Positions 1 through 64,000 of a DNA stretch of 64,000 bases are shown here, piece after piece. Under the pieces are notes generated by a model. That model was not told the DNA's origin and did no database searches. It saw only the letters and a program-made list of their open reading frames with translations. The DNA lies in assembly GCA_024742285.1 (NCBI GenBank), contig JANSYR010000003.1, positions 310,001 to 374,000 of the forward strand. Reading direction: 5' to 3'. The position numbers and the translations under genes were made by a program. Each line of letters begins with the position of its first letter. Within the stretch, counting starts at the first letter, position 1. The stretch comes from a bacterium (lineage in GTDB: Bacteria; Myxococcota_A; UBA9160; UBA4427).

Positions 1-11
1 CGAGGAATCCC

Positions 12-3000
12 ATGTCCGAGCTCGATCGTCGTGACTTCCTGAAGGTCGTCGGTCTATCAACCGGCGCTGCAGCTACGATTGCCTGTGACCCCCCGGATAA
101 GCTGGTCCCCTATGTGATCCAGCCCGAGGCGATCACGCCCGGGATCGCCACCGACTACGCCTCCACCTGCCAGGAGTGCCCCGTCGGCTGCGGTCTTCAC
201 GTCAAGACCCGTGAAGGCCGCCCGATCAAGGTGGAAGGCAACCCCGACCATCCGATCAACCGCGGCGCGCTCTGTGCCCGCGGTCAGGCGGGCTTCTCTC
301 GCGCCTATCACCCGGACCGGATCGAAGGCCCGATGACCCGCGGAAGCGACGGCTCCGCCCAGCCGATCAGTTGGGAAGACGCGACGGCCAAGGTCGCGGC
401 GAAGCTCGGCGGCTCTGCCGGCAAGACCTGGATCCTCGGCGGTCCGGTCGGTCCCTCGCTCACCGGTGTGATCGATCAGTTCGCGGCCGCTGCGGGTCTC
501 GCGGGACATCTCACCTACGACAACTTCGGAACCCAGGCGCTGGTCGAAGCGAGCGAGCAGGTCTTCGGGGCCTCCGCCGCGCCGATCTTCGACCTCTCCG
601 AGGCCGACCTCGTCGTGGACTTCGGCGCCGACTTCCTCGACACGACCGTCGAGCTCGAAGCGCAGTGGACGAAGGCCCGGGACGTCAACACGCACAAGGA
701 CGGCGGTGCTCGTCTGATCGCGATCTCGCCGCGGCAGAATCTGACGGCCTCGAACGCGGACCACTGGGTCGCCGCGGCGCCGGGCAGCGAAGGTGTTCTC
801 GCCCTCGCGCTCGCGAAGGCCGTCGCCAGGAAGAAGGGGGCTTCGGTCGCTGCGGTGAGCGGCGCCGACATCGGTGGCGCGGTCTCGGCGGCGGGCATCA
901 GCCAGGGCGTCTTCGACGAGATGGTCGAGAAGCTCGCGAGCGCGAGCCACGCGGTCGCGCTTCCGCCGGGCGTCGCGGCGTCGACCTCGGCCGGCGCGGG
1001 CAACGCGGCGGCGGTTCTCCTGCTCAACTCGGTCCTCGGTGCCGTCGGCTCGCAGCTGACCTACCCCGCCGAGGATGCGCCGAAGCGCGCGAGCCTGGCC
1101 GACATCATCGGCCTGGTCGAGCAGATGAACGCGGGCAACGTCGACTGCCTCCTCATCCACGACCTGAACCCGGTCTTCTCGCTTCCCGCTTCGATCGGCT
1201 TCAAGGAAGCGCTGTCGAAGGTGGACCTCGTCGTCTCCTTCGCGCAGCTGATCGACGAGACCACCGAGGTGGCCGGTCTGCTCATGCCCGACAACGCGGC
1301 GGTCGAGAGCTGGGGCGACTCGAGCCCGCGACCGGGTGTCCGCGGGATCGTGCAGCCGACGCTGCGCCCGCTCCACGACACGCGACAGCTCGGCGACTCG
1401 ATCCTCGCGATCGGTCGCGCCATGGGCGGCGGCGTCGCCTCGCAGCTGCCCGAGGGCAGCTTCAAGAGCGTGCTCGAGTCGAACTGGTCCGGCAGCAGCT
1501 GGCGCCAGGCCCTCGCCCGGGGCGGCGAGTTCGGCGCGACCCCGAAGCGCACCGTGTCGGTCGCCGGAAGCGCGGGCAACGTCCGCCCCTCTGCCCCGAA
1601 GCTCGCCGGTTCCGGCAGCTACACGCTGGTCGCGTTCCCGCACTCCTATTACGGCGACGGCGCCGGCGCGGCCCTGCCGTGGATGCAGGAGATCCCGGAC
1701 CCGGTCACCAAGCTTTCCTGGAACAGCTGGGCCGAGATCTCGCAGAGCAAGGCCGACGAGCTCGGCGTCGTGTTCGGTGACGTGATCTCGGTCGAGACCC
1801 CCAGCGGCTCGGTGGAGCTCTCGGTCTACCCGCGCGGCGGTATCCGCGACGACGTCGTCGCGATCCCGATCGGCCAGGGCCACACGGTCGGCCACTACGC
1901 CTCCCATGCGGGCGACGCCTCCCACGAGGGCGCGACCGCGAAGGACGCGATGCAGCGCGGCGTGAACGTCGCCGATCTGCTCCCGGCGGCGAGCGACGAG
2001 GCCGGCGGCCAGGCCTACCTGTCGACGACGGCGAACGTCGCCAAGACGGGACGCTTCCGACGCCTGGCCCTCTCGCAGTGGACCGACAACCAGCGGGGAC
2101 GCGGTCTCGCGCCGGAGGTCAGCCTCTACGACCTCGCGAAGGGCGGCGGTATGGCGCACTTCGCGGCGGCCGCGAGTGCCGAAGGCGACCACGGCGAAGA
2201 CGGCGGCGATCACGGTGACGGCGGTGGTCACCACTTCGAAGGCCCGCCCTTCGAGTTCGAACGCGGCTACGACGCCGATCCCGACCAGCCCTACCGCTGG
2301 GGCATGACGATCGACAACGACAAGTGCACCGGTTGCGGCGCCTGCATCGCCGCCTGCTACATCGAGAACAACGTCTCGATCGTGGGCGAAGAGATGGCCA
2401 TCAAGCATCGCGAGATGACCTGGCTCCGGATCGAGCGCTACGTCGGCGACGGTGAGGTCGACTTCAACGACGGTGCCGAGCGCCGGCCCACGCCCGACGG
2501 CGAGAAGCTCGGTGAGAACGAGGTGCGGCACCTGCCGATGCTCTGCCAGCACTGTGGCGCGGCACCCTGCGAGGCGGTCTGCCCGGTCATCGCGACCTAC
2601 CACACCGACGAGGGAATCAACGGCATGGTGTACAACCGCTGTGTCGGCACCCGGTACTGCGGCAACAACTGCACCTACAAGGTCCGTCGCTTCAACTACT
2701 TCGACTACGGCAACAAGAACTGGCCCGGCCTTCTCGGCCTGATGCTCAATCCGGACGTCACCGTCCGCGGCCAGGGCGTCATGGAGAAGTGCTCGTTCTG
2801 TGTCCAGCGGATCGAGACCGCGCGCCAGCCCGCCAAGGACGAGGGGCGCCCGATCGGGGACGGTGAAGTCCTCACGGCGTGCCAGCAGACCTGCGCAAGC
2901 CAGGCCATCACGTTCGGCAACGTGCGTGACGATCAGAGCGCGGCCGTACAGCTCGTGAAGCAAAGCGAAGACCGGGCGTACCACGCGCTCCAGATCCTCA

Positions 3001-3062
3001 ACACCCGCTCCGCCGTGACCTACCTCGCGCAGGTCCGACGGGACGAGAACGGAGGCCACTGA
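12..3062 (+). CDS. actB: Alternative complex III subunit ActB (molybdopterin-like domain fused to Fe-S domain)
   Basis: ActB is the large electron-transfer subunit of alternative complex III, a quinol-oxidising membrane complex. The 1016-residue length fits the fused form. It starts with a twin-arginine signal (RRDFLK at residues 6-11) that runs into a lipobox-like TIAC, Cys25. The first ~715 residues resemble a molybdopterin oxidoreductase, including CxxCxxxC at residue 53 onward. A Gly/Asp/His-rich linker covers about 724-742. The ferredoxin-like domain carries Cys clusters beginning near residues 772 (CTGCGAC), 845 (CQHCGAAPC), 877, 927 (CSFC) and 957 (CQQTC). In characterised complexes the N-terminal half holds no molybdenum cofactor; whether that holds here is not visible. 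The start is supported by GAGGAA about five bases upstream. actC follows after one base. An actA gene would be expected upstream, outside the window. Confidence 0.95.
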   Translation: MSELDRRDFLKVVGLSTGAAATIACDPPDKLVPYVIQPEAITPGIATDYASTCQECPVGCGLHVKTREGRPIKVEGNPDHPINRGALCARGQAGFSRAYHPDRIEGPMTRGSDGSAQPISWEDATAKVAAKLGGSAGKTWILGGPVGPSLTGVIDQFAAAAGLAGHLTYDNFGTQALVEASEQVFGASAAPIFDLSEADLVVDFGADFLDTTVELEAQWTKARDVNTHKDGGARLIAISPRQNLTASNADHWVAAAPGSEGVLALALAKAVARKKGASVAAVSGADIGGAVSAAGISQGVFDEMVEKLASASHAVALPPGVAASTSAGAGNAAAVLLLNSVLGAVGSQLTYPAEDAPKRASLADIIGLVEQMNAGNVDCLLIHDLNPVFSLPASIGFKEALSKVDLVVSFAQLIDETTEVAGLLMPDNAAVESWGDSSPRPGVRGIVQPTLRPLHDTRQLGDSILAIGRAMGGGVASQLPEGSFKSVLESNWSGSSWRQALARGGEFGATPKRTVSVAGSAGNVRPSAPKLAGSGSYTLVAFPHSYYGDGAGAALPWMQEIPDPVTKLSWNSWAEISQSKADELGVVFGDVISVETPSGSVELSVYPRGGIRDDVVAIPIGQGHTVGHYASHAGDASHEGATAKDAMQRGVNVADLLPAASDEAGGQAYLSTTANVAKTGRFRRLALSQWTDNQRGRGLAPEVSLYDLAKGGGMAHFAAAASAEGDHGEDGGDHGDGGGHHFEGPPFEFERGYDADPDQPYRWGMTIDNDKCTGCGACIAACYIENNVSIVGEEMAIKHREMTWLRIERYVGDGEVDFNDGAERRPTPDGEKLGENEVRHLPMLCQHCGAAPCEAVCPVIATYHTDEGINGMVYNRCVGTRYCGNNCTYKVRRFNYFDYGNKNWPGLLGLMLNPDVTVRGQGVMEKCSFCVQRIETARQPAKDEGRPIGDGEVLTACQQTCASQAITFGNVRDDQSAAVQLVKQSEDRAYHALQILNTRSAVTYLAQVRRDENGGH

Positions 3063-3063
3063 T

Positions 3064-4422
3064 ATGGCACCGCCTCCCGCGTCTGCAGTCGCCGACTCGA
3101 TGACGGCCCCGGCTGCACCCAGGGATTCACAGACCAACGTCGACATCATGGCGGTCACGAAGGGCTTTCACTGGCCCTGGCTGATCGCCCTGATCTTCGC
3201 CGTCTCCGGAGTCGGGTTGGCTGCCGGCACGCTGGCCTACCAGACCTACGTGGGTCTCGGAATCGCCGGCTACCAGGCGCCGGTCTTCTGGGGCGTCTAC
3301 ATCATCACGTTCGTCTTCTGGATCGGCATCGGCCACGCCGGCACGCTGATCTCGGCGATCCTCTTCCTCTTCCGGGCGAAGTGGCGGAACGCGATCAACC
3401 GCGGCGCCGAGGCGATGACGGTCTTCGCCGTCCTCACCGCGGCGCTCTTCCCGCTGATCCACATCGGGCGCCTCTGGAAGTTCTACTTCCTCCTGCCCTA
3501 CCCGAACCAGCGCTACCTCTGGGTCAACTTCAAGAGCCCGCTCCTCTGGGACGTGTTCGCGGTCAACACCTACCTGACGATCTCGCTCTTGTTCTTTCTG
3601 GTCGGATTGATCCCCGACATCGCGATCGCCCGCGACCGCGCCGTCGGATGGAAGAAGGCGGTCTACACGGTTCTCGCCGGTGGCTGGCAGGGCACGGGCA
3701 AGCAGTGGAAGGCGCACAATCGGACCGTCCTTCACCTGTCCGGCATCGCGACCCCGCTGGTCCTCTCGGTCCACTCGATCGTTTCCTGGGACTTCGCCAT
3801 GTCGATCGTCCCGGGCTGGCACGCCACGATCTTCGCGCCCTACTTCGTCGCGGGCGCGATCTTCGGCGGCTTCGCCATGGTGATCAACGTGATGATCCCG
3901 GTCCGCCGGATCTTCAAGCTCGAGCGGTACATCACCGACTACCACTTCGAGAACATGTCGCGGTTCATCCTCTTCACGAGTCTGATCTGCGGCTACGCCT
4001 ACGGCGCCGAATACTTCATCGCCTGGTACTCGGGCGTCGAGTTCGAGCAGACCTCGTTCTGGCTGCGCGCCTTCGGTCCCTACTGGTTCTCGACCTGGTG
4101 CATGATCATCTTCAACGTCGTCATGCCCCAGCTCCTGTGGATCAAGAAGCTCCGGACGAACCTGCCCTTCCTGTTCATCCTCTGCTTCTTCATCAACCTG
4201 GGCATGTGGTTCGAGCGGTACGTGATCATCATCACCTCGCTCTCCCGCGAGTACGTGCCGGCGGCCTGGGGTCTCTACATCCCCAGCACCACCGAGCTGA
4301 TCGTCCTCACGGGCAGCTTCTGCTGGTTCAGCATGTTCTTCCTCCTGTTCCTGAAGATGTTCCCGATCATCGCCATCGCCGAGGTCAAGGAACTCGACAT
4401 CCACGCGAAGGAGCACCACTGA
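3064..4422 (+). CDS. actC: Alternative complex III subunit ActC (NrfD-like membrane protein)
   Basis: ActC is an NrfD/PsrC-family integral membrane subunit of alternative complex III and is thought to form the quinol site and a proton path beside ActB. The 452-residue product begins with about 30 hydrophilic residues and then shows roughly ten hydrophobic helices, the first around WPWLIALIFAVSGVG. Characteristic stretches are GHAGTLISAILFL and the aromatic loop LLPYPNQRYLWVNFKSPLLWD. It starts one base after the actB stop, with GGAGG just upstream, and is followed after one base by actD. This order and tight spacing are typical of act operons. Confidence 0.95.
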   Translation: MAPPPASAVADSMTAPAAPRDSQTNVDIMAVTKGFHWPWLIALIFAVSGVGLAAGTLAYQTYVGLGIAGYQAPVFWGVYIITFVFWIGIGHAGTLISAILFLFRAKWRNAINRGAEAMTVFAVLTAALFPLIHIGRLWKFYFLLPYPNQRYLWVNFKSPLLWDVFAVNTYLTISLLFFLVGLIPDIAIARDRAVGWKKAVYTVLAGGWQGTGKQWKAHNRTVLHLSGIATPLVLSVHSIVSWDFAMSIVPGWHATIFAPYFVAGAIFGGFAMVINVMIPVRRIFKLERYITDYHFENMSRFILFTSLICGYAYGAEYFIAWYSGVEFEQTSFWLRAFGPYWFSTWCMIIFNVVMPQLLWIKKLRTNLPFLFILCFFINLGMWFERYVIIITSLSREYVPAAWGLYIPSTTELIVLTGSFCWFSMFFLLFLKMFPIIAIAEVKELDIHAKEHH

Positions 4423-4423
4423 G

Positions 4424-4924
4424 ATGCCGACTCTCGTGAGCGTCTATGACCTGGTGTCGGATACGTCGAACGCCGTGCGGAGCCTCAAGGCCCGCGGCTT
4501 CGACGAGCTGACGACCTACTCGCCGGCTCCCTTCGACGAGCTCGAAGAAGCGGAAGACCCGACGCCCTCCAAGGTGCGGATCTTCACCCTGCTCGGCGGC
4601 CTGGTCGGCGTCGTGACCGGCTTCGGCATCCAGATCTGGATGTCGATGGACTGGCCGATCAAGATCGCGGGCAAGAACTTCGCGGCGATCCCGCCCATGT
4701 GGATCATCGGCTTCGAGCTGACGATTCTCTTCGGCGGCGTCCTGACCGTGCTGGCGCTCTTCGCGCTCGGCGGTCTCTATCCCCGCCCGCTCGACAAGCA
4801 CTACAGCCCCCGCTTCTCCGCCGAGGAGTTCGGCGTCGTCGTCGAATGCGCGGAGCGGGACGTGGCCGAGGTCGAAGCCGTCATGCGCGGCAACGGTGCG
4901 AAGGAGGTTTCTCTTCATGCGTAG
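4424..4924 (+). CDS. actD: Alternative complex III subunit ActD (DUF3341)
   Basis: ActD is a small two-helix membrane subunit of alternative complex III (DUF3341 family). The 166-residue protein has a soluble N-terminal part that begins VSVYDLVSDT, with the family pattern of a short alpha/beta segment ending TYSPAPFDE. Two transmembrane helices follow, at about residues 52-70 and 90-112. A C-terminal soluble part ends with VECAERDVAEVEAVM. AAGGAG precedes the start, which lies one base after actC. Its last eight bases overlap the first codons of actE, so translation of the two is probably coupled. Confidence 0.93.
   Translation: MPTLVSVYDLVSDTSNAVRSLKARGFDELTTYSPAPFDELEEAEDPTPSKVRIFTLLGGLVGVVTGFGIQIWMSMDWPIKIAGKNFAAIPPMWIIGFELTILFGGVLTVLALFALGGLYPRPLDKHYSPRFSAEEFGVVVECAERDVAEVEAVMRGNGAKEVSLHA
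4901..4907 (+). promoter_or_regulatory. Ribosome binding site that fixes the actE start at 4917
   Basis: AAGGAGG lies inside the end of actD, nine bases before the ATG at 4917. This is the best initiation signal for actE. It argues that the arginine-rich repeat leader is translated, rather than the frame starting at 4896 or only at the internal ATG at 5052. Confidence 0.7.
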
Positions 4925-4993
4925 CCGCAGGCGCCTCATGCGTAGCCGCAGCCGCTCCACGCGTAGCCGCAGGCGCTCCATGCGTAGTGCGAC
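4917..4993 (+). repeat. 21-bp tandem repeat containing the actE start codon
   Basis: Units of 21 bp begin at 4917, 4938 and 4959, with a partial copy from 4980. Each opens ATGCGTAGCCGC or a close variant; the third opens ACG instead of ATG, and the fourth diverges after ATGCGTAG. The period is seven codons, so the frame is kept. The second half of each unit varies (AGGCGCCTC, AGCCGCTCC, AGGCGCTCC). Confidence 0.9.
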
Positions 4994-5603
4994 CGCGACC
5001 CACTCCCTTTCGCAGCCCATCCGCGGCAGCCACACGACGGAACGTCGTGTGATGATGGGCGTGATGTGCTTCTTCTTCCTGACGCAGGTCGGGTGCTGGG
5101 AGCAGGTCTCGAAGGAATGGTTCGAGCAGATGAAGTGGCAGCCGGCCGTCCAGGCGTTCGAGCTGAACCAGTACGACCACCAGATCCAGATCACGAATCT
5201 GAGCCCGCCCGACGGGACGGTCCCGATCGGCTGGGGCAGCGTGCCGGACCTCGCTTCGATGTCGCTCTCCGAGCAGGACGCGGTCCCGAACCCGAACGCG
5301 GCGACCTTCGAGTCCCTCGCGCGCGGCAAGGAGTACTTCGACGTCAACTGCGCGACCTGTCACGGCCCGACCGGCGGTGGCAACGGTCCGATCGCGGCGC
5401 CGAACGGTCCGATCCAGGGCGTGCTGCCGATCGGTCCCGGTTCGCCGCTGGGCTTCAGCCTCGCGCCGGGCCTCACTGATGGCCACATCTACACCACGAT
5501 CTCCCTCGGCCGCGGCCGCATGCCGAGCTACCGCCGGATTCCGCCGGAAGCACGCTGGGACGTCGTGAACTACATCCGCGACCTCAACGGTCAGGGAGGT
5601 TGA
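4917..5603 (+). CDS. actE: Alternative complex III subunit ActE (monohaem cytochrome c lipoprotein) with repeat leader
   Basis: ActE is the lipid-anchored monohaem cytochrome c of alternative complex III and passes electrons out of the complex on the periplasmic side. From the ATG at 4917 it has 228 residues. The haem motif CATCH is at 145-149, and MPSYRR near the C terminus supplies a likely Met ligand. The export signal is not at the N terminus. A hydrophobic segment ending LTQVGC places the lipidated Cys at residue 60. Before it lie about 24 residues of a seven-residue repeat (MRSRRRL, MRSRSRS, TRSRRRS, MRS) and a Ser/Thr-rich stretch. A later start at the ATG at 5052 would give a more usual short signal but has no good ribosome site. 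The gene overlaps actD and ends inside the start region of actF. Confidence 0.92.
   Translation: MRSRRRLMRSRSRSTRSRRRSMRSATATHSLSQPIRGSHTTERRVMMGVMCFFFLTQVGCWEQVSKEWFEQMKWQPAVQAFELNQYDHQIQITNLSPPDGTVPIGWGSVPDLASMSLSEQDAVPNPNAATFESLARGKEYFDVNCATCHGPTGGGNGPIAAPNGPIQGVLPIGPGSPLGFSLAPGLTDGHIYTTISLGRGRMPSYRRIPPEARWDVVNYIRDLNGQGG
5031..5051. other. Perfect 9-bp inverted repeat in the actE leader
   Basis: The arms CACACGACG (5031-5039) and CGTCGTGTG (5043-5051) are exact reverse complements around a GAA loop. The structure ends immediately before the internal ATG at 5052, which opens the hydrophobic signal sequence. No T-tract follows, so it is not an ordinary terminator. It could form an mRNA hairpin or a protein-binding palindrome. 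Confidence 0.6.
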
Positions 5604-5605
5604 TC

Positions 5606-6928
5606 GTGAGCGCTGTTGCAACCGCAGCCGAGCGCGCCAATCCGGGCGCTCTTCCCAAGCCGCTCTTCCAGGCCTGCCTCGCCGCCGTCGTGGTCGGCAT
5701 CGTCTCCCTGATCGGGGGCGTTGCGTCGGATCCGCAGACGGCCTGGCTGTCCTTCCATGCCAACTTCATCTTCTTCACGATGTTGTCCTGTGGCGGCCTC
5801 GTGCTGACCGCGATCTACTCGATCGTCGGCGCGCACTGGCCGGGGCCCTATCGCCGCTTCGCGGAGAGCCTCGCCGCCTTCATTCCGGTCGCCTTCGTGC
5901 TCGGATGCGTCGGCTACTTCGGCGGCGAGTACATCTTCGACTGGCAGGCGAACGGCGCCATGCACGGCAAGGAAGGCTGGCTGTCGAAGGGTCGCTTCTA
6001 CGGCACGGACCTGGGTCTGCTGGCGATCATGTCCTTCCTCTCGGTCGCGATGCTCAAGGCCTCGTCCCGCCCGAACCTGCGCAACCTCGCGGAGAACGGC
6101 GAAGGCTTCGCCAAGCGCATGGCGGAGAGCTGGACCGCCGGCTGGAAGGGAGACGAAGAGGAGCGTGAGGCGTCGAAGAAGAAGACCGCCTTCATCGCCC
6201 CCTTCATCGGCCTCGTCTACGGCATCGGCTTCGCCTTCTTCGCCTTCGATCAGGTCATGTCGATGGAGCAGGCGTGGTTCTCGAACCTCTTCGGCAACTT
6301 CGTGTGCTGGGGCGGAATCCTCTCCGCCGTCGCCGCGTGCGCCGTGTCGGGCCTCCTCTCGAAGGACCTGCCCGGCTTCGAGGGCGAGATCACCGAGAGC
6401 CGGATGCACGACATCGGCAAGATGATGTTCGCGTTCTCGATCTTCTGGTTCTACCTCTTCTGGGCGCAGTACCTGGTCATCTACTACGGCAACCTGCCGG
6501 AAGAGACCTACTACCTGCGGGATCGCCTCGGCGACCAGTTCCTGATCGACAAGGGCTACTCCGCGGCGGCGTTCGCGAAGAGCTGGACGAACTGGGACTT
6601 CTCCTGGGCGCGCTTCCAGACCGGCTACGGCTGGATGGCGATGGCGACCTGGGCCTGCAACTGGGTCCTGCCCTTCTTCGTCCTCCTCGGGCAGCGCCCG
6701 AAGAAGACCCCGTGGATCGCGGGTCCGATCGCCGGTCTGCTGCTCTTCGGCCTCTGGCTCGAGCGCAACTTGCTCGTCTGGCCCTCGGTCGTGAAGGGCG
6801 ACATGACGGCGCCCTTCGGCCTGATCCAGTTCGGGATCGCCGCCGGCTTCATCGGCGCGTTCCTGGCGGTGGTGCTCTACTACAGCCGGGTCTTCCCGAC
6901 GGTCGCGGTCGCGGTGAAGGAAGACTAG
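5606..6928 (+). CDS. actF: Alternative complex III subunit ActF (NrfD-like membrane protein)
   Basis: ActF is the second multi-helix quinol-related membrane subunit of alternative complex III, related to but shorter in motif content than ActC. The product has 440 residues and about ten transmembrane helices. Recognisable stretches are GPYRRFAESLAAFIP, the cytoplasmic loop with KKKTAFIAPFIG and the helix FWFYLFWAQYLVIYYGNLPEE. GTG at 5606 is preferred because GGGAGG sits six bases upstream; an in-frame TTG at 5600 overlaps the actE stop and is less likely. No actG or terminal oxidase gene follows, and the operon stops at a strong terminator. Confidence 0.93.
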   Translation: MSAVATAAERANPGALPKPLFQACLAAVVVGIVSLIGGVASDPQTAWLSFHANFIFFTMLSCGGLVLTAIYSIVGAHWPGPYRRFAESLAAFIPVAFVLGCVGYFGGEYIFDWQANGAMHGKEGWLSKGRFYGTDLGLLAIMSFLSVAMLKASSRPNLRNLAENGEGFAKRMAESWTAGWKGDEEEREASKKKTAFIAPFIGLVYGIGFAFFAFDQVMSMEQAWFSNLFGNFVCWGGILSAVAACAVSGLLSKDLPGFEGEITESRMHDIGKMMFAFSIFWFYLFWAQYLVIYYGNLPEETYYLRDRLGDQFLIDKGYSAAAFAKSWTNWDFSWARFQTGYGWMAMATWACNWVLPFFVLLGQRPKKTPWIAGPIAGLLLFGLWLERNLLVWPSVVKGDMTAPFGLIQFGIAAGFIGAFLAVVLYYSRVFPTVAVAVKED

Positions 6929-6985
6929 TCCTTCGGTCGCGGGCCCACGCCGAGTGGGCCGCGAACGACGCTGAGCGATGACGAA

Positions 6986-7020
6986 GGGCGCGGTCCACGG
7001 GGCCGCGCCCTTCTTTCTTT
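6986..7020 (+). terminator. Rho-independent terminator after actF
   Basis: GGGCGCGGTCC (6986-6996) and GGGCCGCGCCC (7000-7010) form an 11-bp stem with one G-T wobble and an ACG loop. TTCTTTCTTT follows directly. It lies 58 bases after the actF stop and closes the act operon. Confidence 0.88.
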
Positions 7021-7084
7021 CGGCGTGCGGTGCGCTTTCTTGGCGTGCGGCGCTCGGAGGCGACGTTGAAGCTACCCTCGGCCC

Positions 7085-8608
7085 ATGCCGCCTGATTCGG
7101 ACGCGAAGGATTCCCACGTCGAGGTCCCCGCGTCGGAAGGCGGCGCGCGGATCGAGCTCTCGGACGGCGGGGCGCTCGTGCTCGGCGCGGAGGGCGTTCG
7201 GCGCGTCGACTTCGACGGGACGGGCGGCACGATCCACGCGTACGAGGCGATCGGGCACGTCTACGCCAGCGAGCGCGTCCTGCTGATCGGGACCGCAGAC
7301 GACCTGATCACGCTTCGCCAGCGGGATCTCGTCTCGGCGGACCCGAGAGCCGAGCGCGACCGGCTCTTCGAGGCGATCCGGGCACGGCCGGGCGGCGAGG
7401 TGATCCTCGCGTCGATCGCTGCGGTCGAGCGCCTGGGCGACCACGAGGGGCCCGCCTGGGTGATCTGGGCGACGGTGCTGCTCTGCGTGATCGGCGCGGG
7501 ATTGCAGATCGCCGACCGGCTCTTCGACCAGGTGGGGATCTTCGTTCCGGAGCTCGTCGTGCGTGGCGAGTACTGGCGCGCCATCACGATGCACTTCCTG
7601 CACGACGTGACCGCGACGCCCGATTTCCTGCGCCCGCTCCTGCCGATGCTCCGCGGTCTACCGATCCACATGGCGTTCAACATGGCGGGGATGCTCGTCC
7701 TCGGTCATCTGGTCGAGCGGCCGCTGGGCGGCTGGCGGACCGCGATCGTGCTCGCCTTCGCCGGCTTCGGCACGATCGCCGGGATCTTCGTCTTCGGGCA
7801 CGGACGGGTGCTGGGCGCTTCCGGGCTCGTTTCCGGGCTCGCCGGCGCGATGCTGGCCCTCGAGCTCCACTACGCGTTCTGGATGCCGACCTACTGGCGG
7901 ATCCCACGGCGGATCTTCATCGGCCTGCTGCTCTTCCAGTTCGCGGTGGTCGACCAGCTCCTCGCCCACCTCGTCGCGGGCGGCGCGCACCTCGGTGGCT
8001 TCGCGGGAGGCTATGTGGCGACCTGGCTCCTCGGCCGGCCCGGCGAGGCGGAGCTGCGGCCGACGGCCTCGACCCGGGTCGGTGCGGTGAGCGCAGCGAT
8101 CCTGGCGGTGATGGGATTCGTGGGCGCCTGGCCGCTCGCTCGCCACGACCTCCCGGCCCTCGAGCGGCACGCGCTCCGGGTCGCAGACCTTCCCTTCGAC
8201 TACTACCGCCCGGGCTACGACAACGCCGCAGCCTGGCTGATCTCGATCTCGGGGGAGGCTTCGCCCGAGAGCCTCGATCTCGCCGTGGCGCTCGCGGAGC
8301 GAGCGGTGGGCGACACGGCGGGCCTGAACCCGAGCGTGCTCGACACCCTCGCCGAAGCGCTCTTCCAGCGCGGCGACCTCGAGGCATCACTCTTCACGAT
8401 CGATGCGGCGATCGCGCTCGCGCCGAACGAGCCCTATTTCCGCGAGCAGCGGCGGCGGTTCACTGGCGAGCGGGATCCAGGCGACCGGCCGCCCGAGCCG
8501 GGAGAACCGCTTCCCCGGCGATTCGACCCGGTCGACACGAGCGGGGCGGCGATTCCGGAGAACCCCTCCGCCGCTCCCCCGGATGCCCGGGCTCCCGGCC
8601 CTGCCTGA
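7085..8608 (+). CDS. Rhomboid-family intramembrane serine protease with soluble N- and C-terminal domains
   Basis: Rhomboids cut membrane proteins within the bilayer. This 507-residue protein has the full catalytic set. The WR motif is in YWRAITMHFLHD and the HxxxN motif in HMAFN. The nucleophile is Ser246 in GASG, and the base is His302 in GAHLGGFAGG. About 125 residues precede the first membrane helix (WVIWATVLLCVIGAGLQI); they look like a soluble beta-rich domain and are much longer than in GlpG. After the last helix (near residue 350) comes a helical segment with a TPR-like pattern (LDTLAEALFQRGDLEASLFTIDAAIALAPNEP), then a Pro-rich tail. The substrate is unknown. It follows the act terminator and is probably its own unit. 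Confidence 0.88.
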   Translation: MPPDSDAKDSHVEVPASEGGARIELSDGGALVLGAEGVRRVDFDGTGGTIHAYEAIGHVYASERVLLIGTADDLITLRQRDLVSADPRAERDRLFEAIRARPGGEVILASIAAVERLGDHEGPAWVIWATVLLCVIGAGLQIADRLFDQVGIFVPELVVRGEYWRAITMHFLHDVTATPDFLRPLLPMLRGLPIHMAFNMAGMLVLGHLVERPLGGWRTAIVLAFAGFGTIAGIFVFGHGRVLGASGLVSGLAGAMLALELHYAFWMPTYWRIPRRIFIGLLLFQFAVVDQLLAHLVAGGAHLGGFAGGYVATWLLGRPGEAELRPTASTRVGAVSAAILAVMGFVGAWPLARHDLPALERHALRVADLPFDYYRPGYDNAAAWLISISGEASPESLDLAVALAERAVGDTAGLNPSVLDTLAEALFQRGDLEASLFTIDAAIALAPNEPYFREQRRRFTGERDPGDRPPEPGEPLPRRFDPVDTSGAAIPENPSAAPPDARAPGPA

Positions 8609-8700
8609 TCGCGGGCTCGAAACGAGACGATGACCGTGCCGGAACGATCTATCGTCCTTGGGATCGGTCCCGCATGGGACCGAGGAGGGCCGCGATTCCG

Positions 8701-10428
8701 ATGCGTCATCTGATCCCGATCGTTCCCATGCTCGTGCACATCCTGCTTCCGGTGGCGGTGCGCGCGGAAATTCCCGAACCCGTTCCCCACGTGCACCCCG
8801 AGTTCGCCGCGTACTCCGACGCGAACGACGATGCCCGACTCGTGAAGGTGAGCGAGCACGTCTACGCGGCCGTCGGCTACGACATCGGGAACATCGGATA
8901 CGTCGTGACCGAGGAGGGGGTGCTCGTCTTCGACACCGGCGGCGAGGTCCCCCGCGCGCAGCGCGCCCTCGCGGCGCTTCGGGAAGTGACCGACGCGCCG
9001 ATCGTCGGCGTGGTGTACTCCCACGGCCACGGCGACCATACGGGCGGGATCGACGCGTTCGTTCCGCCCGACCAGCGCGGCGACGTTCCGATCTACGCGG
9101 GCAGGAATTTCGAGCGCTACCTCCGGGAGAGCGCCGTTCCGCGGGGTCTCATGCGGGCCTACTACCAGATGGGCTACCTGCTTCCCAAAGACGAGACCGG
9201 AAGCGTCGGCTCGGGGATCGGTCCCGCCGTCGGATCGGGCGGTGCGACCTATCAGCGGCCGACGGTCGTCGTCGAGGACACGCTCGACCTCGAGATCGGG
9301 GGCGTTCGCATCCACCTCTTCTGGGGAAACACCGACCTCGACGACGGTCTCTCGATGTGGCTCCCCGAAGAGAAGGTGATGTTCGTGGGGGATGCCGCCT
9401 ACCCGATGCTTCCCGCGATCGCGACGCCACGTTTCGAGTTCGGCCGCCAGTCGTGGGAGGCGCTCGAGACCCTCGATCGATACCGGACCTTTCCGATCGA
9501 GCACCTCGTTCCCGGCCATCTGCGGGTGATCTCGGGGCGCGAGGAGGTCGCCCGATTCCTCACGAATTTCCGCGACCTCGTCCAGTACATGCAGGACCAG
9601 GCGATTCGAGCGGTCAATCGACGGCTCGACCACGCGGAGGCCGCCACCGAGATGGAAGCGAATCTTCCGCCCCACCTCGCCGACGATCCGAATCTGGCCG
9701 AGCGCTATCACGAGTTCGACTGGATCGCCAAGCAGATGTACACGAAGGCCGGCGGCTGGTGGAATGGGGACGTCGTCGACCTGATCGCGATCCCGCCGAA
9801 GGCCCGCGCGGAGCGGACCCTCGAGCTGATCGGCAGCCGGCGCAAGGTGCGTCGCGCCGCGGAGAAGGCCTTCGAACGCGGTGAACGCGGATGGGCGGCC
9901 GAGCTCGTCCGGATGCTGGTCGTGACGGATCCAGGAGACGCGAAGGCGAAGGAGATGCTTGCCCGGATCCTCCGTACGGTCGCCTACGACGCGAACACGT
10001 CGAATCTCCGTCACTACCTGCTGACGGAGGCGCTCGTCATGGAGGGCAAGGCGGATCTCGAGTCCCTCCCGATCGACGTCGCGAATCCGCACTTCCTCGC
10101 GGCGAATCCCGACTCGGTGATGTTTCGCGCGATGGGGACGAAGCTCGACCCGGTGTCCAGTGCCGAAGTCGAGCTCGTCGGTGGATTCACGATTCGCGAT
10201 ACGGCGGAGGAGCACACCCTGATCATCCGCCGGGGCGTGATCGAATGGCGCGCGGGGCGCCCCGAGAATGCAGACGTTCGCGTCGCCTTCGATCGGCGGA
10301 CCTGGCTCCTGATCGCCGGAGGGCACCTGCGCTTTCTCGACGCACAGGCCAAAGGTCTGCTCGAAGCGAGCCCCGGCCGGGAGGCGCTCGCGGCATTCGT
10401 TCGACACTTCGACGGAGAGGGTCGGTAG
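8701..10428 (+). CDS. Alkylsulfatase-type metallo-beta-lactamase hydrolase
   Basis: Type III alkylsulfatases hydrolyse primary alkyl sulfates such as dodecyl sulfate in the periplasm with a binuclear zinc site. The metal motif is H108-G-H-G-D-H113. Further ligands are likely in FWGNTDLDDG, FVGDAAYP and HLVPGHL. The middle part contains MYTKAGGWWNGDVVDL, which resembles the alkylsulfatase dimerisation domain. The last ~120 residues resemble the SCP2-like substrate-binding domain. ATG at 8701 is chosen because GAGGAGG precedes it and it opens a signal peptide ending AVRA. A start at 8674 would add nine residues. At 575 residues it is shorter than SdsA1-type enzymes (about 650), so the substrate is uncertain. 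The next gene begins 62 bases later. Confidence 0.85.
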   Translation: MRHLIPIVPMLVHILLPVAVRAEIPEPVPHVHPEFAAYSDANDDARLVKVSEHVYAAVGYDIGNIGYVVTEEGVLVFDTGGEVPRAQRALAALREVTDAPIVGVVYSHGHGDHTGGIDAFVPPDQRGDVPIYAGRNFERYLRESAVPRGLMRAYYQMGYLLPKDETGSVGSGIGPAVGSGGATYQRPTVVVEDTLDLEIGGVRIHLFWGNTDLDDGLSMWLPEEKVMFVGDAAYPMLPAIATPRFEFGRQSWEALETLDRYRTFPIEHLVPGHLRVISGREEVARFLTNFRDLVQYMQDQAIRAVNRRLDHAEAATEMEANLPPHLADDPNLAERYHEFDWIAKQMYTKAGGWWNGDVVDLIAIPPKARAERTLELIGSRRKVRRAAEKAFERGERGWAAELVRMLVVTDPGDAKAKEMLARILRTVAYDANTSNLRHYLLTEALVMEGKADLESLPIDVANPHFLAANPDSVMFRAMGTKLDPVSSAEVELVGGFTIRDTAEEHTLIIRRGVIEWRAGRPENADVRVAFDRRTWLLIAGGHLRFLDAQAKGLLEASPGREALAAFVRHFDGEGR

Positions 10429-10490
10429 GTGAAGGGGACGCACACGGACTCGGGACTCGCCACGCGCCTTCCTCGTCTCCCGAGCACTCG

Positions 10491-12056
10491 ATGACGGCGC
10501 GTGTCGACCTCCTCGCCGACGAATCGGCGATTCGCGACACGCTCGCGCGCTACTGGCGCGGGATCGACCGGCGGGACGTGGCACTCGTCGCGAGCGCCTA
10601 TCACCCGGATGCCCAGGACGATCACGGCTATTTCGAGGGGTCGGTCGAAGGGTTCCTCGAGTCCCTCGAGCCTTCGGTCTGGCGCTTCTTCGAGAAGACC
10701 TTTCATTTCAGCGGTCAGATCGCGGTCGACTTCGATCCCTCGTGTCCCGACCGTGCGGTCGCCGAGTCCTACGCCGAAGCGCATCACCTTCGCCGGGGGG
10801 AAGACGGGGCGCTCCACGACCTCGTGTACGGACTTCGGTACGTGGACGCGTTCGAGCGCCGCGACGAAGAGTGGCGGATCGCTCGGCGCGTCTGCGCCTG
10901 GGATTGGGCGCGCACCGACCCTTGCGGCGCGATTCCCCTCCCGGACACCTACGCTCGCGGTCGGAACTCGCGAGCGGATCCCGTCTTCGGCCAGCCGCAG
11001 AGGACCGGAGCTCCCGAATCCCTCGACACGCTCGCGATCAAGCGGGCCTGCTCGGACACCCTCGCGCGCTACGCGCGCGGGGTCGATCGCTGCGACGTGG
11101 AACTCGTCGCCAGTGCGTACCATCCGGATGCCTACGACGACCACGGCGGCTACCAGGGGGATGCGGCCGGCTTCGTCGCCTGGGTGAAGCCGACGGTCAT
11201 GGACGCGTTCACCTGCACGATGCACAAGCTCGGCAACCAGCTGATCGTGGTCGAGGAGGGGCGCGCCTGGGCGGAGACCTACGCGATCGCGCACCACGTC
11301 CAGGGAGACAGCGACCTGCCGACGGACATGATCATGGGTGTCCGGTACCTGGACACCCTCGAGGATCGCGGCGATGGGTGGAAGATCGCGGATCGCAGGA
11401 TGACCTTCGAATGGGAGCGATCCGTCGAGATCGGCTCCCAGACGGAGTACGAAGGCTTTGCGCGCGGTCGGAGGGACGGCAGCGACCCCGCGCTCGCGCC
11501 CCGTACGACGGTCGCCGTGCCGGTCGGGAGCTCCGAGATGGCGGAGCATGCGGAGATCCAGGCGGCGCTCTTCCGCTATTGCCGGGGCGTCGATCGCCGG
11601 GATCCCGACCTGATCCGCAGCACCTATCACGCGGACGCCTTCGACGACCACGGCGTGTACAAGGGAGATCTCGAGGGCTTCCTCGAGTTCGTCGAACGGG
11701 AGGTCTGGGCGAGGTTCCGGACGACGATGCACAAGCTCGGACAGGCGCTGATCGAGATCGACGGCGACGTGGCCTCCGCGGAGACCTACGCGGTCTGCCA
11801 CCACGTGATCGCCGAGAACGGCCGGGACGTCGCCGACAGCGTGATGGGGATTCGATACCTCGATCGCTTCGAGCGGCGCGCGGGCTGCTGGCGGATCGCT
11901 CGGCGCGAGCTGCGCTGGGAGTGGATCCGGCTGGACGCGCTCGTCCCCCTCGATGCCGACTGGACGCTGGGACGGGCCGATGCGCACGATCCGGTCTGCC
12001 TGGCGGTTTCGGGAGAAGGCCCCGGGTCAGCGGCCGGCGAGTCGGGTCTCGGGTAG
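10491..12056 (+). CDS. Triple SnoaL/LinA-like (NTF2 fold) domain protein
   Basis: The 521-residue protein is three tandem copies of a SnoaL_4-like domain, at about 1-165, 175-340 and 350-505. Each has the same signature: an Arg-Gly-(Ile/Val)-Asp-Arg stretch, then YHxDAxDDHG, then a His 46 residues after the Asp, then a closing basic/Trp strand. In domain 1 the pair is Asp26 and His72. LinA, a dehydrochlorinase of this fold, uses Asp25 and His73. All three domains keep the pair, so all may be active on dehydratase- or dehydrochlorinase-type chemistry. The substrate is unknown. Single-domain relatives are usual. The ATG at 10491 lacks a clear ribosome site. It may be cotranscribed with the upstream alkylsulfatase-like gene and the downstream luciferase-like oxidoreductase. 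Confidence 0.8.
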   Translation: MTARVDLLADESAIRDTLARYWRGIDRRDVALVASAYHPDAQDDHGYFEGSVEGFLESLEPSVWRFFEKTFHFSGQIAVDFDPSCPDRAVAESYAEAHHLRRGEDGALHDLVYGLRYVDAFERRDEEWRIARRVCAWDWARTDPCGAIPLPDTYARGRNSRADPVFGQPQRTGAPESLDTLAIKRACSDTLARYARGVDRCDVELVASAYHPDAYDDHGGYQGDAAGFVAWVKPTVMDAFTCTMHKLGNQLIVVEEGRAWAETYAIAHHVQGDSDLPTDMIMGVRYLDTLEDRGDGWKIADRRMTFEWERSVEIGSQTEYEGFARGRRDGSDPALAPRTTVAVPVGSSEMAEHAEIQAALFRYCRGVDRRDPDLIRSTYHADAFDDHGVYKGDLEGFLEFVEREVWARFRTTMHKLGQALIEIDGDVASAETYAVCHHVIAENGRDVADSVMGIRYLDRFERRAGCWRIARRELRWEWIRLDALVPLDADWTLGRADAHDPVCLAVSGEGPGSAAGESGLG

Positions 12057-12126
12057 AGTCGGCTCGCCCCGCGCAGCAGGGACGAACCCGCGCCTCGGCT
12101 GCGGCGCCATCCGAGAGAGAAGAACC

Positions 12127-13041
12127 TTGAGCACCCCCTCCCTTCCGCTTCCCGCCCTGGCCCTCGCGGCCGTGCCCGGCCGTCGCCAGAAGACCCTCGA
12201 CCTCGCCAAGGAGATCGAGCGCCGTGGCTATGCCGGGATCTACTGCGCGAGCTTCGGGGATGGCGTCGGGCTGTCGCATTCCCTGGCCCACGTGACGGAA
12301 CGGATTCCGTTCGGCACGTCGATCGCGAACATCTACACGCGCCACGTGAGAGATTATGCGCAGACGATCTCGATGATCCACGAGCTGTCCGGCGGGCGCT
12401 TCCGATTCGGGATCGGCGTGAGTCACGATGCGATGAACGGGCGCCTCGGGATCAAGGGAGGCAAGCCCCTCGGCGACATCCGGGAGTTCGTCTCGGGTCT
12501 GCACGGCGCGAAGCGGGTGGGCGACCTCCCGCCGATCGTGATCGCAGGGCTGCGCACGAAGATGGTGTCGCTCTCCGCGGAGATCGCAGACGGCGTCGTG
12601 TACGCGAACGTCTCCCGGCGACATACGCCGAAGTCGCTCTCGGTGATCCCCGAGGCGCGGCGCTCGAGCGACGACTTCTTCGTCGGAAACATGATCCCGA
12701 CCTGCGTCTCGGACGATCTCGAGGCCGCCGCGGCGATCAACCGTCGCACCCTGATCATGTACGTGAACTACCCGAACTACCGGAACTACTGGAAGGAGGC
12801 GGGCTACGTCGAGGAGATGGAGGCGATCGAAGCCGCCATCGAAGCGGGGGAGCAGGACCGGCTGACCTCGCTCATGACCGACGAATGGCTCTCCGACTGC
12901 ACCCTCTACGGACCCGCGAGCCGGGTTCTCGAGGGGCTCGAAGCGTGGTACGCAGCCGGCCTGAAGACACCGGTGCTCGTGCCATCGTCGGCGAGCGGTG
13001 GCCAGTTCGAGGCCTTCGAAGAGGTCTTCTCGCTGTTCTGA
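12127..13041 (+). CDS. Luciferase-like flavin/F420-dependent oxidoreductase
   Basis: This is a TIM-barrel luciferase-like (LLM class) oxidoreductase that would use FMN or coenzyme F420. The 304-residue product has the expected features: GYAGIYCASFGDG near the N terminus, RIPFGTSIANIYTRH, the GGRFRFGIGVSH substrate/cofactor strand, PPIVIAGLRTKMVSLSAEIADGV, and a C-terminal helix closing on a variable tail. The family does not reveal the substrate. TTG at 12127 is preferred because AGAGAGAAG lies just before it. An upstream extension would overlap the preceding SnoaL-like gene by about 100 bases. It converges on the methyltransferase gene across a 31-base gap. Confidence 0.85.
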   Translation: MSTPSLPLPALALAAVPGRRQKTLDLAKEIERRGYAGIYCASFGDGVGLSHSLAHVTERIPFGTSIANIYTRHVRDYAQTISMIHELSGGRFRFGIGVSHDAMNGRLGIKGGKPLGDIREFVSGLHGAKRVGDLPPIVIAGLRTKMVSLSAEIADGVVYANVSRRHTPKSLSVIPEARRSSDDFFVGNMIPTCVSDDLEAAAAINRRTLIMYVNYPNYRNYWKEAGYVEEMEAIEAAIEAGEQDRLTSLMTDEWLSDCTLYGPASRVLEGLEAWYAAGLKTPVLVPSSASGGQFEAFEEVFSLF

Positions 13042-13072
13042 TCCGCCGGCTGCGGGCGCTCGCCGGGTGGGC

Positions 13073-13951
13073 TCAGGCTGCCTCGAGGGTGACCAGTCGC
13101 GACGGGACGCCGGCGTGCATGCCGTCGGTCCGGTCGGCGTAGTAGCGGGCGTTCAGGTCCGCCTCGGTCGCGTGTTCGACGAGCCGGAAGCCGCGCTCGG
13201 CGACGAGTTCCTCGAAGCGCTCGGGCAGCCAGCTGCTGACCCAGGGCTCGCCACCTTCCTCGGTGGTCATCCCGATCCGGCCGAGATAGTCCGCCTGCTC
13301 GGGGGTGAGCGGGACCTTGCCCTGGTAGTTCAGGCAGAGGCGGCTTCCCGGCGCCATCAGCGTCCGGACGTCCGCGAGGGTGGCTTCGGTCGCCTCGACG
13401 GAAACGTAGGGGATCGTGTTCATCCACGACCAGACGGACGGGCGTAAGGAATCGAAGCCTGCCGCGGGGAGCGCCTCGGAGACCTTCGTCGATTCGAAGT
13501 CGATCGGGACGAACGTGGGGACCTGGGCGGGCGTCTTCCCGGCGGCCTCGATTCGGCGCCGCTTGAGGGCCTGCACGTCCGGGAAGTCGACCTCGAAGAC
13601 GCGGACGCGGTCCGCCAGGTCGTCGCGACGAAGCGCGAACGTGTCGAACCCCGCCCCCAGGATCACGTACTGGTCGACCCCCGCTTCGACGCATCGCTCG
13701 ACCTCGTCCTCCGCATAGCGAAGCGAGCCGATCCCGACGGCCAGGATCAGCCGGAAGTCGATGCCCGAGCCGGCGAGGACCTTCGCGTCGTTCTCCGGGT
13801 CCTGGGCGACCCCCCGCGACGCTTCGCCGAGGAGCTCGAGGGCCCAGGTGTCCCGCAAAACCGGGTCTTCCGCGTGGAGCGTGTGGCTCGCGCGCCCGAG
13901 GACCGCGCCCTCCGCCGTGCCGAGACTCTCTCCATCTCCCGTCTTGGCCAT
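13073..13951 (-). CDS. Class I SAM-dependent methyltransferase (TIGR00027/leucine carboxyl methyltransferase-like)
   Basis: The 292-residue protein matches the family of SAM methyltransferases annotated as TIGR00027, abundant in mycobacteria and soil deltaproteobacteria. The SAM-binding motif is VDQYVILGAGFDTFALR, followed by the acidic strand VFEVDFPDVQALKRRR. Other family hallmarks are FVPIDFES and WSWMNTIPYVS, where related proteins have a WExxxxYL element. The methyl acceptor is not known for most members. It shares a strand with the DUF1214 gene, which lies upstream and ends 12 bases before this start, so the two are probably one transcript. Confidence 0.85.
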   Translation of the reverse strand: MAKTGDGESLGTAEGAVLGRASHTLHAEDPVLRDTWALELLGEASRGVAQDPENDAKVLAGSGIDFRLILAVGIGSLRYAEDEVERCVEAGVDQYVILGAGFDTFALRRDDLADRVRVFEVDFPDVQALKRRRIEAAGKTPAQVPTFVPIDFESTKVSEALPAAGFDSLRPSVWSWMNTIPYVSVEATEATLADVRTLMAPGSRLCLNYQGKVPLTPEQADYLGRIGMTTEEGGEPWVSSWLPERFEELVAERGFRLVEHATEADLNARYYADRTDGMHAGVPSRLVTLEAA

Positions 13952-13963
13952 GCTCTCCTCCTT

Positions 13964-15157
13964 CTAGCGTCGATAGCGCGTCACGACGGCGCGGTAGCGC
14001 CGACGCAGCGCTTCCGCGCGCGCCTCGGGCGTGACCCGGGGCGTCGACGCCGGCAAGTGTTCGCGGAGGCCTGCGAACGGCACGCGTTCGAAGGCCGGCG
14101 TCGGCGCCTCGTCCGCCCCGAGGAAGCGCATCGCGACCGTACCTCGGGTGTCGCTGGCCGGGTCGAGCCAGTTCGGGACGCCGGGATCCGAGTGCGCGAT
14201 CACGGCACGAAAGACGCCGTCGTCGTCGACCTGTGCCTGGGCGTGGTTGAGCGAGCTCTGACGGGACGCGAACTCGATCTGCTCCCAATAGCGATTGCCC
14301 ATCGCGAAGACCCAATGATGGGAGGCCGGGGGCACGAACGAGACGATCACGGCCTCGTCGGCCCCGCAGGCGAAGTTGCCCATGCAGTACGACTGGTCGG
14401 CCGCGCCCGCGTTCTTCGCCGCGCGGTCCGCGGCGTGGGTGATCACCGAGTTCTCCGGGAGCGAGAGGAAGCCGGCGCTCATCTGCGCCCACTGTTCCGC
14501 CCCCTTCACGAGCCAGGTCTCGAGGAGCGCGAGCTGGGCGCGGACACGCTCCGGCGTGGGTGGCGGGATCGGCCAGGTCGCGTCCTCGCGTTCGATGAAG
14601 AGATCGGCGGGTCGCTCGTGCTCCCAGTCCCCGAAGTACTGACGGACGAGCAGGAAGCCCGCGTCCTCCCGCGAAGGCAGCCAGTGCGCCGCTCCGGTTT
14701 CGCCCGCGCGCCCTCCGATCTGGAGGTCGAGCACGTCCCCGTCGCCGAGTTCGAGCGCGCGGGCGTCTGCGGACGCGACCGTCTCCGTCGCCGCGACGCT
14801 TCCGAGGGCGAAGTGGCCGGCGTTCACCTGGACGTCGAAATGGTTCGCGCTTCCGCGAGGGCCGCGCACGCGGTAGACGCCGTCACCGGCGAGCGGGGCG
14901 TAGAGGTAGAGACAATCGGGATGATCGAGGCCCCAGGGCATCGTGTAGTCCATCATCCGACCGAAGACGGGGTGCTCCGGATCGTTGTGGAGCACGCAGC
15001 TCACGAGCCCCGCCGCCAGGAAGCGCGCCACATAGCGTTCGGCTTCTGCCTCGAAGCGCGGGGTGTCCGGGGCGTCGATCTGCGCCACGATCTCCGCGGC
15101 GCGCTCGATCGCCCCGGCGATCTCGGGCCACGGTTTCGCGTCGATTGATCCGGCCAT
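13964..15157 (-). CDS. DUF1214 domain protein
   Basis: The C-terminal half carries the DUF1214 pattern. HHWVFAMGNRYWEQIEF is followed by a strand, then RQSSLNHAQAQVDDDGVFRAV, SDPGVPNWLDPASDTRGTVAMRFL and a final PTPAFERVPF. The N-terminal half is a beta-rich region rich in aromatic residues that is often seen with this domain. No signal peptide is present. Function is not established; such proteins occur beside lipid- and xenobiotic-handling genes in environmental bacteria. The start at 15157 (MAGSIDAKPWPE) gives 397 residues. The open frame continues upstream to 15433 but would run through the divergent sulfotransferase gene, so the shorter form is taken. Confidence 0.8.
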   Translation of the reverse strand: MAGSIDAKPWPEIAGAIERAAEIVAQIDAPDTPRFEAEAERYVARFLAAGLVSCVLHNDPEHPVFGRMMDYTMPWGLDHPDCLYLYAPLAGDGVYRVRGPRGSANHFDVQVNAGHFALGSVAATETVASADARALELGDGDVLDLQIGGRAGETGAAHWLPSREDAGFLLVRQYFGDWEHERPADLFIEREDATWPIPPPTPERVRAQLALLETWLVKGAEQWAQMSAGFLSLPENSVITHAADRAAKNAGAADQSYCMGNFACGADEAVIVSFVPPASHHWVFAMGNRYWEQIEFASRQSSLNHAQAQVDDDGVFRAVIAHSDPGVPNWLDPASDTRGTVAMRFLGADEAPTPAFERVPFAGLREHLPASTPRVTPEARAEALRRRYRAVVTRYRR

Positions 15158-15223
15158 CAGCGGATACGATAGATCGCTCGCGGCGGGTGCGCGTGAGCCC
15201 CGACCGTCGGAGGAGACCCACGC

Positions 15224-16258
15224 ATGGATCGATTCGTCGTGGGCTCCGGGCGATGTGGCTCGACGCTCCTGTCCCGGATGCTCGATCTGCACCCCGAGGT
15301 CACCTCGGTCTTCGAGTTCTTCAATGGTCTCGACGTGACCCGGCGCTTCGCGCCGACGCTCGAAGGCGCGGACCTCGCGACGCTCCTGGCCGCCGAGCAG
15401 ACCGTCGTCACGGCCGCCTTGCGACGGGGTCACACTGCGGAGGAGGTCGTCTATCCCTTCGGCGCGGCCGGGGCGCGCTACGGGCCCGAGGATGCGCTTC
15501 CGTGGCTCTGCGTGGCGATGGCGCCACGGCTGACGGACGAGCCCGACGCGCTCTTCGACGCGCTGATCGCCTGGGCGCGGTCACGCCCGAGGGCCTCCGC
15601 GGCCGATCACTACCGCGCGCTCTTCGTCTGGCTCTGTGAGCGCCAGGGCACTCGCGCCTGGATCGAGCGCTCGGGCTCTTCGGTCGACTACGCGGCGGCG
15701 CTGGCCGCGAGCTTTCCCTCGGCCCGCTTCCTCCACATCCACCGCGACGGCCCCGAGACCGCGCTCTCGATGCGGGAGCACGGGATCTACCGCTTGCCCG
15801 TCGCGATGCTCTACGACGTTCTCCTCCCGAGCGGGCGCCGTTTCTCGACGGAGGGCGGCGTCGACTTCGCCGCGCCGCCGGAACCCGGGGACTGGATCTC
15901 GGAGGCGCTCGCGACCCGGCTGCCGCCCGAAGTCTTCGGCCGCTACTGGAGCGATCAGGTCGAACGGGGGGCGCAGGCTGCGGCCGAGATCGGGCGGGAG
16001 CGTTTCGCCGAGATCTCCTTCGAGGCCCTCGTCGATCGACCCGCGGAGACGCTCGCATTCGTGGCCGCGTTCTTCGAGCTGCCCTCGGGCGATCGATGGA
16101 TCGACGCCGCGGCGGCCCTCGTTCGTGGCCGTCCGCCCGCGCGGCGTCCGGCGCTGGAGGCGGAAGGACGGCGCACGCTCGATGACGCATGTGCGCCCGG
16201 GCGCGAGGCGATCCGAACGGCCCGCGACAAGGGGCTCGTCCGGACGGCCGACGACTGA
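15224..16258 (+). CDS. PAPS-dependent sulfotransferase family protein
   Basis: The N-terminal P-loop-like motif GSGRCGSTLLSRMLDLHPE binds the 5'-phosphosulfate of PAPS in this family. The second conserved element, FLHIHRDGPETALSMREH, carries the 3'-phosphate-binding Arg and Ser. The 344-residue length is normal for the sulfotransferase_3 type (PF13469). There is no signal peptide or membrane segment, so it is cytosolic. The acceptor could be a lipid, a small molecule or a carbohydrate. GGAGGA precedes the start. It is divergent from the DUF1214 gene over 66 bases and convergent with the next gene. Confidence 0.82.
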   Translation: MDRFVVGSGRCGSTLLSRMLDLHPEVTSVFEFFNGLDVTRRFAPTLEGADLATLLAAEQTVVTAALRRGHTAEEVVYPFGAAGARYGPEDALPWLCVAMAPRLTDEPDALFDALIAWARSRPRASAADHYRALFVWLCERQGTRAWIERSGSSVDYAAALAASFPSARFLHIHRDGPETALSMREHGIYRLPVAMLYDVLLPSGRRFSTEGGVDFAAPPEPGDWISEALATRLPPEVFGRYWSDQVERGAQAAAEIGRERFAEISFEALVDRPAETLAFVAAFFELPSGDRWIDAAAALVRGRPPARRPALEAEGRRTLDDACAPGREAIRTARDKGLVRTADD

Positions 16259-16283
16259 CGCGTCCGCGTCGACGCGCCGGGAG

Positions 16284-17513
16284 TCAGCCTCGACGAGGTG
16301 CGCTTCCGGAACGACCTGCGGAACGGACCTTGGCCGCGAGCGCCGGGGGAAGGCCCGCTTCGGCGAGCCAGGCGGTCGCGGCCTGCGGGTCGACGGTCAT
16401 CCATCCCTGTCCCGCCGCCGCCCGCATCTCGTGGCGGAGCGCGGGGTCCTCGGCCCGATCGGCGAGAGCGAGGCTCGCTTCCGGGTCGGTCTTGCCGAGC
16501 TCGAGGATGAATCGGTGATACGTCCCCTTCATGAGGGGATGCGGCGGATGCTCCATGATCCACGCATAGGCGTCATCCTTGTGCTTGCGGGAGAAGCTGA
16601 TCCACGCGCGCTTCAGGATGGTCGCCTTCGCCGGCATGTCCGGCAGCGCGAGGGCCCATTCGAGGGCCGTCCGGCCTTCGGAGAGGGCCCAGTAGTAGGC
16701 GATGTGCTTGTGGATGGCGGGCCCCTCCGGCGTGTCCACGTTCTCGGCGGCCCAGGCTCTGGCCGCGGCCGTGTCGAACTCGAGCAGGGCGACGCCGGTG
16801 CGCGCGAAGAACTCCTTGCGGATGTCGCCCTGGAGGCCGCTCGACGCGTCGACGCTTCGTACGTACTCGAGGGCGGCCTCGACGCCGCGATCCTCGATCA
16901 GCGAGCGAGCGATGTGGAGCAGCGCGCCGCCTCGCACCATCGGCTCGAGGTCCTGGACGACGCCGAAGAGCGGACCGGGATCGGGCAGCTCGTCGAGCTC
17001 GAGCCAGGCGTCGACGACCGCTCGGGCCGCGGCGGTTCGTCCGTCGGCCTCGGCCGAGGACATGGCCTGGACGGCGTAGGCCGCCGCCTCGGGGTCCTTC
17101 GGGCCCCAGTGCTGGATCACGGTGCGAACCCAGGGGTGTCGGTCGCCCCACTGCGGATTGATCGGATGCGCGAAGGCGACGTCCGGGGCTGCCTCCGCCC
17201 ACCAGCTCGCGACGAGGATCTCGGCGATCTCGTCGACGGCGCCGGCCTTCCGCAGCTCGCGCATCTTCTCGTGCAGCGCGAGTGCGACGGCGGGGTCGGT
17301 CTCGTCGAGCAGCTCGAGCAGCGCACGCGTACGTTCGCGCGGCGCATCGATCTCGAGGATCTCTTCCAGGGCGAAGGGCGCCTCGTGGGACGCCGTCGTG
17401 CTCTTCGAAGCGGCGGCACCCTCGGTCGGTGCCTGGGCGCCGTGGGCGAACCATCCGAGCGCGAACGCAGCCAGCAGTCCGGTCGCGATTCCGGCGGTCG
17501 TTCTTGCGTTCAT
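16284..17513 (-). CDS. Exported helical-repeat protein of unknown function
   Basis: I do not recognise a named family. The 409-residue protein begins with an uncleaved or cleaved signal helix (TAGIATGLLAAFALGWFAHG). The rest is almost wholly alpha-helical with degenerate repeats of about 35-40 residues. Recurring forms are DPEAAAYAVQAM, DTAAARAWAAENVDTPEG, GRTALEWALALPDMP and DPQAATAWLAEAGLPP: an acidic turn, an Ala-rich helix with Trp, then a Pro-Glu/Asp turn. Proteins with this pattern occur in planctomycetes, verrucomicrobia and deltaproteobacteria and are thought to be alpha-solenoids. It ends against the sulfotransferase gene. Confidence 0.7.
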   Translation of the reverse strand: MNARTTAGIATGLLAAFALGWFAHGAQAPTEGAAASKSTTASHEAPFALEEILEIDAPRERTRALLELLDETDPAVALALHEKMRELRKAGAVDEIAEILVASWWAEAAPDVAFAHPINPQWGDRHPWVRTVIQHWGPKDPEAAAYAVQAMSSAEADGRTAAARAVVDAWLELDELPDPGPLFGVVQDLEPMVRGGALLHIARSLIEDRGVEAALEYVRSVDASSGLQGDIRKEFFARTGVALLEFDTAAARAWAAENVDTPEGPAIHKHIAYYWALSEGRTALEWALALPDMPAKATILKRAWISFSRKHKDDAYAWIMEHPPHPLMKGTYHRFILELGKTDPEASLALADRAEDPALRHEMRAAAGQGWMTVDPQAATAWLAEAGLPPALAAKVRSAGRSGSAPRRG

Positions 17514-17620
17514 GGTCCTGGCCTCCTGGAGGTCGATGGGCTGCGCCCGGTCGGCGTTCGCGCCTTCGAAGTGTGGCGAAATGCGGGCGTTCTGCCGAGC
17601 GGTTGCGACTTCGGAATCCG

Positions 17621-17659
17621 AAAAATGGGAAGGGCGGACGATCCTCGGATCGTCCGCCC
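17621..17659 (-). terminator. Rho-independent terminator after the PEP-CTERM gene
   Basis: GGGCGGACGATCC (17632-17644) pairs perfectly with GGATCGTCCGCCC (17647-17659), a 13-bp stem. Read on the minus strand it is followed by TTCCCATTTTT. It lies about 50 bases beyond the PEP-CTERM stop codon and separates that gene from the helical-repeat gene. Confidence 0.85.
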
Positions 17660-17710
17660 CTCCGCGAAGGAACTGCGGCGTCGGTCACCCGACGTCGCGA
17701 TGCGTGGCGC

Positions 17711-19039
17711 TCAGCGCCGGCTGCGTCGCCGCGCGACGAAGGCCAGGCCACCGAGCCCCGCAACGAGCGCCATTCCGGTCGCCGGCTCGGGAACCGAGAG
17801 GTTCATGTTGAGCCGGGTGATCCGGAAGAACGAGTTGCCACTGTCGGGATCGACGGCGATCCCGCCTCCGAGCATCACGATGTTCCGGTTCGAGCCCGTG
17901 CCGGCCGGGTTGGGGCCGGTCGTGATCGAGTCGTCACCGGCGCGGCTGAAGAAGAAGCCCTGCGACGCCGGGCGGGTGCCGAAGTTCGGCTCGAAGGGAT
18001 CGCCACCGACCGTCGTCACGACCAGCGTGTACGGGTAGGGGTCCGAGCCGGAGATCGTCCCCGTCGTCATCTTGAAGCCCCAGCCCTGACCGGGCTGGTT
18101 CGGATCGGGGTCCGTGCCGCAGTTGCTGCCGGGACCGACGAAGGGGCTGAACTGCATGAAGCTCTGCCCGACCGTGCCGATGCCGTTGGTGCAGCCGAAC
18201 GTCTCGATGACCGCGCCGTTCGCGTTGAGCCGCGCGAAGACGCGCGGGCCGTTGTTGCCGGGGAGGGTCGTGAACTCGAAGTTCGGGCGACCACCCGTCC
18301 ACGCGAGGCTGTTGATGTCCATGTAGGAGCGCGTCGCCTGCGCGTCGGCCGCGTTCGGCGTCGACGGCTGGGCCGGAACGCGCCAGACGTTCTGGGCGAA
18401 GTTGCGGAGCAGGCTCAGCGTTCCGCCGAAGTTGTTCCGTCCCGAGGCGTTGCTGATCGACATCCGGATGCCGCGGTCGCCCTGGAGGATGGCGTCCAGC
18501 CAGAAGGGGCAGTCCCAGTCGCCGACCTGCGAGGACGCCGTGCCCGGGGCGGGGTTGCCGGGGTTGTGCGCGACCGGCGGGCACCAGGTGATCGCCGTAC
18601 CGGCGGTGTTGCAGCCCGGGCCGGGGCACTCGGCGAGGGCGCCGGCGCCCTCGGCGAAGGTCGCGACGCCCTGCACGCTCATGAAGGACTTGGTCGTCTG
18701 GCCGACGTTGCCGAAGGCCGGGAAGTCACGGAAGTTGAGGCCATTGCGGTTGAGCACGCCGCTCGGGACGGTGACCGTGCGGCCCACGGTGGTGCCCGTG
18801 GTCGCGCCCGCGACGCTGACCGCCTGAACACCGTCGGTCGGCGGGTATTCGACCGCCGCACCAGCGCCTTCCTTGCGACCGTAGACGCCCGGAATCAACT
18901 CGAACCCCGCGGAGGGGTTCTCCACCAGGATGCTTCCGATCATGTTTCGGGGGGCGGCGCTCGCAGTCGTAGCGGCCACGGCCACCACGGACAGAGCGGC
19001 CAGGCCCACGAGGCCCTGGACGAATCTTCGCTTCATCAT
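17711..19039 (-). CDS. PEP-CTERM sorting-domain exported protein
   Basis: The C terminus has the complete PEP-CTERM tripartite signal: VPEPAT, a hydrophobic stretch (GMALVAGLGGLAFVA) and RRRSRR. In Gram-negative bacteria this directs exosortase-dependent processing and surface or exopolysaccharide-associated export. The N terminus is a signal peptide (KRRFVQGLVGLAALSVVAVAATTASA). The 442-residue body is low in charge, rich in Gly, Asn, Thr and Pro, with scattered Cys, and has no recognised enzyme motif. A GAGGAG site precedes the start. The promoter should lie in the 290-base gap 19040-19329. The gene has its own strong terminator. No exosortase gene is in the window. Confidence 0.88.
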   Translation of the reverse strand: MMKRRFVQGLVGLAALSVVAVAATTASAAPRNMIGSILVENPSAGFELIPGVYGRKEGAGAAVEYPPTDGVQAVSVAGATTGTTVGRTVTVPSGVLNRNGLNFRDFPAFGNVGQTTKSFMSVQGVATFAEGAGALAECPGPGCNTAGTAITWCPPVAHNPGNPAPGTASSQVGDWDCPFWLDAILQGDRGIRMSISNASGRNNFGGTLSLLRNFAQNVWRVPAQPSTPNAADAQATRSYMDINSLAWTGGRPNFEFTTLPGNNGPRVFARLNANGAVIETFGCTNGIGTVGQSFMQFSPFVGPGSNCGTDPDPNQPGQGWGFKMTTGTISGSDPYPYTLVVTTVGGDPFEPNFGTRPASQGFFFSRAGDDSITTGPNPAGTGSNRNIVMLGGGIAVDPDSGNSFFRITRLNMNLSVPEPATGMALVAGLGGLAFVARRRSRR

Positions 19040-19265
19040 TCTCTGCTCCTCAACTTCCTTCGATGTCCCGAGCTGGCGCTCGATAAACTCATCCGCCTCG
19101 TGCCTGCCTGGGCTTCGTTCGACCCATCGTGCCGGGCCGATCCTTCGAGACGGATCCGACGGGAGCGGATCCCCCCGTCGTATGTGCGCTCCTGGACGGT
19201 TCGGGTGACGAACTGTCCGTCAAGACACACAGGCATTCTAAACACATGCGGACTCCGAGTCGATC

Positions 19266-19290
19266 AAAAAAAAAGCCTGAAATTCAGGTG
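19266..19290 (-). terminator. Rho-independent terminator after the TPR lipoprotein gene
   Basis: On the minus strand a short stem CCTGA/TCAGG with an ATT loop is followed by C and nine T residues (the A-run 19266-19274 on the plus strand). It lies about 40 bases after the TPR gene stop. The stem is short, but the T-tract is the longest in the region. Confidence 0.7.
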
Positions 19291-19329
19291 TTACGGACTG
19301 CCCGCGGGTGTGACTTCGGTTCCGGACGC

Positions 19330-21597
19330 TCAGGCTCCGACGCCCTCGATCGGCGTGATTCGCGTCGGCGGGAGCGCGCGATTCTCCTTCTCGGCGGCGA
19401 GAAGGGCCTCTGCACGAGCTTTCTCCCCGCGGGATCGATGCGCGGCCACCAGAGTCGCGAGAGCGTCGATTCCCCCCCGAAACAGCACGGCCCGCTCCGC
19501 GAGCTCGACGGTCCGGATGTCCGTCCGTCCGCTCGCCAGTCGAATTCGGGCCAGCTCGAGCGCAGCCGTCGAATCCCAGGGCTGCTCGCGAAGGTGACTC
19601 TCCCAGGCCTTCTCGGCCTCCTCTGCGCGACCCATTCGTGCGAGGACGCGTGCGATGCCGCGGCCGGGCTCCCCTTCGACCGGGGCGGCCTCGGCCGCGC
19701 GCCGGAAGAGCCCGAGGGCCTCTTCGAGGGCCCCCGCCCGCTCGAGGTGGGCGCCGAGCGAGTGAAGCGGTCGCCAGGCGTCGGGTGCGAGCGCGACCGC
19801 CCGCTCGAGATGGGCCTGGACTTCGGAGGCCGCCGCCCCGGTCGCATCGAGCACGAATCCACGAATCTCGTGGATCGCGCCGGCGTCGGGGCTGGCCTCC
19901 AGGGCCGCGGCGCTCTCGGCGAGGGCCTGGTCCTTCCGGCCGAGGTCGAGGAGCAGGCGGACACGCACCCGGAGCGCTTCCGCGCTGCGCGCGGCCGTGA
20001 AGTCGAATCCCTCGACCGCGTCGAGAGAGTCGAGGGCGGTCTCGGCGCCCTCGGTGGAATCCAGGCGCTCGGCGCGCATCGCCACGGCCGTCGGCCACAG
20101 CGGACCGCCCGAGAGGCGTTCGAGCAGGGTGCGGACACTGTCGTTCTCGGCGCTGCTCGCGGCGCGTAGCATCATCCGGATGCCCTCGGCGTCTTCGCGA
20201 TGCCGTCGGAAGTGCTGGGCGGCGCTGTTCCAGGCGTTCTGGAACGAGCCGGCGTGGAAGTAGAGCTTGGAGAGTCGCAGGGCCGCTTCCGTCTGCTCGG
20301 GACCCGAGCGGATCGATTGGCGGTACTCCTCGATCGCCCGCTCGAAGTCGCCGAGCTGCTCCGCCGCTCGCGCGGCGTAGTAGCGCGCGCCGGCGTTGTT
20401 GGGCCACGCGGGGAAAACCTCGTCGAGCCGGGCGAGGGCCTCCTTCGGTCGCTGCTCGTTCAGGTGGATTCGCGCCTCGATCAGCCCGCGGTACGAGTCG
20501 CGCTCGAGCTGGGCCGCGGTGGCGAGGGCCTCTTCGTGGCGTTCTGCCCGCGCTTGCAGGTCGGCCAGGGTCAGAATGGCGAGCTGGCTCGGTTGCGGTG
20601 TCGTGGCGATGGCCTGTCGGTAGGCTTCGATCGCCTTGTCGAGCTCGTCCCGGGCGACGTAGTGGTTCGTCAGGTCCGTCCAGGCCGCGATCCGCGTGCG
20701 GGGGGCCGCCTGCTCCGTTCCTTCGAGGAGGATCGCCTCGGCCCGTTCGTCGTCGCCCACCGCGACGGCGCGATCCGCGAGCTCGGTGCGGTAGCGCGCC
20801 GTACCCGGCGCGGCTTCCAGCGCCGCTTCCAGGATCGACGTCGCCCGGCCGCCCTCGCCGATGGCGTCGTAGAACGTGATCGATTGGGTGATCACCGCGT
20901 CGTCGAGGGGGAACGCCTCGAGGCAGGCGTCGAAGGACGCCCTGGCGGCCTCGGGCTTGCCGCGTTCCGCTTCGAGGGTGGCGCGGGTCGCGCAGACCAT
21001 GCCGCTGGAGACGGACGGCGTCGCCTGCCCATCGCTCCCCCCATCGATGGCGGCGATGGCCTCGGCCGCCTCGTCGACCCGACCGAGCACGATCAGCGCC
21101 GCGGCGCGAGAAGCGAGGGCCGACGCGTCGTCGGGGTGGTGCACGAGAAGCGCGTCGAAGTCCGCGAGTGCTTCTTCCGCCTGTCCCTCGTTCAGATAGG
21201 CCATGCCCCGGAGACTGAGCGCGATGGCGGAGTCCGGTACGGCCTCGAGCACGACCGTCGCGTTCTCGATCGTGCCGGGCGCGTCGCCGTTCTGCATGCT
21301 GGCGGCGGTGAGCTCGAGGTAGGCGCGCGTATGCCACGCCGGATCCTCGGCGGCCTTCTTCAGGGACCAGACCGCGATGGGTGAGCTGGTCGTCCGATTC
21401 AGCGCCCGGCCGTAGAGCAGGTTCACTTCCGGATCGTCCGGGGATGCTTCGAGCAGCGTTCGCAGGGGCTCGAGACTGTCCTCGAAGCGGCCTTCTGCAT
21501 GCAGGGTCCGGACGTCTTCGATCCGGGGGCCGGCATCGCAAGCCATGAGGATCGCGAGGAACAGACAGACGAGGAGGGCGCGGAGGGTCGGAGTCAT
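19330..21597 (-). CDS. TPR-repeat lipoprotein (possibly PEP-CTERM system PrsT-like)
   Basis: The 755-residue protein has a lipoprotein signal (LFLAILMAC, lipidated Cys about residue 20) and then tetratricopeptide repeats along its whole length. Clear units are SPDDPEVNLLYGRALNRT, VPDSAIALSLRGMAYLNEGQAEEALADF, DELDKAIEAYRQAIATTP, GDFERAIEEYRQSIRSGPEQTEAALRLSKLYF and APDAWRPLHSLGAHLERAGALEEALGLFRRA. It resembles the TPR lipoprotein PrsT found with exosortase/PEP-CTERM systems. The adjacent PEP-CTERM gene on the same strand supports that link, though no exosortase gene is present. It is divergent from the sulfatase-fold gene over 80 bases. Confidence 0.8.
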   Translation of the reverse strand: MTPTLRALLVCLFLAILMACDAGPRIEDVRTLHAEGRFEDSLEPLRTLLEASPDDPEVNLLYGRALNRTTSSPIAVWSLKKAAEDPAWHTRAYLELTAASMQNGDAPGTIENATVVLEAVPDSAIALSLRGMAYLNEGQAEEALADFDALLVHHPDDASALASRAAALIVLGRVDEAAEAIAAIDGGSDGQATPSVSSGMVCATRATLEAERGKPEAARASFDACLEAFPLDDAVITQSITFYDAIGEGGRATSILEAALEAAPGTARYRTELADRAVAVGDDERAEAILLEGTEQAAPRTRIAAWTDLTNHYVARDELDKAIEAYRQAIATTPQPSQLAILTLADLQARAERHEEALATAAQLERDSYRGLIEARIHLNEQRPKEALARLDEVFPAWPNNAGARYYAARAAEQLGDFERAIEEYRQSIRSGPEQTEAALRLSKLYFHAGSFQNAWNSAAQHFRRHREDAEGIRMMLRAASSAENDSVRTLLERLSGGPLWPTAVAMRAERLDSTEGAETALDSLDAVEGFDFTAARSAEALRVRVRLLLDLGRKDQALAESAAALEASPDAGAIHEIRGFVLDATGAAASEVQAHLERAVALAPDAWRPLHSLGAHLERAGALEEALGLFRRAAEAAPVEGEPGRGIARVLARMGRAEEAEKAWESHLREQPWDSTAALELARIRLASGRTDIRTVELAERAVLFRGGIDALATLVAAHRSRGEKARAEALLAAEKENRALPPTRITPIEGVGA

Positions 21598-21677
21598 GAC
21601 TCGCCGAGCGTACCACCCCGTGCGGGCCCATGGCGTCGCATCGCTCCGGCAACCGGGGTGCGCTAGACCCTCCCGTC

Positions 21678-23099
21678 ATGAAGATCGTGCGCGCGTTCCT
21701 CGCTTCCGCGGCCGGGCTGATCGCCCTGGCCGTGATCCTCTACTTCGCCGGCGTTCTGCAGATCGAGATGGGGAACGCCGACTCGCGTCCGCGCGGGACG
21801 ATCTACGACATCGAGTCCCTCAAGCGACGAGACGACGTCAACGTCCTCTTCATCCTGACGGACACGCTCCGTTCGCACCGGCTCCACAGCTACGGCTACG
21901 ACCGCGAGACGTCGCCGACCTTCGACTACATGGCCGAGACGGGCGTGCGGTTCGCGCGACAGCTCGCCCAGTCCTCCTGGACGAAGTGTTCGATGGCCTC
22001 GCTCTGGACCGGGGTGTACCCCCAGCGGACCGGCGTGCTGCGCTCCCCCCACGGCACCCCGGAAGAGGCGGTGATGCCGGCGGAGATCTTCCGGGAGGCC
22101 GGCTTCCGCACAGCGGGCATCTGGCGGAACGGCTGGGTCGCGCCGAATTTCGGATTCTCCCAGGGCTTCGAGGTCTACGAACGCCCGCTGCCGAAGGGCC
22201 GTCCTCGTCACCTCAGGGTCGAGAATCCGCACATCAAGCTCGAGGGAACGGATCTCGATGCGCTCGAAGCCGCCGTCGAGTTCCTGCGGATCCACGGCAA
22301 GGAGCGCTGGTTCCTCTACGTGCATCTGATGGACATCCATCAGTACCTCTACGATCCGTCGAGCGCGCTCTTCGGCACGACCTACTCCGACATCTACGAC
22401 AACTCGATCCACCGCACCGACGGGATCATCGGTCAGCTGCTGACGCATCTCGTCGATGAGGGGCTGCTCGAGAACACGCTCGTGGTGATGGCTTCGGATC
22501 ACGGCGAGGCGTTCAGCGAGCGGGGCCTCGAAGGCCACGCCCGGGAAGTCTTCCGGGAGTCGACCGAAGTCCCCTTCATCCTCGGCTTTCCCTTCCGCCT
22601 CGATCCGGGGCTCGTCGTCGAGCAGCGCACCCGGAACGTCGACATCTTCCCGACCGTCCTCGATCTGCTCGGGCTGCCCCCGCTCCCCGACACGGACGGA
22701 CGTTCGCTCGCACCGGAGATCTTCGCGGCGGCCTCGGGTCGAGGGGCGGCCGAGGACGACATCGTCGGGGTGGCCCATCTCGATCGCGGTTGGGGACGCG
22801 AGACGCACCCTTCGCGTCCCGCCATCGCGATCACCCTCGGTCCCTACCGCTACGTCCTCCAGCGCGGCACGGGAGACCCGAACGATCCCGAGATCGAGTC
22901 CCTCTTCGATGCCAGCGACGATCCGCTCGAGCGGCGCAACGTGATCGAAGAGCTCCCGGACGTCGCCGACGACCTCCGCGACCTCGCGGACGAATACCTC
23001 GCGACCGAGGGCTCACCCTGGGGCGGGGGGCCGCTCGAAGTCGAGATCGACGAGATGGAAGCGAATCAGCTCCGCGCCCTCGGCTACGCCGTCGAGTAG
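21678..23099 (+). CDS. Membrane-anchored sulfatase-fold (alkaline phosphatase superfamily) enzyme with Thr in place of formylglycine Cys
   Basis: The 473-residue protein has one N-terminal membrane helix and a sulfatase-type catalytic domain. Metal-site motifs are LTDTLRSHRLHSYGY (Asp62) and VVMASDHGEAF. Where arylsulfatases have CxPSRxxLLTG, this protein has TKCSMASLWTG. The nucleophile position is therefore Thr102, not the Cys that becomes formylglycine. LtaS- and EptA-type phosphotransferases also use Thr. A hydrolase or lipid-headgroup transferase role is thus possible and sulfatase activity is doubtful. The remaining sequence, with FPTVLDLLGLPPLPDTDGRSL, is typical of sulfatases. ATG at 21678 gives a compact signal anchor; the open frame upstream has no signal sequence. 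Confidence 0.85.
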   Translation: MKIVRAFLASAAGLIALAVILYFAGVLQIEMGNADSRPRGTIYDIESLKRRDDVNVLFILTDTLRSHRLHSYGYDRETSPTFDYMAETGVRFARQLAQSSWTKCSMASLWTGVYPQRTGVLRSPHGTPEEAVMPAEIFREAGFRTAGIWRNGWVAPNFGFSQGFEVYERPLPKGRPRHLRVENPHIKLEGTDLDALEAAVEFLRIHGKERWFLYVHLMDIHQYLYDPSSALFGTTYSDIYDNSIHRTDGIIGQLLTHLVDEGLLENTLVVMASDHGEAFSERGLEGHAREVFRESTEVPFILGFPFRLDPGLVVEQRTRNVDIFPTVLDLLGLPPLPDTDGRSLAPEIFAAASGRGAAEDDIVGVAHLDRGWGRETHPSRPAIAITLGPYRYVLQRGTGDPNDPEIESLFDASDDPLERRNVIEELPDVADDLRDLADEYLATEGSPWGGGPLEVEIDEMEANQLRALGYAVE

Positions 23100-23131
23100 C
23101 CGCCCACCCACCCGCAGCCGGCGGCTCAGGC

Positions 23132-25813
23132 TCAGAACGAGACTTTTGCGCTCAGGCCGTAGGTTCGCGGGTCGCCGACGAGGTTGCCGACCAGGCCAGG
23201 GCCCGCGGAGGCGTCGAAGGCGAGCTGCTTGTAGACCTCGTTGGTCAGGTTGCGGATCCAGCCCGAGACCTCGACGGTGCCCGACTCGTTGGTGAGCGTG
23301 ACCCGGAGGTTGTGCAGGATCAGGGCTTCCTGACCGATCGCGAGCTCCGGCATGAAGATCTCACCCGTGGCGTCCGGTGCGCCCCGGCCGCCGCTCGGGT
23401 CGAAGTAGACGTCGTCCGACCACGTGAACTCGTAGCGGGGGGTGATCGTCATGCCGTTCGCGACGGGAAAGGGGTAGCTGACGTTGCCGGAGACCTTGAA
23501 CCGAGGCGCGTTCGGGAGCGGGTTGTTGTTGAAGTCGGTGACGATCCGCTGGATGCGGGTCGCGACGCTGCCGTCCTGTCGCCCCAGGGCGTCGGTGAAG
23601 TCGAGGAACCGACTCTCGAGCCAGCTGAAGCGAAGCTCCGCGATCAGGCCGTCGATCGGTTCGAGCGTGGTCTCGACCTCGGCGCCGTAGAGCTCGGCGT
23701 CGTCGGCGTTGATCACGATCCGCTGCGGGGGCTCGCCGGCGTTGTTCGAGAACGTGAACACCTGGTAGTTGTCGTACGTGTACCAGAAGAACGCGCTGGT
23801 GAGCCGCAGTCGATCCTCGAACCAGCTCCCCTTGAAGCCGACTTCGAACGCGTCGATCACCTCGGGGTCGGCCACGTCCGTCACGGAGCCGGCCTTCCGC
23901 GCGTCGCGCGCGTTGAACTGCGCGCCCTTCCAGCCGTGGGAGTACTTCACGTAGACGTTCCGGAGCTCGTCGATGTCGTAGTTCAGCTTGATCGTGCCCG
24001 TCGGATGATCGACGGTCAGCGTGCGCTGACAGGGCGGAATCTCGCCGTCGAGCGAGATCCGGCAGCTCGAGGTGAGCACGCCGGGTGCGGTCTCCGCGAA
24101 GATGCGGGCGGCGAAGCGCTTGTACTCCCAGTTGTACCGTCCGCCGGCTTCGAGGGTGAGGTCGGTCAGGATGTCCCACTCGAAGTCCGCGAAGACGCCG
24201 AAGCTGCGCGTGTCCTGGACGTAGTCGGCGACGCTCGGCTCGAAGGGCGTTCGCGTGAACGTGAACTGGTAGTAGTCGAGGCGCTCCTCCAGATAGAAGA
24301 CGCCCGTGCTCCACGAGAGCGGCATCTCGTCGAGCTCGCCGGAGGCCTGCACGTCCTGGGTGAACTGCCAGAGATCGTCCTCGATCAGGAACTCGAATGC
24401 GGTGTTCGGCGAATAGTCGGCATCGATCAGGCGCTCGCGATCGTCACGCTCGAAGCCGGTGATGGAGTCGATCTTCACCGCGTCGAGCGTCCACTCGCCC
24501 TTCACGTAGGCGCCCCAGCTCGTCTGCCGCTCGTAGCCCGGGTTGTTGTAGGCCCCCTCGAAGGGACGGCGGTCGAGGGGACGGTCCGCGAGGTTCTGCG
24601 CGAGGAGAGAGCTGGCCAGCGCCCTCGACTGCGGGCCCAGGGCACGGCAGGCGGCCTGCGCCGCCGGATCTCCGGGAAACTGCCTTCGACATTCGGCGTT
24701 GCTCGGCTGCGGGAGCGGCGCGAGGATCCGCTGGAGCTCCTGCCCGATCTCGGGCTGGACGTAGTTGAGTCGATCGCTCCCGCCGAACGTGTTCCGGGCG
24801 CCGATGTGTTCGCCGACGGTTCCGAGCTGGTCGCGGCGACTGCCGTGGAACGAGAAGGTCCACTGCATGTCCACGTCGGGCGGCTCGTAGACCGCGGTGA
24901 AGCGGCCCGCCCACACGTCGATGTCGTTGAGCTTGCTCCCGAGGCCGGGCCGGAGATCCACGGCGAGGCTGTTGCCACAGGCTCCCCCGACGTCGATTTC
25001 TTCCTGCGTGAGCCCGGCGCAGCGATTCGTGACGAGGCCGTTTCGGCGCTTCAGGGAAAACGCGGCCCGGGCCGCGAGGACGTCCGCGACGATCGGCGCT
25101 TCGAGGGCGCCTTCGACGTCGATGGAGTTGAAGTTGCCGTAGTCGAATCGGAGGAATCCACCGAACTCCCCCGTCGGCTTGCGCGTGTAGACCTTGATCG
25201 CGCCGGCCGAGGCGTTCCGCCCCGCACCGGATCCCTGGGGTCCCTTCAGGATCGAGACCGCTTCGACGTCGAAGAGCTGCTTCAGCTGGATCGCCGGGAG
25301 GTTCTTCGGCACGTCGTCTTCGTAGATCGCGACGGAGCCCGAGGCGTTGGAGTCGAAGGCGTTCAGACCGACGCCGCGGATGAAGAAGGTCGCCGAGGTC
25401 GAGCCTGCGGTTCGGATCTCGAGGTTCGGCGTGAAGGCGGCGACGTCCGACATGTCGGCTGCGCCCATCGCTTCGAGGTCGGAAGAATCGAAAGCGGTGA
25501 CGGAGACCGTCGCCGACGTCAGCGCATCGATCACGCCACTCGAGGTGACGACCATCTCCTCGACCCCGGCCCACGGATCGTTCGTGCCCTCGGCGGAATT
25601 CTGCGCCGTCGCCGGGGAAGCGATCAGGTTCGCAACGAGTAGGACGGTGGCCGCGAGCGACTGAACGGCCACGAGCGGTCGAACGGCCACGAGCGACTGA
25701 ACGGCCACGAGCGACTGAACGGCCACGAGCGGCTGAACGGCCTCGAGCGATAGACGGAGAGCCGTAGTGAGCGCGACGCAGCCGGATCGTCGGCCTGCCG
25801 GGGATTTGGGCAT
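23132..25813 (-). CDS. TonB-dependent outer-membrane receptor
   Basis: The 893-residue protein is a TonB-dependent receptor for uptake of a siderophore, vitamin or other bulky substrate. After a repeat-rich signal peptide ending SPATA comes a TonB-box-like EEMVVTSS. The plug domain has LTSATVSVTAFDSSDLEAMGAADMSD, FFIRGVG and SILKGPQGSGAGRNASAGAI. A 22-strand barrel region follows and the chain ends in Phe (SAKVSF), the usual barrel-assembly signal. The sequence style (VGLNAFDSNASGSVAIYEDDV) resembles receptors used by sphingomonads and marine proteobacteria for aromatic or terpenoid uptake. The ATG at 25813 is inferred from the signal peptide; no strong ribosome site is visible. It is divergent from the small barrel gene. 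Confidence 0.92.
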   Translation of the reverse strand: MPKSPAGRRSGCVALTTALRLSLEAVQPLVAVQSLVAVQSLVAVRPLVAVQSLAATVLLVANLIASPATAQNSAEGTNDPWAGVEEMVVTSSGVIDALTSATVSVTAFDSSDLEAMGAADMSDVAAFTPNLEIRTAGSTSATFFIRGVGLNAFDSNASGSVAIYEDDVPKNLPAIQLKQLFDVEAVSILKGPQGSGAGRNASAGAIKVYTRKPTGEFGGFLRFDYGNFNSIDVEGALEAPIVADVLAARAAFSLKRRNGLVTNRCAGLTQEEIDVGGACGNSLAVDLRPGLGSKLNDIDVWAGRFTAVYEPPDVDMQWTFSFHGSRRDQLGTVGEHIGARNTFGGSDRLNYVQPEIGQELQRILAPLPQPSNAECRRQFPGDPAAQAACRALGPQSRALASSLLAQNLADRPLDRRPFEGAYNNPGYERQTSWGAYVKGEWTLDAVKIDSITGFERDDRERLIDADYSPNTAFEFLIEDDLWQFTQDVQASGELDEMPLSWSTGVFYLEERLDYYQFTFTRTPFEPSVADYVQDTRSFGVFADFEWDILTDLTLEAGGRYNWEYKRFAARIFAETAPGVLTSSCRISLDGEIPPCQRTLTVDHPTGTIKLNYDIDELRNVYVKYSHGWKGAQFNARDARKAGSVTDVADPEVIDAFEVGFKGSWFEDRLRLTSAFFWYTYDNYQVFTFSNNAGEPPQRIVINADDAELYGAEVETTLEPIDGLIAELRFSWLESRFLDFTDALGRQDGSVATRIQRIVTDFNNNPLPNAPRFKVSGNVSYPFPVANGMTITPRYEFTWSDDVYFDPSGGRGAPDATGEIFMPELAIGQEALILHNLRVTLTNESGTVEVSGWIRNLTNEVYKQLAFDASAGPGLVGNLVGDPRTYGLSAKVSF
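25655..25744 (-). repeat. 18-bp tandem repeat in the TonB receptor signal sequence
   Basis: Five units of 18 bp start at 25655, 25673, 25691, 25709 and 25727 with core GAGCGACTGAACGGCCAC; the second and fifth carry a few changes. On the coding strand they give a six-residue repeat (LVAVQS with variants LVAVRP and LEAVQP) that lengthens the signal-peptide hydrophobic part. Confidence 0.9.
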
Positions 25814-25903
25814 GGCGCGATCGTTCAGTATCCGGCGGCGACCGTCAACCGGTTCGGCGGAAGCATCGCTGGGCAAAGATCCCCAGCGTGCTACCCCATT
25901 TCC

Positions 25904-26857
25904 ATGTTCCGAACCGCGAAGCCGCGCTCGCCCCGATCGACCCTCCGGACATTCACGCAAACCGGCTCGATGCTCGTTCTCGTCGCAGGCGCGATGCTCT
26001 TCCCGCCCGGCGTCCGGGCGGAGGAAGCTTCGAAGCTCGGTGAGCTGCTCGGTGAATGGCAGCCCGGACTCTCGATCTTCACCGCCGGGCTTCCCGAGGA
26101 GCGCGCCGGGCAAGCCACCACGGAGTTCGAGGGCTTCCAGGACGGGGAGAGCACCGGACTCCCTTGGAGCGTGGGCGCGGGCGTCGAGCTCGCGAGTCCG
26201 CCGCTCTTCGATGCGCCGGTGAAGCCGCGTCTGATCGTCCATGCCGAGTTCGCCTACGTTCTGGACAGCAACGACCCCGTGACGTCCATCGGTGATCCCG
26301 GGGGCCGGCCCAGCGTCTCTCCCTTCTTCCCCGCTCCGATCTCGATCGAGAGCCAGGGGGTCGCCCTCAAGGCCCAGGCCAAGCCCTGGGTCCTGACGGG
26401 GGGCATCGGGTCTCAGGTCGAGTTCGAGCTCTTCGACCGGGCGGTCTACGTGCGCCCCAGTCTCGAGTGGATGTACCGGCGCGACACGCTCCAGGCGATC
26501 GTCGGGGCAGGCGAGGGCGAAGTCCTCGATGGCGCCGGCAACTGCAACCCGTGCCGCGTCCTCTTCATCGATGCGGAGCGCGAGAAGGGCTACCACAGCC
26601 TCGGCGCCGGGATCGACGCGGGGATCGACGCGGGACGCGCCGGGCCGATGCTCGCGCGCTTCTTCACGACCTTCCGCGTCTATCACATCCTCGGCGATCG
26701 CAAGGCCGACCTCGCGGAGACCGGAACCTGGGAGCTCGAGGACGGCAGCCCGTCCACCCGGGTCCCCCCGACGAGCAGCTTCACGGGACGCTACGAGCGC
26801 GAGCCCGTCCACTACCGGGTCGGTGCGGGCTTCCGGCTGCTCTGGTCGCCGGAGTAG
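25904..26857 (+). CDS. Exported, probably outer-membrane beta-barrel protein
   Basis: No named family is recognised. The 317-residue protein has a signal peptide (MLVLVAGAMLFPPGVRA) and then alternating hydrophobic/hydrophilic strands: KPRLIVHAEFAYVLD, LTGGIGSQVEFELFD, VYVRPSLEWMYRRD, ARFFTTFRVYHIL and the closing VHYRVGAGFRLLW. That pattern, and the aromatic end, fit an outer-membrane barrel of 8-12 strands. A CNPCR motif could form a disulfide. A GIDAGIDAGR duplication lies near residue 238. It is divergent from the TonB receptor over 90 bases, so the two may share regulation. Confidence 0.7.
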   Translation: MFRTAKPRSPRSTLRTFTQTGSMLVLVAGAMLFPPGVRAEEASKLGELLGEWQPGLSIFTAGLPEERAGQATTEFEGFQDGESTGLPWSVGAGVELASPPLFDAPVKPRLIVHAEFAYVLDSNDPVTSIGDPGGRPSVSPFFPAPISIESQGVALKAQAKPWVLTGGIGSQVEFELFDRAVYVRPSLEWMYRRDTLQAIVGAGEGEVLDGAGNCNPCRVLFIDAEREKGYHSLGAGIDAGIDAGRAGPMLARFFTTFRVYHILGDRKADLAETGTWELEDGSPSTRVPPTSSFTGRYEREPVHYRVGAGFRLLWSPE

Positions 26858-27065
26858 CAGCCCCCGCCTGCCCGGACCCGCGCGGTGGGCGGCCCGGCCT
26901 CGGCGGGAACGCCTCGAATCCGACGTCGACCGCTTGAATCGCCGCCCACTCGGCCCATACTCCCGCCCCGCCGGCGCCCGGGAACCCTCACGGGCTCGGC
27001 GGCGTCGAAGCCGCGTGTCGGCCGCGATCACGCGGCCCTGGACCGCGGACGCCGAGGAGGACGAG

Positions 27066-28085
<1,020 letters not shown>

Positions 28086-28110
28086 CGAGCCGTCAGGCCT
28101 TTCTTCTTCG

Positions 28111-29081
<971 letters not shown>

Positions 29082-29085
<4 letters not shown>

Positions 29086-30110
29086 TCCGGGGTGTTCGGG
29101 GCCTCCTCTTCCTTCTCCTGTTGCTGTCGGTGACCGCGCCGACCTTCGGGCAGGCCGAGGAGAGCGTCGTCGAACAGGCCTTCGAGCGTGGCCCGGTCCG
29201 CGGTGTGCTCCGACTCTCGCCCGCGGAGCCGGTGATCGGGGACGTGCTGACCCTCGATCTCGAAGTGGTCTCCGAGCCCGCGGTCGAGCTGTTGATGCCG
29301 GAGTTCGGCGAGGCCCTCGGGCGCTTCGAGATCGTCGACTTCGCTCCGAGCGAACGGATCGACGACGAAGGGCGAACGGTCGCGCGACAGACCTATCGAC
29401 TCCAGCCGAAGCACTCCGGCGTCCAGTCGGTCCCGCCCCTGCGGGTCGAATTCGTCGACCGCCGACCCGGACGCGACCCCGCGCCGGACGGGGAGGACGC
29501 CTACGAGCTCCTGACCGAGCGGCTCCGCGTCGACATCGCCCCGGTCCTCGCCGAAGACGCGCCGCTCGAGCTCCGCCCGGCGCACCCCGATCTCGGACCC
29601 CGCCGCGGCCCGCTCGGTCCGGTCTGGTTCTGGGCCCTCGCCCTGGGCGTCGCCCTCGCGATCGCCGGACCCTTCGCGTGGCGGGCCCTCGCGGCTGCCC
29701 GTGCCCGACGTCGCCAGCGAAGTGCCTACGAAGTCGCCCGCCAGGCCCTCGACGGGCTCCTGTCCGGAGGTCGACCCGACGCCGCTCGCATGGACGCCTT
29801 CTACGTGGCGCTCTCGCAGATCGTGCGGACCTATCTCGAAGACCGCTTCGGCTTGCGATCACCGGAGCTGACGACCCAGGAGTTCCTGACCGAGATGGGT
29901 CGCTCGCCGGACCTCGCGCGCTCCCACCAGCAGCTCCTCCGTGAGTTCCTGACCCAGGCGGACCTCGTGAAGTTCGCGGGCCACCGCCCGGACGCGACCG
30001 TCGTCGACGAGTCGATCGCCTCCGCGGAGCGCTTCCTGGAAGAGACCCGGGACCAGGTACTCGGGTCGCAGCTCGGGGCGAAGTCTGCGGCGGCGGAGGG
30101 TGCGGCATGA
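29082..30110 (+). CDS. DUF4381/BatD-like membrane protein of the Bat operon
   Basis: The 342-residue protein has a signal peptide (LLFLLLLLSVTAPTFGQ), an exported beta-rich domain of the BatD/oxygen-tolerance type (LSPAEPVIGDVLTLDLEVVSEP), a transmembrane helix at about 185-205 and a cytosolic helical tail. The tail, with FYVALSQIVRTYLEDRFGLRSPELTTQEFL, is the common C-terminal pattern of such Bat proteins. It overlaps DUF58 by ATGA and overlaps batA by ATGA, so these genes are translationally coupled. Confidence 0.85.
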
Positions 30111-31150
30111 CCGATCTCGCCGGCGCGGGCTTCGAGTGGAGCGATCCGCTCTTCCTCTTCGCCCTGATCTTCGTGCCCCTCGTCTTCATTCGCGCGAACG
30201 CGCGGCCGGCGGCGGTCACGTGGTCGAGCCTCTCGCTGGTCGAGACCCGTGGCCGGTCGCTCCGCGCCCGGCTCACGTGGCTGCCCGCCGCGTTGCTGGC
30301 GTTGTCGACCGCTTGCCTGGCGCTCGCCCTGGCCGGGCCGCGAACCGGCGACGCGGTGAGCGAGGTGAAGCGGGAGGGCATCGCGATCGCGATGGTGGTC
30401 GATCGGTCCGGCTCGATGCAGGCGCGGGACTTCGTGCGCGGTGACCGGAGCGTGAGTCGCCTGGACGCGGTGAAGACGATCTTCCGGGACTTCGTGCTGG
30501 GGGGCGGGGACGCCGGCGACGGACGGCCCGACGACCTCGTCGGTCTCGTCTCGTTCGCCCGCTATGCAGACGGGCTCTCGCCGCTGACCCTCGACCACGG
30601 CAACCTCGTGGCGATCCTCGATCAGCTCGAGACGCCGACCACCCACGAAGAGGACGGCACGGCGGTCGGCGAAGGCCTCGCCCTCGCGGTCGAGCGACTG
30701 CGGCGGCAGGAGACGAAGTCGAAGATCGTGATCCTGCTGACCGACGGCGTGAACAACACCGGGGACATCGAGCCCCGGGAAGCCGCCGACCTCGCGGCCC
30801 GCTTCGGGATCCGCGTCTACGCCGTCGGCGCCGGCTATACCGGTCTCGCCCCGGTGCCCGTCCAGATGCCGGGCGGCCGGACCGTCCTCCAGCGCGTCCG
30901 CGTCGAGATCGACGAGGTCACGCTCCAGGAGGTCGCCCAGCGAAGCGGCGGTCGCTACTTCCACGCCACCGATGCCGACGGGATCCGCGAGGTCCTCGCC
31001 GAGATCGACCGCCTCGAGCGAAGCGAGGTCAGCGAGATCCGCTACCTCGAGTACGAGTACCACTACCTGCCCTTCGTCGCGGTGGCCCTCGTCGCGATGG
31101 CGCTCTCGCTCCTGCTCGCGGGCAGCTGGCTTCGGAGGCTGCCGGCATGA
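30107..31150 (+). CDS. batA: BatA: VWA-domain membrane protein
   Basis: The 347-residue protein has the BatA layout. Two N-terminal membrane helices (about 15-30 and 58-78) are followed by a periplasmic VWA domain with a complete MIDAS start (DRSGSM) and ILLTDGVNNTGD. A C-terminal helix lies near residue 322. Bat proteins are linked to aerotolerance and envelope stress in several bacteria; the molecular role is unsettled. It starts in an ATGA overlap with the upstream gene and ends in an ATGA overlap with the batB-batC fusion. Confidence 0.92.
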   Translation: MTDLAGAGFEWSDPLFLFALIFVPLVFIRANARPAAVTWSSLSLVETRGRSLRARLTWLPAALLALSTACLALALAGPRTGDAVSEVKREGIAIAMVVDRSGSMQARDFVRGDRSVSRLDAVKTIFRDFVLGGGDAGDGRPDDLVGLVSFARYADGLSPLTLDHGNLVAILDQLETPTTHEEDGTAVGEGLALAVERLRRQETKSKIVILLTDGVNNTGDIEPREAADLAARFGIRVYAVGAGYTGLAPVPVQMPGGRTVLQRVRVEIDEVTLQEVAQRSGGRYFHATDADGIREVLAEIDRLERSEVSEIRYLEYEYHYLPFVAVALVAMALSLLLAGSWLRRLPA

Positions 31151-34100
31151 GCGGTCTCGGGATCCACTGGGCGCGGCCGGAGCTGCTCTGGGTGGTCGGG
31201 GCGTGGCTCTTCGTCGCCCTGGTCGTCGTCGGTCTCGACCGCCGCGGCGCGGGCGCCCTCGACCGTCTGGTGTCGAGCGCGCTCCAGTCGGCGCTGGTGG
31301 CGCGGCCGGCGCGCTGGCGCCGGGTGACGCGCCTCGCGCTGCTCGTCGTGTCCGGCTTCGCCATGGCGGCGGCGCTGCTCCAGCCCCAGATGGGCGAGCG
31401 TTTCGTCGCGACGCCGCGGGTCGGTGCCGAGATCATGATCGCCCTCGACGTCTCGCGTTCGATGCTCGCGGACGATGCGGCGCCGTCGCGCCTCGAGCGG
31501 GCGAAGGCGGAGGTCCGGGACCTGCTGGCCTATCTGCGGGACGACCACGTCGGGCTGATCGCGTTCGCGGGGCGGGCGAGCGTGCTCTCGCCGATGACGC
31601 CGGACAAGAGCTTCCTGCGTCTGGCCCTCGACGGCGCCGGCCCGCACAGCGTGCCGCGCGGCGGAACGAAGCTCGCCGAGGCGATCGGCCGCGCGGTCAC
31701 GGGCTTCGGCGACCCGGGCCCCGCCCAGCGCGCCCTGATCCTGATCACCGACGGCGAGGACCACGACTCCTTCGCCCTCGACGCGGCCCGGCGCGCCGCG
31801 GAAGCCGGTATCAAGATCATCGCCATCGGCTTCGGCGACGAAGGCGGCAGCCCGATCTTCGTGCGGGATCCCGAGACCGGGGCGCGGGTGCAGGTGCGCG
31901 ACGCGGAAGGGCGTCCCGTGATCAGCCGCCTGAACGGGGATCTTCTCCGGGAGCTCGCCCTCGCGACCGACGGCGCCTACGTCCCGGCGGGCACCGGGGT
32001 CCTCGACCTCGCGTCGATCTACGATGCGCACATCGCCGGTCTCACCCGGGGCCAGATCGACGAGCGGGGCCGCACGATCCGCGACGAGGCCTATCAGCTC
32101 TTCGTCGCCATCGCGTTCGTCGCGCTGCTCGCCGGCGTGCTCCTCGTCGGCGGAAGACCGCCGCGGGGCGGGGCGATCGCGGCGCTGTTCGCGGCGTTCC
32201 TCGTGACGACCGCGCATGCCCCCGAGACTGCGGCCCAGGGCGATCCGATCCAGGGGGAGGCCCTCGAGGAGACGGAGGCGGCGCCGCCCGTGCCGCCCGC
32301 CCCGACGCCGCAGGTCGACCCCCGCGAGCGCTTCAATCGTGCGAACGCCTCGCTCGCGGCGGGGGACGCTGCGGCGGCGACGGCGGGACTTCGTGATGCG
32401 CGACGCGACGCGCCGGACGATCCCGAGCTCCGATTCGCCGCGACCTACAACCTGGGCATGGCGGCGGTCGCGCGCGCGGACGCCGAGGAGGCGCCGGAGG
32501 CGAGCCTGGCCGCGCTGCACGAAGCAGCGGACTGGTTCCGCGAAGCCGTCGCGCTCCGCCCCGACGAGGAAGACCCGCGCCACAACCTCGAAGTGGTGCT
32601 GCGTCGCGCGCTCCTGCTGGCCGACGAGCTCGCGCGGCAGGAGGAGGGCGATCTCGAGCAGGCGCTCGACGCCCTGATCGATCGCCAGCGGGGCCATCTC
32701 GGGACCGCCGCGCAGCTGTTGGGCGCCGTCGCGGGCCGCGAGGGCGAGGAAGAGGAAGCGACGCTCGCGCAGCTCCGTCCCGCCTTCGACGCCGCGGCGA
32801 CCGAGCAACGCGTGCTGCGCGCGGATGCCGACGCGCTGGCGGAGCGAGTGGTTCGCGAGCGGGAAGCGATCCTGCGGATGGTGGAGGACGTACGGTCGCC
32901 GGAGGACGCCCTCCGTGCAGCCCAGCTCGAAGGGGTGCTCGTCTACCTGGATTCGTCGATCGAGCGCATCGGCGGGACCCGTCGCCAGCTCCGCCTGCGT
33001 CGGCCGGAGCGCGCCTATCGACGCGGCGCCTCGTCGCTCGGTGAGCTGAAGCGCGCGCGGGACCAGCTGCGGGATCCCGTGCAGCAGATCGACGTGCTGA
33101 TCCAGGAGACCGGCGAAGTGCTCCAGAAGACGGGCGCGCTGCTCGCTGCGGATCGGCCGTCGCCGAGCGGCGAGCCCGGTCCTGCGCTGCCGGCCTTCCT
33201 GACGCGCGGCGCGGTCGAAGAGGAAGCACGTCGACTGACCGATCGCGTCGGGGAGCTCGCGGGTCGCCTGAAGGTCGCGGCCGAGGAGGCCGCGAAGGCA
33301 GCGCCTGCGGCGCAGGGACAGTCTGCGGCGCAGGGACAGTCCGCGGCGCCGGTCGAGCCGGGCGCGCCGGATCCCGAGCTCTTGCGAGAGGCCCTGGTCG
33401 TCGCGGCGCCCCTCGTCGGCGAGGCGGCGACGTTCCTCGAAGCGGCCACGAACGAGCTCGGCGCGGACGCGCTGCGCGAGGCGTTCGCTTCCGAGGCGCG
33501 GGCGGGTCGGGCGCTCGCCGACGCACGGGAGTCTTTCTTCGACCTCGCACGCCTGCTCGGCGTGACCTTCGAGGACCAGTCGCGGATCGCCGACCTGGCT
33601 TCGACGGAAGAGGCGGCGATCGCGGAGGTACGCGACGAGTACGCGCCGATGGCGACGGAGCTGCAGTCGAAGAATCTCGAGCGCGCCGATCGACTGGAGA
33701 TCCTGCTCGCGAAGGAGCGGGCGACCGCGCTGGCGGCGGCGGAGCAGGCGGCCGCTCAGGCCCCGCCGGCCGAGGACGAAGATCCGGCGGCGAACGAGAA
33801 GGCCCGGTTCGACGCGGCGAGTGCGCTGCTGGCGGCGGCGGACGGCGAGATGGAGGCGGCGCGCCTCGGCTTCACGGCGCGGGAGCTCGACTGGGTCGCG
33901 AGCGGCGCCCACGCGGCCACGGCGCGGGATCAGCTCGAACGCTTGCGCGAGCTCTTTTTTTCCCTGATCGAGCATCTCCAGAAGCTCGCGCGGGATCAGG
34001 TCGATCTGGCAGACGAGACGAACGAAGTGGCGACGCTGGCCACCGCGAACGCCGATGCCGAGGAGACCGCGGCCCGCGCCCGCGCGCTCGGCGACGATCA

Positions 34101-34632
34101 GGGCGGCCTCGAAGAACGGGCAGGCACGATCGCCGACGTCCTGCTGGAACGATCGCAGGTCGAGGCACCGGAGGGCGTCGCTCCGGAGGAGGCCGAGGCG
34201 GCACAGGCGAAGGCGCGTCGGGCGGCGGAGCACGTGGCGAGCGCGCAGCTCGCCATGCGCGACGCGAAGCAGGGACTCGAGGCCGAGACGCCGGACTTCG
34301 AAGCCGTGGCGCCGCCGCAGACCCTGGCCATCGAAGAGCTCATGAAGGCGCTCAAGCTGCTCTCCCCGCCGCCGCCTCCCGAGGATCAGCAGGGCGAGGA
34401 TCAGGACGAGTCCGATTCCGAGGAATCCGAGGGGGGCGAGCAACAGCCGCAGCCCGAGGGAGGCGACGAAGGCGACGGTTCGCGCGAGAATGAGGCGGCC
34501 GAGTCGCAAGAGGGGCCGCAGGATCCCGGACAGCTCCTCCAGGGCGTGCGGGATCGAGAGGCCGAGCGGCGACGGGATCGCGAGCGCGAGCGCCAGCAGC
34601 GGCGATCGCAGCCGGTGGACAGGGACTGGTGA
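31147..34632 (+). CDS. batB: BatB-BatC fusion: VWA domain, TPR and long coiled-coil
   Basis: The first ~370 residues are BatB: membrane helices near 14-33 and 60-80, a VWA domain with DVSRSM and LILITDGEDHD, then another helix (AYQLFVAIAFVALLAGVLLVGG). A hydrophobic segment and Pro-rich linker lead to a BatC-like TPR region (about 395-490, with RFNRANASLAAGDAAAA and TYNLGMAAVARADAEE). About 550 residues of mostly Ala/Glu/Arg-rich coiled coil follow. The tail, from ~1065, is acidic and Gln-rich and ends in GVRDREAERRRDRER and PVDRDW, a typical BatC end. BatB and BatC are usually separate proteins of about 330 and 250 residues, so 1161 residues is unusually long. A two-copy 18-bp repeat encodes QGQSAA near residue 725. 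It overlaps batD in GTGA. Confidence 0.9.
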   Translation: MSGLGIHWARPELLWVVGAWLFVALVVVGLDRRGAGALDRLVSSALQSALVARPARWRRVTRLALLVVSGFAMAAALLQPQMGERFVATPRVGAEIMIALDVSRSMLADDAAPSRLERAKAEVRDLLAYLRDDHVGLIAFAGRASVLSPMTPDKSFLRLALDGAGPHSVPRGGTKLAEAIGRAVTGFGDPGPAQRALILITDGEDHDSFALDAARRAAEAGIKIIAIGFGDEGGSPIFVRDPETGARVQVRDAEGRPVISRLNGDLLRELALATDGAYVPAGTGVLDLASIYDAHIAGLTRGQIDERGRTIRDEAYQLFVAIAFVALLAGVLLVGGRPPRGGAIAALFAAFLVTTAHAPETAAQGDPIQGEALEETEAAPPVPPAPTPQVDPRERFNRANASLAAGDAAAATAGLRDARRDAPDDPELRFAATYNLGMAAVARADAEEAPEASLAALHEAADWFREAVALRPDEEDPRHNLEVVLRRALLLADELARQEEGDLEQALDALIDRQRGHLGTAAQLLGAVAGREGEEEEATLAQLRPAFDAAATEQRVLRADADALAERVVREREAILRMVEDVRSPEDALRAAQLEGVLVYLDSSIERIGGTRRQLRLRRPERAYRRGASSLGELKRARDQLRDPVQQIDVLIQETGEVLQKTGALLAADRPSPSGEPGPALPAFLTRGAVEEEARRLTDRVGELAGRLKVAAEEAAKAAPAAQGQSAAQGQSAAPVEPGAPDPELLREALVVAAPLVGEAATFLEAATNELGADALREAFASEARAGRALADARESFFDLARLLGVTFEDQSRIADLASTEEAAIAEVRDEYAPMATELQSKNLERADRLEILLAKERATALAAAEQAAAQAPPAEDEDPAANEKARFDAASALLAAADGEMEAARLGFTARELDWVASGAHAATARDQLERLRELFFSLIEHLQKLARDQVDLADETNEVATLATANADAEETAARARALGDDQGGLEERAGTIADVLLERSQVEAPEGVAPEEAEAAQAKARRAAEHVASAQLAMRDAKQGLEAETPDFEAVAPPQTLAIEELMKALKLLSPPPPPEDQQGEDQDESDSEESEGGEQQPQPEGGDEGDGSRENEAAESQEGPQDPGQLLQGVRDREAERRRDRERERQQRRSQPVDRDW

Positions 34633-36473
34633 GGCGGGTGATCGACCGGAGAACGGGAAGGCGAGGGGGTTGGGCACGCCGGTACGCGGCCGGCTTCGGC
34701 CTGCTCCAGTTCGCCCTCGTCGCGTCGGGCGGGGCCTTCGCTCAGGAGGCGCAGGTCCAGGTCGGACGGGGGCCCCATTACGTCGGGGACCCGATCAACC
34801 TCCAGGTCGTCGCGTTCGACTTCGAAGAGGATCCCACGCCGGAGATCGACGCGCCGGCGCTCGAGGACGGCACGCTGCGCTTCGCCGGCGTCTCGCCGAG
34901 CGTCTCGTCGTCGATCTCGATCGTGAACGGCCGCATGTCCCGCTCGAAGGAGGTGCGCTTCGTCTACCAGTACGAGCTGATCGCGAACCGCACCGGACGG
35001 ATCGACCTCCCGCCGTTCCGCGTGCGCCAGGGCGCGACGACCCGTTCGACGGGACCGACCCGCCTCGACGTGAAGGGCGTGCCCACGACCGGGATGGTCG
35101 GGCTGTCGGTCTCGCTTCCCGAAGGCCCCATCTTCGTCGGACAGAAGGTGCCCGTCGCGATCGAGCTGCGGATCGATCGCGAGGCCGAGCGGGATCTGAT
35201 CGAGTACTCGGCGACGGTCCCCCTCTTCGATGTGCCGAACCTGCGCTTTCTGGATGCGCCGGGGAGTAGCCAGAGCACCCTCGAGATCGAGACGGCGGAG
35301 GGACGTCTCCGGCTTCCGGCGGCCCTGCGCGAGGAGACCGTGGGCGGTCGGACCGTGCTCGTCCTCCGGGCGGAGCGGACGATGATCGCGCTCTCTCCGG
35401 AGCCGCTCCGCGCCGCGCCGCCGCGGATCGTGATCAGCCGGGGGACCCGCTTCCGGCGCGATGTCTTCGGCCAGCGGCAGGCGACCTCGAGCGAACGCCT
35501 GATGTCGGAGGGCCGTCCCGTCGACCTCGAAGTGATCGAGGTTCCGAGGATCGGCCGGCCGCCGACCTGGGCCGGGGCCGTCGGCTCCGGCTATACCCTC
35601 GAAGTCAGCGCGGACCGCAGCGTCGTCCAGCTCGGGGAGCCGATCGTGCTCTCGTTCGTGCTCCGGGGCGACGGCGATCTCTCGAGCGCGGGGCTTCCGC
35701 CCTTCGATGCCCCGGGCTTCTTCGACCCGGCCCGGTTCCGACTGCCGGAGGAGCCGCCGGCGGGACTCGTCGACGAGGATGGCAAGCGGTTCGAGGTCAG
35801 CCTTCGCGTCCTCGACGCGAACGTGCGCGAAGTTCCGGCACTCGAGTACGCGTGGTTCGATGCCAAGACGCGGCGCTTCGAGACGACGACGACGCGCCCC
35901 ATCGCGCTCTCGGTCGGGGCCGCTCAGGTGATCGGCGCCGACGACGTCGACCGCGGTGCCGGCGCTCTCGTCACTTCGTCCGCGTCCGGCGAGGCCGACG
36001 GCGACCCGGCCGGCACGCCGTCGTCGCCGGAGCGCCGCGACTCTTTCGCCGCGAGCGGCGCGAACCTCGCGATCGAGCTGCAACCCGCGCGGGTCCTCGA
36101 CGGCGGCCGCCGCGTCGCGGGGGCCGGCGTCGAGGTCCCCGCGATCTACGCGCTGTCGGTCGCGCTGCTGGGATTCGCGGTCCTGGATGCGCGGCGGAGG
36201 AGACGGGATCCCGCTGAGCGGGCGCGGGCCGGTGCGATCGTGGCGGCGCGTCGGGAGATCGAAGGGGCCACCGAGGCGGGGGCGCTCGGACGCGCGCTGC
36301 GCGAGTTCGCGGCGGCGATGCCGGAGGCGGCGGCGGGGGAGCACGATGCGCTCCTCGCCGAGTGCGACGCGCTTCGCTTCGCGCCGGGGGGCGAGCAGGC
36401 CGAGCTGCCCGCGAGTTTGAAGGCGAGGGCGCTTCGCTTCCTGGACACCCTCGAGTCGGGGAAGGGCGCATGA
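34629..36473 (+). CDS. batD: BatD: oxygen-tolerance domain membrane protein
   Basis: The 614-residue protein fits BatD. A signal peptide (around YAAGFGLLQFALVASGGAFAQ) is followed by repeated immunoglobulin-like exported domains, each with the GDPINLQV, GQKVPVAIELRI or GEPIVLSFVLRGDGDL pattern. Other hallmarks are VSSSISIVNGRMSRSKEVRFVYQYELIANRTGRIDLPPFRV and APRI-type strand motifs. A membrane helix lies near residue 502 and a helical cytosolic tail follows. GTG at 34629 overlaps the batB-batC stop, and its own stop overlaps the next ATG. There is no sign of decay. Confidence 0.9.
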   Translation: MRRVIDRRTGRRGGWARRYAAGFGLLQFALVASGGAFAQEAQVQVGRGPHYVGDPINLQVVAFDFEEDPTPEIDAPALEDGTLRFAGVSPSVSSSISIVNGRMSRSKEVRFVYQYELIANRTGRIDLPPFRVRQGATTRSTGPTRLDVKGVPTTGMVGLSVSLPEGPIFVGQKVPVAIELRIDREAERDLIEYSATVPLFDVPNLRFLDAPGSSQSTLEIETAEGRLRLPAALREETVGGRTVLVLRAERTMIALSPEPLRAAPPRIVISRGTRFRRDVFGQRQATSSERLMSEGRPVDLEVIEVPRIGRPPTWAGAVGSGYTLEVSADRSVVQLGEPIVLSFVLRGDGDLSSAGLPPFDAPGFFDPARFRLPEEPPAGLVDEDGKRFEVSLRVLDANVREVPALEYAWFDAKTRRFETTTTRPIALSVGAAQVIGADDVDRGAGALVTSSASGEADGDPAGTPSSPERRDSFAASGANLAIELQPARVLDGGRRVAGAGVEVPAIYALSVALLGFAVLDARRRRRDPAERARAGAIVAARREIEGATEAGALGRALREFAAAMPEAAAGEHDALLAECDALRFAPGGEQAELPASLKARALRFLDTLESGKGA

Positions 36474-36571
36474 AGCATCTCGCCTCTCGACCCGCCGGAG
36501 GGCGCACGAAGGGTTTGGCCCCGCGACTCGCCCGGGGGCACATGAAGCGTTCGGCCGCGCGAATCGCCGGA
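36464..36571 (+). repeat. 36-bp imperfect tandem repeat spanning the BatE-like start
   Basis: Three units of 36 bp start at 36464, 36500 and 36536. All begin GGGCRC followed by ATGAAG, ACGAAG and ATGAAG. They encode MKHLASRPAGGR, TKGLAPRLARGH and MKRSAARIAGLV. The first ATG (36470) overlaps the batD stop, the second unit has ACG in its place, and the third ATG (36542) opens a normal signal peptide. Confidence 0.8.
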
Positions 36572-37345
36572 CTCGTCTCGTTGGCACTGTTGATGGTCGG
36601 GCCGGCGTCGGCGCTCGACCGCGAGGCCCGTCTCGCGGAAGCGAGCGAGGCCTACGGGGCGGCCCTGGCCGAGCCCGATCGTGACGCACGCCTTGCGGGC
36701 TTTGCGCAGGCGCAACGAGGCTTCGCCTCGCTCGTGGAAGACGGCGTCGCAACGGCGCCGCTCTTCGTCAACCTGGGCAACGCAGCGCTGCAGGCCCAGG
36801 ATCGCGGGACGGCCGTCCTCGCCTATCACCGCGCGCTGCAGATCGACCCCGACGACCCGACTGCACGCCAGAATCTCGAGTACGCGCGCGGGCGGCTACC
36901 GGGCTGGGTCCCGCGGCCGGAGGACGCCGAGGGCTTCCGGGGCTTCTTCGACGACCGACTGCTGCCGAGCGCCTGGCGGGTCCGGGGGGCGGCGGTCGCC
37001 TTCCTGGCGATGGCCATCGCAGCCGTCTTCTCGGTCCGCGAGCGACCGGGCGCCTGGCGGGGCGCCGCGGTCTTCGCCGGCGTGGCCTGGGCGCTCCTGT
37101 TGGGCTCGACCTTCGTCGGTGGGGCGTCGACGCGGCCCCTCGCCGTCCTGATCGCTGCGGAGACCGAGGCGCGCTCGGCGGACTCGGCGCTCGCACCCCG
37201 GGCGTTGCCCGAGCCCCTGCCGGCGGGCGTCGAGGTCGATTTCCTCGAGGAACGCCAGGGCTGGGCGCGTGTCCGGCTCGCGAACGGGCGCGACGTCTGG
37301 GTGCGGAGGTCGAACGTGGCACGGGTCGACGCCGAGAACGGGTGA
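36470..37345 (+). CDS. batE: BatE-like TPR/SH3 membrane protein
   Basis: The last Bat-operon gene encodes 291 residues from the ATG at 36470, or 267 from the ATG at 36542. The second ATG opens a clean signal peptide (MKRSAARIAGLVSLALLMVGPASA) and may be the true start, although the first gives the ATGA overlap seen through the operon. After the signal come a TPR pair (APLFVNLGNAALQAQDRGTAVLAYHRALQIDPDDPTARQNLEYARG), two membrane helices at about 167-186 and 195-215 and a C-terminal SH3-like domain (EVDFLEERQGWARVRLANGRDVWV). This is the BatE arrangement. The 24-residue leader is built of 12-residue repeats. Confidence 0.85.
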   Translation: MKHLASRPAGGRTKGLAPRLARGHMKRSAARIAGLVSLALLMVGPASALDREARLAEASEAYGAALAEPDRDARLAGFAQAQRGFASLVEDGVATAPLFVNLGNAALQAQDRGTAVLAYHRALQIDPDDPTARQNLEYARGRLPGWVPRPEDAEGFRGFFDDRLLPSAWRVRGAAVAFLAMAIAAVFSVRERPGAWRGAAVFAGVAWALLLGSTFVGGASTRPLAVLIAAETEARSADSALAPRALPEPLPAGVEVDFLEERQGWARVRLANGRDVWVRRSNVARVDAENG

Positions 37346-37524
37346 TCCCGAGCGCGTCTCTTCGACGCCCCGGTTCGCGGAAGGTTCCATGCTTCGGGGC
37401 CGAGTCATTTCCGGGCCATCGACGGACGGGGGGGGCGCGGTAGGGTCCGCCCCGGGCCGGCGGGGATGCGCGATCCTCGTGGGCCGCCGCACGACCGGGG
37501 TCGCGACGGCACGAGGAGGTCAGG

Positions 37525-38628
37525 ATGGAGCCCATCCGGGTGGCGATCGCCGGCGTCGGCAACTGTGCGAGCGCGCTCGTGCAGGGCGTCGCATGGTACG
37601 CCGAGCGCGAGAGCGACGATCGGGCAGGACTCATGCGCACGTCGATCGGCGGCTTCCGGGCGGAGGATCTCGCGTTCGTCGCGGCCTTCGACGTCGATGC
37701 GCGGAAGGTCGGTCGTCCCCTCGAAGAAGCGATCCTCGCGGCGCCGAACTGCACCCGGGTCTTCCAGGACGCGTTGCCCAGGTCGGGGGTGTACGTGCAG
37801 TCCGCCCCGGTCTTCGACGGCATCGCGGCGCACATGGCGGACCACCCGGCGGAACGGGCCTTTCGCATCACGGACGAGCCGCCCGTCGATCTCGCCCGCG
37901 CCGTCGCCGATTCGGGGGCCGAGATCCTCGTCTCCTATCTCCCGGTCGGGGCCGAGGCCGCGGTTCGAGCCTTCGCCGAAGCCTGCCTGGCGGCGGGCGT
38001 CGCCTTCGTGAACTGCGTCCCCGTCTTCATCGCCTCCGATCCCGAATGGAGCCATCGCTTCCGCGAGGCCGGCCTGCCGATCGTGGGCGACGACATCAAG
38101 AGCCAGGTGGGCGCCACGATCGTCCACCGGGTGCTCGCCCGCCTGCTCGCCGACCGCGGCGTCGAGCTCGACCGGACCTATCAGCTGAATACGGGCGGCA
38201 ATACCGACTTCCTCAACATGATGGAACGAACGCGCCTCGCCTCGAAGAAAGTCTCCAAGACCGAAGCGGTCCAGAGCCAGCTCGACGAACGCCTCGCGAC
38301 CGACGACATCCACATCGGCCCCTCGGACTACGTCCCCTGGCAGGGCGACAACAAGGTCGCGTTCATTCGCGCCGAAGGGCGAGGATTCGGGGACGCGCCG
38401 ATCGAGCTCGAGCTCCGGCTCTCGGTCCAGGACTCGCCGAACAGCGCCGGCGTCGTGATCGACGCGATCCGCTGCGCGAAGCTCGGCCTCGACCGGGGGA
38501 TGGGCGGGCCGCTCGATGCGGCGTGCGCCTACTACATGAAGAGTCCGCCGATCCAGATGCGCGACGAGGAAGCGCGGGTCGCGGTCGACGCGTTCATCGA
38601 GGCGAAGCCGCTCGCGCGTCGCGACTGA
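37525..38628 (+). CDS. ino1: myo-Inositol-1-phosphate synthase
   Basis: Converts glucose 6-phosphate to myo-inositol 1-phosphate with NAD, the first step towards inositol lipids and inositol-based thiols or solutes. The 367-residue protein is of the short prokaryotic type. It has the Rossmann motif VAIAGVGNCASALVQG, VNCVPVFIASDPEW, GDDIKSQVGATIVHRVLA and the signature LNTGGNTDFLNM, with Lys residues in ASKKVSKTEAV and DNKVAF. GAGGAGGT precedes the start. It is not in the Bat operon: 179 bases separate them, in which I see no further gene. It converges on the copper oxidase gene. Confidence 0.93.
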   Translation: MEPIRVAIAGVGNCASALVQGVAWYAERESDDRAGLMRTSIGGFRAEDLAFVAAFDVDARKVGRPLEEAILAAPNCTRVFQDALPRSGVYVQSAPVFDGIAAHMADHPAERAFRITDEPPVDLARAVADSGAEILVSYLPVGAEAAVRAFAEACLAAGVAFVNCVPVFIASDPEWSHRFREAGLPIVGDDIKSQVGATIVHRVLARLLADRGVELDRTYQLNTGGNTDFLNMMERTRLASKKVSKTEAVQSQLDERLATDDIHIGPSDYVPWQGDNKVAFIRAEGRGFGDAPIELELRLSVQDSPNSAGVVIDAIRCAKLGLDRGMGGPLDAACAYYMKSPPIQMRDEEARVAVDAFIEAKPLARRD

Positions 38629-38666
38629 GCGCGTCGGCGTCGCGCGCGAACGGGACGGCCAGCGGC

Positions 38667-40943
38667 CTACCAGATCAACTCGAGTCCCGCGCCCAGGCCG
38701 AACTCGCTGTGCCACTCCGCAGCGATCGCGGCGTATCGGTGGACGCGGAATCGCAGGCCCGTGCTGCCTTCGAATCCCTGCTCCGTGTCGAACTCGACGT
38801 CGCCCACGAAGCCGAGCCGCGAGGTGAGGTCGAGCTCCTTGGCGAGGGCGAAGCGCCCATGGCCGCGGGTGTCGATCCAGGCGCGGCCATCGAAGTTGAG
38901 CGGAAGGAGCGATTCCGCCCCGAAGACGCCGACGTCCCGCTCGTCTTCGAAACTCGCGCCGGCGAAGAACCGGTAGAAGCGGTTCACGTGATAGCGGTAG
39001 CGGGGCAGTACCTCGTGGTCGACGTCCCCTCGATAGCCGATCTCCCACTCGACGCCGAGCTCGTGTCGGCGATTGCTCGCGATGGCTTCGCCTTCGGTGA
39101 ACTGGGAGAGCCCGCTCGCCTCCGCCCACGCGTAGATCGGGTCCTTGAAGAGCTGCTCGCGTTCTTCCGAGAGCGCGGGGTCGGGCGCGTCCCCTTCGTA
39201 GTGGAAGATGCGGCTCATGCCGGCCTTCATGTGGTAGAGGACGTGGCAGTGGAAGAACCAGTCGGCCTCGGCGTCGGCCAGGAACTCGATCGTCGTCGTC
39301 TGCATGGGGGCCACGTCGACGGTGTGCTTGAGGGGCGCATGGGCATCGGCCCGACGGAGGGCGTTCGCGCCGAGGACCCGGAAGAAGTGCCCGTGGAGAT
39401 GCAGCGGGTGGTGCATCATCGTCGTGTTCTCGAGCTCGACTCGGAGGATCTCGCCGCGGCGGATGGGGATCACATCCGACTCGGCGAGGGTCTTTCCGTC
39501 GAAGGACCAGACGTAGCGATCCATGTTGCCGGTGAGCCGGAGTCGGATCGTTCGGGACGGCGCGTCTTCGGGGAGGGTGCTCGGGTGGCGCGATTGCAGC
39601 CGCTCATAGGGTGGGAGCGGCCGCGGATTGTGCGCCTCGGCGTGTGCGGCGTGACTCGCGTGCGAATCGTCGACGGCCGGCGAGTGGCTTCCGTCGGAAG
39701 CGCCGCGGTGTCCCGAGGGCATCTCGTGTCCCTCGTGTCCCTCGTGAACCGGGGGGTGGGAAGCTTCGGCTTCTTCGTGCGGCGCCCTGTCCGGCGTGGG
39801 GCTCGCGTGCGACGACCCGTGTGCGGCGCCGTGCCCGGCGTGGCGCATCGCGTAGAGGTTGGGGCGCGGTACGGACTCGGCGGGTCGATCCGGACCGGAG
39901 CCGATCCAGGCCGATGCCGAACCGGATCCGTCCTGGGCGGTCGCCCGGAACTCGATCCGGCCGTCGGCGGGAACCTCGACCACGACGTCGTAGGTCTCGG
40001 CGATCGCCATCAGGAGCCGATCGGTCTCGAAGGGCCGCACGTCGACGCCGTCGGCGGCGACGATTCGAAAGGGACGGGCGCCGATCCCCAGATAGAAGTA
40101 GGTCGACGCGGCCGCGTTCACGATCCGGATCCGGAGTCGCTCGCCCGGCCGGGCCTCGATCGTCGACTCGGGAGCGCCGTTGATCAGGAACGCGTCGTAG
40201 GCGACGTCCGAGAGGTCCATCGGGGGCATCCGTCGAAGCGACCTGCGCAGGACGCTGCCGAGCTCGCCGGCGCGCAAGGCGCCCCAGAGACTCTGCGCCG
40301 TTCCCTTCTCGACGGAGAAGTACTCGCTGCCTCGCTTCAGCAGGCGCAGGATCTCGTTGGGATCGCGTCGAGTCCAGTCGGAGAGCACGAGGACGACGTC
40401 CCGGTCGACGTCGGGTGCCGTCGCAGGTCGATGGTCGTGCGGCCTCGAAGTCGGTGCCTCGTCCTCGTCGATCACGATCGCGCCGTAGACGCCGCGCTGC
40501 TCCTGGAGCGCCGTATGGGAGTGGTACCAGTAGGTGCCGGGATGACGGATCGGAATCTCGAACGTGTGGGTTTCGCCGGGCCGGATGCCGGGTGTCGTCA
40601 GGCCGGGGACGCCGTCCTGCACGTTCGGGAGCAGGAGCCCGTGCCAGTGGATCGAGCTCGGGACGTCCATCGTGTTCGTCACGCGGATGCGAGCGAGATC
40701 CCCGACGCGCCACCGGAGCGTCGGTCCCGGGATGGCCCCGTTCACCGTCATGCCTTCCGACGTGACCCCGGCGATCTCGACCGATTCGCGCGCGATCGTG
40801 AGCTCGGCCTCGACGATGCGGAGTCCGTCGTGCTCGGTCTGGGCGATCGGCGGGGTGGCGCCGACCGTCCGTGCGGCACTCGCGAGGAGGAGAACGAGCA
40901 GGAAGGCGGACCGCAGATGGGCGGGAGTGGGACCTCGAGACAT
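38667..40943 (-). CDS. CopA-like multicopper oxidase with C-terminal beta-barrel-like domain
   Basis: Periplasmic multicopper oxidases of this type oxidise Cu(I) and give copper resistance. The 758-residue protein has a signal peptide (FLLVLLLASAARTVGA) and all copper motifs: HWHGLLLPN, WYHSHTALQEQRG, HPLHLHGHFF and the type 1 site HCHVLYHMKAGM. Between cupredoxin domains 2 and 3 is a His/Glu/Ser-rich loop of about 80 residues (366-445), which may collect copper. The oxidase should end near residue 615. The remaining ~140 residues are beta-strand-like, aromatic and end in Trp (GLGAGLELIW). They resemble the outer-membrane CopB protein more than any oxidase domain. A small Cys-rich exported protein lies directly upstream. 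Confidence 0.9.
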   Translation of the reverse strand: MSRGPTPAHLRSAFLLVLLLASAARTVGATPPIAQTEHDGLRIVEAELTIARESVEIAGVTSEGMTVNGAIPGPTLRWRVGDLARIRVTNTMDVPSSIHWHGLLLPNVQDGVPGLTTPGIRPGETHTFEIPIRHPGTYWYHSHTALQEQRGVYGAIVIDEDEAPTSRPHDHRPATAPDVDRDVVLVLSDWTRRDPNEILRLLKRGSEYFSVEKGTAQSLWGALRAGELGSVLRRSLRRMPPMDLSDVAYDAFLINGAPESTIEARPGERLRIRIVNAAASTYFYLGIGARPFRIVAADGVDVRPFETDRLLMAIAETYDVVVEVPADGRIEFRATAQDGSGSASAWIGSGPDRPAESVPRPNLYAMRHAGHGAAHGSSHASPTPDRAPHEEAEASHPPVHEGHEGHEMPSGHRGASDGSHSPAVDDSHASHAAHAEAHNPRPLPPYERLQSRHPSTLPEDAPSRTIRLRLTGNMDRYVWSFDGKTLAESDVIPIRRGEILRVELENTTMMHHPLHLHGHFFRVLGANALRRADAHAPLKHTVDVAPMQTTTIEFLADAEADWFFHCHVLYHMKAGMSRIFHYEGDAPDPALSEEREQLFKDPIYAWAEASGLSQFTEGEAIASNRRHELGVEWEIGYRGDVDHEVLPRYRYHVNRFYRFFAGASFEDERDVGVFGAESLLPLNFDGRAWIDTRGHGRFALAKELDLTSRLGFVGDVEFDTEQGFEGSTGLRFRVHRYAAIAAEWHSEFGLGAGLELIW

Positions 40944-41036
40944 AGGGGTGCTCCAGTGAGATCGAGCCCGCGCGAGCGCAGGCGTGGGCGAACGAGGGAC
41001 CGGACCGCGAAGGACGGCCGGCAGGTTCGCCGGATC

Positions 41037-41417
41037 TCAGATCAGGAGCGGGGCGTGGGTGACAGCGAGTCGGGGTGGGGGTGGGTCGTTCGACCGTGGC
41101 GGCGTCCGTCGAAGCGCCGCCTCCGAGGCTCGCGCGAGCAGGACGGGTGCCGTCGGTCGCCACACCCGCTCGACGAGCTCGTCGACGCCCGGACGCGCCG
41201 CGGCGAAAGGGCCTTCCCGGTCCGATGCCGCGTGCAGACCACAGGTGTCGCAGGGCGCATCCGCCGGGTCCGGACCGGCCGGGTGCTCGGCCATCCCGTC
41301 GCAGTGGTCGGCCATCGGCGTCGTTTCCGAGGCCAGGGCGTCGCAGACCACTGAACAGGTCGCACTCGTCGGGACGAGCACGAAGACGCACGCAATCGTG
41401 GCGAGAAGCCGACGCAC
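41037..41417 (-). CDS. Small exported Cys/His-containing protein upstream of the copper oxidase
   Basis: No family is assigned with confidence. The 126-residue product starts with a signal peptide (RRLLATIACVFVLVPTSATC). It then has DHCDGMAEH and CDTCGLH, both plausible metal-binding motifs, and a basic, Pro-rich tail. GTG at 41417 is the only reasonable start. It ends 93 bases before the multicopper oxidase on the same strand, so the two are probably cotranscribed and this protein may hold or deliver copper. Resemblance to DUF2946-type small proteins is possible but unproved. Confidence 0.65.
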   Translation of the reverse strand: MRRLLATIACVFVLVPTSATCSVVCDALASETTPMADHCDGMAEHPAGPDPADAPCDTCGLHAASDREGPFAAARPGVDELVERVWRPTAPVLLARASEAALRRTPPRSNDPPPPRLAVTHAPLLI

Positions 41418-41479
41418 GGTTCGAGCATAGCGTCGGAGGCCGCTGCTACGCTCCCGCCGCGCCTCGACCGGAGACCCCT

Positions 41480-42028
41480 TTGAAGATCCTCGCCCTCATC
41501 GGCAGCCTGCGCGCTGCCTCGTTCAGCAGGAAGCTCGCCCTCGCCGCTGCGGAGCTCGCTCCGGAAGGCACGACCGTCGAGATCGTCGACGGCCGCGATC
41601 TCCCGCTCTACGACCAGGACCTCGACGGGGACGAGAAGCCGCCGGCAGTCCAGACGCTCCTCGATCAGGTGAGCGCCGCCGACGGGCTGCTCTTCATCAC
41701 GCCGGAGTACAACTACGGCGTCCCGGGGACGCTCAAGAACCTGATCGACTGGGCCTCGCGTCCCGCCTACAACTCGCCGCTCAAGGATCGTCCGTCGATG
41801 GTCGTGGCGCTCTCTCTCGCGCCGGCGGGAGGATCGCGGGCCCACGCGCAGCTGGGGACCATCCTCGCCGGAACCCTCACGCCGGTCTTCGTGAGCCCGG
41901 GCTTCCTGGTGGGTGGTGTCCACGAGCACTTCGACGAGAGCGGTGCCCTCACCAACGAGCTCACTCGGGTCCGGCTCGAGCGGACGCTCGCGGGCTTCGT
42001 CGAGTGGGCGGAGAAGACGTCCGCCTGA
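41480..42028 (+). CDS. NADPH-dependent FMN reductase-family protein
   Basis: Flavodoxin-fold reductase of the FMN_red family (PF03358): reduces FMN, quinones or azo compounds with NAD(P)H. The 182-residue protein has the FMN phosphate loop GSLRAASFSRKLA and ITPEYNYGVPGTLKNLIDWASRP, the family signature. TTG at 41480 is chosen because GGAG is seven bases upstream and the sequence before it has no similarity to the fold. It is the first gene of a probable plus-strand run with the monooxygenase, haemoglobin and GST. Confidence 0.9.
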   Translation: MKILALIGSLRAASFSRKLALAAAELAPEGTTVEIVDGRDLPLYDQDLDGDEKPPAVQTLLDQVSAADGLLFITPEYNYGVPGTLKNLIDWASRPAYNSPLKDRPSMVVALSLAPAGGSRAHAQLGTILAGTLTPVFVSPGFLVGGVHEHFDESGALTNELTRVRLERTLAGFVEWAEKTSA

Positions 42029-42153
42029 GCGTCGCGCGTCCAAGGCTCCTTCGCCCCGCCCCACGCGCCCGTCTACCCGCACCCGGGCGGATACGCTCCT
42101 CGCCGAAGACCCTTTCCGAATCCCGAATCCCGAATCCACCGGAGGATCCGATC

Positions 42154-42459
42154 ATGCTCGTCATCACCGCCGTCGTCCAGAGCAGCGCCGCCGACATCGA
42201 GGCGCTCAAGGACGCCCTCGCCGAGATGGAGACCGCCAGCCGCGCCGAAGACGGTTGCCACGACTACACCTTCCTGCAGGAGGTGAACGATCCCGACGTG
42301 CTCCGGATCAACGAGCGCTGGGAGTCGATGGAGGCGCTCCAGAAGCACTTCGCGACGCCTCACATGGCGAAGTTCAACGAGGCGATCTCGGCGCGACCGC
42401 CGAAGTCGATGGACCTGCAGATCCACGAGCTCGGCGAGGCGCTCTCGCTTCCGAGCTGA
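42154..42459 (+). CDS. Antibiotic biosynthesis monooxygenase (ABM)-fold protein
   Basis: A 101-residue dimeric alpha-beta barrel protein of the ABM family, members of which oxidise quinols and polycyclic substrates without cofactors. It has VITAVVQSSAADIEALKDAL, SRAEDGCHDYTFLQEVNDPDVLRINERWESMEALQKHFATPHM, the complete family pattern. GGAGGA is eight bases before the ATG. It lies between the FMN reductase and truncated haemoglobin genes, which suggests a flavin or oxidative-stress role. Confidence 0.88.
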   Translation: MLVITAVVQSSAADIEALKDALAEMETASRAEDGCHDYTFLQEVNDPDVLRINERWESMEALQKHFATPHMAKFNEAISARPPKSMDLQIHELGEALSLPS

Positions 42460-42514
42460 CGCCGAGCGCCCGCTCGCCTCCTCCCGAATCGCGCCCGTGG
42501 AAGGAGATCGGTCC

Positions 42515-42991
42515 TTGGCCGACCGCAACTACGGTGAAGGAGACGCGACGCATCAGGCCCTCGGTGGGGTGGATGCGATCCGGCGTCTCGTCGAAGTGTT
42601 CTACGAAGAGATGGACACGCTGCCCGAGGCGGCGAGGATCCGCTCGATGCACCCGTCGGATCTCGAGGTGTCGATCGACAAGCTCGCCCGCTTCCTGTCC
42701 GGCTGGACCGGAGGGCCGAAGCTCTACTCCGAGAAGTACGGACCGATCAAGATCCCGATCTTCCACCAGCACCTGCCGGTCGGCGAGGAGGAGCGCGACG
42801 CCTGGCTCCGGTGCATGGAGCGCGCCCTCGATCGGATGGCGTATCCGGACGACCTGAAGGCCTACATGCTGCGCGAGCTCTTCGTGCCCGCGGAGCGGAT
42901 CCGCCAGCGGGTCGAGGCCCGCAAGCTCGAGAGAGCCGGCCCCGGAACGGCGGGGCTCACGATCGAGACGAAGAGCGGAGAGAATCGATGA
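42515..42991 (+). CDS. Group II truncated haemoglobin
   Basis: Truncated haemoglobins of group II bind O2 and detoxify nitric oxide or peroxides. This 158-residue product has GGVDAIRRLVEVFYEEMDTLPEAARIRSMHP, FLSGWTGGPKLYSEKYG, the proximal-helix HQHLPVGEEERDAWLRCMERAL and the distal Trp and Tyr positions typical of the group. TTG at 42515 is preferred because AAGGAGA precedes it by eight bases; a GTG at 42497 is in frame but overlaps that site. The stop overlaps the GST start in ATGA, so the two are coupled. Confidence 0.88.
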   Translation: MADRNYGEGDATHQALGGVDAIRRLVEVFYEEMDTLPEAARIRSMHPSDLEVSIDKLARFLSGWTGGPKLYSEKYGPIKIPIFHQHLPVGEEERDAWLRCMERALDRMAYPDDLKAYMLRELFVPAERIRQRVEARKLERAGPGTAGLTIETKSGENR

Positions 42992-43620
42992 AGCTGCACA
43001 TGTTTCCCTTCGCGCCCAACCCCGCGAAGGTGCGCCTCTACCTGGCCGAGAAGGCGGAGCTCGGCTGTGAGGTCCCGCTCGAAGAAGTGACGGTCAACCT
43101 GCTCGAGTCCGAGCAGAAGAGCGAGGCGTTCCTCGCGAAGAATCCGCGCGGGACGCTGCCGGTTCTCGAGCTGGAGGACGGGACCTGCCTCTGCGAATCG
43201 CTGGCGATCATCGAATTCTTCGAGACGACGTACCCGAGCCCCTCGATGTGGGGCGACGACCCGGTCCGCGCGGCCTATGCACGGCAGATCGAGCGGATCG
43301 CCGACATCGGCGTCCTGATCAACACCGCCCGGGAGATCCACGCGTCGAACTCGCCGCTCGGGCTCCCGGCGAACCCGCCCGTCGCCGAGTACTTCGCCGG
43401 GAACCGCGCAAAGGCCGTGGCCCATCTCGAGAGCGAGATGGCGGATGGGCGCCCCTTCCTCGCCGGGGACCGACCGACCGTCGGTGACTGCACCCTGCAG
43501 GCGATCCTGCAGTTCGCGCGGTTCCGCGAGGTCGACGTCCTCGAGGACGCCCCGCGGCTGCGCGAGTGGTGCGACCGCTACCGCGAGCGACCGGCCGCGA
43601 AGAAGACGATCCTGCTCTAG
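42988..43620 (+). CDS. Glutathione S-transferase-like protein
   Basis: The 210-residue protein has the thioredoxin-like N-terminal domain (MKLHMFPFAPNPAKVRLYLAEK; NPRGTLPVLELEDGTCLCESLAIIEFFE) and the all-helical C-terminal domain with RPFLAGDRPTVGDCTLQAIL. It probably conjugates or reduces electrophiles with glutathione. Its ATG overlaps the truncated-haemoglobin stop. Its last four bases overlap the convergent GlcG-like gene. Confidence 0.88.
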   Translation: MKLHMFPFAPNPAKVRLYLAEKAELGCEVPLEEVTVNLLESEQKSEAFLAKNPRGTLPVLELEDGTCLCESLAIIEFFETTYPSPSMWGDDPVRAAYARQIERIADIGVLINTAREIHASNSPLGLPANPPVAEYFAGNRAKAVAHLESEMADGRPFLAGDRPTVGDCTLQAILQFARFREVDVLEDAPRLREWCDRYRERPAAKKTILL

Positions 43621-44045
43621 AGCGCGTCGAGCGCTTCGATCGCCGCGCGGGCCACGTCTGCGTCACGGGCCTGGTCGGCACCGGAGACGCCGATGCCGCC
43701 CAGGACCAGCTCGCCCTCGCGAATCGGGTAGCCGCCATCCGCGGCGATGTAGCCCTCCACCTTGTCGATGATCTTGAGCTCGTCGGCCGGGATCGTGTCG
43801 ACGTACTGCTTCCATTCGAGGGTGGACATCCCCGTGTGGACGGCGGTGAAGGCCTTGTGGCGGGCGGTCGTCGCAGCGAGGCGGGGCGCGCCTTCGCAGC
43901 TGAAGAAGCCGACCTCCTCGCCGGTCGAGTCGTAGACCGCGATGTGGACGCGGATGTCGAGCTCCCGGGCGCGCGCGACGGCCCGATCCAGCAGGGCGAG
44001 GGTCGCCTCGGTCGAGAGCGTGGCACGGAGGGCACTGGTGGGCAT
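43617..44045 (-). CDS. GlcG/HbpS-family protein
   Basis: A 142-residue member of the HbpS/GlcG family (PF03928), found in haem-binding HbpS and beside glycolate and diol-utilisation genes. It has LLDRAVARARELDIRVHIAVYDSTGEEVGFF, ARHKAFTAV and a conserved C-terminal DGGYPIREGELVLGGIGVSGADQARDADVARAA. No signal peptide is visible. It lies 36 bases downstream of the P450 pair on the same strand and may belong to their operon. Confidence 0.88.
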   Translation of the reverse strand: MPTSALRATLSTEATLALLDRAVARARELDIRVHIAVYDSTGEEVGFFSCEGAPRLAATTARHKAFTAVHTGMSTLEWKQYVDTIPADELKIIDKVEGYIAADGGYPIREGELVLGGIGVSGADQARDADVARAAIEALDAL

Positions 44046-44081
44046 CGGTTCTCCTGTCTTGGCGCGGCCTGAGCGCGCGCT

Positions 44082-45329
44082 TCAGGCGGGGTCGTGGGAG
44101 CGTGCCGGTCGCGGTCTGACCGGCAGCCGTTCGAGCATCCGCAGGGCGAGCCCTGGAAGGGTCCGGAGCGGCTCCTCGGTCGCGAGCTCGAAGTCGTCGA
44201 AGCGCTCGAGCAAGCCGCGGAATGCGGTCTGCAGCTCGAGGCGGGCCAGCGGTGCCCCGACGCAGTGGTGCTCGCCCTGGGAGAACGCCATGTGTGCTCC
44301 GGCGTTCGGTCGATCGAGGTCGAGCACGTCCGGATCCGGGAAGATCTCCGGATCCCGGTTCGCGGCCGCGAAGCGGACGTGGACCATCGAGCCCTTCGGA
44401 ATCGCCGTGCCGGCGACCTCCCCGTCCTCGACGGCATAACGAAAGAAGCCCTGGCTGGGCGATTCGAGGCGGAGGACCTCTTCGACGAAATTCCGGATCC
44501 TCGCCGGGTCCGCGCGAAGCGCCGTCGCGACGGCAGGGTGCTCGATCAGGAGCTTGAGGCCCGACGCGAGGGCGCTGGTCACCGTTTCGTGTCCGCCGAC
44601 GATCAGATGCTCGGCGAGTCCCATCTTCTCGGCCATCGGAAGCGGCGTGCCATCCGGAAACGTCGCGGTCGCGAGGGTCGAGAGGACGTCGTCGCTGGGC
44701 GCCTTCTCCTTGCGCTCCATCCAGTCGGCCAGGTAGTGCTGGAGCTCGACGCCGAGATGGGCCACCTCGATCTCGCGCTCCAGGGTGAGCGCGCCCCCGA
44801 GCGGCTCGACCCAGGCATCGCTCCAGCGCTTGATCCGCCGGGCATCGTCGGCGGGCAGGCCGAGCAGATGCGTCACGACGCGGATCGGCAGCCAGGCGGC
44901 GAACCGCTCGATGAACTCGCACTCCTCGGTCGCGGCCATCTCGTCGAGCAGCCCATCGCACTCGCGTTCGACGAAGGGCGCGAGGGCTCGGACGCGGCCC
45001 GCGGTGAAGGCCGGGTTCACCAGGGCGCGATAGTCGCGGTGGATCGGCGGGTCCGACTGCAGGCGCGTGTCCCGTGGCCACCCGTCCGCTTCGAGGACGG
45101 CGCGCGCCTCCTCGTGCTGGAACATCGAGAAGCCGGCCTTGCCCAGCAGATCGTTCGACCAGATCTCCGGGTGCCGCAGGACGTGTTGCACGTCCCGGTA
45201 GCGGCTCACGAGCCACGCCTCCGCATCCGGCATCCAGTAGACCGGGGCCTGCTCGTGGAGCGCGTGGTAGTAGGCGTAGGGATCCGCCTGGATCGCCGGG
45301 TCCATCAGGCTGTGCGCTTCGACCTTCAC
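44082..45329 (-). CDS. Cytochrome P450 (second gene of a coupled pair)
   Basis: A 415-residue soluble bacterial P450. It has the I-helix motif VGGHETVTS, ExxR in EEVLRLESP, and the haem loop FSQGEHHCVGAPLARLE with the thiolate Cys. SDPPIHRDYRALVNPAF is the C-helix region. The GTG start overlaps the stop of the upstream P450 by GTGA, so the two are likely translated together. No ferredoxin or reductase gene is beside them. The substrate is unknown. Confidence 0.92.
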   Translation of the reverse strand: MKVEAHSLMDPAIQADPYAYYHALHEQAPVYWMPDAEAWLVSRYRDVQHVLRHPEIWSNDLLGKAGFSMFQHEEARAVLEADGWPRDTRLQSDPPIHRDYRALVNPAFTAGRVRALAPFVERECDGLLDEMAATEECEFIERFAAWLPIRVVTHLLGLPADDARRIKRWSDAWVEPLGGALTLEREIEVAHLGVELQHYLADWMERKEKAPSDDVLSTLATATFPDGTPLPMAEKMGLAEHLIVGGHETVTSALASGLKLLIEHPAVATALRADPARIRNFVEEVLRLESPSQGFFRYAVEDGEVAGTAIPKGSMVHVRFAAANRDPEIFPDPDVLDLDRPNAGAHMAFSQGEHHCVGAPLARLELQTAFRGLLERFDDFELATEEPLRTLPGLALRMLERLPVRPRPARSHDPA

Positions 45330-46528
45330 GCGTGGCTCCCTGCGCCCCGCACCGGCAGTCGCTCGAGGGCGCGGACGGTGGGGTTGCGGACCTGCCAGGT
45401 CGGCCCTTCGACGCGGGCGAGGGCGATGTGCCCCGGAGCGAAGAGGGCTTCGAGGACGAGTCGGGCTTCCAGACGGGCAAGGGGAGCGCCGAGACAGTGA
45501 TGCCGACCGCCGCCGAAGGCCAGTCCCCCCGTGCCGTCGCGATCGGGATCGAAGGTGTCGGGATCGGGGAAGCGGGCCGGATCGCGGTTCGCGGCCGCGA
45601 GGCCGAGGAGCACGTTCGCGCCCGCCTCGATCCGACGCCCGTCGATCTCCAGATCCACGAGGGCACATCGCGAGCAGGAGAGGGCGGGTGACTCGAAGCG
45701 GAGCGTCTCCTCGACGACCGCCGCGGCGAAGCCGGGCTCCCCGGCGATCCGGGCCCGGATCGAGGGGCGATCGAGCAAGAGGTGGATCGCGCTCGAGATC
45801 AGGCCTGCGGTCGTGTCGATCCCCGCCGTGAGGAGGAGGACGGCGTTCGCGACGATCTCGTCCGGGGTCAGTCGCGCGTCGTCGTCGCCGGGTCGACCGA
45901 GCGCGTCGAGCAGACCCGTCGCGCCACCGGGATGTTTCAGTCTCTCTTGGAACGCCTCCGCGAGCCCGTCGATCATCGCGAGACTCGCGCCGGGCTCGTC
46001 CGGCAGATCGCGCACGAGGAACTCGAAGCCCCGCCACGTCTCGGGATCGACCCCGAAGAGATCCCGCATCACGTCGGAAGGCACGGCGAAGGCGAGGCGC
46101 TCGACGAGATCGACGACGCCCGAGCCGAGGCCTTCCCTCACGTCGGCGAGTCTCGCGTCGACGACGTGTTGGATCCGCGACGTGATCGCAAGGATCGCGC
46201 GAGGCGTGAAGGAGCGACGGACGAGGGCGCGGGCGCGGTCGTGCGGGGCTCCGTCCCGGGACATGAGCCAGGTCGCCATCACCCGGGCGGCGCGTCCCTC
46301 CCGGGCGCCGAACGACGCGGCGACGCCGGAGCCGGCTCCGAAGCGCGCGTCCTTGAGGATCCGGTCGACGAGGTCGTGACTCGTGGCGAGCCAGACCCCG
46401 TCCGCGGTCTGGACGAGGGGATCGCGCTCGCGCACCTCGTGCCAGCCGGCATGGGGATCCGCGCGGCTCGCGATCTCGTAGGCATCCCAGCTCGGGGCGG
46501 TCGCCTCGGCCTCGGCTTCGATCGGCAT
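45326..46528 (-). CDS. Cytochrome P450 (first gene of a coupled pair)
   Basis: A 400-residue P450 with the I-helix motif LTAGIDTTAG, ExxR in EETLRFESP and the haem loop FGGGRHHCLGAPLARLE. The N terminus lacks a membrane anchor. It is distinct enough from its neighbour (only motif-level similarity outside the haem region) that a recent duplication is unlikely. It is divergent from the zinc dehydrogenase gene over 95 bases, which may hold a shared promoter. The downstream P450 and the GlcG-like protein probably belong to the same transcript. Confidence 0.92.
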   Translation of the reverse strand: MPIEAEAEATAPSWDAYEIASRADPHAGWHEVRERDPLVQTADGVWLATSHDLVDRILKDARFGAGSGVAASFGAREGRAARVMATWLMSRDGAPHDRARALVRRSFTPRAILAITSRIQHVVDARLADVREGLGSGVVDLVERLAFAVPSDVMRDLFGVDPETWRGFEFLVRDLPDEPGASLAMIDGLAEAFQERLKHPGGATGLLDALGRPGDDDARLTPDEIVANAVLLLTAGIDTTAGLISSAIHLLLDRPSIRARIAGEPGFAAAVVEETLRFESPALSCSRCALVDLEIDGRRIEAGANVLLGLAAANRDPARFPDPDTFDPDRDGTGGLAFGGGRHHCLGAPLARLEARLVLEALFAPGHIALARVEGPTWQVRNPTVRALERLPVRGAGSHA

Positions 46529-46623
46529 GCGGGGGCTCGATCCTCCTGGTTACAAGGATGTTGGCATCCGCCGCGAAGGCGCCGCAAGTCGATTACGCTC
46601 CGAGGGACGGGAGGAGTTCGCCG

Positions 46624-47571
46624 ATGCTCGCAGTCCGGTTCGAAGAGGGGAAGGTCGTGCTTCGCGAGGTCGCGCGGCCCGAGGGCGACGGCGTGCGCGT
46701 GAAGGTCCGCGCGTGCGGGATCTGCGGCTCGGACGTGACGATCCTCGACAGCGGCTTCCTGATCACCGGCACGCCCGGACACGAGATCGCGGGGGAGCTC
46801 GAGGACGGGACGCCGGTCGCGATCGAGCCGCTCGCCTCGTGTGGCGCCTGCGACTACTGCCTCGCCGGCGACACCCAGGTCTGCACCGAGGGCAACGCCA
46901 TGATCTACGGGATCGGGCGAGACGGTGGGATGGCCGAGGAGCTGATCGTGCCCGAGCGGTGCCTCGTTGCGCTCCCGCGGAGCGTCGACGCTTCGACCGG
47001 CTTCCTCGTCGAGCCCCTCGCGGTCGCCGTACACGGGATCCGCCGGAGCGGGATCGACGGCTCGATGCGGGTGCTGGTCGTCGGTGGCGGGACGATCGGC
47101 CTGTGCGCGGCGGTGGCGGCGCGTGGCGCGGGAGCGCCCGTCGACCTCATCGCGCGACACCCGGCGCAGACCGCCGCGGCGAAGCAGATCGGGGCCAACG
47201 TGATCGACGAAGCGTCCGGAGGCGACTACGACGTGGTGCTCGATTGCGCGGGGACCCCCGCCGCGATCGAGACGTCCTGCAACGCGCTCAAGCCGAAGGG
47301 TACGCTCGGGATGCTCGCGTCCTCGTGGGACAAGTTCGAGATTCCGGGCCTCGTCGTCGCGGCGAAGGAGCTCGACATCGTGATCTCCGCGATGTACGGC
47401 CGCGCCGGCACGATCCGGGACGTCGACGCCGCGGCGCGTCTGCTCGGGGCGGACGAAGCGGTCGCCGACGCGCTGATCTCGGATCGCTTCCCCCTCGATC
47501 AGGCGCCGGCCGCCTTCGAACGGACGCGAGACCGCAAGGGCGGCGCGATCAAGGTCGCGCTCGAGCCCTGA
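46624..47571 (+). CDS. Zinc-dependent medium-chain alcohol dehydrogenase
   Basis: A 315-residue MDR-family dehydrogenase. Catalytic zinc ligands are in ACGICGSDV and GHE; the structural zinc loop is C-x2-C-x2-C-x7-C (CGACDYCLAGDTQVC). The nucleotide-binding motif is VLVVGGGTIGLCAAV. ATG at 46624 has GGAGGAG eight bases upstream; the open frame extends to 46558 but that part is not protein-like. It is divergent from the P450 pair and could act on their products; this is inference from position. It converges on bcp with a 28-base gap. Confidence 0.9.
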   Translation: MLAVRFEEGKVVLREVARPEGDGVRVKVRACGICGSDVTILDSGFLITGTPGHEIAGELEDGTPVAIEPLASCGACDYCLAGDTQVCTEGNAMIYGIGRDGGMAEELIVPERCLVALPRSVDASTGFLVEPLAVAVHGIRRSGIDGSMRVLVVGGGTIGLCAAVAARGAGAPVDLIARHPAQTAAAKQIGANVIDEASGGDYDVVLDCAGTPAAIETSCNALKPKGTLGMLASSWDKFEIPGLVVAAKELDIVISAMYGRAGTIRDVDAAARLLGADEAVADALISDRFPLDQAPAAFERTRDRKGGAIKVALEP

Positions 47572-47599
47572 CGGCTCGTCGCAGGGATCGGGCGGGCCG

Positions 47600-48073
47600 C
47601 TAGGCGTCCGCCTCGTCCATCGCCTCGAGCACCTTCGCCGGATGGTCCGCGGCCTTCGCGACTTTCGGCCAGTGCTTGCGCACCTTGCCGTCGGGGCCGA
47701 TCCAGACCGTGCTGCGAATGACGCCCTGGACCTTCTTGCCGTACATCATCTTCTCGCCGAAGGCGCCGTACTTCGTCATGACCTTCTTGTCCGGGTCGCA
47801 GAGGAGCGGGAAGTTCAGCTTGAACTTCTTGATGAACGCCTTGTGTTTCTCCTCGCCGTCCGGGGAGCAGCCGAGGACGACCGTGTCGCGCCGCGTCAGC
47901 TGGCGCTTGAGGTCACGGAAGCCGCAGGCTTCCTTCGTGCAGCCCGGCGTGTCGTCCCGCGGATAGAAGTAGAGGATCACGTTCTTGCCGGCGTAGTCCG
48001 CGAGCTTGTGCGCATCGCCGTTCTGGTCCTTCAGGGTGAATGCGGGGGCCTTGCGGCCTTCGGTCACGGGCAT
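47600..48073 (-). CDS. bcp: Thioredoxin-dependent peroxiredoxin Bcp/PrxQ
   Basis: Reduces hydroperoxides using thioredoxin. The 157-residue protein has KAPAFTLKDQNG, LYFYPRDDTPGCTKEACGFRD with peroxidatic Cys45 and resolving Cys50 (the five-residue PrxQ alpha type), VVLGCSPDGEEKHKAFIKK and STVWIGPDGKV. There is no signal peptide. It lies alone on the minus strand, with the DUF4332 gene upstream across a hairpin. Confidence 0.95.
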   Translation of the reverse strand: MPVTEGRKAPAFTLKDQNGDAHKLADYAGKNVILYFYPRDDTPGCTKEACGFRDLKRQLTRRDTVVLGCSPDGEEKHKAFIKKFKLNFPLLCDPDKKVMTKYGAFGEKMMYGKKVQGVIRSTVWIGPDGKVRKHWPKVAKAADHPAKVLEAMDEADA

Positions 48074-48150
48074 CGAATCCTCCTGGGCGTGTCGGCGGAT
48101 CCTACCCCTTCCCGCCGGCTCGACCAGAGGACCGGGCTCTCCTACGAAGA

Positions 48151-48176
48151 ACGGGGGCCTCCGAAGAGGCCCCCGT
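48151..48176 (-). terminator. Hairpin terminator after the DUF4332 gene
   Basis: ACGGGGGCCTC (48151-48161) and GAGGCCCCCGT (48166-48176) form an 11-bp perfect stem. Read on the minus strand the loop is TTCG, a stable tetraloop. It lies about 40 bases after the DUF4332 stop. Only a weak T-rich stretch (TCTTCG) follows, so intrinsic termination may be partial. Confidence 0.6.
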
Positions 48177-48217
48177 CTCGAGTCGGATGCAGGTCCGACG
48201 GTCGAAGTCGGTCGGGA

Positions 48218-48628
48218 TCAGTGCGAGATCGCCGCCGGCAGATCGCCCGCCTGCTTGATCCATCCCTCGACCTGGCTGAGCGTCGGGACCTTCCGGGTCA
48301 GGTTCTTCTCCGCGTTCACCTCGGCGAGCTTGTCGGCGAGGTTCGCCGCGTTCCGCGTCGCGAGCTCCTTGACCGTGTCCACCCCGGACGCGACCAGCAG
48401 CTCCGCGTACTCGCCCGCGACGCCGCTGATGCGGAAGAGGTCCGCCATGTTCACGAAGGTGAGGATCCGGGACTCGGAGAGCCCCGTGGCCTCGGCGAGT
48501 GCCTTGCGTCCCGTCTTCGTGCCGCCCTGCGCGAGCAGGCCGTCGGTGTCCTTGACGCCCGCACCCTCGAACTTCTCGCCGAGAACCGGGCCGATTCCTT
48601 CGATTTCCGTGATCTTGAGATTCGCCAT
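48218..48628 (-). CDS. DUF4332 helix-hairpin-helix protein
   Basis: The 136-residue protein matches DUF4332. It begins with a helix-hairpin-helix-like IEGIGPVLGEKFEGAGVKDTDGLL and has a second copy of the pattern in the C half (ISGVAGEYAELLVASGVDTVKELA). Such domains are related to nucleic-acid-binding HhH folds, but the function of stand-alone DUF4332 proteins is not established. It lies between a DUF937 gene upstream (46-base gap) and a terminator-like hairpin. Confidence 0.85.
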   Translation of the reverse strand: MANLKITEIEGIGPVLGEKFEGAGVKDTDGLLAQGGTKTGRKALAEATGLSESRILTFVNMADLFRISGVAGEYAELLVASGVDTVKELATRNAANLADKLAEVNAEKNLTRKVPTLSQVEGWIKQAGDLPAAISH

Positions 48629-48674
48629 CGATTCGTCTCCTTGCGACGTCGCGTCCGGCGCGTCGCCTTCGTCT

Positions 48675-49088
48675 CTACTTTCCGAACAATTTTCCGGCGA
48701 GCCCGGCCAAAGCGCCGGCCCCGCCTCCGTTTCCGCCGCCGAGCCCGCCGAGCATGGACATCAGTCCGTCCGCGCCGCCGGCCTTGTCACCGAGCAGCGA
48801 GAGCACGACCGGAATCAGCGAGGACAGCCCGTCGCGGGCCTGTCCCTCGTCGAGTCCGGCCTGGCCGGCGATCGCGCCGACGTCGAGCTTTCCGAGGAGT
48901 GCGGCGACTCCGTCGCCCCCTCCCGCGAGCAGGCTCGACAGATCGAGATCGCCGCCCGCGATCGCATCGCCGATTCCCCCGAGCGCGGGCGGGATCAGGC
49001 TCTCGGCCTGGCTCGCGTCGAGGTCGCTGCCCTGAGTCACGGCCGCGAGCAGCGCGCCGCCGTGTTCCTTGAGAATCGTCTCCAGCAT
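48675..49088 (-). CDS. DUF937/YidB-family protein
   Basis: A 137-residue Gly/Leu/Ala-rich protein of the DUF937 (YidB-like) family: LIPPALGGIGDAIAGGDLDLSSLLAGGGDG, then LDEGQARDGLSSLIPVVLSLLGDKAGG and a C-terminal Gly-rich tail. No signal peptide. The function of the family is unknown. It is on the same strand as the DUF4332 gene and the peptidoglycan-binding lipoprotein, separated from the latter by 128 bases with an imperfect GC-rich inverted repeat (around 49130-49190). Confidence 0.8.
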   Translation of the reverse strand: MLETILKEHGGALLAAVTQGSDLDASQAESLIPPALGGIGDAIAGGDLDLSSLLAGGGDGVAALLGKLDVGAIAGQAGLDEGQARDGLSSLIPVVLSLLGDKAGGADGLMSMLGGLGGGNGGGAGALAGLAGKLFGK

Positions 49089-49216
49089 GATCTACTCCCT
49101 GTTCACGCCTCGCTTCCGAGGCGAATCGGAGAAGGGCCCCGTCCCGGTCGGTCGGATCCGCATCGACCGGCCGTCTCGGGACGAGGCCCGTCCCCGTTCA
49201 GCGTGACCGGTCGGTA

Positions 49217-50350
49217 TTATTGTACGCCCAGCGACTTGAGGGTCGCGAGCGTCATGCCGCCTTCCGCCAGACCCTTTTCGGTCTGGTAGCCACGAAGGGC
49301 CGCGAGCGTCTCACGACCGACGATGCCGTCGATCGGGCCGGGGCTGTGTCCCGCCGCGTCGAGCGCGCGCTGCATGTTGCGCACGATGTCGGGCGTCGTG
49401 TTGGTCTTGCAGAGGATCTGGCGCCAGGCCATCTCACCTTCGGTGACCTGCACGCGCTTGCTGACCGTCTGGTACTCCGCGGCGACGGGGATGCGGCGCT
49501 CGGAAGCGGACGTCACGACCTTGCGGACCTTCACGGTCTTGTACTTCGCCGGAACCTCGACCGTGCGCGTCGTCGCCGGCGTCGTCACGACCTGTCGCTT
49601 GACCGTCTTGTACTCGGCCGGGATCGCGATCTCACGCGTCGTCGGGCCGGCGACCTGCACCTTCTTGCGGACCGTCTTGTACTCGGCCGGGACCTCGACG
49701 AGACACATGATCTCGCCCGTCGCCTCGTCGAGCTTCTGGATCGGACCTTCGCCCTTCTTCCAGACCGTGTGCGCCGGCTTCACGAGGATCTGCTCCTCCT
49801 GCCACTCGTACTGCGCCGGCACCTCCTCGAGGCGGCTGGACGCGGCCTTCACGAGGACCTGCTCCTCGACCCAGCCGTAGACCGCCGGGATCACTTCGAT
49901 CCGCTCGGAGGCCGCTTCGACGAGGACCTGCTCCTCGACGGTTTCGTAGGTGGCGGGGATCAGCTCGAGGCGTTCCGAGGCCGCCGACTTCAGGACGTCC
50001 TCGGTTCGCGTCTCGTAGGTCGGAGGGACGAAGACCCGCGCGTAGCACTGCCCCGGCTCCGCCGGCGGCAGGAGATCGCCGCCCGGGATCTGGTTGTACG
50101 GCGTCGAGACGCGCGTGCTCGGAGGGGCCGCCGAGACGGGGGGCAGGGTCTGGTTCGAGATCTGCGTCTCGAGCGACTGGATGCGGTCTTGCCGCTGGTC
50201 GACTTCGCGTTCGAGGCTCGCGACGCGCGCCTGGCTCTCCTCGAGCTGACGGGCGATCTCGCTCTCGGGGGCGGACGTGGAAGCGCAGCCGGTCAGTCCG
50301 ACGGCCACCGCCGCCCCGAGCAGGGGGAACAAGAGGGTGGAACGGGTCAT
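49217..50350 (-). CDS. Repeat lipoprotein with C-terminal peptidoglycan-binding domain
   Basis: The 377-residue protein has a lipoprotein signal (VGLTGC, Cys22) and a short coiled coil (SEIARQLEESQARVASLEREVDQRQDRIQSLE). A central array of about eight degenerate 22-24-residue repeats then runs to residue ~300. Typical units are IPATYETVEEQVLVEAASERIEV, VPAEYKTVRKKVQVAGPTT and IPAEYKTVKRQVVTTPATT. Strand-rich repeats of this kind occur in other proteobacterial envelope proteins. The end is a PG_binding_1 domain (NMQRALDAAGHSPGPIDGIVGRETLAALRGYQTEKGL). It probably links the outer membrane to peptidoglycan. The start at 50350 is fixed by the signal. Confidence 0.85.
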   Translation of the reverse strand: MTRSTLLFPLLGAAVAVGLTGCASTSAPESEIARQLEESQARVASLEREVDQRQDRIQSLETQISNQTLPPVSAAPPSTRVSTPYNQIPGGDLLPPAEPGQCYARVFVPPTYETRTEDVLKSAASERLELIPATYETVEEQVLVEAASERIEVIPAVYGWVEEQVLVKAASSRLEEVPAQYEWQEEQILVKPAHTVWKKGEGPIQKLDEATGEIMCLVEVPAEYKTVRKKVQVAGPTTREIAIPAEYKTVKRQVVTTPATTRTVEVPAKYKTVKVRKVVTSASERRIPVAAEYQTVSKRVQVTEGEMAWRQILCKTNTTPDIVRNMQRALDAAGHSPGPIDGIVGRETLAALRGYQTEKGLAEGGMTLATLKSLGVQ

Positions 50351-50577
50351 CAGGATACTCCTTGAGAGATTCGGTCGGTCCGAATCGGACGCGGAACGGG
50401 ATTGCGTTCCGGAAGAGCCGCCGTGGGTTGCGGAGGCATCATGTGAATCACCAATGCCCTTCGCTGAGATTCGACACGCGACCGACGGTTCCATCGACGA
50501 CATAGTCATCCGCCGATACGCCGATCGGCGTTTGCGAAACGCGGCGGATCGGATGGGGGAATCGCGTTGCGGTCCCG

Positions 50578-50621
50578 AAAACGAACGACGCGCGTCTCCC
50601 ACGAAGGGAAACGCGCGTCGT
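50578..50621 (-). terminator. Rho-independent terminator after the mechanosensitive-channel gene
   Basis: ACGACGCGCGT (50585-50595) pairs with ACGCGCGTCGT (50611-50621), with an inner TCCC/GGGA extension. On the minus strand it is followed by TCGTTTTCGGG. It lies 26 bases after the channel gene stop. The rest of the 296-base gap 50351-50646 shows no gene and probably holds the promoter of the repeat lipoprotein. Confidence 0.75.
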
Positions 50622-50646
50622 CGATTCGGGCGATGTCGATCGGAGG

Positions 50647-52113
50647 CTACTCGGATCGCAGTCGTCGCAACCAGTGCTGCATGTGCTCGCCCGCCGCTTC
50701 CCGTCCTCCGAGGCCGAAGGAGAGCGCGAAAGCCACGGCGATCGCGCCGAGGGTCAGGCCGAACGCGAGATTCACGATGTCGTCGGCGAGCCCCATCGCA
50801 CGCAGCCCCATCGCGACCACGAGACCCAGGATCGCGTAGCGTGCGAGGCCGGCCATCGGTGACCCGCCGGAGCCCGCGAGACGGAGCATGGCGGCGTGGA
50901 CGAGATTCGCGATCCACACGCCGGCCGCGATGATCATGCCGCCGAGCAGGACCTGCCCCGCGAAGCCGATCAGGGTCGCGACGATCATCGAGAGCTGGTC
51001 GAAGCCGAGGCGATTCGCGGCCTCGGTCAGGGCGAAGAGCATCACGAAGAACGACACGCCGCGACCGACCCAGCTCGCCAGGCTGCCAGACCCGGACTCG
51101 GCCGCGGGAATCCCCAGGCGCTCCGGAAGGCGATCGACGCCGAGGCCGCCTGCGAGGTTGCTCGCGAGCGTCGAGAGGAAGCCCGCGACGAGCCACGCGA
51201 CCCCGAGGATGATCACGGCGGCGAACACGTTCGGCAGCGCATCCATGAAGGTGCCGAGCATCCGGGTGGCGGGATCCGAGATCGCCTCGATTCCGAGCGC
51301 GTTCAGGGCCGCGATGATCGCGGGGACGAGGATGAAGACGTAGGCGATCAGGCCGAGCAGTCCCGAGAGGGCCATCGTGCCCTGCAGCCCGGCGCTCTGG
51401 CCGAGGCGATCGATTCCGGTCGCCCCGAGCAGGTTCGTGACGAGGTCGCGAACGAGCCGTGCGACGAAGAGACCCACGAGCGCGATCACACCGGCGCCGA
51501 ACACGTCGGGCAGCAGCCCGAGCATGTCGTCGAGCATGCCCTGTACGGGCGCGAGGAGCCCCTCCATCTCGAGCGCGCCGAGGATCCCGGGCAGGAAGAG
51601 CAGGAAGACGAGTCCGTAGAGCACGTTCCCGAGGCTCTCGGACACGGGCCGCATTCCCGCTTCGGTCGCGATCTTCTCGTCGAGGGAGGTCGCCGCGAGG
51701 GCGCGCGTGACGCCCGTCCGGAGGACGACCGCGAGCAGCCAGGCCACGCCGAGGAGGACGCCGGCGGCGATCGCCTTCGGCACGAAGCCCAGCACCTGGT
51801 CGACGAGACTCTGGAGCGAGGCGGACGCGTACTCGATCTCGAGCACGTTGAAGAACGCGACGAGGGTGATCAGGAGGACGAGGTAGTAGGCCCCCTTCCC
51901 GACGCCCCCCGCGACGTCCGCTTCGTTTCCGGTCGTCGCCGCGATTCGTTCGTTCAGTCCCAGGCGGTTGAACACGCCGCGCACGACCGCACGCACGACG
52001 ACGGCCACCATCCAGCCGATCAACAGGAGTCCGATCGCTCCCGCGAGCATCGGTAGCGTCTCGCCGAGCGACGCGCTCAGCTCTTCGAAGAGGGCATTCC
52101 AGTCCACGGGCAT
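50647..52113 (-). CDS. Mechanosensitive-channel-family (CmpX-like) membrane protein
   Basis: The 488-residue protein has about ten transmembrane segments and several copies of the conserved MscS-associated TM-helix repeat (PF05552). Copies are at IGLLLIGWMVAVVVRAVVRGVFNRLGLNERI, AIAAGVLLGVAWLLAVVLRTGVTRAL, FGAGVIALVGLFVARLVRDLVTNLLGATGIDRLG and FAAVIILGVAWLVAGFLSTLASNLAGGLGVDRL. The usual soluble MscS beta domain is absent; CmpX-like proteins share this layout. A role in tension sensing or envelope signalling is inferred. The upstream gap (52114-52332) contains GC-rich inverted repeats but no gene. Confidence 0.88.
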   Translation of the reverse strand: MPVDWNALFEELSASLGETLPMLAGAIGLLLIGWMVAVVVRAVVRGVFNRLGLNERIAATTGNEADVAGGVGKGAYYLVLLITLVAFFNVLEIEYASASLQSLVDQVLGFVPKAIAAGVLLGVAWLLAVVLRTGVTRALAATSLDEKIATEAGMRPVSESLGNVLYGLVFLLFLPGILGALEMEGLLAPVQGMLDDMLGLLPDVFGAGVIALVGLFVARLVRDLVTNLLGATGIDRLGQSAGLQGTMALSGLLGLIAYVFILVPAIIAALNALGIEAISDPATRMLGTFMDALPNVFAAVIILGVAWLVAGFLSTLASNLAGGLGVDRLPERLGIPAAESGSGSLASWVGRGVSFFVMLFALTEAANRLGFDQLSMIVATLIGFAGQVLLGGMIIAAGVWIANLVHAAMLRLAGSGGSPMAGLARYAILGLVVAMGLRAMGLADDIVNLAFGLTLGAIAVAFALSFGLGGREAAGEHMQHWLRRLRSE

Positions 52114-52332
52114 CTCCTTCGCGTGCCGACGGGCGCGTGCGGCAAGCGGTCACACCCCGACCTGCCGGGGCTGAAGCGGAAATGCGGATGCTTCGAGAGC
52201 CGACACATCTCCGCGTGGGAGCGAGGGGATCCACTCGCCTCCGGGGCGCACGGACGTTTCGTTCACGACACGGAGCGCGCGGTACGATCGCCACGGCTGC
52301 GGGGGCGGGGCCCCGATTCCGGGGGACGCGTG

Positions 52333-54408
52333 CTAGTCGGCCCGGACCTCGATCGCCGAGGCGCGGCGCGCCTGCTCGAGGATGAAGGCCTGGATGCTGC
52401 GGACTTCGGACGCGGAGAGGAAGTCGTCGAAGCGCGGCATGCCGGCGGGCTGGAGCAGCCCTTCGAGGAGGATGCGCGGGAAGAGCGTGTGGGTCGCCTC
52501 GTTCATGTACCGCAGGTCCGGTACGCCGGAGCCGCCGCCGACGGCGCCCGGGCCGTGGCAGGCGGAGCAGTGCTCCTGATAGCGGAGGGCGCCGAGGCGA
52601 CGCTCCGCCCGAGTCGACTCGAGGGAATAGGTCGGCGGTGGCACCGGACCGAGCGGAGGCCGGCCCGGCGGGACCTGGGCCTCGCCGCCGAGCTTCCAGG
52701 CGAGGACGCGTCCGCCGCCGCGGACCTTCGCGAGCAGCGCCGCCTCGCCCCCGCTCATCGCGAACGACGCGCCCCATCCCGCGGCCACCGCGACGTACTG
52801 CTCACCGTCGACCCGGTAGGTGATCGGCCCGGCCATCACGCCCGTGCCGACGGGGGATTCCCAGAGCCTCTCGCCCGTCGAGGCGCGGTACGCGACGAAG
52901 CGGCCATCCGCCGCGCCCTCGAAGAGGAGATCGTCGCCCGTCGACAGCGTGCCGCCGTTGAAGGCCGTGATGTGGGGCACGCGCCAGACTTCCTTCTGCG
53001 CGACGGGATCCCAGGCGAGCAGGAAGGCCTCCCAGCGTTCGTCGTCTTCGCTCGAACCGAAGTTCTCGTAGACCGCCATGTCGATCCCGGTGTTCCAGGT
53101 GCCTGGGCGGTAGCGCCAATCCGGGTTCATCTTGAACACGGCGCCCATGTTGCGGACCGGGAAGTAGACCAGGCCGGTCTTCGGATGGAAGCTCATCGGC
53201 GGCCAGCTGTGGGCGCCATAGGGGCTCGGTCGGACGAACTTCGCGACCTCGCGATAGTCCGTGTCCGTTTCGACGGGACGACCCTGTTCGTCGACGTGGG
53301 AGGCCCAGGTCGCTTCGGTGAACTTCTCCGCCGAGATGTACTCGCCGTTCGTTCGATCGATCACGAAGAAGAAGCCGTTCTTGGGCGCCTGCATCAGGAC
53401 CTTCCGCGTTCGGCCCTCGATCTCGAGATCGGCGAGGAGGATGTGCTGGGTCGCGGTGTAGTCCCAGGTGTCGCCGGGGGTCGTCTGGTAGTGCCAGACG
53501 AGCTCGCCGGTCTCGGGACGGAGCGCGAGGATCGAGGAGAGGTAGAGGTTGTCGCCGCCCCCGGGACTGCGGAGCCAGCGGACATGCGGCGCGCCGTTGC
53601 CGGTTCCGACGTAGAGCAGCCGGAGCTCCGGGTCGTAGGCGAGGGCGTCCCAGACGGTCCCGCCGCCGCCGGCCTTCCACCATTCGCCGGTCCAGGTCGC
53701 GGCGGCGCGCTCGATCGCCTCGGACTCGAATCCCTCCGCCGGATCGCCCGGCACGGTGTAGGTCCGCCAGGCGAGCTCGCCGGTCTCCGCGTGATAGGCG
53801 GAGACGTAGCCGCGCGCGCCAAGGTCCGCGCCGGCGTTGCCGATCACGACGAGCCCTTCGACCACGCGGGGGGCGCCGGTGATCGAGTACGCCCACTCGG
53901 GCTCCCGGGTGTCGACGTCCCAGAGCGCTTCGCCGGTCTCGGCATCGATTCCGATCAATCTCCCGTCCAGGGTTCCGAGGAAGACGCGCCCGTCCGACCA
54001 GGCGGCGCCGCGGTTCACGACTCCGCAGCAGATGTCCCGGGCCATCCCGCGCGGGACCTCGGGATCGAAGCTCCAGAGCTTCTCGCCCGTCTTCGCGTCG
54101 AGGGCGTGCAGGATGCTCCACGGGGCGGTCACGAACATCCGACCTTCGACGACCAGCGGCGTCGACTCGACGCCGCGATCGCTCATCAGGTCGAAGCTCC
54201 AGGCGAGTCCGAGCTCGTGGACGTTCTCCACGTCGATCTCGTCGAGGGGGCTGTATCGCTGCTCCGCGAGGGTGCCGCCGTGGCTGCGCCACTCGATGTC
54301 GGGCGGTCCGGTTTCGGTCGGTGCGCCGGGCGGGGACGGGCAGCCGAAGAGCGCCGGAATCAGGCAGGCGAGACCGACGAGCGGAAGGGAACGACGGACC
54401 AGACGCAT
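52333..54408 (-). CDS. PQQ-dependent quinohaemoprotein dehydrogenase with C-terminal cytochrome c
   Basis: A periplasmic PQQ and haem alcohol or sugar dehydrogenase. The 691-residue protein has a lipoprotein-like signal (LVGLACLIPALFGC) and an eight-bladed propeller with repeated Trp-docking motifs (LDAKTGEKLWSFD, IDAETGEALWDVD, LRPETGELVWHYQ). The adjacent Cys pair near the PQQ site (DICCGVVNRG) and the catalytic-Asp segment TPGDTWDYT are present. A C-terminal cytochrome c domain has CSACHG and a Met in GMPRFDDFLS. Electrons would pass to a periplasmic cytochrome. The substrate is not evident. PQQ biosynthesis genes are not in the window. Confidence 0.93.
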   Translation of the reverse strand: MRLVRRSLPLVGLACLIPALFGCPSPPGAPTETGPPDIEWRSHGGTLAEQRYSPLDEIDVENVHELGLAWSFDLMSDRGVESTPLVVEGRMFVTAPWSILHALDAKTGEKLWSFDPEVPRGMARDICCGVVNRGAAWSDGRVFLGTLDGRLIGIDAETGEALWDVDTREPEWAYSITGAPRVVEGLVVIGNAGADLGARGYVSAYHAETGELAWRTYTVPGDPAEGFESEAIERAAATWTGEWWKAGGGGTVWDALAYDPELRLLYVGTGNGAPHVRWLRSPGGGDNLYLSSILALRPETGELVWHYQTTPGDTWDYTATQHILLADLEIEGRTRKVLMQAPKNGFFFVIDRTNGEYISAEKFTEATWASHVDEQGRPVETDTDYREVAKFVRPSPYGAHSWPPMSFHPKTGLVYFPVRNMGAVFKMNPDWRYRPGTWNTGIDMAVYENFGSSEDDERWEAFLLAWDPVAQKEVWRVPHITAFNGGTLSTGDDLLFEGAADGRFVAYRASTGERLWESPVGTGVMAGPITYRVDGEQYVAVAAGWGASFAMSGGEAALLAKVRGGGRVLAWKLGGEAQVPPGRPPLGPVPPPTYSLESTRAERRLGALRYQEHCSACHGPGAVGGGSGVPDLRYMNEATHTLFPRILLEGLLQPAGMPRFDDFLSASEVRSIQAFILEQARRASAIEVRAD

Positions 54409-54476
54409 GCGGACCTCGGCGCAGTGAACGAGGCCCCGATGATGGGCCAGTCGCGTCGTCTCGCTAGTCCCCGCGC

Positions 54477-55325
54477 TCAGTCGCCCTCGTCGAACTCGAT
54501 GCCTTCGACGGGTGACACCGGCAGCCCGAAGAGCCCCGCCGAGGCGGCCGTCATCCCGTTGATCACGCCGACCCGCGGCACGGGCCACATCCCCCTGGCC
54601 GCGGCCTGGTTCGTGGGACCGGGGACCCAGTTGGGCCCCTTGCCGAGATGGTCGAGGGCGCCGCGCGCGACCTCGGTCGGCGGCATCGCGTCGGCGAAGG
54701 CCTCCGGCTCCTGCTGCATCACGGTCTCGGTCCGCGTGGCGCCGGCCAGCACGCCGAGTACGTCGATGCCGGCCGGGGAGAGCTCCGCCCAGAGACCCTC
54801 GGCGAGGGTCGTGTCGAAGGCCTTGGTCGCGGAGTAGGTCGCCTGGTTTCCGCTCCCGGAGAGGCAGGCGAGAGAGGACATGAAGACGAGACCGCCGCGC
54901 CCGCGCGCGCGGAGTCGCGCGCCGAAGTGGTGGCCGAGCACGACCGGCGCGCGGCAGCTGAGCGAGACGAGGAAGAGCGCGTCGTCGACCGCCTGGTCGA
55001 GGAAGTGACCGGCCGCGGGATTGGAGCCGGCGTTGTAGACGAAGAGACCGACGTCGAGATCCACGGTCGCGTCCGCGACCGTCTGGCCGATGTCGTCGCG
55101 CGTGAGGTCCGCCTGGATCGTCCGGGTCGCGACCCCGAAGTCCGCTTCGATGGATCGGGCGAGCGCATCGAGCGGCTCGGCACGTCGCGCGATCAACGCG
55201 ACGTCGAGACCGCGTGAGGCCGATTCGCGCGCGAACGCGCCGCCGATTCCGTCGGATCCGCCGGCGATCACCGCCCAGGGCCCGAACCGTTCGCGGAAAG
55301 CGTCGCCCTCGTAGCGAGCGGCCAT
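54477..55325 (-). CDS. Short-chain dehydrogenase/reductase
   Basis: The 282-residue SDR has the NAD(P) motif AGGSDGIGGAFA, the Ser of VFMSSLACLSG, and the catalytic YSATK. DLTRDD and VYNAGSN match the coenzyme-binding strands. A C-terminal extension (GPNWVPGPTNQAAARGMWP) is typical of the subgroup often annotated as acyl-CoA or steroid-like SDRs. It lies between htpX (upstream, 33-base gap) and the PQQ dehydrogenase on the same strand. Confidence 0.9.
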   Translation of the reverse strand: MAARYEGDAFRERFGPWAVIAGGSDGIGGAFARESASRGLDVALIARRAEPLDALARSIEADFGVATRTIQADLTRDDIGQTVADATVDLDVGLFVYNAGSNPAAGHFLDQAVDDALFLVSLSCRAPVVLGHHFGARLRARGRGGLVFMSSLACLSGSGNQATYSATKAFDTTLAEGLWAELSPAGIDVLGVLAGATRTETVMQQEPEAFADAMPPTEVARGALDHLGKGPNWVPGPTNQAAARGMWPVPRVGVINGMTAASAGLFGLPVSPVEGIEFDEGD

Positions 55326-55358
55326 CGATCCCTCCCTGCGCGAGGACGCGCCGTGGGC

Positions 55359-56231
55359 CTACCCGCGGTTCGCCCGGAGCGCGGCGATCCGTTCGTCGAG
55401 GGGCGGATGGGTCGAGAAGAGCTTCGCGAAGCCGCCGCCGCCGATTCCCATCGCCGCCATCCCGTCCGGAAGCTCGGCGGTTCCGCCCTTCAGGCGTTCG
55501 AGGGCCCCGATCATGTTCTCGGAGCCGGCGTACTGGGCACCGCCGGCGTCGGCGCGAAACTCGCGCTGCCGGGAGAACCAGCAGACGATGATCGAGGCGA
55601 GGATGCCGAGCAGCATCTGCGCGACGAGCGAGACGATCCAGTAGCCGGGGCCGTGACCGCGCTCGGTCTTGAAGACGAGCCGGTCGACGAGGTGACCGGC
55701 GATGCGCGAGAAGAAGACGACGAAGGTGTTCACGACGCCCTGGATCAGGGTCAGGGTGACCATGTCGCCGTTCGCGATGTGGGCGACCTCGTGTCCGATC
55801 ACGGCGTCCACTTCGTTGCGGTTCATGCCGCGGAGGAGGCCGGTCGAGACGGCGACCAGGGCGCTGTCCCGGCGCATGCCCGTCGCGAAGGCGTTCGGCT
55901 CGTTCGCGGGGAAGACGCAGACCTCGGGCATGCCGATCCCGGCGGCTTCCGCGTGGGCGCGCACCCGGCTGACGATCCACTGGGCCTCGGGGTCCGTGCT
56001 GTCCTCGATGTTCTGGCAGCCCGTCGAGCGCTTGGCCATGAACTTCGACATCGCGAGCGAGATGAAGGAGCCCGTGAAACCGATGACCGCCGAGTAGATC
56101 AGCAGGGCCTGGAGGTCGAGGTCGACCCCCTGCTCGTCGAGCACGTTCCCGATCCCGAAGATCGAGAAGATCACGGAGATCACCAGGATCACCGCCAGGT
56201 TGGTGAGAAGGAAGAGCGCGATGCGCTTCAT
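55359..56231 (-). CDS. htpX: Membrane zinc metalloprotease HtpX
   Basis: HtpX degrades misfolded membrane proteins and is heat- and envelope-stress-related. The 290-residue protein has two N-terminal helices (about 5-24 and 42-60), the zinc motif H147-E-V-A-H151, two further helices and the third ligand in RQREFRADAGGA. FSTHPPLDERIAAL is the usual C-terminal signature. The length and layout are canonical. The upstream DUF1080 gene is 41 bases away on the same strand. Confidence 0.97.
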   Translation of the reverse strand: MKRIALFLLTNLAVILVISVIFSIFGIGNVLDEQGVDLDLQALLIYSAVIGFTGSFISLAMSKFMAKRSTGCQNIEDSTDPEAQWIVSRVRAHAEAAGIGMPEVCVFPANEPNAFATGMRRDSALVAVSTGLLRGMNRNEVDAVIGHEVAHIANGDMVTLTLIQGVVNTFVVFFSRIAGHLVDRLVFKTERGHGPGYWIVSLVAQMLLGILASIIVCWFSRQREFRADAGGAQYAGSENMIGALERLKGGTAELPDGMAAMGIGGGGFAKLFSTHPPLDERIAALRANRG

Positions 56232-56272
56232 GGGTTCGGGTCCTTTTCGGGCGTCGCTCGGGAGGTCGGAGT

Positions 56273-57088
56273 CTAGGAATCGTCGGGTGACGGATCCAGC
56301 GAACGGATGCGCACGTTCCGGAACCGCGTCAAGTCCCCGTGATCCTGGAGGACGATGTGTCCGCGGGGGGACGCGCAGAAGCCCGTTCGCGCCGCGAACT
56401 TGCTGGCGGCGAGGGCTTCACGCCACTCGGGCGAGTCCAGTTGGACGTCGACCACGCGGATTCCGTTCAGATAGTGCGAGAGTCGTCCGTCCTCGAGGTG
56501 GACCCGGCCCTGGTTCCAGGCGTCCACGCCGCGAAAGGGCGCTGCGTTCGGGGCCAGCAGGTCGTAGAGCCCGGCGAGCCGGCGGGTTCCGGGGCGGCCG
56601 CGGTTCGCGTCCGGGTGACCGGCGTCGTCCAGGATCTGGAACTCGCACCCGAGGGCGTGGACGAAGCCCATCTCGCGCTGGGGCTCGGCGCGGTACTTGA
56701 CGCCGCTGTTGCCCTCGCGGGCGACCTGGAACTCGAAGTCGAGGACGAAGTCCCCGAAGCGTTCCCGGCTGAAGAGATCTCCGCCCGCCCGGAACTCGAC
56801 CAGACCGGCCTTCCGGATCGAGAGCGTGCCGTCGTCGGTGGACCACCCGTCCGCAGGAAAGGTCGCTTCGTCCGCGGCCTGCCATCCCGCTCCGCTCCGC
56901 CCGTCGAAGAGAAGGCGCCAGCCCGCGGCGCGTTCCGCCGCCGTGAGCGTATTCGGTGTGGCGGGTGCCCACGGTTCGATCCGGGTCGGTCGGTCGTCGG
57001 ATTCTTCGGTCGCGGCGACCGGGAGCGCGATCAGGGCGAGTGCGAGAGCGAGCGTCGAAGCGATCGCCTCGAAGCGGCGCGGCGTCAC
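56273..57088 (-). CDS. DUF1080 (3-keto-disaccharide hydrolase-like) exported protein
   Basis: The 271-residue protein has a signal peptide (STLALALALIALPVAA) and the DUF1080 jelly-roll: GWRLLFDGRSGAGWQ, WSTDDGTLSIRKAG, DFVLDFEFQVAREGNSGVKYRA, GCEFQILDDAGHPDA and a C-terminal GHIVLQDHGDLTRFRNVRIRSL. The family binds or hydrolyses carbohydrates and includes 3-keto-glycoside hydrolases. GTG at 57088 overlaps the stop of the upstream flavoprotein in GTGA. Confidence 0.9.
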   Translation of the reverse strand: MTPRRFEAIASTLALALALIALPVAATEESDDRPTRIEPWAPATPNTLTAAERAAGWRLLFDGRSGAGWQAADEATFPADGWSTDDGTLSIRKAGLVEFRAGGDLFSRERFGDFVLDFEFQVAREGNSGVKYRAEPQREMGFVHALGCEFQILDDAGHPDANRGRPGTRRLAGLYDLLAPNAAPFRGVDAWNQGRVHLEDGRLSHYLNGIRVVDVQLDSPEWREALAASKFAARTGFCASPRGHIVLQDHGDLTRFRNVRIRSLDPSPDDS

Positions 57089-58527
57089 GCGCGGCCCAGT
57101 CGCTTCAGCGCGGACCGAGCGGCGAAGTATCCGCCGAGGCCATGGACGCCGCCGCCCGGGGGCGTCGCGGCCGAGCAGATGAAGAGCCGCGGGTTCGGCG
57201 TCGAATAGGGATCGAGGCGGGTGACCGGGCTGTTGAAGAGCTGGAATGCATCCGCCACGCCGCCGGTGATGGCGCCGCCCACGTAGTTCGGGTTGTGGGC
57301 CTCGAACTCGGCGGCGTTCGTCGTGTGCCGCGCGAGGATCCGGTCCCTGAAGCCGGGGGCGAAGCGTTCGATCTGGCGCTCGATCGCTTCCGTACGATCG
57401 ACGGTCGAGCCGTGGGGAACGTGGCAGTAGGCGTAGCCCGTGTGCTGTCCCGCTGGCGCGCGGCGGTCATCGAACTGACTCTGCTGGCAGAGGATCAGGT
57501 AGGGCTTGTCGTTGAGGCGCCCCGCGTACATGTCGCGTTCCGAAGCGCAGATCTCTTCGAGGGTGCCGCCCACGTGGACCGTCGAGGCTTCGAGGCAGCG
57601 CTGGTCCTTCCAGGGAATCGGTCCGTCGAGGGCCCAGTCGACCTTGAACGCACCGGGGCCGTAGCGGTAGCGCTCGAGACGACGGCGGTAGCCTGCCGGC
57701 AGATCGTCCGCGCCGATCGAGGCGAGCTGGGACGGGGAGGTGTCGAAGAGGACGACCTTCGCGTCGGGGAGCGCATCGAGGCGCTCGACGCGATGGCCGA
57801 GCTCGATCTCTCCGCCGAGGCTCGTGAAGTAGGAAGCGAGGGCGCGACCGATCGATTGGGAGCCGCCGCGGGCGACCGGCCAGTTCTCGACATGGGCGGT
57901 CAGGGCGAAGAGGGTCCCGAGCGCGGCGGTCAAGGGCTGCGACAGCGGGAGGACCGAATGCCCCGCGCATCCCGCCAGCAGCGCGCGCGCCCGCTCCTCC
58001 CGGAAGAGCAATCGTGCCAGCCGATTGGCCGAGAACGCGGCCCGGAGTCCGAAGCGCGCCATCTGGATCGGGTGCTTCGGGATCCCGAGCGGGGCCATCG
58101 CGTCGGCCAGCAGCCCGTGCGCGTCCCGCATCAGCGGCTCGATCAGTCGGATGTAGTTCCTCCGGTCGCGGCCGAGCTCGTCCGCGGTCCGGTCGAGGGA
58201 GCGGTAGATCATGACCGCGTCCGCGTCGTCGAGGGGATGCGCGACCGAGGCCGGGGGGAGGACCCATTCGAGGCCGTGCTCGTCGAGTGGAAGCTGCCGG
58301 TAGTACGGCGACAGGATGCCCATGGGGTGTACGGCGGAGCACACGTCGTGAAGGAAGCCGGGCAGGGTCAGCTCGGCGCTGCGCGTCCCGCCGCCCACTT
58401 CGTCGGCCGCCTCGACGACGCGCACGCTCGCACCGTTTCGGGCGAGCTCGATCGCCGCCGCGAGACCGTTCGGTCCGGAGCCGATCACGATCGCGTCAGG
58501 GGTGGAGTCGTGCGAGGTGGTGCTCAT
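57085..58527 (-). CDS. Phytoene-desaturase-like FAD/NAD(P)-binding oxidoreductase
   Basis: The 480-residue protein has the FAD motif IVIGSGPNGLAAAIELARNGASVRVVEAADEVGGGTRS and the C-terminal FICSAATPPGGGVHGLGGYFAARSAL, matching phytoene-dehydrogenase-like (CrtI/PDHP1-type) enzymes. Its middle region lacks the membrane segments of carotenoid desaturases and has HVPHGSTVDRTEA, common in non-carotenoid members. A carotenoid role is not assured, since no phytoene synthase is nearby. It overlaps the DUF1080 gene by GTGA and is divergent from the peroxiredoxin-like gene over 104 bases. Confidence 0.85.
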   Translation of the reverse strand: MSTTSHDSTPDAIVIGSGPNGLAAAIELARNGASVRVVEAADEVGGGTRSAELTLPGFLHDVCSAVHPMGILSPYYRQLPLDEHGLEWVLPPASVAHPLDDADAVMIYRSLDRTADELGRDRRNYIRLIEPLMRDAHGLLADAMAPLGIPKHPIQMARFGLRAAFSANRLARLLFREERARALLAGCAGHSVLPLSQPLTAALGTLFALTAHVENWPVARGGSQSIGRALASYFTSLGGEIELGHRVERLDALPDAKVVLFDTSPSQLASIGADDLPAGYRRRLERYRYGPGAFKVDWALDGPIPWKDQRCLEASTVHVGGTLEEICASERDMYAGRLNDKPYLILCQQSQFDDRRAPAGQHTGYAYCHVPHGSTVDRTEAIERQIERFAPGFRDRILARHTTNAAEFEAHNPNYVGGAITGGVADAFQLFNSPVTRLDPYSTPNPRLFICSAATPPGGGVHGLGGYFAARSALKRLGRA

Positions 58528-58631
58528 GGGACCCAGACCGTAAATCGTGCCGACGCGGCGGGCCAGCGAATCCGCGAGCTAGAGTCTCGCCGCGCGCGGC
58601 CGCTCCGGGGCGCGTCGGAGGAGTGGAGAGC

Positions 58632-59189
58632 ATGGCCGGACGGCCGATCGATGCAGCCTGTCTCGAGGCGCCGGTCACGGGCGTCGGACTCGTGCCGGGG
58701 ACCCTGGGCGATCAGCTCGAGGCGAGCGGTGACCGGGTGTCGCTCCTCGTCTTCCTGCGTCACTTCGGCTGCATCTTCTGCCGGGAGACGCTGGCGGATC
58801 TTCGCGCGGCGTCGGAGGCCGACGAGGCCTACCCGGACGTCCTCTTCTTCTTCCAGGGGAGTGCCACCGAAGGGCGCGCCTTCCTTCGCCGCTACTGGCC
58901 CGACGCCCGGGCCATCGCGGATCCCGATCTCGAATTCTACGAGCGCTTCGGCGTGCGTCGCGCGAGCTTCCTCGAGGCGCTCGGGCCGGCAGTGGTTCTC
59001 GGCGCCCGTTCACGCGCGCGGGCCAAGGGCCACGAGAACGGTCCGCGTAGCGGGGACATCTGGCGCATGCCGGGCGTCTTCGCCGTCGCGGACAAAGAGA
59101 TCATCTGGGCCCACCAGCCGCGACATGCGGCGGATCACCCTGACTTCGATCGGATCCCGTCGATCGTCTCCGCCGCGACCACGGACTGA
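58632..59189 (+). CDS. Thioredoxin-fold AhpC/TSA_2-like (SelL-like) protein
   Basis: A 185-residue thioredoxin-like protein of the AhpC/TSA_2 group (PF13911). The redox site is C47-I-F-C50 within FLRHFGCIFCRETLADL; in related SelL proteins both positions can be selenocysteine. VLFFFQGSATEGRAFL and the C-terminal DIWRMPGVFAVADKEIIWAHQPRHAADHP match the group. ATG at 58632 follows GGAGGAGTGGAG. No signal peptide. It converges on the DCC-type gene with a four-base gap. Confidence 0.82.
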   Translation: MAGRPIDAACLEAPVTGVGLVPGTLGDQLEASGDRVSLLVFLRHFGCIFCRETLADLRAASEADEAYPDVLFFFQGSATEGRAFLRRYWPDARAIADPDLEFYERFGVRRASFLEALGPAVVLGARSRARAKGHENGPRSGDIWRMPGVFAVADKEIIWAHQPRHAADHPDFDRIPSIVSAATTD

Positions 59190-59193
59190 CCGG

Positions 59194-59619
59194 CTAGGCG
59201 TCGGGTTCGACGGGACAGGTCTTCGGCGCGCGGCCGGTCAGCCGCAGGCGATTCCGCGCGAACCAGGTGTAGAGCCGGTCGAGTACCGCGCGAACCAGGC
59301 CGACGTGGGCGATCCGCACGATCCAGCCGCGGTCGAGGGCTTCGTAGAGGTGGATGAACACGTCCACTCCCTCCACGATCGTGCCGTCCGGCAGCATCCC
59401 GTGGATCCGCTCCTCGATCGTGGCCTGTTCCAGGCCGTACGCGGTCGCGTCGAAGCCGGGCAGCGAAAGATCCACGAGGTCGACGCGTCCGGCGCCTGCG
59501 TCCAGGCGCCGAACCACGTCGATCTCGCGCTTGCACAGCGGGCACGCGCCGTCGAAGAAGACGCGGAAGCGCCACTCGACCGGCTGGGCTTCGGGCTGGG
59601 GGAGAACCGACGCCGCCAA
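59194..59619 (-). CDS. DCC-family (DUF393) thiol-disulfide oxidoreductase-like protein
   Basis: The hallmark of the family is FFDGACPLCKREI, with a CxxC redox pair, followed by VDLVDLSLPGFDATAYGL, HGMLPDGTIVEGVDVFIHLYEAL and a C-terminal hydrophobic helix with LDRLYTWFARNRLRLTG. TTG at 59619 is preferred because GGAG lies eight bases upstream; a GTG at 59646 is also in frame and would overlap the sigma-factor gene end by 23 bases. It directly follows that gene on the same strand and is probably cotranscribed. Confidence 0.85.
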   Translation of the reverse strand: MAASVLPQPEAQPVEWRFRVFFDGACPLCKREIDVVRRLDAGAGRVDLVDLSLPGFDATAYGLEQATIEERIHGMLPDGTIVEGVDVFIHLYEALDRGWIVRIAHVGLVRAVLDRLYTWFARNRLRLTGRAPKTCPVEPDA

Positions 59620-59623
59620 CGCG

Positions 59624-60883
59624 CTAGCTCCAGCCGAATTCGGCACCGAGGGCCGCGGCAGCCGGGTGCTCTCGAAGCTGCTCGAGGGCGCGGCGCTCGA
59701 TCTGCCGCACCCGCTCCCGGCTCACCCCGAGTCGCGCGCCGATCTGCGCCAGGGACGCCGCGGGCTCGCCCGAGAGACCGAAGCGCGCGTCGATCACCTC
59801 GCGCGCGCGATCGTCGAGGGCGGGCAGGACTTCGGCGAGGGTCCGTCGCAGGGCCGCGCCGTCGTGGTCCGCATCGAGGTCCTCGTCCGCCGGTGCTTCG
59901 AGGGTGTCCTCGAGCCAGAGGTCGTCGGTGCCCGCGACCGGGACGTGGGTCGAGATCTCGCTGGCGAGGCTTCGTTCGAGATCGGCGGCGTCCTCGGGTG
60001 CGAGGCCCATTCGCTCGGCGAGCTCCGAAACCGTCGGCTCTTCGCTCGAGAAGGCGCGGCGGGCTTCCTCGAGTCGCTTGAGCGCGCGCTGCTGGTCGAG
60101 GACCGGGCTCGGCACGCGGACGGTCCGCGAGTGCTGCGCGACCGCGCGGATCAGCGCCTGCTCGATCCACCACACGGCGTAGGTCGAGAACTTGTACCCG
60201 CGCGAGATGTCGAACTTCTCCACGGCGCGGATCAGTCCGAGGTTGCCCTCCTGGATCAGGTCGAGGAAGGGCACGCCGCGGTTCCGGAAGCCCTTCGCCG
60301 AGCGGATGACCAGGCGGAGGTTGTGGCGGATGAAGCGGTTCTTGAGATCCGTCAGCTGGGCGCGGGCATCGTCCGCCTCGCGGAGCACCTTGCGATCCGC
60401 GCGGGAGAGGTCCCGGCGTCGGCTCGTGCCGAGCTCGTCCTGGATCTGCATCAAGACAGGGAGCGCGATTTCGGCGTCGAGGGTCGCCTGGGCGAGTCGG
60501 TCCAGGGCTCGGCCCAGCGCCGCGTCGTCCTTGGCACGCCCGAGCGCCTTCACGCGCTTGCTGACGTTCGTGAGCGCCGCGTCGATCTGCCCGTTCGCGT
60601 CCCGCGTCTGACCGTCCCGATGGAAGCGGGAGAGGGAGCCCGTCACGAGGCCGCGGGCCCGCTTCTCGTTCCAGCGCTCGAGGAGCGCGGTGGCCGTCGC
60701 GGGGATCCGGGCCAGCGCCGCACGAAGGTCGGCTTCGGCCTGCTCCATCCCCTCGAAGAGCGCCTTCTGAGTCCCGGTTTCCAGGACCGGCGTGTCGTAG
60801 ATGTCGTCGAGATAGCTCTGGAGGACATCCGGGGCGGCGGGGAGGGCGCTCGGGGTCGTCGGGGACGGGATGGTGGCGGGCAT
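59624..60883 (-). CDS. Group 2 sigma-70 factor (RpoS/RpoD-like)
   Basis: A 419-residue sigma-70 factor. Region 1.2 is at [16 protein letters not shown]. Region 2 is [75 protein letters not shown], intact through 2.4. Region 3 follows, and region 4 has the [30 protein letters not shown]. There is no region 1.1. About 140 residues separate 1.2 from 2, a helical insertion longer than in RpoS. This points to a non-essential, stress or stationary-phase factor. Start at 60883 (MPATIP) has CGGAGC upstream. It is divergent from the CarH-like gene over 153 bases. Confidence 0.9.
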
Positions 60884-60947
60884 GGCTGCTCCGTGTTCGT
60901 TGGGCGCGGAGTGAGTGTTTCCCAGGATCATCGGTTTGTAAAGAAAA

Positions 60948-60957
60948 AATCTGTACA
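60948..60957 (+). promoter_or_regulatory. Candidate CarH-type operator, copy 1 (AATCTGTACA)
   Basis: AATCTGTACA occurs here and again 62 bases downstream in the same orientation. Its TGTACA (60952-60957) is 18 bases before TATAGT (60976-60981), where a -35 element would sit. CarH-family operators in Thermus are direct repeats of the TnTACA type overlapping the -35. The flanking sequence is unusually A/T-rich for this window. Confidence 0.55.
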
Positions 60958-61009
60958 AGTATTGAACTGAGCCGATATAGTAACGGCCCAACGGGGAACA
61001 ACGTGACCG

Positions 61010-61019
61010 AATCTGTACA
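61010..61019 (+). promoter_or_regulatory. Candidate CarH-type operator, copy 2 (AATCTGTACA)
   Basis: This is an exact second copy of the 10-mer at 60948, ending 17 bases before the GTG start of the CarH-like gene. A regulator bound here would sit over the leader or transcription start of the operon. Confidence 0.5.
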
Positions 61020-61036
61020 GAGCGCTGGGAGAAGCC

Positions 61037-61951
61037 GTGTCCGCCGAGAGTGACAGCCCGACCGCGACCTACCCCATGCGCGTGGTGACCCGGATGACCG
61101 GCCTCTCTCCCGAGCGTCTGCGCGCCTGGGAGACCCGCCATCGCGCCGTGATGCCCCTGCGGACCGACGGGGGAAGCCGCCGCTACAGCGAAACCGACGT
61201 CGAACGTCTCCTCCTCCTACGAAAGGCCACGGAAGCCGGTCACAGGATCGGCGATCTCGCGACGTTGGAGCTGGATTCCCTCCGGGAACGATTCGGCGAT
61301 GGGGAGGCGGTTCCGGCCGGGCGATTCGACGAGATGATCGCTGCCGTCGACGCCCTGGATGCACCAAAGCTGCGAGTGCTCCTCGAGGAGCGCGCGCGCG
61401 CCCTCGACCCGGTGCGCTTCGCCTTCGACGAGGTGTTGCCGCTCGCCTTCGAGATCGGACAGCGCTGGCTCGAGGGCCTGACCTCGGTCGCCGCCGAGCA
61501 TCGGGCCACCAACGTCCTGCGATCCATCCTGGTGGAGGCCGTCGAGAACGGGCCCGTCGACGCGCTCGGTCCGAGGGTCGTCTTCGCTGCGCCGGAGGGT
61601 GAGCGACACGATCTGGGCGTCCTGGCGGCGGCGATCGCAGCGCGCAGCTTCGGCGCCCAACCGCTCTTCGTCGGGGCAGACGTCCCCGTGGACGACCTCG
61701 TGGAGGCGACGAAGAACGCTCGAGCGGAGGCGCTCGCCCTCGGATTCGTCGTGACGCCGACCGAGGAGGTCGGGCCAATCCTGCGCACCGTGCGGCGCGC
61801 GCTGCCGGACGGGGTCGCACTCTGGATCGGCGGCCGCGGCATCGTCGGGTGTCCGCCCGTCGCCGGGGTCGACCGGATCGAACACAATCAGCGCCTCGAA
61901 GCGTTCGTCCTCGAGGCGCGCCGAAGCCAGGATCGGGAGGGTGCGCGATGA
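61037..61951 (+). CDS. carH: CarH/LitR-like MerR-family B12-binding photoreceptor regulator
   Basis: A 304-residue repressor-type regulator. An N-terminal MerR HTH ([22 protein letters not shown]) is followed by a four-helix bundle and a Rossmann-like B12-binding domain. The W-x9-EH signature of light-sensing CarH is intact: W144, E154, H155 ([18 protein letters not shown]). The lower-ligand motif E189-R-H191-D-L-G194 is also intact. The residue after W144 is Leu; in Thermus CarH it is His132, the second ligand in the light-adapted state. In the family, dark tetramers with adenosylcobalamin bind DNA and light breaks them up. GTG at 61037 follows GGGAGAAG. It overlaps the next gene by ATGA and is divergent from the sigma-factor gene. 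Confidence 0.88.
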
Positions 61952-62934
61952 CACGCGTCGCCGTCGTCGGTGCGGGACTCGCAGGACTGCGCGCAGCGCG
62001 CCGCCTCCACGATGCGGGCGCCGAGATCCGGGTCTTCGACAAGGCGAGAGGCTCCGGCGGTCGGATGTCGACGCGCCGCACGGACTTCGGTGCGTTCGAC
62101 CATGGCGCGCAGTACTTCACCGCGCGTGATCCGCGCTTCCGTGCGCAGGTGGAGACCTGGGTCGCCTCGGGTGCGGCGGCGCTCTGGCCGGGGAAAGTGG
62201 TGCGGCTCGCCGAAGGGCGGGTCGTCGCCGAGGAGCAGGCCGAGCCCCGCTTCGTCGGTGCACCGAAGATGAACGCCGTCGTCCGGGACCTCCTGGGCGA
62301 GATCGATGCCTCCTTCGGGGTTCGGATCGCGTCGCTGCGCCGTCGCGAGAATCGTTGGGTGCTTCGCTGCGACGCGGGCTTCGAGTACGAGGGCTTCGAT
62401 CTCGTGGTCGTCGCGGTCCCGCCCGCGCAGGCGCTTCCGCTGATCGACGCGTCGTCGAACCTGGGACCCGCGATCGCGGGCGTCCGGATGTGGCCGTGCC
62501 ACGCGACGATGCTCTCCTTCGAGGCACCGCTTCCGGTGGCCTTCGACGGGGCTTTCGTCGAGAGCGAGTCGATCGCCTGGGTGGCCCGAAACGACTCGAA
62601 GGCGGAGCGCGGGAAGGCGTCCTGTTGGGTCGTCCATTCGAACGCCGAGTGGAGCGAGCGCCACGTCGAGCGGGAATCGGCGAGCGTCGGTGCGCACCTC
62701 GAGGAAGAGTTCGCCCGGGCGCTCGGGGTCGAGCTTCCGCCCGTTCGCTACCGCGGGACCCACCGTTGGCTCTACGCGCGGCCGGCGCATCCCCTCGACG
62801 GGAAGACGCTCTTCGACGCGGAGGCCGGGCTCGGCGTCTGCGGCGACTGGACGCGGGGCGACGAGGTCGAGGACGCCTTCGTATCGGCGGAGGACCTCGT
62901 CGACGTGATCCTGCCCGCTCACGGTCTCGGGTGA
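61948..62934 (+). CDS. Renalase-like FAD-dependent amine oxidase-fold protein
   Basis: The 328-residue flavoprotein has the FAD motif VAVVGAGLAGLRAARRLHDAGAEIRVFDKARGSGGRMSTRR and a C-terminal DAEAGLGVCGDWTRGDEVEDAFVSAEDL. The region FDHGAQYFTARDPRFR is typical of bacterial renalase-like proteins. These oxidise isomeric forms of NAD(P)H in characterised cases. ATG at 61948 overlaps the CarH-like stop. The photolyase starts three bases after its stop, so all three form one operon. Similar flavoproteins occur beside photolyases in other bacteria. Confidence 0.87.
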   Translation: MTRVAVVGAGLAGLRAARRLHDAGAEIRVFDKARGSGGRMSTRRTDFGAFDHGAQYFTARDPRFRAQVETWVASGAAALWPGKVVRLAEGRVVAEEQAEPRFVGAPKMNAVVRDLLGEIDASFGVRIASLRRRENRWVLRCDAGFEYEGFDLVVVAVPPAQALPLIDASSNLGPAIAGVRMWPCHATMLSFEAPLPVAFDGAFVESESIAWVARNDSKAERGKASCWVVHSNAEWSERHVERESASVGAHLEEEFARALGVELPPVRYRGTHRWLYARPAHPLDGKTLFDAEAGLGVCGDWTRGDEVEDAFVSAEDLVDVILPAHGLG

Positions 62935-62937
62935 TCC

Positions 62938-64000
62938 ATGCGCGGGCTCCACTGGTTCCGCAACGATCTCCGGCTCCGAGACCATGGCGCGCTCGAAGCC
63001 CTGGCCGATCGCGTCGAAGAATGGGGCGCGCTCTTCGTTCTCGATCCGGTGCTGCTCGACGCGAAGCTGACGCGGAATCGCGACCGGTTCATGATCGACT
63101 CCGTCGTTTCGCTCCGCGCGGCGCTCGAGAAGCGCGGCGTCTCGCTCGCGACGGTGAAGGGCGACCCCGAGACGGTGGTGCCGCGGATGGCGAAGCGCCT
63201 CGGCGTGCAGGTCGTCAGCTTCGTCGAAGCGGATACGCTTCGCGCGCGTTGGCGGGACGAGGCGGTTCGGACTGCCCTCGAAGCCGACGGGCGGGAGGTT
63301 CTCGCGATCCGCGATCACACGGTCTTCGGTCCCGGGGAGATCCTGACGAAGAAGGGCGGCCCCCACTCGATCTACTCCCCCTACCGCCGTGCCTGGTGGG
63401 CCGCCTGGGAGGCCGCGCCGCGCTGGCCCGCGCCGCGACTCCGCCTTCCGAAGCGGCCGATCGGAGTCGAGCGTCGTGCCGTCGAGGACGCGATCTCGAA
63501 GCTCGTCGAGCCGACGTCGCCCCGCGTCGGTCCGGCGGTCGGTGAGGCCGCGGCCCGGCGCCGCCTGACACAGTTTCTGGAGAGCCGCGTCGGTCGCTAT
63601 GCGACGGATCGGGACGTCCCGGCGGTGGATGGCACTGCGCGGCTCTCGGCCTATCTCCGTTTCGGCGTGATCTCGGCCCGGCGCTGCTTCGCCGCCGGCC
63701 TCGCCCACGCCGAAGAGAATCCCCAGGATCGGGAAGGCGTCGAGAAGTGGCTCGACGAGCTGGTCTGGCGGGAGTTCTACGCCGCGGTCCTGGCGAACCG
63801 GCCCGAGGTCACGACGCGGAACTTCCGACCGGAATACGACGGTCTCCAGTGGCAGGACGATCCCGAGGGCTTCGCGGCCTGGTGCGAGGGAAGAACCGGC
63901 TACCCGATCGTCGACGCGGGGATGCGCCAGCTCGTCGCGACCGGTTGGATGCACAACCGGGTGCGCATGATCGTCGCGAGCTTCCTGACGAAGGATCTGC
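62938..64000 (+). CDS. phrB: DNA photolyase/cryptochrome-family protein (3' end outside window)
   Basis: Photolyases repair UV dimers with light and FAD. The visible 354 residues hold the N-terminal antenna domain (LHWFRNDLRLRDHGALEAL) and much of the FAD domain: RLSAYLRFGVISARRCF, WLDELVWREFYAAVL, and GRTGYPIVDAGMRQLVATGWMHNRVRMIVASFLTKDL, the most conserved signature. The gene runs past position 64000, so the last ~100 residues are not seen. It starts three bases after the renalase-like gene. A class I CPD photolyase is most likely; a cryptochrome-like role cannot be excluded. Confidence 0.93.
   Translation, partial: MRGLHWFRNDLRLRDHGALEALADRVEEWGALFVLDPVLLDAKLTRNRDRFMIDSVVSLRAALEKRGVSLATVKGDPETVVPRMAKRLGVQVVSFVEADTLRARWRDEAVRTALEADGREVLAIRDHTVFGPGEILTKKGGPHSIYSPYRRAWWAAWEAAPRWPAPRLRLPKRPIGVERRAVEDAISKLVEPTSPRVGPAVGEAAARRRLTQFLESRVGRYATDRDVPAVDGTARLSAYLRFGVISARRCFAAGLAHAEENPQDREGVEKWLDELVWREFYAAVLANRPEVTTRNFRPEYDGLQWQDDPEGFAAWCEGRTGYPIVDAGMRQLVATGWMHNRVRMIVASFLTKDL

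Follow-up and report, generated by a model that had tools for sequence, protein, structure and literature searches.

A single stop-free frame occupies positions 10491-12056 of the plus strand of the window (the whole 64,000-nucleotide stretch of DNA analysed here) and translates into a protein of 521 aa. Pfam recognised SnoaL_4 (PF13577) over three stretches of this protein (E=8.9e-56, 188 bits), and each domain taken alone scored 70-71.5 bits against a cut-off of 24, an arrangement that is repeated in orthologues. An NCBIfam scan of the same protein matched no family. Domain 1 covers residues ~6-144 (10506..10922) and domain 2 residues ~179-312 (11025..11426), both placed by Pfam and alignment, and domain 3 covers residues ~347-480 (11529..11930), placed by Pfam and a single-domain model. 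Between them, on the same strand, lie the C-terminal tail and linker of domain 1 (residues 145-178, 10923..11024), where dN is 0.24-0.49 and above the domain values, and those of domain 2 (residues 313-346, 11427..11528), recognised by conservation comparison and dN. Every domain carries an Asp-His dyad: D26/H72 (codons 10566..10568 and 10704-10706), D199/H245 (11085..11087 and 11223-11225) and D368/H414 (11592..11594 and 11730-11732). The sequence-only reading, which had described three tandem LinA/SnoaL-like domains each with an Asp-His pair 46 residues apart, was thus confirmed by three PF13577 matches and a spacing of 46 in 3/3 domains.

We ruled out that a sequencing or annotation artefact had fused three genes. 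Besides the window, seven independent assemblies carry it as an open frame, and the fusion is therefore no assembly accident. We found no support for an artefact; the distant G065 copy has a frameshift at a stretch of eight Cs.

Of the nine genus genomes, seven, counting that of the window, have an orthologue of the full chain, and the search found none in the other two, G006 and G007. The open orthologues, at 62-77% identity, come from six genomes of the genus other than that of the window and from one genome of another family. The latter, G075, carries a further full-length copy (62% identity) and was recovered by a search of 91 genomes of the class, together with one disrupted copy in G065, which belongs to another order. 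In this copy (L069:8803-10289), the frame changes near the eight-C run, between domains 1 and 2; its domain 2 is degraded, with the DDHG motif, the first helix and one of the two paired His residues (HH) gone. Domains 1 and 3 of this copy appear intact. A 379-genome sample of the phylum contained no further copies of this chain, hereafter called type A. A scan of viral contigs revealed no relatives of the protein, and all 40 plasmid matches listed were single-domain in length. Our searches covered one class in full, its phylum by sample and other phyla through plasmid records alone, and three-domain SnoaL_4 chains may exist beyond the class, the sample and these records.

The genome of the window (6.5 Mb) contains 48 SnoaL_4 matches, an unusual expansion, and among the matches listed the present gene is the only frame with more than one full SnoaL_4 domain. 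In G006, of the same genus, two single-domain SnoaL_4 genes lie side by side on one strand (L059:7817-8347 and L059:8400-8912) and adjoin genes reading like a Rieske oxygenase, MaoC-like proteins and an SDR. This adjacent pair is a possible picture of the state that preceded fusion.

We observed that all three dyads are strictly retained. The Tyr five residues before the Asp, the Asp itself, and the residues corresponding to H45, H72, E92, Y94, H98 and H99 are present, with the spacing of 46, in 21/21 domain copies of the seven genus genomes, and so is the DDH motif; the copy of G008 ends with its contig inside domain 3, and two later columns are unreadable in it. Such retention is beyond what chance would give, and the proposal that all three Asp-His pairs are conserved therefore holds across the genus. 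The spacing of 46 is partly a family constant and by itself weak evidence, because 8 of the 32 single-domain relatives with a dyad have it too (14 of the 32 have a spacing of 45). Furthermore, pairwise comparisons within the genus put dN well under dS for every domain, as illustrated by the window and G003 (dN against dS: 0.14/0.78, 0.08/0.73 and 0.11/0.61 for domains 1, 2 and 3, respectively), and the linkers evolve faster. All three domains are under purifying selection, with all three catalytic sites kept intact. It is the absence of any loss, and not the spacing figure, that is the remarkable feature of this protein.

The phylogeny of the three domains, proposed as a check on the initial reading, returned three old domain clades. 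In maximum-likelihood trees, each domain position formed one well-supported clade spanning genera, and the three-domain chain therefore predates the genus. Domain 2 groups with domain 3 as its sister (support 98/96), and a common origin of all three domains was not rejected in a tree test that included the G065 rows (p=0.35). Based on these two results, the chain probably arose by a duplication that gave domains 2 and 3, with domain 1 added by duplication or by the joining of a relative.

Directly downstream of the gene, after 70 nt, lies a gene for an LLM (luciferase-like, F420/flavin class) oxidoreductase (12127..13041, plus strand, likely TTG start), followed by a convergent gene for a TIGR00027-type SAM methyltransferase (13073..13951, minus strand) whose adjacency is conserved in the genus. 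Both neighbours were found in 5/5 other genus genomes with a contig reaching that far, the LLM match of G002 spanning only the second part of the LLM protein. The link to the luciferase-like gene that the sequence-only reading had drawn is accordingly kept within the genus, but it does not extend beyond it: the type-A gene adjoins a P450 and an efflux system in G075, and amidohydrolases, a glyoxalase-fold protein and a thiamine-diphosphate enzyme in G065. CofD as a test of F420 dependence of the LLM protein was uninformative, as the Pfam model also matches in E. coli. Upstream, an alkylsulfatase-like MBL-fold protein is encoded at 8674..10428 (plus strand). This gene adjoins the three-domain gene in only two of six genomes (the window and G005) and lies elsewhere in G001, and no close orthologue was found in G002, G003, G004 and G008. 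Given this restricted adjacency, the alkylsulfatase stands outside any conserved unit, and its suggested link to the three-domain gene did not hold up. On the upstream side, the genus has a rhomboid gene, itself behind a respiratory gene set. Taken together, the theme common to these neighbourhoods and to those of the type-B genes described below is the breakdown of small organic compounds, although no one pathway is fixed. Ten proteins encoded between 4896 and 17513 were scanned, and none had the polyketide synthase domain expected in the setting of a SnoaL polyketide cyclase; a promoter and terminator scan gave no promoter-like site and one weak terminator that was no better than shuffles.

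Several other features of the surroundings were recorded. A row of NrfD-like membrane proteins and cytochrome c at 3064-6928, also present upstream in the genus, resembles a section of an operon for alternative complex III. A weak DUF1214 protein (13964-15433, minus strand) and a sulfotransferase-family protein (15224-16258, plus strand) overlap at their 5' ends by ~210 bases, and the true start of one of these frames is probably internal. The protein encoded at 17711-19039 (minus strand) has the C-terminus VPEPATGMALVAGLGGLAFVARRRSRR, with the look of a PEP-CTERM sorting signal. Finally, on the Rhizobium tropici plasmid pRtrCIAT899b (L096, 271741-275227), a single-domain relative is followed by an SDR gene and then by an LLM oxidoreductase gene, an order that recalls the SnoaL_4-LLM neighbourhood of the window.

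The nearest sequences in the PDB are LinA (1.4e-9), the putative scytalone dehydratase 3ef8 and Rv3472. Domain 3 modelled from a nine-row alignment (pLDDT 80.9, pTM 0.75) has a predicted cone-shaped alpha+beta (NTF2-like) fold resembling LinA, to which it aligned with TM values of up to 0.70 (query length) and up to 0.82 (target length). The PDB matches of this model were, in order, LinA, 3EF8, Rv3472, BaiE, gallate decarboxylase and scytalone dehydratase. A full-length AlphaFold2 model from an alignment of three closely related rows scored poorly (pLDDT 49.5, pTM 0.34), with domain packing that is unreadable, and for these reasons speaks neither for nor against a trimer. The initial reading had taken LinA-type enzymes to be trimers, and this is borne out by the closest solved structures, since LinA, scytalone dehydratase and BaiE are all trimers. 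LinA is a homotrimer, and the C-terminal segment 139-153 of one subunit touches beta6 of its neighbour (PMC3507683); trimers are also reported for BaiE (PMC13101464) and for gallate decarboxylase (PMC7862292). The H86-D40 dyad of gallate decarboxylase is reported to be shared by LinA, scytalone dehydratase and BaiE (PMC7862292).

The inter-subunit pairs of LinA (PMC3507683 Table 1) were mapped onto the three domains by alignment. The positions of K26-D93', a pair said to occur in scytalone dehydratase too (PMC3507683), are occupied by Arg and Glu, respectively, in every copy of all three domains, without variation. This correspondence is likely rather than certain, because HMMER's alternative alignment of the beta3-beta4 hairpin moves the D93 column by two residues. 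The counterpart of D15-R10' is D16-K184 where domain 1 meets domain 2 and D189-H/R353 where domain 2 meets domain 3. Only the contact of domain 3 with domain 1, which are not covalently joined, has lost the pair; a pattern fitting one ring direction would arise with a chance of about one in three. The LinA pair D19-R79' is not kept in the three-domain protein.

Our main reading, to which we assign a probability of roughly 0.58, is that the protein is a pseudo-heterotrimer made of one chain, of the same type as LinA, scytalone dehydratase and BaiE, and acts as a dehydratase or a related lyase or isomerase. By analogy with these enzymes, the three domains would pack about a pseudo-threefold axis much like three LinA subunits, and the C-terminal tail of each domain would continue via the linker into the next domain. 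Since the tail of LinA reaches the neighbouring subunit, such a head-to-tail fusion would be sterically natural.

A second family of three-domain SnoaL_4 proteins, type B, was found in four genomes of the class: G055 (C59:7079-8377), G075 (C78:6640-7920), G063 (C1:24211-25524) and G015 (C394:778-1749). This layout did not occur in the rest of the phylum sample. The frame of G055 encodes 433 aa with three SnoaL_4 domains, the dyad His of domain 3 being replaced; its relatives share 55% (G075) and 49% (G063) identity with it, and that of G015 is more diverged. The genes adjoin aminotransferase, amidohydrolase, SDR, CoA-transferase or P450 genes. Single domains of type B are ~33-38% identical to type A, and all twelve lie on one side of a branch supported at 99/94, apart from the type-A and single-domain rows; because this tree is unrooted, what it shows is separation. 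The simplest reading of these sequences would be that triplication occurred independently in type A and type B. That both families have three units, no more and no fewer, fits an ancestral trimer better than beads on a string.

Such beads, or a larger assembly, would result if there were no intramolecular trimer and the domains instead trimerised across chains or dimerised. The linkers, ~34 residues with the tails included, are long enough for this arrangement, the full-length model (pTM 0.34, three-row alignment) is compatible with it, and NTF2-like folds form dimers too, as has been suggested for ketosteroid isomerase (PMC13101464). However, exactly three domains occur in two separate families, matching the trimers of the closest relatives, and the trimer-type Arg and Glu positions are invariant in all three domains, and we therefore consider assembly between chains unlikely. 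The reading of the protein as a trimer in one chain is plausible, and is strengthened by type B and by the interface residues.

We then considered the chemistry of the pockets. In the alignment, LinA K20 corresponds to Tyr, I44 to His, L96 to Ala and V94 to Ser or Thr, and the R129 position is Arg in all copies. A candidate pocket set resembling that of scytalone dehydratase and BaiE, namely the dyad, the Tyr five residues before the Asp, and the H45-type and H98-H99-type residues, is invariant in the genus. BaiE likewise has a Tyr five residues before its Asp. In LinA and scytalone dehydratase, the Asp raises the basicity of the His (PMC7862292). In each pocket, the Asp-activated His would act as a general base, aided by the conserved Tyr, the second His and the Arg; it would abstract a proton, upon which water or another leaving group would be eliminated. 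The reaction would most likely be that of a dehydratase or a related lyase or isomerase on a small hydrophobic catabolic intermediate, a lyase chemistry suggested by analogy with LinA and scytalone dehydratase; that the substrate is an aromatic or a terpenoid- or steroid-like intermediate is a guess.

Dehydratase-type chemistry appears likelier than dehydrohalogenation, because the LinA-specific pocket residues are missing and the context is without signs of halogenated substrates. A LinA-like dehydrohalogenase, acting on halogenated compounds in a pathway shared with the alkylsulfatase and luciferase-like proteins, would accord with LinA being the closest solved structure by sequence and fold and with the retained dyad and R129 position. 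Yet identity to LinA is only ~20%, the sulfatase neighbour is not conserved, and Lys20, present in LinA-type1 and replaced by Gln in LinA-type2 (PMC3507683), is Tyr in every copy, which makes this function very improbable. More generally, nothing points to the route for sulfated or halogenated substrates that had been envisaged for this locus.

Many NTF2-like domains are non-catalytic binders or scaffolds, and a protein that matches no NCBIfam family and has no substrate on record could likewise bind a small molecule or serve as a scaffold. This is quite improbable here, as the Asp, the His, the Tyr at D-5 and the His99-type residue are kept in 21/21 domain copies, and the genes found around type-B and related single-domain members include those for oxygenases, amidohydrolases, SDRs and P450s.

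It is also possible, if rather doubtful, that the three pockets are specialised for different or successive reactions on one substrate, an arrangement that is compatible with a pseudo-trimer and for which the trimer is optional. Domain 1 has the motif TxHFSG where domains 2 and 3 have TMHKLG, and all dyads are kept, where purely structural domains could have lost theirs. Three of the five columns that distinguish the domains (LinA 94, 111 and 131) are LinA pocket positions, an enrichment with a probability of ~0.04 in a post hoc hypergeometric calculation made by hand over the 36 columns fixed within each domain. On the other hand, 31 of these 36 columns, all candidate catalytic residues included, are identical across domains, and the differences are mild. 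These counts, being post hoc, are hints of three slightly different pockets.

When the subunits of a symmetric homo-oligomer are fused, symmetry is broken and each active site can evolve separately. Types A and B, beside many single-domain relatives, constitute a natural experiment on stability, activity and pocket divergence. As a tentative and still somewhat unlikely generalisation for the class, SnoaL_4 homotrimers may have become single-chain trimers at least twice, the type-A pockets having then diverged toward different substrates or steps. Within the one library of papers searched for tandem or fused SnoaL domains, no account of three in tandem was found; an oomycete protein with two SnoaL-like domains is mentioned (PMC5023847). 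The chemistry of the three-domain enzyme is probably ordinary, and its novelty is the number of domains within a known kind of enzyme.

Among known systems, LinA (gamma-hexachlorocyclohexane dehydrochlorinase; PDB 3A76/3S5C/5KVB) is the best match by both sequence and fold. It shares the SnoaL_4-type fold, the Asp25-His73 dyad, found in all three domains, and the R129 position, but has one domain per chain, assembles as a homotrimer and is only ~20% identical. Scytalone dehydratase and its putative relative 3EF8 have the same fold, the Asp-His dyad and, one strand further on, another His, which in 3EF8 stands at the H99 column of the alignment; in contrast to the present protein they are single-domain, and identity is low. 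BaiE matches in fold (E ~1e-7) and dyad and is a trimer (PMC7862292, PMC13101464), but it has a single domain and 16-18% identity. Closer in sequence are the single-domain SnoaL_4 proteins annotated as 'nuclear transport factor 2 family protein', the closest of which share 39-47% identity with single domains, have the same dyad and in many cases the same C-terminal GxxDxxDPx tail, with one domain per gene instead of three. Type B alone has exactly three SnoaL_4 domains per chain as type A does, whereas its domains form a separate clade and its neighbours, such as aminotransferase and amidohydrolase genes, are different.

Follow-up and report, generated by a model that had tools for sequence, protein, structure and literature searches.

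The Bat operon of the window (the whole stretch of 64,000 nucleotides that was analyzed) codes for a fusion of BatB and BatC whose BatC half carries four degenerate tandem copies of a four-helix unit of about 120 to 140 residues. The fusion of batB with batC is itself already in print, and what is new is a Bat fusion with a BatC of this kind. Both halves are joined by a segment with the conserved pattern of an export signal, and the fusion is probably cut apart there by signal peptidase, as judged from the sequence. The fusion, the operon, the helical fold, the fourfold repeat, the conserved junction signal, and the split sister forms with signal peptides were computed directly. The reading that we favor, and consider likely, is that of a membrane polyprotein from which signal peptidase I would free a periplasmic scaffold, made of a TPR part and four helical bundles, from a membrane-anchored VWA protein; its topology, cleavage, stoichiometry, and scaffold role are what we infer from the observations below.

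Operon and architecture of the fusion

The operon is complete, in the order MoxR-DUF58-BatA-BatBC-BatD-BatE. The fusion is a single ATG-TGA frame of 1,161 amino acids, its ATG overlapping the BatA stop codon and its stop overlapping the GTG of BatD, and the related loci with enough flanking sequence have mostly the same operon as the window.

27066..28085, + strand, MoxR AAA+ ATPase (start picked by eye among in-frame codons)
28111..29085, + strand, DUF58 protein (profile match)
29082..30110, + strand, secreted or membrane protein, BatD-like or DUF4381-like (weak match, below cutoff)
30107..31150, + strand, BatA, with N-terminal BatA domain and VWA (profile match)
31147..34632, + strand, BatB-BatC fusion
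34629..36473, + strand, BatD, with an N-terminal signal peptide ending AFA↓Q (arrow, cleavage site, here set by eye)
36470..37345, + strand, BatE-like TPR and SH3 protein (alternative start 36542)

Directly downstream of the operon, the frame at 37525-38628 (+) presumably resembles a myo-inositol-1-phosphate synthase, and that at 38667-40943 (-) is one that we take to be multicopper-oxidase-like, containing a long insert rich in His. Within the fusion, we located the following features, all on the + strand.

31180..31236, + strand, TM1 (residues 12-30; hydropathy)
31324..31380, + strand, TM2 (residues 60-78; hydropathy)
31420..32052, + strand, BatB VWA domain (residues 92-302; profile, alignment, fold match)
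32098..32154, + strand, TM3 (residues 318-336; hydropathy)
32155..32235, + strand, internal signal peptide (residues 337-363; loop containing two Arg but lacking acidic residues, core 343-353, cleavage predicted at TAA↓Q, 363/364)
32320..32733, + strand, TPR domain of BatC with three pairs of helices (residues 392-529; weak BatC match, models, fold)
32773..33141, + strand, four-helix unit 1 (U1), the most divergent (model, profile comparison, HMM)
33196..33606, + strand, four-helix unit 2 (U2; model, profile comparison, HMM)
33643..34029, + strand, four-helix unit 3 (U3; model, profile comparison, HMM)
34075..34392, + strand, four-helix unit 4 (U4), three helices modeled (models, profile comparison, HMM)
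34378..34521, + strand, acidic and Gln-rich low-complexity linker, predicted to be disordered (residues 1078-1125; model)
34525..34629, + strand, conserved C-terminal helix of BatC with the DW end (residues 1127-1161; alignment, model)

The initial annotation had placed a VWA BatB part, a BatC TPR part, and a BatC-type end in one gene, and this assignment holds, with a VWA_2 match, a TPR fold, and a DW end that is present in 28 of 28 aligned orthologues. Neither the signal peptide at the junction nor the fourfold repeat had been noticed in that annotation. The Bacteroides Bat operon and that of Leptospira biflexa have the same combination of a VWA BatB and a TPR BatC with MoxR, according to PMC3557215, which also describes batB and batC as fused in L. 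biflexa and reports that Borrelia, Spirochaeta thermophila, and F. tularensis have bat fusions of other kinds. The same text states that no effect of a bat deletion on growth, morphology, or oxidative stress was detected in L. biflexa, calls Bat function elusive, and in its accessible part mentions a signal sequence for BatD only and none at the junction. Compared with both of these systems, the window BatC has four extra four-helix units.

The BatB half shows the BatB pattern of two N-terminal TM helices and one past the VWA domain, as seen by hydropathy. The domain itself matches VWA_2 at residues 96-204 (E value of 5.7e-19), and its model superposes on Bacteroides BatB 3ibs_A with a Z score of 30.2 and an rmsd of 1.6 Å over 205 residues and on 4jdu, also Bacteroides BatB, with a Z score of 28.4 over 201 residues; the fold is the same, and those structures comprise the VWA domain only. 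D101-x-S103-x-S105, T151, and D202, which we take to be the MIDAS residues, are invariant across 28 orthologues. The NCBIfam Leptospira exception model NF047506 scored 84.5 against a cutoff of 350 bits, so this BatB is not filed there. After TM1 there is an Arg-rich loop (residues 31-59, charges from the sequence) that we read as cytoplasmic, and in Borrelia BB0173, a related protein, the VWA domain is described as periplasmic in PMC5700661. The arginines of the first loop, together with the analogy to BB0173, suggest that the VWA domain of the fusion is periplasmic as well, and the BatC half must therefore cross the membrane again.

A signal peptide at the BatB/BatC junction

The junction was analyzed in 62 complete long fusions of at least 1,000 amino acids, reduced to 44 by 6-mer sharing and to a non-redundant set of 42 by removing one truncated copy (L034) and one without the anchor motif (L069). 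A second hydrophobic stretch past TM3 was present in all 42. Its core has a median of 12 residues, versus 15 to 16 for TM1 to TM3, and this fourth hydrophobic segment is followed by [AVSTG]xAQ in 31 of the 42 fusions, against a mean of 5.7 and a maximum of 12 in shuffled sequences; the controls after TM1, TM2, and TM3 gave 0/42 each. Most of the 11 fusions without the strict pattern have another small-x-small site (by eye). The window junction reads TTAHAPETAA↓Q, and A363 and Q364 are among the columns conserved at 90% or more in alignment A1 (window plus 27 of 44 loci from a genome search), with the neighboring residues varying. The loop before the segment is net positive in 37 of 43 (43 of the 44 fusions were counted, with TM segments picked automatically and TM3 wrongly placed in two of them or more, including L007 and L033). 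In the whole-protein structure model the junction has a pLDDT below 50. The N termini of the neighboring BatD proteins show the same A↓Q grammar in 31 of 62, counted in a control window that includes unaligned upstream residues in some rows.

Outside this set, 26 shorter BatB-BatC fusions from other groups had the strict pattern in seven cases (shuffle mean, 2.0; maximum, 5) and a plain AxA at chance level (10 versus 9.3), and because the signal is weaker there, we have only a hint that it extends beyond the long clade. L157, a fused copy outside the class, has the internal signal segment too. In three fusions (L122, L092, and L082) we found a Cys after or at the end of the internal hydrophobic stretch (SGC or SSC, at about residues 343-355, 364-374, and 382-402), which might be an internal lipoprotein signal.

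Some loci have both proteins apart. In L083 to L088, BatB has 345 to 356 amino acids, and a gene of its own codes for the long BatC, which begins with a signal peptide; six loci that belong to other families of this phylum bring the split set to 12 (L149, L150, and L151, with contigs as long as those of L086, L085, and L084, were uncounted as copies of these, and L153 was left out, having no usable BatB stop). In 11 of these 12, the start of BatC and the stop of BatB share 4 nt, and in L088 BatC starts just past the BatB stop (offset of +5); all 12 separate BatCs have an N-terminal signal peptide (by reading), of the lipoprotein type in three. The starts of the latter (L088, 6445-6502; L148, from 1967; L158, from 1981) contain LASC, VAGC, and LGGC, which we take to be lipobox-like, and the long BatC in these three loci may be membrane-anchored rather than soluble. 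As the split BatC has its own signal peptide, the internal segment of the fusion stands at the place of the export signal of a separate BatC. A tree of BatB (quick method, 70 hand-picked rows) recovered the fused long clade (support of 97) and the split clade (94) as sisters (81), and the junction grammar has outlived deep splits within the fused clade. Five of the split loci (L083, L084, L086, L087, and L088) also have a longer BatD frame (848 to 918 amino acids), with a separate BatE not found in the flank, and a BatD-BatE fusion is possible in them.

The main rival to cleavage is that the junction acts as an uncleaved signal anchor, a fourth TM that would keep a single polypeptide with the scaffold tethered at the inner membrane beside the VWA domain. 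A hydrophobic segment preceded by a positive loop would give the identical topology without any cut, and the retention of the fusion across the whole fused clade is what we would expect if the tether matters. We nevertheless regard this anchor as unlikely, though it deserves the most attention among the alternatives, as it leaves unexplained the small-x-A↓Q conserved at the exit side of this segment and of none of the other three, a core shorter than that of true TM helices, and sister lineages that export BatC as a separate protein. Another way of making BatC separately with no cleavage would be internal translation initiation in the loop, where 21 of the 42 fusions do have an in-frame ATG, GTG, or TTG; the other 21, including the window, have no start codon there, and a Shine-Dalgarno-like stretch was present in only 3 of 42, so that we rejected this as a general alternative and give it hardly any weight.

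The cleaved polyprotein that we prefer would work as follows. The BatB half would insert by its three TM helices with the VWA domain in the periplasm, and the junction, as a second and internal signal peptide, would take the BatC half through the membrane to be cut by signal peptidase I behind the A of A↓Q. Two products in a 1:1 ratio are predicted, BatB anchored in the membrane and, apart from it, a periplasmic BatC of about 800 residues. Mature BatC would comprise the TPR domain, the four degenerate four-helix units, the disordered acidic linker, and the conserved C-terminal helix, forming an elongated and jointed scaffold with multiple sites that could re-dock on BatD and on the VWA proteins of the Bat system and offer the surfaces of its bundles to clients among the envelope proteins; MoxR would act from the cytoplasmic side. 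From the type of its domains, a scaffold is the most likely role of BatC, a reading against which the deletion result in L. biflexa counts.

A precedent for such processing is FbcH of Bradyrhizobium japonicum (cytochrome b/c1), in which a single gene codes for two envelope proteins that signal peptidase cuts apart at an internal signal. Both cases involve unrelated proteins, and cleavage has been shown for FbcH, whereas it is predicted for BatB-BatC. Our search of the open-license PMC literature for Bat junction signals or bacterial internal-signal polyproteins gave no entry on a Bat junction signal among the papers listed. The conserved internal signal peptide implies that "fused" Bat genes could still yield two proteins, an outcome that would alter the annotation, tagging, and complementation of fused bat genes. 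If cleaved, the fusion would be a cell-encoded case of polyprotein processing by signal peptidase.

Four tandem four-helix units in BatC

The initial annotation had described the enlargement of BatC as an insertion of about 550 residues forming a coiled coil. The enlargement stands, as does its Ala/Glu/Arg-rich helical character (22% A, 12.5% E, 12.7% L, and 9.8% R at residues 485-1075), but the coiled coil gives way to short helices arranged in four repeated units. An AlphaFold2 model of the whole protein (33 sequences) had a mean pLDDT of 81, mostly above 85 in the helical part, and a second model of residues 388-1080 alone (31 sequences; pLDDT of 90.4, pTM of 0.72) contains 22 helices of 10 to 43 residues each. 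Helices 1 to 6 are three TPR-like pairs, and the remaining 16 lie past the TPR domain, with a repeating pattern of two long helices and two shorter ones (by eye from the helix list). The indel zones of the orthologues fall mainly in the loops between predicted helices.

The TPR domain was recognized by a weak match to Leptospira BatC at residues 391-483 and by its fold, with CTPR and TPR chains at Z scores of about 12 to 14.5 on model residues 1-105; the TPR families of Pfam gave no match in the fusion protein.

The four units are related to each other. Profile-profile comparison with hhalign gave 94.4% for U1-U2, 94.7% for U2-U3, 95.4% for U2-U4, and 88.9% for U3-U4, with weak pairs in U1-U3 (36%) and U1-U4 (12%); none of the ten pairs exceeded 4.1% with reversed profiles, and comparisons of the TPR part with the units gave 4.0% at most. 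Leave-one-out HMMs recovered the held-out unit at an E value of ≤1e-3 in 30 of 31 sequences for U2, 29 of 30 for U4, 22 of 31 for U3, and 19 of 31 for U1, the window's own U1 being weak (E value of 0.045), and none of 124 reversed proteins matched the unit HMM at an E value of ≤1. Alignment A4 covers 44 of the 68 unit segments that were prepared. With an HMM of all units, four copies were seen in every one of the 10 long fusions listed and of the 6 split BatCs. Among short and mid-length fusions, it found two copies in L089 and L095, a single weak one in L092, L094, and L101, and none in the others. As only three helices are modeled in U4, its fourth may be the C-terminal helix of the protein. 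A search of the whole genome of the window with the unit profile found four matches, which lie in order within the BatB-BatC frame and nowhere else.

No Pfam model reaches its cutoff over the four-unit region, and the PDB offered no convincing sequence match to the helical part, the best having an E value of 0.42 and the profile matches all being weak. DUF4175 (PF13779), considered as a candidate relative, was rejected, with 0 matches in the own genome and none to the helical part by hmmscan (both at an E value of ≤10). The repeat thus lacks a Pfam model and marks a clade of Bat operons.

Rod or load-bearing link

A whole-protein fold search gave VWA matches only, and we therefore used a separate model of the helical part as the query. 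Alpha-catenin and vinculin came first in Foldseek (best E value of 4.6e-4), with query TM-scores of 0.13 to 0.20, and VIA placed 308 to 325 non-TPR residues on metavinculin or vinculin with a Z score of about 12, an rmsd of 11 to 12 Å, and 9 to 12% identity, a Z score within the tool's stated chance range for unrelated helical repeats. Because a Z score near 12 arises by chance for helical repeats, we consider this likeness as architectural only; absence from the Foldseek and VIA lists excludes no fold family. Alpha-catenin, vinculin, and talin are families built from bundles, and like the BatC units they are serial helical bundles with linkers. They show no sequence relation to BatC and superpose weakly, so that the likeness is an analogy at most.

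Two mechanical readings of the stretch were weighed against this evidence. The initial annotation predicted a periplasmic rod of tens of nanometers, that is, a single long coiled coil of about 550 residues, and the Ala/Glu/Arg-rich composition, together with a heptad bias above that of shuffled sequences (mean of 0.34 versus 0.24), is in its favor. The coiled-coil and structure predictions nonetheless returned the outcome that it had named beforehand as contrary to a rod, many short helices: no continuous helix with unbroken heptads was present in the heptad scan or in either AlphaFold2 model, the longest constant heptad register in the window has 65 residues, the longest predicted helix has 43 residues (about 6.5 nm), and the stretch is a fourfold repeat of a four-helix unit. 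We rejected the single rod on the heptad scan and both models, and its probability appears minimal. That the four bundles are a load-bearing link opened by force, as in talin, vinculin, or alpha-catenin, and tie the VWA protein either to the wall or to the outer membrane would fit the first ranks in Foldseek and the extent of the VIA superposition, but the large rmsd, the low identity and TM-scores, and a Z score at chance level speak against it, and profile searches of the protein found no wall- or outer-membrane-binding domain; it seems highly improbable, if a little less so than the rod. Only slightly better, and still very doubtful, are the prospects of the broadest proposal, in which BatB-BatC fusions of at least three phyla would be cut by signal peptidase I and the freed BatC would be a new four-bundle periplasmic rod, opening or switching partners under load like vinculin and talin and linking the VWA complex to envelope clients.

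Distribution of the long form

In the class survey, 72 of 90 genomes had a match to the fusion protein, many through the VWA domain only, and the long form was present in 41 of the 90 (hand count of rows, contig-truncated copies included). Across the phylum, 42 of 282 genomes match the unit at an E value of ≤1e-4, most with four matches. The complete orthologues (among 28 aligned) have 1,098 to 1,236 amino acids and align over their full length, with 38 to 80% identity to the window.

A wider scan of named genomes gave a best 80 loci, from which we prepared alignment A2 (window plus 32 of these loci); in alignment A3, L049 and L076 were dropped for masked letters. Long copies among the best 80 loci belong to Myxococcota or Deltaproteobacteria, Planctomycetota, and Magnetococcales, with few others (Pseudomonadales, Spirochaeta, and uncultured bacteria), as far as labels of MAGs, which can err, are followed. 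By those labels, the architecture is common to Myxococcota, Planctomycetota, and Magnetococcales. The survey of BatB length that the initial annotation had proposed for Myxococcota and Binatota thus found the form well beyond Myxococcota; no Binatota were among the best 80 loci by label. One Magnetococcales locus (L060, 3106-6540) has the fused frame broken between units 2 and 3 into frames of 840 and 343 amino acids, either by an assembly error or by fission. One genome (G048) has two long BatB-BatC copies (C366 and C273), with eight unit matches.
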